Positions 1-38,873 of a stretch of DNA of 38,873 nt are shown one piece after another. The DNA is from Magnetovibrio sp. Lineage in GTDB: Bacteria > Pseudomonadota > Alphaproteobacteria > Rhodospirillales > Casp-alpha2. The position numbers and the translations under genes are program-made. How positions within the stretch are numbered: position 1 is the stretch's first letter; the number at the start of each line of letters is the position of its first letter. The notes below the pieces were generated by a model. The model did no database searches. It saw only the letters and a list, made by a program, of their open reading frames with translations, and was not told the DNA's origin. The stretch lies in contig PARE01000012.1 in NCBI GenBank assembly GCA_002709525.1, positions 67,453 through 106,325 on the forward strand, given 5' to 3'.

Positions 1-545
1 TCAGCTATCGGCATAACGGCCGTGGGCAGCGTCAAATCAGGTGATCTGGGAACCTCGTAAGGCGCGTTAACCCCGGTGAAGCCCTTGAGCCGATCCTCAC
101 GGGCGGCGACGTAACGTCCTCGCGTGTCACGAGCCTCACAGTCGGTGGAGGATATATCTAGGTAAATCTCATGAAAGTGCTTGCGAGACGTCTCGCGCGC
201 CGCCGCCCGGTCTGCGGCATAGGGTGAGATGAACCCCGTAATCACCACCAGGCCGGCGCGGGCCATGATCGCGGCCAACTCGCTGGCACGGCGAATATTC
301 TCTCGGCGGTCGTCTCGGGAATAGCCCAAGTCCTTGTTCAACCCTTGACGAAGTCGTGAACTGTCGAGTGCGTAGGCTTCAAATCCGGCCTCGAAGAGGC
401 GGCCTTCCAGTCCACGAACCAGCGTTGATTTACCGGATGCGGGCAGGCCCGTGAACCACAGGATGCCGCCCTTGTGCCCCTGACGGGCCCAGCGTTCCGA
501 CAGTGGGACCTGATGATCAATTCGGGTGACATTGGTAGACTTCAT
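1..545 (-). CDS. cysC: Adenylyl-sulfate (APS) kinase, C-terminus truncated by window edge
   Basis: Not in the ORF track because it runs off the edge. Reverse-strand translation MKSTNVTRIDHQVPLSERWARQGHKGGILWFTGLPASGKSTLVRGLEG...LRQGLNKDLGYSRDDRRENIRRASELAAIMARAGLVVITGFISPYAADR: P-loop GLPASGKST plus APS-kinase signatures GLNKDLGYSxxDRxENIRR and FISPYxADR. Confidence 0.9.
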   Translation of the reverse strand, partial: MKSTNVTRIDHQVPLSERWARQGHKGGILWFTGLPASGKSTLVRGLEGRLFEAGFEAYALDSSRLRQGLNKDLGYSRDDRRENIRRASELAAIMARAGLVVITGFISPYAADRAAARETSRKHFHEIYLDISSTDCEARDTRGRYVAAREDRLKGFTGVNAPYEVPRSPDLTLPTAVMPIA

Positions 546-690
546 TCCCAGAGATGTAGAAGAATTACGGTCTGATTGTCCATGGTATTCCGCACTTTAT
601 ATGAAATGAGACCGGTTGACCATTTGTACGGTTGCGTTGATGTTTACGCTATTTGAGTGGTGGTAACACCCGAACGATAAGGAGGGACGT

Positions 691-1461
691 ATGAGCGTGA
701 CGCAGTTGCAATCGAAAATTAGCGAAGCGGAGTGGCAAACCCGGGTCGACTTGGCGGCGCTTTACCGATTGATCCATTACTACGGCTGGTCAGATCTATT
801 TGGAACCCATATTTCGGCGCGCGTTCCCGATCAGCCGGATACCTTCTTGCTCAATCCCTATGGCTTCCTCTTCGAAGAGATTACCGCCTCCTGTCTTGTG
901 AAGGTGGATGAGGACGGCAACGAATTGGACAAGTCGGACAACGGTATCAACCCCGCCGGTTTTACCATCCACAGTGCCGTCCATGCGGCGAGGTCGGATA
1001 TCAATTTCGTCATACATACCCACACGGCCGCTGGCACTGGCGTCGCTGTCCAGCGCCACGGTATTCTGCCCCTGACACAGCACTCTCTGGTCGTTATAGC
1101 GCAGACCGGCTATCACGATTACGAAGGAATCGCGACGGACCTGGACGAGCGCGAACGACTGGCTCGCGATCTTGATGACAAACGGGTGTTGGTCTTGCGC
1201 AACCATGGATTGTTGACGGTCGGTGCGACTGCGGGCGAGGCGTTCATGTGGATGTACCGGGCGGAACGGGCTTGCCGCATGCAGCTTGCCCATCAGCAAT
1301 CCGGTGCCGAAGTAATAGAGATTCCGGACGAGGTGCAGCGCATGACGATAGAGCGTAACATTTTCAACAATTCCGAAAAGGGCTTTCGGACTATCGGCGA
1401 AGTGGAATGGCCTGGCCTAATCCGGCAGATGGACCGTGTGGACTCATCTTATAAAAACTAA
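691..1461 (+). CDS. Class II aldolase/adducin family protein
   Basis: 256-aa ORF with IHTHTAAGTGVAVQ and LRNHGLLTVGATAGEAF class II aldolase motifs; AAGGAGGG RBS-like sequence upstream. Confidence 0.9.
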   Translation: MSVTQLQSKISEAEWQTRVDLAALYRLIHYYGWSDLFGTHISARVPDQPDTFLLNPYGFLFEEITASCLVKVDEDGNELDKSDNGINPAGFTIHSAVHAARSDINFVIHTHTAAGTGVAVQRHGILPLTQHSLVVIAQTGYHDYEGIATDLDERERLARDLDDKRVLVLRNHGLLTVGATAGEAFMWMYRAERACRMQLAHQQSGAEVIEIPDEVQRMTIERNIFNNSEKGFRTIGEVEWPGLIRQMDRVDSSYKN

Positions 1462-1695
1462 ACGTTTCGGGGGTTTGGGTCACATAGACGACTATACAAG
1501 CATGCGAGTGCTTGGATGACGGCACGTCACTGGGCCAGGAGGTGAGTGATAATCCCTGAACGCCAACTACGGGCGTGCTATAGCGCCCACACCTGTCAGA
1601 GTAACAAAGCGCCTGTCTCTGTCTTAAACGCAGTTATTTCTATTTCAAATGAGAAATCAAGCGCCGCGAGATGCGAAACTGCGCAGACGACAATG

Positions 1696-2214
1696 TCAAA
1701 GCGGATAGACCAGCAAGATGTCAACACGGCGGGACTCCAGGACCACCCGGCGGTCCTTGAATAATGGCTTACCGCTCACAAATGTGATCACGTCCACATA
1801 CTTCCCCGTGGCGTAGATTTCCATGCGACCGTCCTGCATGGTTCGAGTAATATTGAAGTTCGATCTGGCGTTTATGATGCCGTCATCGCTTTGAGATAGC
1901 TTTGGTCGGCCCGTAATGTGGCTGTTGGTGTGCGGCTCAAAGATGTTCGCAGTTCTTAGCGCCAAAATTCGGTCGACCATCATGCCGCGGCCGTCGCAGA
2001 ATAGGATACCTAATGGAAGGTTCTGATCGTAGCTCTCTCGCGGTATGATCTGGTAAATGCCGTCCTCGGTAAAGAAGTCGGGCCAGCGGTCCAATTCAAA
2101 GTCATCGAGGGCGTGGGCATAGTCGGTCAGAAGATCTTCGACTTGTTGGCGAATGAGCGTGTCGGTTATCGGGGTGGCGTTCGAATTGGCGACGTCAGCA
2201 GGGAAGATACTCAT
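1696..2214 (-). CDS. Aromatic-ring-hydroxylating dioxygenase beta subunit
   Basis: SnoaL/NTF2-like beta-subunit sequence (DYAHALDDFELDRWPDFFTEDGIYQI...RSNFNITRTMQDG); immediately downstream of the alpha subunit. Start taken at internal MSIFPADV. Confidence 0.88.
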   Translation of the reverse strand: MSIFPADVANSNATPITDTLIRQQVEDLLTDYAHALDDFELDRWPDFFTEDGIYQIIPRESYDQNLPLGILFCDGRGMMVDRILALRTANIFEPHTNSHITGRPKLSQSDDGIINARSNFNITRTMQDGRMEIYATGKYVDVITFVSGKPLFKDRRVVLESRRVDILLVYPL

Positions 2215-2224
2215 GATTCTATCG

Positions 2225-3502
2225 TCACCGGAATCCCATGATTCCGCAATAGCCCTCCCAAAAACCGCGGATGGCGGCCTCTGTGGCACGAGAGTTTTCG
2301 GAACTTTCTGCATCACGACCGCCCATCTCAAGGAACGCTTCTCGGTCAGCGCTCATGTGGGTGCCGCGCTGCACGAATTCGTTGATGCATCCGTCTTCCA
2401 GGCTTACCAGCCCCGCAGTACCCGTCAAGTTCCCTTGAACGACGCGCATACGGGTCTGTTCATCTGTATCGTCTTCGTAACCTAGATAGATCCAGAACAA
2501 TTCCGTTTCATCGACGCCGCGGGGCACGAAGAACCGCACGCACAACGAATTCAGCGTGTAATGGAGGGTTAGGTTTGGGAAGACTGTCTGAATGCAATGT
2601 GTGATGCCGTCAGGAAATTCGTCCCAGGATTTTAGAAGCTCTGGGCCGGACAACTTGGATCCGTATTGAGCGGCATGGACACCTGCCTTGTCGTACTCGT
2701 CCGATTCGTCCAATTCGTGGCGTTTTGCATAGGAAATGTGATGCCACTTGTCGTCGCCCATAATAATGCCACCGTCCATATCCATGCGGTTCACCTTGAA
2801 GGTCACATAGAACGTGTGCAGCAATGTCGCATGATAAGAGTCGCGGACGTTTTCAGCATAGAGCTTCCAGTTATTGTGGATGATCTGGCTATGCACGCCC
2901 AAGGGCTTAAGCGGCCGGTCAAAATTACGCTTGACCATCCAGCTGAGTTTCTCACCGAGATATTCCTCCATGGACGGCATGTCGTCGGCGAATGAGCCAA
3001 ACACCAGGCCGCAATATATCTCCACATTAATCCGCTGCATGCGGTGTTTGGCCGGGTCGAAGTCATCGGGCATACCACCTTTCCCTTTAATGCCGTTGCG
3101 GAAAGCGATGCCCTTTAACTGACCGCGAAGATCATATGTCCACGAATGGTATACGCAGGTCATCCCGTTCTTAGCCTTGTTGCCGCGTTCTTGGAGGCAC
3201 ACGAGAGCCCCCTTATGCGCGCAACGATTAACTAGCGCATTTATGTCGCCGTTTTCGTCGCGGATCACGACGATGGGCGTTTCGCCGATGAAGGTGGTTT
3301 TGAAGTCACCAGGGTTCGATATATCGATCTCTAGGCACAGATAGTTCCAGACCTTGCCGCGGAAGATACGCTGTTGCTCCAGGTCGTAAATATCTGGATC
3401 GGAAAAGAGCCGGAATGGCACTCGGGTCACCCCCGGTTCCGGCCAGGAAAAGGGCTCGCTCAGCTCGTTCGCATGAGTCAATACCATGTTGTTCTCCTGC
3501 AC
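2225..3502 (-). CDS. Aromatic-ring-hydroxylating (Rieske) dioxygenase alpha subunit
   Basis: Rieske motif CAHKG...CVYHSW, catalytic-domain Fe ligand region NVRDSYHATLLH; 425 aa. Confidence 0.93.
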   Translation of the reverse strand: MQENNMVLTHANELSEPFSWPEPGVTRVPFRLFSDPDIYDLEQQRIFRGKVWNYLCLEIDISNPGDFKTTFIGETPIVVIRDENGDINALVNRCAHKGALVCLQERGNKAKNGMTCVYHSWTYDLRGQLKGIAFRNGIKGKGGMPDDFDPAKHRMQRINVEIYCGLVFGSFADDMPSMEEYLGEKLSWMVKRNFDRPLKPLGVHSQIIHNNWKLYAENVRDSYHATLLHTFYVTFKVNRMDMDGGIIMGDDKWHHISYAKRHELDESDEYDKAGVHAAQYGSKLSGPELLKSWDEFPDGITHCIQTVFPNLTLHYTLNSLCVRFFVPRGVDETELFWIYLGYEDDTDEQTRMRVVQGNLTGTAGLVSLEDGCINEFVQRGTHMSADREAFLEMGGRDAESSENSRATEAAIRGFWEGYCGIMGFR

Positions 3503-3902
3503 AGAGTTTCCAGCTCCCTCAAGTGTCTAAAGACGTGTCTGCCAAGGCAAGTCTCGAACGCTTCATTTTCATTTGGTAGGAGTGCCCCGTTGGAGCAGAG
3601 GAGAGCACTCCGTGGCGCGATTTCCTTGGCGATTCTCCTATGTATTGACCGGGGCTATAAGGACTAGGCGATTTGCAAAAATCGAGAAAAATCTGTTGGA
3701 AATGTCGGGCTGGTTGAAAGTGGATTTGTGGCAAACGATTAATGGGTTAGTGGACAGAATAGTCGCCAACGGTCCAATTGAGCAGGGCGTTTAAATCACT
3801 TTGTCATTTGTATGCCTAATTCCACCCATTCTTTAGATAGACCTCAGCGTTTAATTGGATTTGTTCATTCCAAATACAGATCAGGCCCCAGTTGATGCCT
3901 GT

Positions 3903-4505
3903 CTAATAGATTGGTGCGGTCAACTTCATTGCGGGGCGATTGCTAATCCTTTCATACCAGTCGGCCAATAGCGGGCGCCCGTCGCGCCAATTGTCGCTCG
4001 GGTGGCGCCAGTCCGCATACCCTAGAGCAGAGATTGTTGTGATGATTCCTAAATTGATTGTATCGCCAAAATCTGCAGCGGCCTCATTCAGTGCGTCGTA
4101 AGTGGCCATGGCGATTTTTGCATCTTTCTCTTTGACGGTCGACACTTGGTGACTCTCATCGCGGCGACCCTCATGCGTCCGAAAGTAAAGTGTGTCCATC
4201 AGCACAGACGCGGTACCTTCAAGTTGAATGGCTTTGTCTCGTTCTTCCGGCTGGGGAGGCGTGAGCTTATTTCCGGATAGATCGTCAAGATACCGGCAGA
4301 TCAATAGGCTCTCAACGATGAAAGCACCGGTATTTGTAATCAACGCAGGCACTTTCCCCCCTGGGCCATTGGCGAACAGGACGGCATCGTTTTCAGCCCG
4401 GGGTGTAAGGTCTTCTTCTTCAACCTCGTCCTGGAGACCGGCCTCATGCAGTACCAAGCGTGGTCGCCGCGCATAAGGAGAGTTTTGTGAGAAATATAAT
4501 TTCAT
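3903..4505 (-). CDS. Glutathione S-transferase family protein
   Basis: N-terminal thioredoxin-like domain MKLYFSQNSPYARRPRLVLHEAGL...VPALITNTGAFIVESLLICRYLDD; start at internal MKLYF. Confidence 0.88.
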   Translation of the reverse strand: MKLYFSQNSPYARRPRLVLHEAGLQDEVEEEDLTPRAENDAVLFANGPGGKVPALITNTGAFIVESLLICRYLDDLSGNKLTPPQPEERDKAIQLEGTASVLMDTLYFRTHEGRRDESHQVSTVKEKDAKIAMATYDALNEAAADFGDTINLGIITTISALGYADWRHPSDNWRDGRPLLADWYERISNRPAMKLTAPIY

Positions 4506-4748
4506 GGTCACACTCCGTTCTGAATACGAATTAGATCTTATAGCCATCTCTTAGTATGTTTGGTCTGGCTATTGCGTGGCTATTCACCTCATTCATTGCA
4601 ATCTATCAACGGATAATAGCTTTGAATTTCATTTTCTAAAACACGATACATATTCACAACTTGTTACGCACTTTGGAGGGTACAAGGATCTTCAGCGACA
4701 CTAGCGAATGGTAACTATAAATCGGGGGTGCCGCTTCGAGAGGAGCAC

Positions 4749-5456
4749 CTAACATAGACCGACGACTGGGATACATGCGCCGTGGACGGCACTGGAATCT
4801 TCCGAACAAAGAAAAAGGATGACGTTAGCGAGTTTCTCCGGCGATACCCAATCATTAGGGTCGGCCGCGGGCAGTGCGCGACGGTTCTCAGGCGTGTCGA
4901 TGATGCTTGGCATAACGCAATTGACGTTCACGCCGTTGCCGCGGAGCTCTGAGGACATTGTTTCTGTGAGTCGGAGTACGGCACTTTTAGCAGCAATATA
5001 CGCACCCATGTTGGCTATACCTTCACGCGCTGCATTTGCCCCAATGGTAACAATTTTTCCAGAACTGTTCTCGATCATCGTTGGGACGACCGCCGCTATA
5101 GAATTTAAAAGGGTGCGGGCGTTGAGGTCCATCATCAAGTCCCATTTATCGCTCGGGAGCGAATGAACGCTTTCTCCCATATGGAAGCCGCCAGCGATTG
5201 CCGCGAGGATGTCTATCCGGCCAAAACTGACCTTGGCCTCGACGACGGCGGCTTCAATCTCGTCAGGCGCCAGCAAGTTGAGCGGGCATTTGATCCTTTG
5301 CCCTTCATCACCGGGATAGGCTGCATCGAGTGCGTCTGCATTTAGATCGACAAGGACAAGGTTTGCTCCGGCCCTATCGAACGCATTAGCCGTTGCACGC
5401 CCTAAATTACCTGCGGCACCGGTAATCATTACCGTCTTTCCTTTGAAACTTGGCAT
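4749..5456 (-). CDS. SDR family NAD(P)-dependent oxidoreductase
   Basis: TGAAGNLGRATA cofactor motif, IAGGF, catalytic YIAAK, NVNCVMPSIIDTP. Confidence 0.92.
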   Translation of the reverse strand: MPSFKGKTVMITGAAGNLGRATANAFDRAGANLVLVDLNADALDAAYPGDEGQRIKCPLNLLAPDEIEAAVVEAKVSFGRIDILAAIAGGFHMGESVHSLPSDKWDLMMDLNARTLLNSIAAVVPTMIENSSGKIVTIGANAAREGIANMGAYIAAKSAVLRLTETMSSELRGNGVNVNCVMPSIIDTPENRRALPAADPNDWVSPEKLANVILFLCSEDSSAVHGACIPVVGLC

Positions 5457-5705
5457 TTTTTATTCCCCCGGTGCAGGCAGGGCCAGTGACACTGCGACGA
5501 CACTAACTTTGAATAATAGCTGACGGAGCCTCACTCTCTAAACGTTCAAAGTAATAATCCTTTGATAACGTTCATAATCGGTCTCGTCTCAGCGAACGGA
5601 TAAATTATTCTTCATAACATTTGCGACCATCATAAAATTAGAATCCTATATGAATAACTGACCTTGCGAAGGCTAATCGCATTGCGATTAACATAGTCCC
5701 TCCGA

Positions 5706-6287
5706 TCATTCCCAGTCATTCTCTTTCAAATTGTAAATGCTAGCGTTGTATTTTAGTTCTGCCGACGAACCGACAGAGAAGAATGGCTCTTTATGGAGTT
5801 CAATCGTATGCTCTCCTTGAATCACTTCGGTCATGTCAAAGTTTTTGTTGTTGTGTTCAAGAATCTTTTTGAATTTAGGCTTCGTCTGAAAAGCATGGAT
5901 GATCAAACAGCAGGAGGCGCCTCCCGAGTGCTCCCTTAACACAACGTAATCATCCGAGAGTTTCTTGGAGTTGAAGCCTTCCAGAAACATAATGCTACTA
6001 GATTTGAGAGTCTGTGCATGAAGCAACTTGCCTGTCTTTACCGTTCTCACAACCAGTAATTCATCACTATACCAGGCTGCCTCATAATTGCGGTTTTGTG
6101 GCAAATCCTCGAAGGGTAATGTTTGAGGTGTGATTACGTCAAAGCGGAGTCCATTGCTAATCTTCGTCGTTACCAACAACGTACGAACTACATTATAGTC
6201 TAAATATTCAGCGGATGGCTCAGAAAATACGTGAGAGGGTTGGCTCAGTGACAATACGAAAAGGCTTAAACAAAATAATTTTTTCAT
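5706..6287 (-). CDS. Hypothetical exported protein
   Basis: 193-aa ORF with clear signal peptide MKKLFCLSLFVLSLSQPSHVFSEP; no family recognised. Confidence 0.7.
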   Translation of the reverse strand: MKKLFCLSLFVLSLSQPSHVFSEPSAEYLDYNVVRTLLVTTKISNGLRFDVITPQTLPFEDLPQNRNYEAAWYSDELLVVRTVKTGKLLHAQTLKSSSIMFLEGFNSKKLSDDYVVLREHSGGASCCLIIHAFQTKPKFKKILEHNNKNFDMTEVIQGEHTIELHKEPFFSVGSSAELKYNASIYNLKENDWE

Positions 6288-6339
6288 GGTCTCAGATCTT
6301 ATAACGAGCGCCTAACAGGTCTAATTCTGAAAAGATAAT

Positions 6340-6358
6340 GGCGGACACAGTGTCCGCC
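6340..6358. promoter_or_regulatory. Perfect inverted repeat GGCGGACAC-A-GTGTCCGCC, possible operator
   Basis: 9-bp arms with 1-nt centre, about 53 bp upstream of the 6287 start codon. Confidence 0.4.
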
Positions 6359-6831
6359 GATAGGCAATATAAAACGGATGTTTCAGACGGTTATATGCTT
6401 TTGATGACAATTCTAACTATACTTTGAACAAACGTCAGTCCCTAATTTTGTGTGTTTCGCACGACAACCAATTTATATGGCTTGCAATTAATAAGGCGCG
6501 CTCAAACCTACATTCCGATCTTCGCCAGTGCCGCTAGAATCAGTGACGCTACAAGAAGGCCAACTGGAAGTGGAAGCTGATGAATCTGAGAGAGAGAACG
6601 ATGTCATCTGTCCAAAAAATATTGAAAGCGGCTTTAATTGCGTTTGTCGGAGCCATTGCTGCTTTGGGTATCGCGACGGGTATTTTCTTGGTTCGCACGA
6701 GAGAGCAACAAATGACACATAGTGCCATGAGCATTTATGGGTTCATTTTTACAAGTTGCCTCAGTAAAACAAAGCCGTTGACGTAAAACATTCTGAGGAT
6801 TGCCAGGGCAATCTTGCATTGCGGTTTCTCG

Positions 6832-7650
6832 TCAAGTTCGCTTCGGCAAGAACTCCAAATTCCGGGTCCGGCCATCGGTATGGATAGCAATGTAACCCAT
6901 GGCGTCCAGCGCATTGATGATGCCTTGGTTTCGCTCGCGCTCCAGTACACCGTCAACCTCGACCCAGATGGATTGGACTTGGCCTTTAGCTAGAAGATTG
7001 GCCGCACCCTCAAGAATTTCCTTTTCGGTACTATCTACATCCAATTTTATATGTGTTGGCAGAGGCGGGTCATAAAGAGAGATGAAAGTATCGATGTTGA
7101 AGCCTAATGTGGGGTGAGCAATCTTAATATTGATCTGTTCGTCCCAGCTGTGGGTGTCGCGCTCAAAGGCGTGCATCGAGCTGCCAGAAATATTGCCAGC
7201 CATGTTTAGTTTGCCGAGCCGGGTCTGATTATCGAAAGCCAGGCAATAGGCATCGACGCGGTCCAAGAGTCCGTTGATTTCGAGGTTTTTCATCAGCGTG
7301 AAGTAGGTCGATGACGCGGGTTCAAACGCTAAGGTCCGGTGGCGGGCTAGGCCGGCGTACATGGTATAGATGCCGACGTTGGCGCCAATATCCCAGAACA
7401 CTGTGTCGACTGGCATTTTGTCGATCCATTCCAACGTGTCGGGTTCGTGAGTCATGTAGACCGGCGGATACATGGCGGTTTCGCGCGAATTACAATACAT
7501 GGATAGCTCACCGTGCGGTGTCTGAACTGGAATTTTATCAATTAGGTATTGCGCCGCCGTCGCCCGGCACGACGTGCGCCGGACCTGGTTCAGCGGTGCG
7601 GAAATGGTGCGGCCGAGGCCTGCGATTAGACGCGCAACGGTCTTGCTCAT
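6832..7650 (-). CDS. FkbM family methyltransferase
   Basis: SAM-binding DTVFWDIGANVGIYTMYAG, IKLDVDSTEKEILEGA and IWVEVDG motifs of the FkbM family. Confidence 0.9.
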   Translation of the reverse strand: MSKTVARLIAGLGRTISAPLNQVRRTSCRATAAQYLIDKIPVQTPHGELSMYCNSRETAMYPPVYMTHEPDTLEWIDKMPVDTVFWDIGANVGIYTMYAGLARHRTLAFEPASSTYFTLMKNLEINGLLDRVDAYCLAFDNQTRLGKLNMAGNISGSSMHAFERDTHSWDEQINIKIAHPTLGFNIDTFISLYDPPLPTHIKLDVDSTEKEILEGAANLLAKGQVQSIWVEVDGVLERERNQGIINALDAMGYIAIHTDGRTRNLEFLPKRT

Positions 7651-8597
7651 GGTTGGGCTCTGCGTTGTTCGATGGTATCCTCAACGATCGCGATGAAGCG
7701 CTCAAACAGTTCTTGGTTCTGAGCGACACCCGATAAATGCAGGACCTTGACACTCTCCAGGTCGCCACCGTCATATTCATGGTTGAGGACGCTGTTGTAA
7801 ATGTGGTTTGGGATGGTGCGGATTTTGACGGGCGTGCCGTTGAAATCAACTGTGCCGACGCCCCAAGAGTCCAAAACGTTATCTTCAGTGCCGCGCACCC
7901 GCTCCTCAACCATCCGGCTGAGCGATGCGATTACGCGAAGCTTTTCCGTGGTGGTCGCTAGCGACTTGTACCATTCATCGAGAAAAGCTGTGCGCGCTAC
8001 CACATCGGCTCCAAAGCCCATAATGCCGTCGCTCAAGGCATGGCAGCGGTTGGGTTCCCAAAGTTGTTTTTCGGGCTCCAGGCTCGGCATGATGACGTCG
8101 GGCGCACCCTCGTAGACAACGTCCAGATCCTCGACCAGATAGGCGTCGGCATCCAAAAAGAAAAATGGACGTTCGCCGACGCGCCGGGCACAATCGCCAA
8201 GGGCGTAGCATTTGTGCAGCAACAGGTTTTCATAACGCATTGCGCGATCAAGAATGGCGCGAGCGGGGCGTGAGCCCGGGAATTTTTTAAGAAAAAACTT
8301 GTTGAAGCGACGCTTTAAACTGACCCTTTCGCGGGAATTAAAAGCCCTCGCCAGTTCATTAAGTCCGTCGGCACCCAATGGATCAAGCAATTCCATCGTA
8401 TCGGAAACCCTATCGCTCCAGCTGACGACATCGACGCCGGACTGAAAAGTTGAGTTGCTGGGTCGGCCGTTTTCATCGCCCCAGTCGTAGACCAAAACGT
8501 CGGCATTAGGATAAAGGCGTCGCAGCAACTCAATGTTTTTGCGGATCAAGAAGTGATAATCATGCGTTCCGAAGTATATAAAAAGAAGGTTATCCAT
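7647..8597 (-). CDS. Glycosyltransferase-like (nucleotide-diphospho-sugar transferase fold) protein
   Basis: PFFFLDADAYLVEDLD DxD-like motif, YxNADVLVYDWG N-terminal region; ATGA overlap with the FkbM start at 7647-7650. Start at internal MDNLLFIYFG. Confidence 0.65.
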   Translation of the reverse strand: MDNLLFIYFGTHDYHFLIRKNIELLRRLYPNADVLVYDWGDENGRPSNSTFQSGVDVVSWSDRVSDTMELLDPLGADGLNELARAFNSRERVSLKRRFNKFFLKKFPGSRPARAILDRAMRYENLLLHKCYALGDCARRVGERPFFFLDADAYLVEDLDVVYEGAPDVIMPSLEPEKQLWEPNRCHALSDGIMGFGADVVARTAFLDEWYKSLATTTEKLRVIASLSRMVEERVRGTEDNVLDSWGVGTVDFNGTPVKIRTIPNHIYNSVLNHEYDGGDLESVKVLHLSGVAQNQELFERFIAIVEDTIEQRRAQP

Positions 8598-8877
8598 CTT
8601 TACGCTTTCTAAAAATCGCTTTGGAATAAGAGAGGATGATTTGTTTGAGTGAGGGCAAGACTTCTTCTCTCTGTGCGAGTGCACCAGCGTTCACTTCTGC
8701 GTATCGAAGCAATGTCGTGGTGGTGGTAATATCTCTCCTTGCGCCGCTGAGGTACCCATAAGCAGAATCCCAGATATTCTGTATCGACTTACAAAAATTA
8801 CGAATAACATCGTTTCTAATTTCACCCTCAAAGAAAGTGAAGGCAGAGTGTAAAAAGCCGTAACTCTCTCTTAGAAA
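8590..8877 (-). pseudogene. 5'-truncated ORF remnant (95 codons, no ATG start)
   Basis: Manual reverse-strand translation: FLRESYGFLHSAFTFFEGEIRNDVIRNFCKSIQNIWDSAYGYLSGARRDITTTTTLLRYAEVNAGALAQREEVLPSLKQIILSYSKAIFRKRKDG*, in-frame TGA at 8878-8880, no in-frame Met; stop overlaps the next gene's start (ATGGATAA). Not in the supplied track. Confidence 0.5.
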
Positions 8878-8922
8878 TCAGAATTTCTGACCTACGGTTA
8901 CTCGCTGTAATAAAGAGAAAGT

Positions 8923-9012
8923 TGGCGGACAGGGTGGGATTCGAACCCACGAAGGGCGTTAACCCTTACTCCCTTAGCAGGGGAGCGCCTTCAGCCACTC
9001 GGCCACCTGTCC
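8923..9012 (-). tRNA. tRNA-Ser(GCT)
   Basis: Reverse complement GGACAGGTGGCCGAGTGGCTGAAGGCGCTCCCCTGCTAAGGGAGTAAGGGTTAACGCCCTTCGTGGGTTCGAATCCCACCCTGTCCGCCA: acceptor stem GGACAGG/CCTGTCC, anticodon loop CTGCTAA, long variable arm, TTCGAAT T-loop, encoded CCA. Confidence 0.97.
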
Positions 9013-9016
9013 GTCC
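8973..9016. repeat. Left copy of 44-bp direct repeat (tRNA-Ser 5' half)
   Basis: CTTAGCAGGGGAGCGCCTTCAGCCACTCGGCCACCTGTCCGTCC; matches 11223-11266 at 43/44 positions. Confidence 0.95.
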
Positions 9017-9084
9017 TATGTAACCCACTGTAGAACCTAGTTATTCGTGTCGAGTGCTTTGTCGAGAGAAAAGAACAGACACTG

Positions 9085-9108
9085 AACTGGGTCACTAACT
9101 GGGTCACT
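9085..9108. repeat. Tandem direct repeat AACTGGGTCACT x2
   Basis: Two perfect adjacent 12-bp copies, 9085-9096 and 9097-9108. Confidence 0.9.
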
Positions 9109-9347
9109 AAAACCTTAAAGCCTATTTCACCTACCTAGTTGGCCGCGCCCAGCGTCTCGACTTTCTGTCGATCTTCTTATATGGCCGAGCGGTAGCTGAC
9201 AAGAACACTTCCTTGGTTTTTCTGCCCAGCTACTAGCCGCCTACCCATCTCAGTGAATGAGGTGAAAGGGTCGGATTATGGCCGGACTGGATATATTAGC
9301 GGATCACTATAAGATCTCGTTGTTATTTAAAATGAGGGCAGGCGACT

Positions 9348-10823
9348 ATGACAATGCAAACTGGTCGGTTTGATCTCTATGATTTCTTGGCCCGGCATAA
9401 GAGCGAGATTGTTGCCGAGGCGGAGACTATCGGTAAAGATCTAGCGATTCCAGATAAACTGAGAGATCGTCTGGGGTCAACGGGCGCGAACTCAGCTTTA
9501 CCGGGAACATTGCGGCGTCGCTGCCTCGACGCGATCGATGACGGTATGTCAAGCACTCAGTCTCCGAAGGAGATCGGTGATGATATCCGCAGACTGGTCA
9601 AATCAGTATACGGTGACGAATACGACGCCGTTCCGACAAATTCTTGCGAGTCGGCATTACTCGTAACCTACGACGCATTGCTGACGCCTCCGAAAGTTGG
9701 CCCAGGTGAGCCGTACCGTTCGCGCGTCGTCGGGTTAGTTGAACGACATGCCGAACATCATCTGAGTTACGGTCGCCCCTTCCCACCGCGATACAAAGAT
9801 GGCTTTGCGGACCGTGGCGCCACTGCAGGTGAATTGGGACTGATCGGCCGTGCCCAGTATGCGACAGACTGCGTCATGGTGCCGATGTCCGGCGCGCGTT
9901 ATGAACTCCACGGTATCAAAATGCATCCCACCCCACTATTGATGGAAACGGATGCCGAGCGGACTACTGAAGCCATTAAGCGGGCGGCATCGATCCAAGC
10001 GTCCAACCTCTCTGGGTTCGTTACTTTGGGATACGATACTATCGGTTATGGCTACGGCGAAAAGGCCGATTGCGACGTTCCGATGTTACAGAAAAACATC
10101 GGTAATTTAGCTGCCCTATGCGGTGTACCCTACATAACTGACAATGCCTGGGGTTTGCCTTTTGTTGGCGCTGATCTCCGTAAACTTGGTGCTGACGTAA
10201 TGCTCTATAGCATGGACAAAGTCGGAGGGGCACCGACTTCAGGGCTGATCATTGGCAAGGAGTGGCCGATGGTAAATATTCGCCGTGCTATGGGGGTGCA
10301 CGGGGAGAGATTTGGGACCCCCTCCGCTCATGGTAAGGGTCTGCATGTTCACGCTGACCCGGGCAAGATGTCGATGCTGGGTCTCCTCGCCGCGTTACGT
10401 ATTCTGAAGGACGAACCCGAAAGTATAACTGAATCCATTGACGACATATTCGATATCGTCACGGACGAGCATTCGCGTATGAAAGGCAATTTACCCGATG
10501 GAATCGTAATTACGAAATCTTATAATTTTGGCGGTGTTGAGGTCAATTATGAGGGAACATGGCGAGCTTCCAACGGCGGGTCGAAGATCGGAATCCCGAT
10601 TTTCAACAATGAGGACCGTGTTGCTGGTTCGAACATTCTTTCTCACGTGACCGCGGCTATGGGGATCCTGCCTGGGGTTACAGATGACGCCAATGTGATC
10701 ATCAACCCGGGTCTCGGAACATCTGACAGTAATGGGCAGCTAATCGAAGAAAACATGCGCCTCGTGGCTCGCGGCATGTTTCGTGCCTTTGCGCTAATGG
10801 CCGATTGGGCCTGCCGGGTTTGA
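9348..10823 (+). CDS. PLP-dependent fold-type I enzyme, SelA (L-seryl-tRNA(Sec) selenium transferase)-like
   Basis: 491 aa. DNAWGLPF, LGADVMLYSMDKVGGAPTSGLIIGKE (compare SelA SGDKLLGGPQAGIIVGKK) and GKMSMLGLLAALRIL (compare SelA DKMTLAALEATLR). Confidence 0.7.
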   Translation: MTMQTGRFDLYDFLARHKSEIVAEAETIGKDLAIPDKLRDRLGSTGANSALPGTLRRRCLDAIDDGMSSTQSPKEIGDDIRRLVKSVYGDEYDAVPTNSCESALLVTYDALLTPPKVGPGEPYRSRVVGLVERHAEHHLSYGRPFPPRYKDGFADRGATAGELGLIGRAQYATDCVMVPMSGARYELHGIKMHPTPLLMETDAERTTEAIKRAASIQASNLSGFVTLGYDTIGYGYGEKADCDVPMLQKNIGNLAALCGVPYITDNAWGLPFVGADLRKLGADVMLYSMDKVGGAPTSGLIIGKEWPMVNIRRAMGVHGERFGTPSAHGKGLHVHADPGKMSMLGLLAALRILKDEPESITESIDDIFDIVTDEHSRMKGNLPDGIVITKSYNFGGVEVNYEGTWRASNGGSKIGIPIFNNEDRVAGSNILSHVTAAMGILPGVTDDANVIINPGLGTSDSNGQLIEENMRLVARGMFRAFALMADWACRV

Positions 10824-11108
10824 GTTCCCATAGAGAGAAAGATGACCGACGACATCAATCAAGATAAATCGGCTAAGACCCCGTGCATTTCTATTCACTA
10901 CATCTTTTTAATCCTTTTTAGGTTACTGTCGCTTGATGGCGACGGGACGTATTATAGTTTACCAACTCTATAGAGGCCTGAGGTTGACCTAGATTTTCAA
11001 GGTCACACTCCTAGTTGGTTGGGTCACAGTGTCAGTGATGGTGGCCGCATGGGCGACGTCCGGAAGGCTCCCGACATAGAACCCTACACAAAAAATTCTG
11101 GGTCATAA

Positions 11109-11129
11109 ACTGGGTCCAAAAGACCCAGT
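11109..11129. repeat. Inverted repeat ACTGGGTC-CAAAA-GACCCAGT
   Basis: 8-bp perfect stem, 5-nt loop; arm identical to the core of the 9085-9108 repeats. Confidence 0.8.
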
Positions 11130-11222
11130 GGGGTGTAGAGTTTGTCGGCTTTTGTCGGTCTTTGAAGGAAATAATTGGCAGAAAACCGCAGAAAACGTGG
11201 AATCGACAAATCCGACAGCGGT

Positions 11223-11266
11223 CTTAGCAGGGAAGCGCCTTCAGCCACTCGGCCACCTGTCCGTCC
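11223..11266. repeat. Right copy of 44-bp direct repeat: partial tRNA-Ser (acceptor 5' strand through anticodon loop)
   Basis: CTTAGCAGGGAAGCGCCTTCAGCCACTCGGCCACCTGTCCGTCC; one mismatch at 11233 relative to 8983; the remaining tRNA 3' half is absent. Confidence 0.95.
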
Positions 11267-11383
11267 GGCTCGTATCGGCGGCCGGGACCACCTGGGAAAG
11301 ACTTTCTAGCCCCCTCGTCCGGAAGTATCAACCTGCTTCGTGGAGTCTAATTCCTCCGCCTATTGTCCCGATTCTGGCGGCTC

Positions 11384-11920
11384 TCATTGAGGGGCTTCGG
11401 GGTGGCCAGGCCTGTCAACACTGACTTCAGCCAAGGGTTCAGAAATATTGAATGTAACGATGGCTCCGGTCATTCGTTGCAGATCGTTAAAGGCGATGGG
11501 AAATACGCAGTGCGGGTGGCCCGCCGCGGCGTAGAGTGTATCAAAACGCCCAAACGATCGGTCCATGACTATGGGGACGCGCTCCGTCATCCCGATGGGC
11601 GCAACGCCGCCGATTGTGAACCCGGTGATGGCCTTCACTTCGCTGGCTCTGGGACGGCAAACCTTGCCTTCCAGACAGAGTGCAGCGGGCAGGGTGCTCT
11701 CTAGGCATCTATGATCGCCTGCCACCAAAGCCATGACGAAACACCGGTCGATTCTAAATACAAGGGATTTAACTATAGCACCCAATTCACAGCCGATGGC
11801 GCTGGCTGCGTCTGCAGCGCTGCGGGCCGTTTTACTTAATTGGATGACCGAATCTTCCAAACCAGCATCGACAAGCGCGCTACGGACCCGTATTACCGTT
11901 TCGCGCTCTAAGAGGCTCAT
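11384..11920 (-). CDS. YbaK/EbsC (prolyl-tRNA deacylase-like) family protein
   Basis: AIGCELGAIVKSLVF, GDHRC, TGFTIGGVAPIG and MDRSFGRFDTLYAAAGHPHCVFPI are typical of the YbaK/aminoacyl-tRNA editing domain. Confidence 0.9.
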   Translation of the reverse strand: MSLLERETVIRVRSALVDAGLEDSVIQLSKTARSAADAASAIGCELGAIVKSLVFRIDRCFVMALVAGDHRCLESTLPAALCLEGKVCRPRASEVKAITGFTIGGVAPIGMTERVPIVMDRSFGRFDTLYAAAGHPHCVFPIAFNDLQRMTGAIVTFNISEPLAEVSVDRPGHPEAPQ

Positions 11921-12245
11921 TAGTCTCTCCAGAACTGGTTTAGATCAGCTGCACTATACCTACCCTAAAAGCGCCCAGCAAACGTTGCCAATGTCTTCGA
12001 GGCAGCGTTCGGCGTTCTTTTGGAACTGAATTGGTTTCACAGACTAGCCAAGGTGGCACTCAAAACGTTGGTGAGTATGGGTTAGGATACCATTGGAAAG
12101 ATATTTTAGTGCTACATGCGCAGGCCGTCATTAAACATCTGGCGAGCCGAGAAATTTAGGAAGAGGCCATTAAGAATCGGTGGATCAGGTGCTACATTGC
12201 ACCACCAAAGCTTAATTGCAGTCAGCGGTATACTGGAGCGAAAAG

Positions 12246-12563
12246 ATGATGCGAAGCGGATTAGGGATGGGCGCGGCTCTCGGCGTTGCCATGTTAATCC
12301 TGGGCGGCATTACCATTGCGCCGGCTGGGGACGGAGTTGTCCAGTTGGCGCTGACCAATGAAGTGATGCAATGTATGGAGCGTTGTCTTCGTTCCGAGGG
12401 AAAATCGGAAAAGACAAACTGCAAATCGCGTTGCGCGGACATTTCCTCGCAACGCTCGCAGGGATCCGATTGCATGGCGGTTTATAAGCAGTGCCTGAAA
12501 ACCTGCGACGCAGACAAAACATGCCGTCGCGCCTGTAAAAAGAAGTTGATGAACTGTTATTAG
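12246..12563 (+). CDS. Small cysteine-rich predicted exported protein with two twin-CX3C modules
   Basis: MMRSGLGMGAALGVAMLILGGITIAPAGDG signal-like segment; then CX3CX11CX3C and CX6CX3CX5CX3CX6C. Start at internal MMR. Confidence 0.65.
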   Translation: MMRSGLGMGAALGVAMLILGGITIAPAGDGVVQLALTNEVMQCMERCLRSEGKSEKTNCKSRCADISSQRSQGSDCMAVYKQCLKTCDADKTCRRACKKKLMNCY

Positions 12564-12576
12564 GTGCGACCGGGGC

Positions 12577-12909
12577 TCACGAGCGGCCTCGCATGGTTTC
12601 AATCAAAAGGCGGGCCGACTCTTCCGGCTTCAGTCCAGCCTTTGCGATCCATTCCAGGCATTGGTCGTAGTGATAACGAGCCACGGCAATGCGGGATTGA
12701 TCAGCCTTACCATTAGCAGCAGCTAGTATTTTTTTTCTGTAATCAATTAGTATGGAGGTCTTGGCTGCGACCGAACGGTTGGCGTAAAGCGAGTCGCCTA
12801 CATGGTTGGATACCCATTTGGCGGCGACATCCACGGTCCGTCGGCCGGTGCTTAGCCGCGTGATGGCGGCGGCGGCGATCGCGCGTTTGAATTCCAAAGA
12901 CAGGGCCAT
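12577..12909 (-). CDS. Conserved-looking hypothetical protein
   Basis: 110-aa ORF of credible composition convergent with the preceding gene; no family recognised. Confidence 0.55.
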   Translation of the reverse strand: MALSLEFKRAIAAAAITRLSTGRRTVDVAAKWVSNHVGDSLYANRSVAAKTSILIDYRKKILAAANGKADQSRIAVARYHYDQCLEWIAKAGLKPEESARLLIETMRGRS

Positions 12910-13005
12910 GCGTAATATCCCAAATTATTCCCGTGACCTGGATATGATCCCGAGCTGTGTTATGCTAGTTGCAAATTCCTTAAGAGAAGTTAAGTCGTCT
13001 AGGCG

Positions 13006-13983
13006 TCAATTCAGCGCGGCTGTCAGACGCGCAAAACCAGCGTCATCGGGGGGCAAGCCCAGGCGGATGAGGCTTGGGTGGTTGGCGAAGACGCGGGTCC
13101 AAATTCCCATTGCCGCCAAACGGGAGTGCAGATCCGTTTCGCCCGTATTGTAGAGCCGAAAGAAATCTGTGCCGCCAACGGCGGGTCCGGTCCAGGCCGC
13201 CATGACCTCATCAAGACGTGCAGCATCTCTCGCCAATCGACGGCGGGCTCTGTCGATCCAGTTTGCATCCGTCATGGCTAACGTACCAATAGTCAGAGCT
13301 GGCCCTGCAACGGGCCAGGGCCCCAAGGCCTCGGCTAAGGCCTCTAGCTGTGCTGGCGGCCCAACCGCGAACCCAAGACGCACTCCGGCGAGGCCAAAGA
13401 ATTTGCCGAACGACCGGAGTACGATCAGGCCCGGTTTACCGGCCTGGCCAATCACGCTGAGCGCTGGATCCGTATCGGCGAAAGCCTCATCGACGACCAC
13501 TAACTGGTCTGCTCTGGCATGGGCAGCCAAAGCTGCCGGATCACGGCGGGCTCCGTCGGGGTTGTTTGGGTTGACGATGACGATAATGTCCTTGTTATCG
13601 GGCAACGGACCATCGACGGGTGCATCGATAACCGCGTGACCGGCACCGCGCCAGCAGTGGGCATGTTCCATGTAGGTCGGCCCCATGACCGCCACGCGGC
13701 CCGTCGGTATCAGGCGCGGTAGCCATTGGATCAATGCTTGAGTCCCCGGACCGGCGACGATTATGGCCCGCTCCGGAACACCGTAATAGGCTCGAGCAGC
13801 CTCCAGCAGGCTTGCCTCGGTCTCCGTGTCGGGCAATCGGTTCCAGGCCTCAGGCGGGATATGACCGATGGGATAGGGGACAGGGTTGATCCCGGTCGAC
13901 AAGTCCAGCCAGTCCGCTTTTGGGATGGCATATTTCAGGGCCGCCGCATCCAGGTCGCCACCGTGAGTTAAGCGTTCAACCAT
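13006..13983 (-). CDS. cobC: Threonine-phosphate decarboxylase / CobC-like PLP-dependent enzyme
   Basis: HGGDLDAA...WLDLSTGINPVPYP N-terminus typical of alphaproteobacterial CobC; NPNNPDG and RSFGKFFGLAGVRLGF PLP-lysine motif. Confidence 0.85.
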   Translation of the reverse strand: MVERLTHGGDLDAAALKYAIPKADWLDLSTGINPVPYPIGHIPPEAWNRLPDTETEASLLEAARAYYGVPERAIIVAGPGTQALIQWLPRLIPTGRVAVMGPTYMEHAHCWRGAGHAVIDAPVDGPLPDNKDIIVIVNPNNPDGARRDPAALAAHARADQLVVVDEAFADTDPALSVIGQAGKPGLIVLRSFGKFFGLAGVRLGFAVGPPAQLEALAEALGPWPVAGPALTIGTLAMTDANWIDRARRRLARDAARLDEVMAAWTGPAVGGTDFFRLYNTGETDLHSRLAAMGIWTRVFANHPSLIRLGLPPDDAGFARLTAALN

Positions 13984-13984
13984 C

Positions 13985-14878
13985 TCAGCGATCGGTTTGG
14001 CCCGCGGCTAGGTGTTTGAGATATTCGTTTAATGCCGCGTCCAGGGTGCGAGAGCGGTCCATTGTCTCGCGGGTTTCGTCTGCGAAGGGGGATTGTGCGA
14101 GAACGCGCAGTACCGATGCCGCGCCATCATGGAAACCACCGGTGACGCCGGCCTGACGGAAGGTGGCGGCGATTTCCTCCATCTCGCCGATCCAGCGGGC
14201 GGCGTCGGCAGGGATAAAAGGGACACTATCCTCCATCTTCGTGAGTGTTGAGGATTGGCTGTATTGAAACTCCTCCAAGACCGTCTCGTACACTCCAAGG
14301 GACTTTGCTGCCATCAACAGGGCCGTGTGGAGCGTGAAGGTGCCCTTGGTCAAGGCCGCGTAGACCATCTTCACGGCGGAGGCCTCTCCAGGCTCGCTGC
14401 CGCATGGTTTCACTATGAGCCCACAACCATCTAAGGTCTCCATAGCCGCGGTATCGGGACCGGAAACATAGAATCGCGGCACGGCTTTACCCGGAGCATG
14501 GCCGATGATGCCCGCATCAATAAAGAGCGCGCCAGCATCGTTGATAACCCCGGCGATTTCCCGGACGGTACCGGGCGACACGGCGTTGCAGTCCACATAG
14601 GTGAGCGTCGTGCCAACACCTTTCACAGCAATCGCCACGTCCCGGGCCAGATCAAGGGCGGCGGCCGGTGGTAAAATGGAGAGAAAAATATCCGCTTCTG
14701 TTACCAGGCCGACCATATCCTTTACGTCGCGTGCGCCTGCACGTTCCGCCATCTGGCGCGAAGTGTCACTGCGTTTGGCGAGGCAGGTAACGATCTCGTA
14801 ACCGTGTTCCTTAAGCACGCGGGCTACGGCATGCCCCATGTCGCCCATGGCGATGACGGCGATAGTTTTAGCGATCAC
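13985..14878 (-). CDS. NAD(P)-dependent oxidoreductase, 6-phosphogluconate dehydrogenase-like with DUF1932-type C-terminus
   Basis: IAVIAMGDMGHAVARVLKEHGYEI Rossmann motif, DCNAVSPGTVREIA, KMVYAALTKGT. Confidence 0.85.
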   Translation of the reverse strand: MIAKTIAVIAMGDMGHAVARVLKEHGYEIVTCLAKRSDTSRQMAERAGARDVKDMVGLVTEADIFLSILPPAAALDLARDVAIAVKGVGTTLTYVDCNAVSPGTVREIAGVINDAGALFIDAGIIGHAPGKAVPRFYVSGPDTAAMETLDGCGLIVKPCGSEPGEASAVKMVYAALTKGTFTLHTALLMAAKSLGVYETVLEEFQYSQSSTLTKMEDSVPFIPADAARWIGEMEEIAATFRQAGVTGGFHDGAASVLRVLAQSPFADETRETMDRSRTLDAALNEYLKHLAAGQTDR

Positions 14879-14962
14879 GAGGCTGTCCTGTGGTTGCGTA
14901 CTAATGGCAATGTATTGTCTCTGTTTGGCTGACGTAAAGCGACCAGGCTGCGAAAAATGACC

Positions 14963-16267
14963 CTATGCACGCCTCAGCCCCAGCCAGGCCAACGCGCTGG
15001 TCCCGATAGTGATTGCGAGTGAAACCCAGATGATGACTTCAATCAAGACGGGAGCATCCAGTGCCCAGCCGACGGCCACTGGGCCTAGCGCAGAAGCGAA
15101 AACTGAGAGTACCGCAGCGGCAGCGCGAATGGCTCCCAGGTGCTGAGTGCCATAGAGTTCCGCCCAGAGGGACGCGAAGCTGGGATTGGTTGCGCCGGCA
15201 CTGAACCCCATAGCGCCCAGCACGCCGGCTGCCCATAGTTCGTTCTCGCCTAGCGCTAGAATCATCAGCGAGATCATGAATGGCACTAGGACATAAGGAG
15301 TGACCCGCCGAGCAGTGGTTCGATCGATGAGCCAACCGGTGATGAAACTGCCTGATACCTGACAAGCTGCAAAGACGGCAAAACAGACGCTCCACCATAG
15401 GAAATCCCATTGCTTGGCGGTGCCGATAATGTGCGTCTGATGGAATATGATCCCAGTGAAGATGGCTGACATGGTCATAACGATGGGCGCGACCATTAGG
15501 AAACGTCGATCACGCAGCATCTCGGCGCGGGTCCATTGACGCTGGCCGGCGTTGACAGAGCTCAATGCCTCAGGCCCCTGGCCGTCCTGGCCGGCGGTAC
15601 GTTTTAGGAGAAATGGGATTGTCGGCAGCATGGTGACGGCGACTGCCAGGCCCATAACGATCCAAATGTAAGGCCATGTGGTTACGGTGAGAGCGATGGT
15701 GATCAATGGGGGCAGGGTGCCTTCGGCTATAGGAAAGCCGAAGCCGGCAATGGCGATAGCTCGGCCGCGTTCTGCCACGTACCGGCGGGCCATGGCGGTG
15801 ACGGCGATGTGTGCCATCATACCCTGGCCCAGAAATCGCACGGAGAGGATACCGAAGAACAGGGAGGCGGAGCCGCTAACTTGCGAGAACGCTGTTGCAC
15901 CAGCCGCCATGGCGACACACACCCACCAGACGAATCGGCCGAGTCGTAACCGGTCCACCAACCGCCCTGCTGGCCAAAGAATGGCAGCGCTGACCAGGGT
16001 GGCGGCCGTATAGATGCCGCCAAAGTCCGTGTGACTGAGTTGAAAGTCCTTGCGAAGGACGTCACCGAAAAGGGAAATCAGGTAGGTCTGGCCAGGGCTT
16101 GTCCAGAACATGACTAACGCACCGAACAGCAGGAAACGCCATTCGCGGCGAATGAAGGCCAGAGTCGGGGTCCCGGCGGTCACTTTGGCGATCCGGTTGG
16201 CCCGCGTTCCGCAGTGACCTGGGTCATGCGTCCAGGTAATCCTCGATGAAGTTACCGATGATTTCAT
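14963..16267 (-). CDS. MFS transporter
   Basis: Multi-TM 434-aa protein with GRLVDRLRLGRFVWW and FITGWLIDRTTARRV loop motifs. The annotated start overlaps the upstream gene by 44 bp; a GTG at 16183 is an alternative start. Confidence 0.88.
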   Translation of the reverse strand: MKSSVTSSRITWTHDPGHCGTRANRIAKVTAGTPTLAFIRREWRFLLFGALVMFWTSPGQTYLISLFGDVLRKDFQLSHTDFGGIYTAATLVSAAILWPAGRLVDRLRLGRFVWWVCVAMAAGATAFSQVSGSASLFFGILSVRFLGQGMMAHIAVTAMARRYVAERGRAIAIAGFGFPIAEGTLPPLITIALTVTTWPYIWIVMGLAVAVTMLPTIPFLLKRTAGQDGQGPEALSSVNAGQRQWTRAEMLRDRRFLMVAPIVMTMSAIFTGIIFHQTHIIGTAKQWDFLWWSVCFAVFAACQVSGSFITGWLIDRTTARRVTPYVLVPFMISLMILALGENELWAAGVLGAMGFSAGATNPSFASLWAELYGTQHLGAIRAAAAVLSVFASALGPVAVGWALDAPVLIEVIIWVSLAITIGTSALAWLGLRRA

Positions 16268-17210
16268 TCAGGCCACCGTCCACAGGGAAACTCAGGCTCT
16301 GGGCGCGATGCCATTCAGCGTCCGGGGGCCAAGTCTTCACGATGTCCACGATAAACGGATCGGGCTGCACGGTGATCTTGCCCAATCGGCGATTGCTATC
16401 GAAGCTGGTCACGGCCTGAATCATGTCTCCGGCGGTGACCGTGTGGCTGGGCAGGCCGACCCCGCGGTCGTCGCCTAACTGGTCGCTATGCAGTTCATGC
16501 AGATGGATTAAACCCTCCACGATGGCCCGGTAGCCGAGGATTGGCATCGGTGTCGTTTCGGGTACGGGTACGATGTAGTCTACGCCCGTAAGCGGCTCTC
16601 GGAATACCGCGCTGGCGAAGCTGGAGGCCGCCGCGTTCGGTTTTCCGGGTCGGATGATCACAGTTGGCAATCGGGCTGAGCGTCCATCCAGGAAGCCTTT
16701 CCGCGTGTAGTCGTTAATCAGAAGTTCGGAAATGGCCTTGGTGATTCCGTATGTGGTTTGGGGGGTTTGCTTCGTCATGTCTCCGACAATATTTGTCATA
16801 TGCATGCCGCCAAAGGTGGCGATGGAACTTGCAATTACCAGGCGCGGCTGGCCGGCGCGTGCCCGCACGGCCTCCATGATGTGGCGGCCACCGTCCAGGT
16901 TCACCCGCATGGCGAGGTCAAAATCCTTCTCGCCGCCGCCGCTGACCACAGACGCCAGGTGGAAGACCGAGATGTCGTCGCGATCAATCAGGTCTCTCAC
17001 CGTCGCGCCATTCGAAATGTCACCTGTGACGGCCTTGATAGTCACGCCTTCCTTCTGAGGCTGATCTAGCGGTTCGCAAACGTCGAAGAGCGTGACCGCG
17101 TCGATGGCCTGTTTGTTACCATCCGGGCCGGTCAGTTCTCCGACTTCCAAGAGCCGCTTGACCAACCGGAACCCTATGAAACCTGCGCCACCTGTGATCA
17201 CCACTTTCAT
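16224..17210 (-). CDS. NAD-dependent epimerase/dehydratase, D-erythronate dehydrogenase (DenD)-like
   Basis: MKVVITGGAGFIGFRLVKRLLEVGEL Rossmann motif, YGITKAISELLI catalytic YxxxK; overall DenD-like layout. Confidence 0.85.
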   Translation of the reverse strand: MKVVITGGAGFIGFRLVKRLLEVGELTGPDGNKQAIDAVTLFDVCEPLDQPQKEGVTIKAVTGDISNGATVRDLIDRDDISVFHLASVVSGGGEKDFDLAMRVNLDGGRHIMEAVRARAGQPRLVIASSIATFGGMHMTNIVGDMTKQTPQTTYGITKAISELLINDYTRKGFLDGRSARLPTVIIRPGKPNAAASSFASAVFREPLTGVDYIVPVPETTPMPILGYRAIVEGLIHLHELHSDQLGDDRGVGLPSHTVTAGDMIQAVTSFDSNRRLGKITVQPDPFIVDIVKTWPPDAEWHRAQSLSFPVDGGLNEIIGNFIEDYLDA

Positions 17211-17438
17211 GGTTGTGTCCTTTTTTTATCCCAGCCAATTTGGGCGACGGCGGATGGTAGCGAACTCACGCGCGCAAGAAAAACCTTTCTGACAATTTAA
17301 TCCCATTATGCTCGTATCGGGCCGAGAGGAAGCCCCTACCGTCGGCGAGCCAGCCCGAGCACTATTTTTTGACGACCTTCGCGATCGGATCAGGGGCTTC
17401 GTTGCAGGATTGATATTCAAGTAGCTCATGCCGTCGGC

Positions 17439-17942
17439 TCAGTTGGCAATATCGGGGGCCTCGGCAGCCAGCGCCAAAATGGCCGCGCCTTTCATCCGAT
17501 AGGGCAGCCAGGTCTCCATATGGGTACAATCGATGGCGTGGTAGAAGTCGCGGGTTGGGTTCCAGTCCAAGACGGAGAGTTCGAGCCGCTTACAATCCCG
17601 TTCTTGGGCTAGTTTCGCCAGCGCTGCCATGAGGTCTTTGCCAAGGCCCAAGCCGCGGGCTTTTTCGTCCACGTACAGGTCTTCCAGATAGATACCCGGT
17701 CTTCCCTCCCAGGTGGAGTAGTTATTGAAAAACAGCGCGAAGCCGACGACCTCCTCGTTCAATTCGGCAATCAGGCACTCAAATCGCTTGGGTTCTGAGA
17801 ACCCGTCGCGGTGAATGTCCGCCTCGGTTATCTTAATTGAGCTTTGGGGCTTGTTCTCATAGGCGGCGAGTCCTTTGATGAGTTTGATGATATCGCCTGC
17901 GTCTTCGGGTCGTGCCCAGCGAATGGTGGTATGGGGGGGCAT
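17439..17942 (-). CDS. GNAT family N-acetyltransferase
   Basis: IRWARPEDAGDIIKLI..., YLEDLYVDEKARGLGLGKDLMAALAKLA acetyl-CoA binding motif. Start at MPPHTTIRW (17942); 17960 is an alternative. Confidence 0.9.
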   Translation of the reverse strand: MPPHTTIRWARPEDAGDIIKLIKGLAAYENKPQSSIKITEADIHRDGFSEPKRFECLIAELNEEVVGFALFFNNYSTWEGRPGIYLEDLYVDEKARGLGLGKDLMAALAKLAQERDCKRLELSVLDWNPTRDFYHAIDCTHMETWLPYRMKGAAILALAAEAPDIAN

Positions 17943-18010
17943 GCGCTTGTGCTCCTGCATGTTTGAGGAGAAAGTATGCTCTCCGAGCCGACAGAAAGGA
18001 ACCGAAAGCC

Positions 18011-18667
18011 ATGGCAAGGCTGTTATATGACCTCTGTGCTGATAACGATCTCCGTTTCAGCCCGTTTTGTTGGCGGGTCAAACTAGCGCTGGCCCACAAG
18101 GGACTGGACTACCAGACCGAACCGGTGCGCTTTACGGAGAAGTTAAAGCTTGAATTCTCTGGGCAAACACTATTGCCTGTGCTCGACGACAACGGCACAA
18201 TTGTTAGCGACAGTTGGGCGATCGCCGAATATTTGGAACAGACCTATCCGGACACGCCGACCCTGTTTCCGGGAAACGAGGGAAAGCATATGGCGAAGCT
18301 CACGATGGAGTGGATGGACAGCCAGAACCGGGAGCTTCTGACGTTCATTATCCTTGATATTTTCGCCAAACTTAACGCCGAGGACCAGGCCTATTTTCGT
18401 GCCAATCGCGAAGAGCGTTTTGGTAAACCCTTGGAGGAGGTGCAAGCTGGACGCGAGGAGCGTATACATGAATTCCGTGAGGTCAATCTGGCGGCGCTCC
18501 GGGTGCACGTCACTGATCGGCCGTTCATCGCCGGCCAAGAACCAGCCTATGGCGACTATGCCGTGTTCGGGTCTTTCCAATGGGCGCGCATCGCCAGCGA
18601 TTTCGATTTGTTGACCGAGGGCGATCCTGTCTTTGAATGGCGGGAGCGCATGATCGCGCGGGTCTGA
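18011..18667 (+). CDS. Glutathione S-transferase family protein
   Basis: SPFCWRVKLALAHKGLDYQTEPV...LPVLDDNGTIVSDSWAIAEYLEQTYP. Confidence 0.92.
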   Translation: MARLLYDLCADNDLRFSPFCWRVKLALAHKGLDYQTEPVRFTEKLKLEFSGQTLLPVLDDNGTIVSDSWAIAEYLEQTYPDTPTLFPGNEGKHMAKLTMEWMDSQNRELLTFIILDIFAKLNAEDQAYFRANREERFGKPLEEVQAGREERIHEFREVNLAALRVHVTDRPFIAGQEPAYGDYAVFGSFQWARIASDFDLLTEGDPVFEWRERMIARV

Positions 18668-18987
18668 CATGTCTTTGTCCAGGCCTGGAGGTTGATCTTC
18701 GATGCGTATTTCATCGGGGAGAAGTTCTTGCTCCGGGTTTTGTTGCATAAGATTTGCTCTTGCTTTACCAGGGATATGTTCAGGAACATGCTAATTGTCT
18801 GAAAGGCTATACTGATTAGTATCGGTAGGGGGCTGATCATAAACTCGGACTTCTTGCATGCATTGATTTAACGAAATCTGGAGAGTGATGCCGGGGTCAT
18901 GAGTAGACTATAGCCGTCAGGCATAGGGGAAACGTCAACTTTTACTGAAGCGGTGATAGTACGTTTTAGGAGAACCGCAGAATTAGC

Positions 18988-19902
18988 CTACAACAGCCTG
19001 GAATTCGTACAGTTGGCGTGTTTTGGCGCCATTTCTCGGGTCGCGAGCAACACGGCCACCAGAACTAGTCCGCCGCCAGCATATTGGATAGCCGTCATAC
19101 GTTCGCCCAGGATCAAGGCCGCTGCCAATAGAGTGACTATGGGTTCCAGATTATTGATCATGGATACCGGCGCGGGGTTCGCGAGCCGCACAGCCACCAT
19201 CAATAGACACATGCCTGCGATATAGCCGGCCGCCGCGATATTCAGGCCGGTCCATCCGGCACGGTCTGTAGGCAGCGCGATGTCACCAAAACTGAAAAGC
19301 ACGGCGAAGGCCACCGGTAGACAGAATGCCTGAGTGTAAAACGTGAGCGTGAGCGGGTCCATGCGCCGAGCTGCCCAGGAGCCGGTTATCATTACAAGAC
19401 AGGCGCCGACTGCCGCGATCAGGGCGCAGCCGACACCGCGAAGGTCCAGGATCGGGAAGCTCGGTCCTAACGCCAGGGTTAGGCCTCCAAAGGCTGCGGC
19501 GAATGCCACGATGGTGGCGAGATTGGGCGCGCGCCGCTCCGTCAGAGAAGCGTGCACCAACACGATAATTGGAAAAGTGAAAAAAATCAGGGCTGACAGG
19601 CTTACGGGAATGAACAGTACCGATGACATGTAACCGAAGGCCACCATGAGGATGCCCAGCGTCGTCGCCAACGTTGGCCTCAATGCGGCTAGGTTGAACG
19701 CCCACGGTCTGCGAAAGAGAGCGACGAGGGCGGCCGTGATTACTGTCGCCACGGCGACTCGGAAGGCGACCAGCGTGGTCGTTGAGACGCCACCGTCATA
19801 GGCGATGCGGGCCGCTGGTGTGATCACCCCCAGGCTGATGGACGCGGCGGCTGCTGCGACCAAGCCGGAAATCTGTTGTGATGGTGTTGGTGTCATGGTC
19901 AT
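18988..19902 (-). CDS. EamA/DMT family transporter
   Basis: Ten-TM-like hydrophobic protein with two EamA-like repeats (SLGVITPAARIAYDGGVSTTTLVAFRVAVA; NNLEPIVTLLAAALILGERMTAIQYAGGGLVLVAVLL). Confidence 0.9.
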   Translation of the reverse strand: MTMTPTPSQQISGLVAAAAASISLGVITPAARIAYDGGVSTTTLVAFRVAVATVITAALVALFRRPWAFNLAALRPTLATTLGILMVAFGYMSSVLFIPVSLSALIFFTFPIIVLVHASLTERRAPNLATIVAFAAAFGGLTLALGPSFPILDLRGVGCALIAAVGACLVMITGSWAARRMDPLTLTFYTQAFCLPVAFAVLFSFGDIALPTDRAGWTGLNIAAAGYIAGMCLLMVAVRLANPAPVSMINNLEPIVTLLAAALILGERMTAIQYAGGGLVLVAVLLATREMAPKHANCTNSRLL

Positions 19903-20017
19903 GGCTTGTCTTTGAGACTTTTCCCTGCTCGGCTCAACAAAAATCATGGTTGTTGCTCGCAACAATTTTGCTCATTGTGCGGGGGTTGGGATATACACAT
20001 CAGGAGATACGAACACC

Positions 20018-20413
20018 ATGGCCCTTCCTATTTTTCATAACTTCTCCGCCGCGCCCAAGCATGTCGCGCCGTTCAGCCATGCTGTCGAATGCGAAGGTTG
20101 GGTGCAACTTACAGGTCAGATGCCGACTGATCCGGAGGATGATACCAAACCCTTACCTAATGGGATTAAAGCACAGACACGGCGAGTTATGGATAATTTG
20201 GTAATCGTCCTAAATGAGGCTGGTTTGGGGTTGAAAAACGTCTTGTCTGTGCGTGTCTTCATCACTGATTTCAAACGCGATTACGATTCCATGAACGAGG
20301 TCTATAAAACGTATTTTCCGGAGCACCGTTTTCCTGCGCGGACCTGTATTGGAGTGACTGGCCTTGCCCGGGATGCGTTGGTGGAAATCGATATGGTCGC
20401 TAAACGATCCTGA
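20018..20413 (+). CDS. RidA family protein
   Basis: VQLTGQMPTDPEDD, NLVIVLNEAGLGLKNVLSVRVFITDF, FPARTCIGVTGLARDALVEIDMVA; start at internal MALPIFHN. Confidence 0.92.
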   Translation: MALPIFHNFSAAPKHVAPFSHAVECEGWVQLTGQMPTDPEDDTKPLPNGIKAQTRRVMDNLVIVLNEAGLGLKNVLSVRVFITDFKRDYDSMNEVYKTYFPEHRFPARTCIGVTGLARDALVEIDMVAKRS

Positions 20414-20616
20414 TAGATTATTTCAGCGTTACCATCTAATGGCTCAGATTTCTATAAATATCAGACGAAATTATCACGAGTAATTCATCAAATTCGCATG
20501 GCGAAACAAACCCCCGGATTAAAATTGGAGCCCACCGACCAGGGTTTGGCAGGTGGTCATGATGCCGACACTTACCTTGGGGAAGGTGACTAGATTGGAA
20601 GAGGAAAAGAAAGCGA

Positions 20617-21756
20617 ATGATCCGCGATCAGCAGAAAATGAATGAACACCTCGACCGGATTCGGACCTTCGTCCGTGACGTGGCCATCCCCAATGAAGAT
20701 CGAGTGGAGTTGGAGGATAATATTCCAGAAGAGGTGATTAATAAATTAAAGGAGCTCGGCAGTTTCGGTTGGAGCATCCCCGAGGAGTTTGGCGGCGCAG
20801 GTATGACGTCGGAAGAACTGGCGCTAGCGTTTTTAGAATTTACGCAATGCTCGGTGGCGTTCAGGGTATATGGCGGGCAGAATGCGGGAATTGGTTCGGA
20901 ATGTATCATCCGCGATGGGACGGAAAATCAGAAACGCACTTACCTGCCACAATTGGCATCTGGCGAAATGCTGGGGTGTCTGGCCCTGACCGAGGAGTCT
21001 GCGGGTTCCGACGCGACAGCTATGCAGACCCGAGCTGAGAAAGTCGACGGCGGCTATCGTATCAATGGCACGAAACGTTACATCACGCTGGCGCCTATTG
21101 CAGACCTATTTAGCGTGTTTGCGCGCACGGATGGGGAAAGGGGCAGCAAAGGGGTCACCGCTTTCCTAATCGAGCGCGGTGCTGAGGGCCTGACCACCAG
21201 CGTTTCAACCCCGAAGATGGGCCAAGAAGGTGCGCCCATAGGCGAGGTTTACTTGAACGACGTGTTTGTTCCCGACAGCGCCATTCTTGGTGGCCTCGAG
21301 GGCAGGGGGTTCGGCACTGTAATGAAGGCACTCAATAAGCAGCGCATCAATTTGTCTGCCCTTTCCACTGGGCCGGCCATCCGCATGCTTAATGACGCTA
21401 TCAACTTTGCAAAGTCGCGTAGGCAGTTTGACAAGTCCATCGGCGAATTTCAGTTGGTCCAGGCAATGCTGGCCGAATGTAAAGTTGAAATTGAAGCGGC
21501 CAGAGCCCTGATCCTAGAGACGGCCCGAAAGCGCGATCGCGGTGATGATGTCACAATGGATGTTAGTCTTTGTAAGTACTTTTCCACTGAGATGTGCGGT
21601 CGTGTTGCTGATAGGGCAGTGCAGATCTTCGGTGGTGCCGGATACGTCAAGGGGTCGGGTATTGAGCGGTTCTACCGTGATGTGCGCGCCTTCAGGGTCT
21701 ACGAGGGAACTAGCCAGATTCATCTACTTAACATCGCGAAGCATCTATTGAGCTGA
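20617..21756 (+). CDS. Acyl-CoA dehydrogenase family protein
   Basis: LALTEESAGSDATAMQTRA, RYITLAPIADLF, QIFGGAGYVKGSGIERFYRDVRAFRVYEGTSQIH. Confidence 0.95.
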   Translation: MIRDQQKMNEHLDRIRTFVRDVAIPNEDRVELEDNIPEEVINKLKELGSFGWSIPEEFGGAGMTSEELALAFLEFTQCSVAFRVYGGQNAGIGSECIIRDGTENQKRTYLPQLASGEMLGCLALTEESAGSDATAMQTRAEKVDGGYRINGTKRYITLAPIADLFSVFARTDGERGSKGVTAFLIERGAEGLTTSVSTPKMGQEGAPIGEVYLNDVFVPDSAILGGLEGRGFGTVMKALNKQRINLSALSTGPAIRMLNDAINFAKSRRQFDKSIGEFQLVQAMLAECKVEIEAARALILETARKRDRGDDVTMDVSLCKYFSTEMCGRVADRAVQIFGGAGYVKGSGIERFYRDVRAFRVYEGTSQIHLLNIAKHLLS

Positions 21757-21802
21757 CCCGAGGAGAACCGTGCCATTGAGTGGGCGCACACAATACTCTC
21801 AG

Positions 21803-23005
21803 CTAGCCCACAACGATGTTATGGTTGGGTCCAAAGGGGAAACCAGTGATGTTGTCTGCTCCGTCTTCAGTAATGACCAAAATATCATGCTCGCGGTAGC
21901 CGCCGGAACCAGGTATCCCCTCGGGCAGCATTATCATGGGTTCCATGGAAACGACCATGTTTGGCTCTAGCACGGTCTCGATATCTTCGCGCAATTCCAG
22001 GCCTGCCTCACGTCCGTAGTAATGGCTAAGCACGCCAAACGAATGACCGTATCCGAATGTCCGGTACTTGAGAAGGCCGTGGGCTTTATAAATCTCGTTC
22101 AACTCTTTTGCGATATCGCAGCAGCGCACACCGGGCATGATTAGATCAAGGCCGCGCTTGTGAACCTCAACATTGACGTTCCAAAGGCGAAGGTGATCGT
22201 CGCTGGCGTGGTCCAGGAACAAGGTGCGCTCCAGAGCTGTGTAATAGCCCGCAATCATAGGGAAACAGTTTAGGCTTAAGATGTCGCCCTTCTGTACTCG
22301 GCGGCTGGTTACAGGGTTGTGCGCTCCGTCCGTGTTTAAACCCGACTGAAACCAGGTCCAAGTATCCATGAGCTCGGCGTGTGGGAAACGCGAGGCAATC
22401 TCTCGAACCATGGCGCCGGTAGACGCCAGGGCTACCTCGTGCTCCGGGACGTCCTCGGTAATTGCCGCAACACAGGCAGCGCCCCCAATGTCAGCTACTT
22501 GGGCTCCCTGTTTGATATGTGCAATTTCCTCATCCGACTTGATCATGCGGAGCGCCATCACTTGCGGCGCGATATCGATCAACTCTGTGTTAGGCAGAGC
22601 GCCTATCATCTTGCCGAGGTTGGTAACCGTCAGGTTATCTTGTTCGATGCCGACCCGACCGCCCGCGAGCACGAGTCTTTGGATCGCACGGAAGTAATTG
22701 TCGCGCTGCCAGTCCGTGTAGATGAGGTTGTCACCGTAAGTGCGCCGCCATGGTTGTCCGCCGTCTATATTGGCGCTGACCAACGTCGCCTTGTCGTGTG
22801 TCACGACGAAGGCATAAAATCGGCCGAAGTGGCAGAACAAGAAATCTGAATAGTAGTTAATGTTATGGTACGATGTGAATATCACTGAATCGAGGTTCTG
22901 TTCGACCAAGAGGTTGCGAAGCCTTGACAACCTGCCCTCGTATTCATCACCAGAAAATGTGTGGGGTGCGCGTTCGCCGTTCTCGATAGTGATCAGGTTT
23001 TCCAT
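21803..23005 (-). CDS. Creatinase (creatine amidinohydrolase), M24 pita-bread fold
   Basis: Closely resembles the recalled Pseudomonas creatinase sequence: FTSYHNINYYSDFLFCHFGR, SANIDGGQPWRRT, YTDWQRDNYF, LMDTWTWFQSGLNTDGAHNPVTSR, ILSLNCFPMIAGYYTALERTLFLDHASDDHLRLW, FGYGHSFGVLSHYYGREAGLELREDIETVLEP. Confidence 0.95.
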   Translation of the reverse strand: MENLITIENGERAPHTFSGDEYEGRLSRLRNLLVEQNLDSVIFTSYHNINYYSDFLFCHFGRFYAFVVTHDKATLVSANIDGGQPWRRTYGDNLIYTDWQRDNYFRAIQRLVLAGGRVGIEQDNLTVTNLGKMIGALPNTELIDIAPQVMALRMIKSDEEIAHIKQGAQVADIGGAACVAAITEDVPEHEVALASTGAMVREIASRFPHAELMDTWTWFQSGLNTDGAHNPVTSRRVQKGDILSLNCFPMIAGYYTALERTLFLDHASDDHLRLWNVNVEVHKRGLDLIMPGVRCCDIAKELNEIYKAHGLLKYRTFGYGHSFGVLSHYYGREAGLELREDIETVLEPNMVVSMEPMIMLPEGIPGSGGYREHDILVITEDGADNITGFPFGPNHNIVVG

Positions 23006-23294
23006 GATCGAAACTCCTGTTTAGTTTGAGGTTGACAGCGAATTTAGTACACCGCTTGGGATCAGTGGTTGGTTTTTCTGGGTTCACAGCAGCTATTTGA
23101 AGATTGCATAGACCCTAAAAATTCAGATGTTGAAGTGTTGCCGTTTCTGAGAAACTTGGCCATATTCGATTGAGTTTGTAAAAGTACTATATGCTTACTT
23201 AGGATAAGAAATCTAACACTCCTAAAGTATCATTCGTTGATTCTGCAGCGCAGCAATCTTACGATTTCCGCGAATTGACGAGGGGCCTTCCAAC

Positions 23295-24494
23295 ATGAAT
23301 ATCGCGATCCTCAAAGAGCGCCGAGCTGGCGAGCAGCGTGTGGCCGCTGCACCAGAGACGGTAAGTAAGCTTGTTGGGCTTGGATTTTCCGTGACCGTAG
23401 AAAAGGGCGCGGGCAAAACCGCAGCGTTTCTCGATGCCGCCTACAAGGATGCGGGCGCGACCATTGCCGGGTCAGCGTCGGCAGCGGCCAAGTCGGCGGA
23501 TATCGTTCTGAAGGTGCAGGGGCCCGAACCAGCGGAGCTTAAATACTTTAAAAAAGGCGCGATCGTGATGGCGCACCTGGGAGCGCTCAGTGATGGTAAG
23601 GGGATTGCCGCAATCGCTAATGCTGGCGTAACCGGTCTGGCTATGGAATTGATGCCCCGAATCACTCGGGCACAGAGTATGGATATTCTCTCAAGTCAAT
23701 CGAACTTAGCGGGCTACAAGGCTGTTTTGGATGCGGCCAGTGAGTTTGGCCGGGCGTTCCCTATGATGATGACAGCGGCTGGCACTGTGGCGCCGGCGAA
23801 GGTTTTTATCATGGGTGTTGGTGTTGCAGGGCTCCAGGCGATTGCGACCGCGAAGCGTCTTGGTGCGGTGGTCACAGCGACTGATGTGCGTCCGGCAACG
23901 AAAGAGCAGGTAGAGAGTTTAGGCGGCAAGTTTCTCGAGGTCGACCCTGAGATGGAGAGGGACGCGCAGACTGAAGGTGGTTACGCCAAGGAGATGCCGC
24001 CTGAGTATTTTGAAAAACAGAAGTCCGTCGTTGCTGAGCATATAAAAAAGCAAGACATAGTAATCACCACCGCCTTGATTCCGGGTCGGCAAGCGCCGAC
24101 CCTGGTGACCCTGGAAATGGTCGAGAGCATGCAGCCTGGCGCTGTTATCGTCGATCTGGCTGTGGAAGCTGGCGGTAATGTTGTCGGCGTCAAGCCCGGT
24201 GAAGTGGTGACAACAGCTGGCGGCGTAAAGATAGTTGGTCACGCCAATGTGCCAGGCCGTTTGGCTCAGGATGCGAGCACGTTGTTTGGGCGCAACCTCC
24301 TAAATTTCTTAACGAACTTTGTTGATAAAGAGAGCAAGACCCTCGCCATTGATTGGGAAGACGAAGTGGTTCTCGGAACCCTGGTGACTAAGGACGGCAA
24401 GATTGTGAATGAGCGTGTTCCCACCGTCACGGTGCCGAAGAATGGCCCATCAAAGCAAGAGCAGCCGAAGAAATCTGCGAAGAAGGAGGCCTAA
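23295..24494 (+). CDS. pntAA: NAD(P) transhydrogenase subunit alpha part 1
   Basis: MNIAILKERRAGEQRVAAAPETVSKL, GVGVAGLQAIATAKRLGAVVTATDVRPATKEQVESLGG; followed by pntAB and pntB. Confidence 0.96.
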   Translation: MNIAILKERRAGEQRVAAAPETVSKLVGLGFSVTVEKGAGKTAAFLDAAYKDAGATIAGSASAAAKSADIVLKVQGPEPAELKYFKKGAIVMAHLGALSDGKGIAAIANAGVTGLAMELMPRITRAQSMDILSSQSNLAGYKAVLDAASEFGRAFPMMMTAAGTVAPAKVFIMGVGVAGLQAIATAKRLGAVVTATDVRPATKEQVESLGGKFLEVDPEMERDAQTEGGYAKEMPPEYFEKQKSVVAEHIKKQDIVITTALIPGRQAPTLVTLEMVESMQPGAVIVDLAVEAGGNVVGVKPGEVVTTAGGVKIVGHANVPGRLAQDASTLFGRNLLNFLTNFVDKESKTLAIDWEDEVVLGTLVTKDGKIVNERVPTVTVPKNGPSKQEQPKKSAKKEA

Positions 24495-24497
24495 GTT

Positions 24498-24908
24498 ATG
24501 GACGCGGCAACTATTCAGGATCAAGCTTCGAAGCTAGCAACAAAAGCCGCCGAGCTCTCGAGCGAAGCGGAGCAACTTGTCCAAAGTTCGACGCATCTGA
24601 TCGAGGTGCAGGCCGCAGCGGCAGGCGGATTTGATTTCCTCAGCCTATTCTTCATTTTTGTAATGGCTTGTTTCGTTGGGTTTTACGTGGTCTGGAGCGT
24701 GACGCCTGCTCTTCATTCACCCCTGATGGCCGTGACCAATGCTATCTCGTCGGTAATCATCGTTGGCGGTCTGTTGGCGGCTGGCCCAGCGGACATGGAT
24801 TTTTCCAAGATTATGGGCTTTTGCGCGGTTACATTGGCCTCGGTGAATATTTTCGGCGGTTTCATCGTGACTCAGCGCATGCTCGGCATGTTTAAGAAAA
24901 AGAAATAG
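24498..24908 (+). CDS. pntAB: NAD(P) transhydrogenase subunit alpha part 2
   Basis: FVGFYVVWSVTPALHSPLMAVTNAISSVIIVGGLLA...NIFGGFIVTQRMLGMFKKK. Confidence 0.96.
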   Translation: MDAATIQDQASKLATKAAELSSEAEQLVQSSTHLIEVQAAAAGGFDFLSLFFIFVMACFVGFYVVWSVTPALHSPLMAVTNAISSVIIVGGLLAAGPADMDFSKIMGFCAVTLASVNIFGGFIVTQRMLGMFKKKK

Positions 24909-24920
24909 GGGAGCCGCACC

Positions 24921-26312
24921 ATGAGTGGAACATTGACGGGCTTCGCCTATCTGATTTCCTCGGTACTCTTCATTTTGGCTCTTCGGGGGCTGTCCTCGCC
25001 TGAAACGGCCCGACAGGGGAACTTTTTCGGCATCGTTGGTATGGTCATTGCTATGGTCACGACCTTGGCTGATCCATCTGTGGTCAGCTTTGAACTAATC
25101 GTGCTCGGAATCGTCATTGGTGGCACTGTGGGCACTATTATCGCTCGTAAGATTGAGATGACAGCTCTTCCCCAATTGGTTGCAGCCTTCCACTCGCTTG
25201 TTGGGCTGGCTGCCGTATTTGTCGCGGTAGCGGCGTTTTACAACCCGGAAGCCTACGGTATTGGTACCTTCGGTGATATTCACACGGCCAGCATCATTGA
25301 GCTGTCTTTGGGCCTAGCTATTGGTGCCATCACATTCTCCGGATCGGTCATAGCGTTCGCCAAGCTGCAGGGACTAATGAGCGGTAACCCCATCATCTTC
25401 AATTACCAGCACGGCCTCAATGCCCTGATTGGGGCGATCATTGTGATGCTGATGATCACTCTGATCGGCGGTCAGACGGAGGGAGTGTTCTGGGGGGTGG
25501 CAATCCTCGCTTTCGCCATTGGCTTCTTGATTATTATTCCGATCGGCGGTGCTGATATGCCGGTCGTGGTGTCAATGTTGAACTCGTATTCTGGTTGGGC
25601 CGCCTGTGGTATCGGCTTCACGCTGTCAAATCCCGCATTGATTGTGACGGGCGCTCTGGTGGGGTCATCGGGCGCGATCTTGAGTTACATTATGTGCAAG
25701 GGCATGAACCGCTCCATAATCCATGTGTTGCTGGGTGGTTTCGGTGGTGATACGACCGCATCGTCGAGCGTGGACACGGGCGACAAGAACGCCAAGGCTG
25801 GTGCCGCTGACGATGCGGCCTTCCTGATGAAGAATGCAAGTAAGGTTATCATCGTGCCGGGGTATGGTATGGCCGTGGCACAGGCACAGCACGCTCTTCG
25901 CGAAATGTGTGACCTGTTAAAAGCGGAAGGGGTGGAGGTCGCCTACGCGATCCACCCCGTAGCAGGTCGTATGCCCGGGCACATGAACGTGCTATTGGCC
26001 GAGGCCAATGTGCCCTATGATGAGGTGTTCGAATTAGAAGAAATCAACCACGAATTTTCCACCGCTGACGTTGCCTACATTATCGGCGCCAACGATACTA
26101 CCAACCCGGTGGCTAAGACCGATCCGCAGAGTCCCATCGCTGGCATGCCAATCCTCGACGTGGAGAAGTCGGGGACAGTTTTGTTCGTGAAGCGCTCGCT
26201 GAGTGCGGGATACGCTGGCGTGGACAATCCGTTGTTCTATGCCGACAACACTTTGATGCTGTTCGGCGATGCAAAGAAGATGACAGAAGAGATTGTGCAG
26301 GCGCTTGGATGA
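24921..26312 (+). CDS. pntB: NAD(P) transhydrogenase subunit beta
   Basis: FILALRGLSSPETARQGN, MPVVVSMLNSYSGWAACGIGF, VIIVPGYGMAVAQAQHALREMCDLL, HPVAGRMPGHMNVLLAEA. Confidence 0.97.
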   Translation: MSGTLTGFAYLISSVLFILALRGLSSPETARQGNFFGIVGMVIAMVTTLADPSVVSFELIVLGIVIGGTVGTIIARKIEMTALPQLVAAFHSLVGLAAVFVAVAAFYNPEAYGIGTFGDIHTASIIELSLGLAIGAITFSGSVIAFAKLQGLMSGNPIIFNYQHGLNALIGAIIVMLMITLIGGQTEGVFWGVAILAFAIGFLIIIPIGGADMPVVVSMLNSYSGWAACGIGFTLSNPALIVTGALVGSSGAILSYIMCKGMNRSIIHVLLGGFGGDTTASSSVDTGDKNAKAGAADDAAFLMKNASKVIIVPGYGMAVAQAQHALREMCDLLKAEGVEVAYAIHPVAGRMPGHMNVLLAEANVPYDEVFELEEINHEFSTADVAYIIGANDTTNPVAKTDPQSPIAGMPILDVEKSGTVLFVKRSLSAGYAGVDNPLFYADNTLMLFGDAKKMTEEIVQALG

Positions 26313-26943
26313 GCGCGCCCTTCCATCGACGGTGAGACTGGGAAAGTATTTTTTCGTCATCCAGAATGACGGGCCGAGTCTTCTAGCGCCCGAGGCCTTT
26401 GGCCTTCTATATATTCCTCAAAATTTGTTAAGACTGGTCAATCAGATGGGGTTTACGCACAGGTTTCTGCTGTCACAATTAGTAATGGATCTAGAACATG
26501 AAAGTCAGTGACCTGCAAATTACATTGGTAGCGAAAAAGCTCATTGTTCAGGCCTTGGACTCGGACGATGACGCGACCTAGATGTTGGTGGATACTATCT
26601 GCGACCACACCCTCTATATGGATCCGGGTGGGCTCAACATATTCGAACATTCTACGGGCGATGCCGGTGAGTCGCTAATCTTAGTGAAGATCGCCGACTG
26701 GGTGGATGACATGCGCGCCGTCCTTCAACCCATCGAGCTGGATATCAAACTGGTTGCAGTATTGATCTAATTGGACGGCGCTTCACGACAACAATTTGTC
26801 TTTTTCTGGAAGAGACCGAGAAACATCGTATCCACACTACCGCTAGAAAACAGGCTGTTAGCAATGAATAGCGCGACCACGATGACCAGGTGATTGACCT
26901 AAAAACGCGTTAATAGCCATGTTGATAATGGCAAAATGTGCGA

Positions 26944-27546
26944 TTAGCGGCGGCCCACATGAAAGGGCTGAGAGACTGCCATTGGCATGCGTGGGCGATC
27001 CGCCTCGGGTGCGCTCAGCGCCGTGGCTGGTTTCAGGCTTTTCAGAGAGCGCTTGGTTAGGATTTGGTAATCACGGGTGCCGGATGACTTCCATTCAATC
27101 TCATCATCCGAGACCGGGCGAAGGATTTTGGCCGGGATCCCGGCGATTAGACTGCGCGGGGGGAATTTTTCTCCGGCGCGAACAAAAGCCATGGCGGCAA
27201 TTATGCACTCGGCGCCGATGACTGCGTCGTCATTTACCACGGAATTCATGCCGACCAGGGTATTAGATCCGATCTGGCAGCCGTGCAGCACCGCACCGTG
27301 GCCGATGTGGCCGTTTTCTCTTACCACCGTGTCAGTGTTTGGAAAGCCATGCAGGATGCAATTGTCCTGAATGTTAACGCCGGTTTCCAGGATCAGCCGG
27401 CCGAAGTCTCCTCTCATCACCGCGCCTGGACCCACATAGCAGTTAGGTCCGACGATAGAGTCGCCAATTAGGATGGCATCTGGGTGAACGAAACTGCTGG
27501 GATCTATAACGGGCACAATGCCGTCGATCTCATAAACCTTGACCAT
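26944..27546 (-). CDS. Hexapeptide-repeat protein, gamma-carbonic anhydrase/PaaY/CaiE-like
   Basis: Left-handed beta-helix repeats VHPDAILIGDSIVGPNCYVGPGAVMRGDFGRLILETGVNIQDNCILHGFPNTDTVVRENGHIGHGAVLHGCQIG. Confidence 0.9.
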   Translation of the reverse strand: MVKVYEIDGIVPVIDPSSFVHPDAILIGDSIVGPNCYVGPGAVMRGDFGRLILETGVNIQDNCILHGFPNTDTVVRENGHIGHGAVLHGCQIGSNTLVGMNSVVNDDAVIGAECIIAAMAFVRAGEKFPPRSLIAGIPAKILRPVSDDEIEWKSSGTRDYQILTKRSLKSLKPATALSAPEADRPRMPMAVSQPFHVGRR

Positions 27547-27649
27547 AGTTACGCTCCTAAGCCGGTTTGTGCACCGAAATTGAGGCGCAAGAAAACCGCC
27601 GCACCAAATGGCCGGCGGACCAATTCACGTCGAGAATGTCGAAAAGGGC

Positions 27650-27853
27650 TTAGAAGCCCTCGCGCTCTATGCGCTTTCGTTCCAGCTTGCGCGCACGACG
27701 TACAGCCTCAGCCTTTTCACGGGCTCGGCGTTCGGACGGCTTTTCGTAGGAACGGCGCAATTTCATTTCACGGAAGACGCCCTCGCGTTGCATCTTCTTC
27801 TTCAAGACCTTCAGGGCCTGATCGACGTTATTGTCACGAACAGAGACTTGCAC
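27650..27853 (-). CDS. rpsU: 30S ribosomal protein S21
   Basis: [61 protein letters not shown]. Confidence 0.97.
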
Positions 27854-28015
27854 GTTTCGCTCTACCTCATCATCTTAAGCCACATGGGGGACAAAGCGCA
27901 CGGCAACGTCCCCAAGAAGGAGCCTTCTAACATAACAATACCGGGATGTGAAGGACCGTTTCGGCTTAGTTACGGTTTATTTTGCGGGATTTTTAATGAA
28001 AATACGGATTATGGT

Positions 28016-28585
28016 ATGTCTATTCTGAGAATTGCCCGCATGGGGCATCCTGTGCTCATGGGTAAGGCGCGTGCTGTTAAGGATCCGACTTCGACGTCAG
28101 TCCATAAACTGGTTTCTGACATGGTGGATACAATGCTTGACGCGCCGGGCATTGGCTTAGCGGCGCCGCAGGTACATGTGCCAGCCCGTGTGGTCGTGTT
28201 CCGAGTGCCTGAAGAACGAACTGAGAGCGGTGATGGCGTGCCTCTTACTTTCCTTATAAATCCGGAGATTGAGCCCGTTGGTGATCAAAAGGAGGAGGGT
28301 ATCGAGGGTTGTTTATCCCTGCCGGAGATGATGGGTTTGGTGCCGCGGTACACAAAAATTCGCTATCGCGCTTTTGATCTGACGGGCCAGCGTTTCGAGG
28401 TGGAAGCTGAGGGTTACCATGCCCGCGTTGTGCAACACGAGTGCGATCATTTGGACGGCATACTCTACCCCATGCGTATGACCGATCTCTCCAAGCTTGG
28501 CTACGCTGAAGATATGTCTAAAAATTATCAAGCATCTTATTGTGAATTCTCTGAAGCGGAAGTGGATGACGCCGATGACTACTGA
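28016..28585 (+). CDS. def: Peptide deformylase
   Basis: Three deformylase motifs GIGLAAPQ, EGCLSLP, HECDHLDG; start at internal MSILRIARMGHPVL. Confidence 0.96.
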   Translation: MSILRIARMGHPVLMGKARAVKDPTSTSVHKLVSDMVDTMLDAPGIGLAAPQVHVPARVVVFRVPEERTESGDGVPLTFLINPEIEPVGDQKEEGIEGCLSLPEMMGLVPRYTKIRYRAFDLTGQRFEVEAEGYHARVVQHECDHLDGILYPMRMTDLSKLGYAEDMSKNYQASYCEFSEAEVDDADDY

Positions 28586-29225
28586 AAACCTGGAGCTACG
28601 CCGTGATCACTTGGTCGAAGCAATGCTGGTGCACGTTCCCTTCGACGGGTGGGCCTGGTCGGCGCTTGAAGCCGGCGCCAAGGACCTTGGTCAAGAGCCC
28701 GGAGATGCGCGGCTAGCCTTTACAGGTGGCATGGGCGAGGTCGCCGACCACTTCGCTCGGTGGTCCGACCGACGTATGCTGGCGGAACTGTTGACCATTG
28801 ACCTGGAGGGCATGCGGGTCCGTGATCGCATCCATACCTGTATCAAGACACGTTTGGTTATGAACGCGGAACACAAAGAATCCTTGCGGAGGCTTCTCTC
28901 CTTTTTGGCCCTCCCTCAGAACGCTGGACGGCTCTCCAGGATGACCTGGCGGTCCTGTTCGGAGATTTGGTATGCTGCTGGTGACACCTCGACGGACTGG
29001 AACCATTATTCGAAGCGCGGCCTCTTGGTCCCGGTCTATTCTTCTACGATCCTCCATTGGATGGCGGACGACGGAGATGGAGACGGCGATTTTCCGGAAA
29101 CCTGGGCTTTCCTGGAAAGGCGCATCGACGATGTGTTGAGAACTTTTCGAATGCCTCGGCGGGTTAAGGATCGGTTAGTCCGCCTGTTTACGCCAATGGA
29201 ATTCGGTCGGCGTCGATCAGCGTAA
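28575..29225 (+). CDS. COQ9 family protein (ubiquinone biosynthesis)
   Basis: LVEAMLVHVPFDGWAWSALEAGAKDLG, TDWNHYSKRGLLVPVYSSTILHWMAD, W.FLERRIDDVL; overlaps the def stop. Confidence 0.93.
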   Translation: MTTENLELRRDHLVEAMLVHVPFDGWAWSALEAGAKDLGQEPGDARLAFTGGMGEVADHFARWSDRRMLAELLTIDLEGMRVRDRIHTCIKTRLVMNAEHKESLRRLLSFLALPQNAGRLSRMTWRSCSEIWYAAGDTSTDWNHYSKRGLLVPVYSSTILHWMADDGDGDGDFPETWAFLERRIDDVLRTFRMPRRVKDRLVRLFTPMEFGRRRSA

Positions 29226-30107
29226 AGCGGCAACCTCGGTCGGCAGCCTTGGCAATTTAATCGTCAGTGCCCATGCATCCTCAAAACCACGGTTTTTCAG
29301 TTTTTGATGAGTTGTCTTGTGATTCCCACGGGCAACAGGACCGATGGCCACCCGATAAACCCGTTTGCCATGTGCAATGCCTCCCAGAATCACTGGCTTG
29401 AGCCGGCTATGTTTGCGGGAGAACTGCGACGCCGCGACTTTGTGATGATAGCTAGCGATAATCCAAAATGTTTGACGGGTTCTCTGTGTAACCGGCTGAA
29501 CTGGGGTGACTAACTTGTTGGCGGGTCGGGCGGCGAGCGTTGGTTCTAACATTGATTGAGGGTTTACCAGAGGTGTAGGTGCTCGCATCACAGCAATGAT
29601 GTTCTCTTTCATTGATGTTTCCAGGACCAATTCGTCGGCTTCGACAGGTGCCCAGGCTTTTAAACCTATATTTGTGGGCATAATTTCCGGCGCTGGATTG
29701 GTAAGTGAGGTTAGGGCAGCGATCGCCGTCGCGGGTTCCTCCGTGGGAAACTCTGATCTGTTCAGTCGAGTAATATTTTTGTTTCCCGTCTCGGCAGTCG
29801 CGCCCCTATTTCGTTCGGGATATTCGGATTTTATACTGACGGTCACTGGGATGGACGACGCATCGGCCAAGGTGGTGATGGAGTCGTCGGCTTTGCGACA
29901 AATGTTCTTACCTTCGACTGTACGCCAAAGCGCGCAGTCTTCCTTGTAAACCGCGGAGATACCATGATCGGTCAGGGTTTTATCTGTGGTAATTATGGAC
30001 ACAGTGTCAACAAGAAGAGAGGCGATTTGAACGCCGATGGGCATGCCGCAGCCAGCAATCAGGAGGGGTGCCACAACGGCGCCAGCCAAACGATGCATTT
30101 TACTCAT
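29217..30107 (-). CDS. Predicted lipoprotein with SPOR-like C-terminal region
   Basis: Signal peptide with lipobox LLIAGC; C-terminal KRVYRVAIGPVARGNHKTTHQKLKNRGFEDAWAL resembles a SPOR repeat. Confidence 0.6.
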   Translation of the reverse strand: MSKMHRLAGAVVAPLLIAGCGMPIGVQIASLLVDTVSIITTDKTLTDHGISAVYKEDCALWRTVEGKNICRKADDSITTLADASSIPVTVSIKSEYPERNRGATAETGNKNITRLNRSEFPTEEPATAIAALTSLTNPAPEIMPTNIGLKAWAPVEADELVLETSMKENIIAVMRAPTPLVNPQSMLEPTLAARPANKLVTPVQPVTQRTRQTFWIIASYHHKVAASQFSRKHSRLKPVILGGIAHGKRVYRVAIGPVARGNHKTTHQKLKNRGFEDAWALTIKLPRLPTEVAALR

Positions 30108-30395
30108 GGAAATAGTTGTCCCCAAGGCGCGGGTTGTCGATTGGTTTTTCTTACTTTTGGTTGGTTTCCCGTCTGTAGCCCTCAGTTTAAGAAGGAGAAG
30201 TTAACAAACTTTTATTTTAATCCGGATTTCAGCAGCGGATAAATAATCTGAGGTGAAGTTTTCGTAACACTTGTTGTCGACGGATCCGCGCTCCCTATTA
30301 CAGCCCGTAAAGGGGCGTTGGCGGCGCGCTGAGAACAGCGTATGATGTAGCTAAGTTTTGTAGCCCTTCAACCTAACACTGGCCGTCGTGTAACC

Positions 30396-31460
30396 ATGAG
30401 CGACAGTTCTCCCTTTATGAATCCCTTCCGGCGCCGCCAGAACAGCGAGAATGGTAAAAGTGGCAATGGAACGTATCATCCGAGACGGTCGAACGCGGGG
30501 GTTGCGCGGAGCAACGGCGAAATTAATTCCGATGACCCTGACGCACACCAAATTCACGTGGGCGGCACTCCAACCGAGAAGGGCGTGAATGTGGAGGAGG
30601 CCGTGTTGCCAAACCCTGGATCGGTATCCGATTCGGTCCCCGTTGGAGACTGGGAGCCATCGACTCAAGAGGACCTGGCGGATCATTTTCTGCGCTGTGC
30701 TAAGCTGGGCCGCTACCTGACCATTGCCGACAACAGCCGGTTTATTATAACTGATGACTTCCGCACGACACCAATTGTTTCAACGGCATCGGCCATGGCT
30801 GCCATCTACTCGAAGGATTACCTCGTTGCTCAAGCCGCTCTATTACCACTTTCGGAGAGGGCGCAGCGCTTATCACCGCGAGATCAGGAGCGCTTCGAAC
30901 GCCTGTTCCTTCTGATTGAGGAACAGGCTTTATCTGATGACGTTCGCTCATCGGCGCAGGCGGTTCGCCAGGCGCAGTTTCGCGCTGCCGAGATCCGTGC
31001 CGTCGAGGCCGAACTGGGCGACCGGTTGAGCCCGGCGCGCCTCCGCTATCGGCATTTCCTCGATATAGTTAAGAAGCTAGTGGACAGGAAAATCACCGCG
31101 GGTCCGTTTCTGGATGAGTTCCGTGACTTTACGCAAGACGTGGCTGGTAAGTTAGATTTTGGCATCTACTCTTTCTGCCTGGATCGCTTGTTTGGAAGCG
31201 TCCGGGTGCCCTTGAAGGTAAAGAAGTTATTGGTATTGGAATTGCTCAAGTATCCTCCGCTGATCCGGCGCGAACTGTTGACTAATATCCTAGTCTACCC
31301 AGGCCAGATTGAAGAACTTGTTGAGTTTGTGCGCTACATGGCGGCAAACGAGTTGGAGCAGGGCGCCATCATCGAGATCGAACTACTTAAGGCGTTCAAA
31401 TTACGTCAGTTGTCCATGGGCGATATTGAAACTAGCCTAGCCCAGACTGGCGTCGCCTGA
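30396..31460 (+). CDS. Hypothetical protein (354 aa, helical, disordered N-terminus)
   Basis: Long ORF with coherent composition, no family recognised; followed by a degenerate GGDEF ORF. Confidence 0.7.
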   Translation: MSDSSPFMNPFRRRQNSENGKSGNGTYHPRRSNAGVARSNGEINSDDPDAHQIHVGGTPTEKGVNVEEAVLPNPGSVSDSVPVGDWEPSTQEDLADHFLRCAKLGRYLTIADNSRFIITDDFRTTPIVSTASAMAAIYSKDYLVAQAALLPLSERAQRLSPRDQERFERLFLLIEEQALSDDVRSSAQAVRQAQFRAAEIRAVEAELGDRLSPARLRYRHFLDIVKKLVDRKITAGPFLDEFRDFTQDVAGKLDFGIYSFCLDRLFGSVRVPLKVKKLLVLELLKYPPLIRRELLTNILVYPGQIEELVEFVRYMAANELEQGAIIEIELLKAFKLRQLSMGDIETSLAQTGVA

Positions 31461-31617
31461 GCAGGCCGTAAACGGGACGAACGGGGTCTCGGAGGCCGTT
31501 AAGTTGACCCGCTGCAAATCCCAGGTCAATTTCGACTATCCGCGGAGACAGAGCAACGATGCGACAAACTTTAACAGAGTCGCCGACTAAGGATTCGTAA
31601 ACCATAATTGTGCTAAG

Positions 31618-32412
31618 GTGAAAATTCAGGAAATTTATGGTGTTGATCCGTTCGAGAGGACGATGATCATGGATGTTGACAAGCTCCAAGGCGTGCAAGC
31701 GGTTGGCGAGCAAACTCATCGACAGCCGTCTGAGCGTCATCACGAAGCCCCCGACGACTCAGCCGATAGTGAGGTGAGCCACGAACGTGACCGATTGCGG
31801 TCGTCGGATGTGGCCGTGGATCTGGGTGGAGCGCTCTCAGGTCCCTTGTCCGCGGAAACGCAGAAGGTCGTTGATGCTTTTGTGGAACAGATAGAACCCC
31901 TGCGTGCTGAGCTTGCGATTCTGCAGAAACGTGAAGAGCATCTCCGTGAACAGGCTGTCAAGCACGCTTTCTTGCCGCTGCCAAACCGGCGAGAATTTCA
32001 GCGAGAACTCAAATACATTATTGATCACATGTACAGCCTGCAGCCCTCACCGGCAGTAGTAATTTTGCATGTGGCGAACGCCGCCACGTTCCGCCGTGAA
32101 TTCGGCCGACGCGCCGCCGATGCCTTGCTAGTGCATGTGGCAAAAAACCTCTCTTGTGCCGTGCACCCGACAGACGCGGTCGGTAGTATAGGCGATGATG
32201 ACTTTGGGGTGATACTCCTCATTGGTGGAGCTGAAACGGCAAGTCGTCGGGCGGGAGAAATTGGCTGCTATCTTAACGATCATCCTTTTACCTGGCTCGG
32301 CACCGATTATGCGCTGGAAGTAATGGTTGGGTGGGCGGGCCTGCAAGAAAACTGGAACGCGGAGCAGGCTATTGAAGCCGCCGACCGTTCGTTGCGCAAT
32401 GAACTCAAGTGA
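31618..32412 (+). CDS. Degenerate GGDEF-domain protein
   Basis: LPNRREFQRELKYII N-terminal GGDEF-domain motif, then VGSIGDDDFGVIL in place of a GGDEF signature, and A.RAGEIG...EAADRSLRNELK; GTG start at 31618. Confidence 0.75.
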   Translation: MKIQEIYGVDPFERTMIMDVDKLQGVQAVGEQTHRQPSERHHEAPDDSADSEVSHERDRLRSSDVAVDLGGALSGPLSAETQKVVDAFVEQIEPLRAELAILQKREEHLREQAVKHAFLPLPNRREFQRELKYIIDHMYSLQPSPAVVILHVANAATFRREFGRRAADALLVHVAKNLSCAVHPTDAVGSIGDDDFGVILLIGGAETASRRAGEIGCYLNDHPFTWLGTDYALEVMVGWAGLQENWNAEQAIEAADRSLRNELK

Positions 32413-32522
32413 TGATGTTTGGCAATAACTGTGCCTGTGGGCAGCTGAACGCGTCCTGCAAGCAAGAGTTTCCGCCCCTTCAGGTGCTGCATCAGAGGTT
32501 TATCGAGTGCAACCTTCTTGCC

Positions 32523-32566
32523 GATGAGGGTTATTAAGTCATCAGATGAGGATCATTAAGTCATCA
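32523..32566. repeat. Tandem duplication of a 22-bp unit, GATGAGGRTYATTAAGTCATCA x2
   Basis: 32523-32544 GATGAGGGTTATTAAGTCATCA and 32545-32566 GATGAGGATCATTAAGTCATCA, 20/22 identical. Confidence 0.9.
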
Positions 32567-32803
32567 CAGTTCTGGTGCTCGGCCTTAAGTTCAATCAAAT
32601 TGGCTTTCAGCACTTCACGATGGTTAATAGTCTTTGGTTGCCCTGAGTCAGCCGAGCAATATCCTATACTTTTAGGATACTAGAACTTGAGAGTGGGATT
32701 TAGAACGCACCTAAATATAGATAGTGCTGTGGATTTTAAATGCTGATTACGATATTATTTTCTTGTGACGTCCAGTGAAAAATAAAGATGAGAGGAATTA
32801 AAT

Positions 32804-32974
32804 ATGAATATGCAGGAGCGAATCGACGACCTCAGAGCCCAGCATCAGAACCTCGAAAAAATGTTGGACTACGAAAATGACCGACAGCGCCTTGACGATA
32901 TTCATATTTCCGATTTGAAGAAGCAAAAGCTCGCCATAAAGGATGAGATTGCTAGCTTGGAGACGCAAGCTTAA
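32804..32974 (+). CDS. DUF465/YdcH family small protein
   Basis: 56-aa ORF below the track cutoff: MNMQERIDDLRAQHQNLEKMLDYENDRQRLDDIHISDLKKQKLAIKDEIASLETQA; typical DUF465 layout ending LKKxKLxIKDEIxxL. Confidence 0.85.
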   Translation: MNMQERIDDLRAQHQNLEKMLDYENDRQRLDDIHISDLKKQKLAIKDEIASLETQA

Positions 32975-33615
32975 GCCTTACAACCGACTGGATTATTTGG
33001 GGCCTGGCATTCCCTTGGGGAATAATTCTCGACACGCAATTCGCGAACGCATGGTGGAGCCCTTCATAATTTTTCCCATTAGCTTATAGCGTTGGCAGAG
33101 GGTGGGCCTGCCTGGTTAACTGGCCGCTACTAGGGCATAGCTCAAGTCCTCCCCCAATAGGTTGATAAGGGAATAGGACTGCGAGGTTGCGTGCCGCTAT
33201 TGATCATGCCGCTTCTGCGCCCGTGAGCTGCAGATGGACGCGCAGATAACCACGTGCATCGCCTCTAACGTGTCGATAATGCCCCAGTTAGCCATGTTCA
33301 GGATTTTCGTCATCGCGCCGCCGGCAGAATGACCAGTGTGTGTTGTCGGCTAGCTTCCTTCCTGAGGCCCCCAACACTGGGTCATCGATATCATGCTGGT
33401 TAACGTCCAAGGCTTAAATGGCCGGCATGGGCTCGATGAAGGTGTCTGCATTATCGCTGCAGATAAAGATTAAAATGCGGGCTTCTGCGTGAGACTGAGA
33501 ACCATCCTCAGGAGCCTCTGGAGAATTTTTAAGAACCAATGCCACACCGGCCGTCATATCATTTGCCTTATGGCTGGTGCTAGTTGAGCTTTCCAGCGCG
33601 TTAACGCGCCTACCC

Positions 33616-35274
33616 TTAGAACTCTGACGCCTGCTCCCTAAGTCTAAATTTTTGGATTTTACCGGTGGACGTCTTAGGTAGTTCGCCGAATACAATATGC
33701 CTTGGGCATTTGAAATGGGCCATATTGTCACGGCAGAACTGGATGATCTCCGCTTCATCGGCCTCTACACCGTCCATCAACTCAACAAAGGCGCAGGGCG
33801 TCTCGCCCCATTTGTCATCGGGTTTAGCAACCACCGCGGCCAACATCACGGCTGGATGCTTAGTCAGGGTATCTTCTACCTCGATGGACGAGATGTTCTC
33901 TCCACCCGAAATAATCACGTCCTTGGAGCGATCTTTGAGTTTGATGTAGCCGTCCGGTTCCATAACGCCCAGGTCGCCCGAGTGCAGCCAGCCGCCGGCC
34001 AAGGTTTTGTCCGTGGTCTTAGGGTTTTTCAGATAGCCCTTCATGACCACGTTACCCTTGAACATCACTTCACCCATAGTTTCGCCGTCGGCGGGGACGG
34101 GTTCCATGGTTTCTGGGTCCATGACTGTAAGCCCTTGGAGGACATGGTAACGTACGCCCTGGCGGCTCTTCTTCATGCTTTGTTGTTCGATTGACAGGCT
34201 GTTCCATTCCGGGTGCCATGAACAAATTACGGCGGGGCCATAGGTTTCCGTCAGGCCGTAGACATGGGTCACGTCGAACCCCAGCTCCTGCATGCTTTGC
34301 AACGTCGTCGCCGGCGGCGGTGCGGCAGCCGTCATAACGTTGACCTTGTGATCAAAGCTGCGGCGTTCCGCATTAGTAGCATTGATGACGACATTTAAGA
34401 CTATGGGTGCGCCGCAGAAATGAGTGACCCCGTAATCTGCTATGGCGGCGTAAACATTGCCCGCGTTGACTCTTCGTAAGCACACGTTGGTGCCAGCAAT
34501 AGCTGCTAAGGACCATGGGAAGCACCAGCCGTTGCAGTGGAACATGGGTAACGTCCACAGATAGATCGCATGGTGTGGCATGTTCCAGCCGACGATATTC
34601 GACATCGCGTTCAAGTATGCGCCTCGGTGGTGATAGACGACGCCTTTCGGGTCGCCTGTAGTGCCTGAGGTGTAGTTGAGTGAGATCGCGTCCCACTCGT
34701 CGGCTACGGGCACCCAAGCAAAGTCTGGGTCGCCACTGGCAAGAAACGCTTCGTAATCCATCTCTCCAAGTGTCTCGCCACTGGCGTCGGATTCGGAATC
34801 GACAATGTCTATGACGGTGATCTCACGTCCTAATTCAGCTAAGGCACTTTTGACGTTGACAGAAAACTCAGTGTCCGTGATCAGGACTTTAGCCTCGCCG
34901 TGGTTTAGGCTGAAGGCCAGTGCCGCTGCGTCCAGGCGTGTGTTTAGGGTATTCACCACAGCGCCCGCAATTGCTGGGCCGAAGGCGCACTCGTACATTT
35001 CTGGGGTGTTTGCCGCCATTACGGCGACTGTATCGTTCTTTCCCACGCCAAGGCTGGTTAACGCCGATGCAAGCCGCCGCGCCCTGGCGTATGTTTCCGC
35101 CCAGGTGAAGTGCTTTGATCCGTGGATCACACTGGTCCGGTTCGGATATGTGGCGGCGGCGCGTTCTAAAAAGGAAATGGGCGTTAAGGCCGCGTAATTG
35201 GCCGCCGATTGATTAAGGTGTGTGTCGTAGATGCTGGTTCCACTCACGGCAAAGCTCCCAGATAATTCGTTCAT
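33616..35274 (-). CDS. AMP-binding acyl-CoA synthetase
   Basis: LNYTSGTTGDPKGVVYHHRGAYLN, YGLTETYGPAVIC, GWLHSGDLGVMEPDGYIKLKDRSKDVIISGGENISSIEVE, KTSTGKIQKFRLR. Confidence 0.95.
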   Translation of the reverse strand: MNELSGSFAVSGTSIYDTHLNQSAANYAALTPISFLERAAATYPNRTSVIHGSKHFTWAETYARARRLASALTSLGVGKNDTVAVMAANTPEMYECAFGPAIAGAVVNTLNTRLDAAALAFSLNHGEAKVLITDTEFSVNVKSALAELGREITVIDIVDSESDASGETLGEMDYEAFLASGDPDFAWVPVADEWDAISLNYTSGTTGDPKGVVYHHRGAYLNAMSNIVGWNMPHHAIYLWTLPMFHCNGWCFPWSLAAIAGTNVCLRRVNAGNVYAAIADYGVTHFCGAPIVLNVVINATNAERRSFDHKVNVMTAAAPPPATTLQSMQELGFDVTHVYGLTETYGPAVICSWHPEWNSLSIEQQSMKKSRQGVRYHVLQGLTVMDPETMEPVPADGETMGEVMFKGNVVMKGYLKNPKTTDKTLAGGWLHSGDLGVMEPDGYIKLKDRSKDVIISGGENISSIEVEDTLTKHPAVMLAAVVAKPDDKWGETPCAFVELMDGVEADEAEIIQFCRDNMAHFKCPRHIVFGELPKTSTGKIQKFRLREQASEF

Positions 35275-35691
35275 CCTCTCTTTAACGACACTGCCACAAA
35301 ATTAGGGATGGGCAAATGCCACGTGTCGGGCGCTTCGACAAGTGAACTCGTGCCCTGGACCCCCAATCTCGCCTTTGTAAAGGGTCCTCAGTTTCAATAT
35401 TTATCTCGGATATGTTCGGTGGGCACGCCATTTACTATCCGCTCCAACCGCATGGTGAGCCTTGTGCTAACATTAGCCGACAAGGGTTTAGGCTCGCCTC
35501 CTATGAGCTTGCCGACGCGTTGGGCAATTAGATCGATCATGGCTGAGGATAATCTTCTAAAGAACTCCTCCTCTCGTCGCCCATTGAGATCGAGAATTTT
35601 GTCGCTACACTGACGCTTCTTAACATGAAGATCAGTTAAAGGTCGCTGACCATTGCACAAAAGAAGCGGCCTAATGAAGATGGGGAGTGCT

Positions 35692-37599
35692 ATGAGCAAC
35701 GCATATGATGTCGCCTATAAGCGGTCTATCGAGGACCCGGAAGGATTCTGGGCCGAAGCTGCCCAAGAGATTGATTGGATCACTCCCTGGGACAGGGTAC
35801 TGGACGACAGCAACGCGCCCTTCTACCGATGGTTCGTGGGTGCCGAGTGCAACACCTGCTACAATGCGTTGGATCGCCATGCTGATGGTGGGCGTGGCGA
35901 CCAGGCGGCACTGATCTACGACAGCCCAGTCACTGGCAACACCAAAAGGACTTACAACTATTCGGAACTGCGCAATGAAGTTGCGCTATTTGCAGGTGTG
36001 TTGCGGGCACAAGGGGTAGAGAAGGGCGACCGGGTTATCATTTATATGCCCATGGTCGCCGAGGCGGTCATCGCAATGTTAGCCTGTGCGCGTTTAGGGG
36101 CGATCCATTCGGTGGTGTTTGGTGGGTTTGCGTCGAATGAGTTGGCGGTCCGCATAGACGATGCGAGGCCCAAGGTCATCGTGAGTGCTAGCTGCGGTGT
36201 CGAAGTCAATCGCGTCATCGAATACATGCCACTTCTGAATGGGGCCATTGATATAGCAACCCACAAGCCAGAAAAATGTGTGATCCTAGCGCGACCTCAA
36301 GCGGAGGTCGCTATGAAAGATGGCCGCGATGTGGATTGGGCCAGCGCGATGGCAACGGCGGAACCTGCCGAGTGTGTGACCGTGGCGGCTACCGATCCGC
36401 TTTACATTCTTTATACGTCAGGAACCACCGGCCAGCCTAAGGGTGTTGTCCGTGACAACGGCGGTCATATGGTGGCGCTGAAATGGTCCATGAAGAACAT
36501 CTATGACGTGGACCCCGGAGAGGTCTATTGGGCAGCCTCTGACGTGGGTTGGGTGGTCGGCCACAGCTACATTGCTTACGCGCCGTTGCTGCACGGCTGT
36601 ACGACCATTGTTTACGAAGGCAAACCCGTCGGCACTCCCGACGCTGGAGCCTTTTGGAGAGTGATTTCTGAACATAATGTCTCATGCATGTTTACCGCGC
36701 CCACGGCCTTCCGTGCGATCAAGCGCGAAGACCCTCAAGGTGCTTTACTGGCGGATTACCGCATGGATGGGTTTAAGTCTCTATTCCTGGCAGGCGAACG
36801 GCTGGACCCGGACACGCTGCATTGGGCTGAGGACAAACTGAAGGTTCCGGTCATCGACCATTGGTGGCAGACGGAGACGGGTTGGGCCATTGCGTCGAAC
36901 TGCCTGGGCTTGCATGTCTTCGATATCCGTCCTGGATCGCCAACCAAAGCAGCACCCGGCTGGGACGTCCAGGTCCTCGATGACAGCGGCAATCCCGTGC
37001 CCGCCGGCAATATTGGTGCCATAGTGGTGAAGTTGCCGTTGCCGCCATCCGCCTTGTCGACGCTCTATCAGCGCCAGGATCTGTTCCGGGAGAAATACCT
37101 CGACGAGTTCCCCGGCTTCTACTGCACCGCAGATGCCGGTATGATCGACGCAGACGGCTATATCTCGATCATGGCTAGGACCGATGACATCATCAACGTG
37201 GCAGGCCATCGCCTCTCGACGGGTGCCATGGAAGAAGTATTAGCGGAACATACAGACGTGGCGGAATGTGCAGTCATTGGTGTCGAAGACCAACTCAAGG
37301 GGCAATTGCCCGTGGGCTTCTTGGTCCTGAACGCCGGTGCGACTATGGCTGGCGCCGATATCGTGGGCGAGGTAGTGCAGATGGTCCGTGACCGAATAGG
37401 ACCAGTAGCCGCCTTTAAACAAGCCGCCGTGGTCGAGCGTTTGCCGAAGACACGATCGGGTAAAATATTGCGTGGGACCATGCAGGCCATTGCCGACAAT
37501 AAGGAATGGAAAACCCCGGCGACAATCGATGACCCGGCAATTTTGGACGAAATCGACGCAGCCTTACAAACGCTCGGCTATTCCGACGCGAGATCTTAA
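35692..37599 (+). CDS. prpE: Propionyl-CoA synthetase (PrpE-like)
   Basis: ILYTSGTTGQPKGVVRDNGGHMVALKWSMKNIYDVDPGEVYWAASDVGWVVGHSYIAYAPLLHGCTTIVYEGKPVGTPD, WWQTETGWAI, KTRSGKILRGTM. Start at MSNAYDVAY. Confidence 0.92.
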   Translation: MSNAYDVAYKRSIEDPEGFWAEAAQEIDWITPWDRVLDDSNAPFYRWFVGAECNTCYNALDRHADGGRGDQAALIYDSPVTGNTKRTYNYSELRNEVALFAGVLRAQGVEKGDRVIIYMPMVAEAVIAMLACARLGAIHSVVFGGFASNELAVRIDDARPKVIVSASCGVEVNRVIEYMPLLNGAIDIATHKPEKCVILARPQAEVAMKDGRDVDWASAMATAEPAECVTVAATDPLYILYTSGTTGQPKGVVRDNGGHMVALKWSMKNIYDVDPGEVYWAASDVGWVVGHSYIAYAPLLHGCTTIVYEGKPVGTPDAGAFWRVISEHNVSCMFTAPTAFRAIKREDPQGALLADYRMDGFKSLFLAGERLDPDTLHWAEDKLKVPVIDHWWQTETGWAIASNCLGLHVFDIRPGSPTKAAPGWDVQVLDDSGNPVPAGNIGAIVVKLPLPPSALSTLYQRQDLFREKYLDEFPGFYCTADAGMIDADGYISIMARTDDIINVAGHRLSTGAMEEVLAEHTDVAECAVIGVEDQLKGQLPVGFLVLNAGATMAGADIVGEVVQMVRDRIGPVAAFKQAAVVERLPKTRSGKILRGTMQAIADNKEWKTPATIDDPAILDEIDAALQTLGYSDARS

Positions 37600-38094
37600 G
37601 CTCGCAACTAATGTGCTTTTAACGGTCTTTGAAAGAAGCATTGCAATTTCGCGCTCTAATGAAGGGGCGCCAGTTTTCCGACCCCCCCGGGGTCATTGAT
37701 AAGACCATTCCTTGGCGCGGCAAGGGTCAAACTATAATGAAATGTCTGTGCTTTTAACTGGGGTTAAGCATATCCCGCACGCGCAACGGGTAGGATTTTC
37801 TCCTTTAGTTGAAGCTTCGGCCGATCCGCGTCTAGACGGACGCCATGTCCAAGGGAGTCAGATTGTATGTGCTTTGACGATTGTTACGAGGGAAGCTTCG
37901 GCCCCCAGTGTTTGCTGGGGAGACTAGGATGCGCATTTCTTCCCTCACGTAGACTGGATAGACAAGGATAGAGGTGCGCAAGTCATGCCTACAAGTTTTT
38001 GGAACTTGATTATGTTGAAACCATTTATTTTACATCCGATAGCGTCCAAGTTAATTAGTCGATATGGTGTGAGCATGATAAAGGGAGGTTGAAG

Positions 38095-38790
38095 ATGGCC
38101 CAACAATCCGCGTTGATCGTCGGCGCCGGTCCGGGCCTGAGCGCTTCGGTGGCGCGGAAGTGTGCCCAGCGAGGGATGGCCGTAGCGCTGGTCGCTCGAG
38201 ACACCGCAAAGCTCGCGGGCCTCGCGTCGGAAATCGGTGCCGCCAGGTTTGCCTGCGACGTAAGCGATCCATCCTCCGTGGCCGAACTGTTCACCCAGTT
38301 GGATGCCGCCACTGGCACTCCTGATCTCGTGCTCTACAACCCCAGCTATAGACAGCGCGCGCCGTTTATTGAGCTGGACGTGGAGGAGGTCCGCAAAACG
38401 TTGATGATCTCTTGCTACGGTGGCTTCCTGGTGGGGTTAGAGGCGGTGAAACGCATGACCGTTGTAGGCAGGGGTGCTATATTTTTCACTGGCGCATCGG
38501 CCAGCGTGAAGGGTTACAAGCAGTCGGCGCCATTCGCGATGGGTAAGTTTGGGCTGAGGGGGCTGGCGCAGAGCATGGCCCGCGAGCTCGCACCCCAGAA
38601 CATTCACGTGGCGCATTTCATTATCGACGGCGGTATTGAGAAGGACGACGATCCACGTGCCGAGATGCGCGGTAACGACGGCCTTCTGAACCCTGAGGCC
38701 ATTGCCGATACCTATATGCATATCTATGATCAGCATCGTACGGCGTGGACTTGGGAGGTCGAGCTTCGCCCCTGGGTGGAAAACTTTTGA
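38095..38790 (+). CDS. SDR family NAD(P)-dependent oxidoreductase
   Basis: ALIVGAGPGLSASVARKCAQRGMAVALVAR, LVLYNPSY, FAMGKFGLRGLAQSMARELAPQNIHVAHFIIDGGI; GGAGG RBS upstream. Confidence 0.9.
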   Translation: MAQQSALIVGAGPGLSASVARKCAQRGMAVALVARDTAKLAGLASEIGAARFACDVSDPSSVAELFTQLDAATGTPDLVLYNPSYRQRAPFIELDVEEVRKTLMISCYGGFLVGLEAVKRMTVVGRGAIFFTGASASVKGYKQSAPFAMGKFGLRGLAQSMARELAPQNIHVAHFIIDGGIEKDDDPRAEMRGNDGLLNPEAIADTYMHIYDQHRTAWTWEVELRPWVENF

Positions 38791-38829
38791 TCCATTTGTG
38801 TATTTGAAATTGTCGAGTATAGTTCGCAT

Positions 38830-38873
38830 ATGAGCCTTGAAAATGTAAACGCTTTCATTAGCCACTGGGACGG
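38830..38873 (+). CDS. Possible start of an ORF running off the right edge (MSLENVNAFISHWDG...)
   Basis: Open ATG frame to the window end; too short for family assignment. Confidence 0.35.
   Translation, partial: MSLENVNAFISHWD

Follow-up and report, generated by a model that had tools for sequence, protein, structure and literature searches.

Beside the tRNA-Ser(GCT) gene of a Magnetovibrio sp. lies a second copy of the gene's own 5' half, and the locus raises the question of what the two copies enclose and how the enclosed DNA came to occupy the 5' side of a tRNA. The DNA analysed here, referred to as the window, is a stretch of 38,873 nucleotides (contig C12:67453-106325 of the host assembly, G000). 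The assembly is fragmented, comprises 79 contigs and 3.18 Mb, is 81.75% complete and has an estimated contamination of 5.15%. From sequence comparison we propose, at a probability of roughly 0.94, that the element in the window is a deleted prophage, which would have integrated via the 5' half of tRNA-Ser(GCT) and undergone internal deletion or replacement since. The following features mark its borders:

8923-9012, minus strand: intact tRNA-Ser(GCT) (ARAGORN; the only tRNA-Ser(GCT) called)
8973-9016: attL core, from the anticodon loop to 4 bp past the tRNA 5' end (repeat search; equal to L193:16302-16345 of the phage contig described below)
8974-8980: 7-nt anticodon loop TTAGCAG, presumed overlap or strand-exchange segment (sequence and inference)
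11223-11266: attR core, the displaced original 5' half of tRNA-Ser (repeat search; one mismatch, at 11233)
11303-11331, minus strand: stranded site, presumed to be the tRNA-Ser promoter before the insertion, TTGATA-N17-TAGAAA (conservation and position)

The initial annotation had described a near-exact repeat of the tRNA-Ser 5' half 2250 bp away and an unrepeated 3' half, and both descriptions hold. The direct repeat (8973-9016 and 11223-11266) is 44 nt long and 43/44 identical, with a spacing of 2250, and its second copy lies on the tRNA 5' side in the same orientation as the intact gene, which appears to be the sole tRNA-Ser(GCT) gene in this assembly. One end of the repeated block lies 1 bp outside the 7-nt anticodon loop, the other 4 bp past the 5' end of the tRNA. 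Such pairs with at most one mismatch are expected by chance about 3e-16 times in the window. In a whole-genome search the 44-bp block was found in two copies only in the host, and a 33-bp 5'-half pattern, present in 64/317 genomes of the order, occurs in two copies only in the window's genome. Of the tRNA 3' half, no stretch as long as 11 bases recurs within the window, and no displaced 3' tRNA fragment, as in the usual 3'-half tRNA islands, was found beyond the tRNA 3' end.

An empty site, which the initial annotation had proposed to seek in close relatives, is present in G003, a genome of the same genus. Here the intact tRNA-Ser is joined directly to the sequence that lies right of 11266 in the window, the insert is absent and the junction agrees with excision at the core. 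On the right flank, window and G003 remain syntenic past a YbaK-like gene, in blocks 74-86% identical over several kb. The genomes G002 and G004 also possess the tRNA-Ser and lack the insert, and the far left of the window is syntenic with G002. From these three genomes the inserted unit is therefore 2250 bp, one core copy included. Two outcomes had been named as speaking against such an element, namely two full tRNA-Ser genes in relatives or conservation of the gene content at 9.0-11.2 kb; in no relative does the locus hold a second full tRNA-Ser gene, and G003, with its empty site, lacks that content.

A donor-type phage was found by scanning IMG/VR for the tRNA 5' half. The contig IMGVR_UViG_3300037963_003546 (G318; 43.3 kb) represents a temperate phage with terminase, portal, major head protein, primase, helicase and repressor-like genes. 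It holds one 44-bp core (L193:16302-16345), 44/44 identical to the attL core of the window. Window positions 8973-9220 match L193:16302-16551 (88.4% over 250 bp) and positions 11059-11266 match L193:16139-16345 (87.5% over 208 bp), the core being included in both cases; since both ends of the window element thus flank the single core of G318 (L193:16139-16551), this core is the attP. The phage integrase (L193:15035-16159) is a tyrosine integrase of 374 aa (PF00589, 6.7e-15; PHROG integrase match), whose gene stops 142 bp short of the core and whose C-terminus reads ...AKSGRLPT*. A tyrosine recombinase at the same repeat, for which a search among relatives had been recommended, is thereby found in a phage contig. 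The G318 core is also 44/44 identical to the attB of G003, which suggests that the phage has its host in or near the window's genus. The mismatch at 11233 is confined to the displaced copy (phage attP and G003 attB both have G there), as expected of a copy freed from selection. Among 317 genomes of the order no intact integrated copy of a G318-type phage was found, integrase matches being at most 40% identical. Searches for further phages by integrase and by att arm returned the same contig plus one distant contig, which leaves G318 as the single close phage contig known. The closest counterparts of the G318 integrase in genomes of the class are mostly neighbours of a tRNA 3' end, as is usual.

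Comparison with this phage defines the following features between the two cores:

9017-9130, minus strand: int-distal att arm of the phage, adjoining the 5' end of the tRNA (88% to L193 right of attP)
9131-9223, minus strand: stump, the last ~30 codons and stop of a 1178-aa putative virion ORF of the phage (sequence match)
9221-11058: non-phage replacement segment of 1.8 kb between the two stumps (no significant tblastx match to phage)
9348-10823, plus strand: ORF for a putative 491-aa fold-type-I PLP-dependent enzyme, cargo or replacement (similarity and predicted fold)
11059-11079, plus strand: stump of the phage integrase gene, its six C-terminal codons plus stop, SGRLPT* (sequence match)
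11080-11222: phage att arm, int-proximal side (within 11059-11266, 87.5% to L193:16139-16345)

Both arms contain arm-type-like repeats, CTGGGTCACTAA twice at 9087-9110 in the first and CTGGGTC at 11098-11129 in the second. At the right end, TCC GGA AGG CTC CCG ACA TAG (11059-11079) encodes exactly the C-terminus of the phage integrase, and homology stops upstream of it. The integrase gene, intact in G318, is otherwise missing from the window element; the earlier statement that no integrase is recognisable inside overlooked these six codons and stop. Because the integrase is so reduced, the element is filed as a decayed derivative and not as an intact member. At the left end, the virion stump reads KTKEVFLSATARPYKK...RWARPTR*, its ending being ...KTKEVFLSATARPYKKIDRKSRRWARPTR in the window and ...KTKEVFLSATAGPYKKSGSKSSRWARPTR in the phage. 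The 1178-aa ORF matches PHROG families mostly of unknown function and one virion structural protein family, and its C-terminal tail is all that was found of structural or packaging genes between the att sites of the window. Elsewhere in the host assembly, an integrase fragment with a stop codon lies near the end of contig C1 (G000:C1:67-255, L061).

The 491-aa ORF has no Pfam match and no NCBIfam name at cut-off. It shows weak similarity to SelA/DgaE and has homologues 40-57% identical in scattered bacteria. A fold-type-I PLP fold is predicted for the protein, with an AlphaFold pLDDT of 80.7 and SelA and SepCysS as best PDB matches (TM 0.36-0.51 by query length). The gene looks like a metabolic gene and not a phage gene, because in Heliorestis and Sporomusa a homologue adjoins the gene of a GidA-like FAD protein. 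A phage origin of the gene was considered and rejected, since no match turned up in PHROGs families or phage records; the G318 phage lacks the PLP-enzyme segment. Several copies of the family occur in each of two other genomes (G064 and G084). Upstream of the PLP gene, a short frame beginning M[AT]GLDILADHYKI (window 9279-9316) has another copy at G000:C1:10910-10948 (L142), which precedes an oxygenase-like gene near tRNA-Pro(CGG) and differs by mostly silent changes.

The locus may be explained as follows. A temperate phage related to G318 would have entered tRNA-Ser(GCT) by means of its own tyrosine recombinase, its attP supplying the tRNA 5' half and an upstream arm presumably acting as promoter. 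Strand exchange presumably occurred within the anticodon loop: we infer this position because the cores of this phage and of unrelated phages stop at the loop, the 5'-half blocks in 28 virus contigs ending at the same boundary. At attL, the intact tRNA would be a chimera of a chromosomal 3' half and a phage 5' half, and the original 5' half and its promoter would have moved to attR, beside the integrase gene. A later internal deletion or replacement would then have taken nearly the whole prophage, the integrase up to its six terminal codons included, leaving 1.8 kb with the PLP gene. This order of deletion and cargo gain is a reconstruction, and the present element is presumably unable to move alone. 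The initial annotation had read the bracketed DNA as a possible decayed integrative element, a reading that gains support from the empty site, the phage attP and the gene stumps; among the options it left, decay agrees best with integrase and virion stumps at the two ends, and a non-autonomous or satellite-like nature fits less well.

Since attP carries the tRNA 5' half, the chimeric tRNA stays whole and its promoter must be supplied by the arm at 9017-9130, which is common to the phage, the window and G011, a genome from another genus of the family. This arm is presumed to be the replacement promoter. The putative original promoter belongs to a conserved stretch, TTTCTAGCCCCCTCGT.CGGAAGTATCAACCTGC, with TTGATA-N17-TAGAAA on the minus strand at the position expected for a tRNA promoter; the same promoter-like sequence immediately precedes the intact tRNA of G003, and a similar one is present in G002 and G004. 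A sigma-70 consensus scan scored neither the arm at 9017-9130 nor the stranded site at 11303-11331, so both promoter assignments rest on conservation and position.

In G011, the 5' side of tRNA-Ser carries the same phage-like arm and the same virion-gene tail (VGAGKTKEASLSSTVGRYKK), and a displaced 5' half was not found within 60 kb. Judging from these matches, the insertion in G011 appears to be older and further decayed, its tRNA-side end being what is left. Mobile-element DNA flanks the tRNA-Ser of G011 on both sides. On the tRNA 3' side, a gene with an integrase Arm-DNA-bind_3 domain abuts tRNA-Ser in G003 (L048:3-383), G004 (L050:10111-11481) and G011 (L051:3-872), which makes tRNA-Ser a two-sided hotspot. 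On that side of the window, about 7.4 kb (1480-8922; Rieske dioxygenase, GST, SDR, FkbM methyltransferase and others) are absent from G002, where a gene matching window 691-1461 directly abuts tRNA-Ser. No tRNA 3' fragment bounding this extra left DNA was found.

Three other explanations have to be weighed. The locus could hold a small non-autonomous, satellite-like element with intact att sites, moved in trans by the integrase of a related phage, and the retention of both cores and both att arms with their arm-type-like repeats, as well as the intact coding cargo between the att sites, would agree with this. We nevertheless consider it unlikely, since phage gene stumps at both ends mark a deletion derivative and not a purpose-built satellite, the displaced core is mutated, and the whole 9010-9347 end has no second copy in 317 genomes of the order. 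Nor was a helper integrase found in this genome, in which none of four PF00589 matches resembles the phage integrase at E<=1e-20. No genes of an integrase or replication module of its own, as in a PICI-like element, occur between 9017 and 11222.

An assembly or binning artefact that joined a phage-derived piece to the chromosome might be suspected in view of the fragmentation and estimated contamination of the assembly (5.15%). It is very improbable given the several kb of right-flank synteny with G003, the synteny of the far left with G002, and the independent presence in G011 of the tRNA-side end of a related insertion. Still closer to nil is the probability of a simple duplication, with two tandem tRNA-Ser genes of which one decayed. 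The second copy does look like a partial tRNA gene, but it is abutted by a phage att arm and not by a decayed tRNA 3' half, and G003 has one tRNA, no insert and a junction matching excision at the core; empty site and phage attP together refute such a duplication. A deleted prophage thus remains the preferred reading.

How common such 5'-half sites are in viruses was surveyed by an IMG/VR scan for CTTAGCAGGGGAGCGCCTTCRRCC, in which at least 82 occurrences were examined, those of the earlier tRNA 5'-half scan included. Among the matches listed the tRNA 3' half was absent in 33/82 (3/33 at contig ends), fractions that, like those below, are not frequencies. Of the remaining 5'-half-only sites among these matches, 28/30 have an integrase-like ORF no more than 1.5 kb away whose 3' end points towards the core, on the tRNA 5' side (n=16) or on the anticodon side (n=12). 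At 60% identity the 28 integrases listed form about 8 and 7 clusters, respectively. The unrelated virus contig IMGVR_UViG_3300049740_000984 (L196:11247-12489), for instance, has a tRNA-Ser(GCT) 5'-half attP whose integrase lies on the 5' side of the tRNA, a layout opposite to that of G318. It is conceivable, although doubtful, that these are two distinct 5'-half layouts which have arisen repeatedly, with the integrase either by the regenerated tRNA or by the displaced fragment, and that both tRNA halves are swappable when the 3'-side islands of related genomes are also considered. The second layout, to which G318 and the window belong, would in that case keep the usual target orientation, with the regenerated tRNA at the far end from the integrase.

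The locus provides a worked case that comprises an empty site, a phage attP, attL and attR with gene stumps, and the takeover of a tRNA-Ser(GCT) 5' half by a phage. The prophage has been lost, yet the host presumably still relies on the tRNA half and upstream region that it supplied. Tiny tRNA-bounded segments without an integrase can therefore be prophage scars, and 5'-half sites may be commoner in phages than counts of islands suggest.

Integration into a tRNA 5' half is a kind already known and uncommon among genomic islands. In the Islander collection, 5' tRNA fragments mark 159 islands and 3' fragments 3760 (PMC4383910). Work on thaumarchaeal elements describes 5'-distal tRNA recombination as considerably less frequent (PMC6563490), with reference to the element of Zhao and Williams (2002; J Bacteriol 184:859-860). 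The 5'-half use that the initial annotation had pointed out as unusual thus belongs to a documented minority class, and it is less exceptional than was assumed, being common for tRNA-Ser(GCT) in virus contigs. G318 shares with the ends of the window element an identical attP core and both arms at ~88%; unlike the window, it keeps the phage genes lost there and is without the PLP-enzyme segment. CalSub-E1 of Ca. C. subterraneum, an element with an archaeal host, likewise occupies the 5'-distal region of a tRNA-Ser gene (PMC6563490). Islander islands need an integrase gene inside (PMC4383910), of which the window retains the last six codons only. In their architecture, however, the 5'-fragment islands of that collection resemble the window: one end has an intact tRNA, the opposite end, on its 5' side, a displaced 5' fragment oriented like the tRNA, and the attachment site is the anticodon-centred one of class A (PMC4383910).
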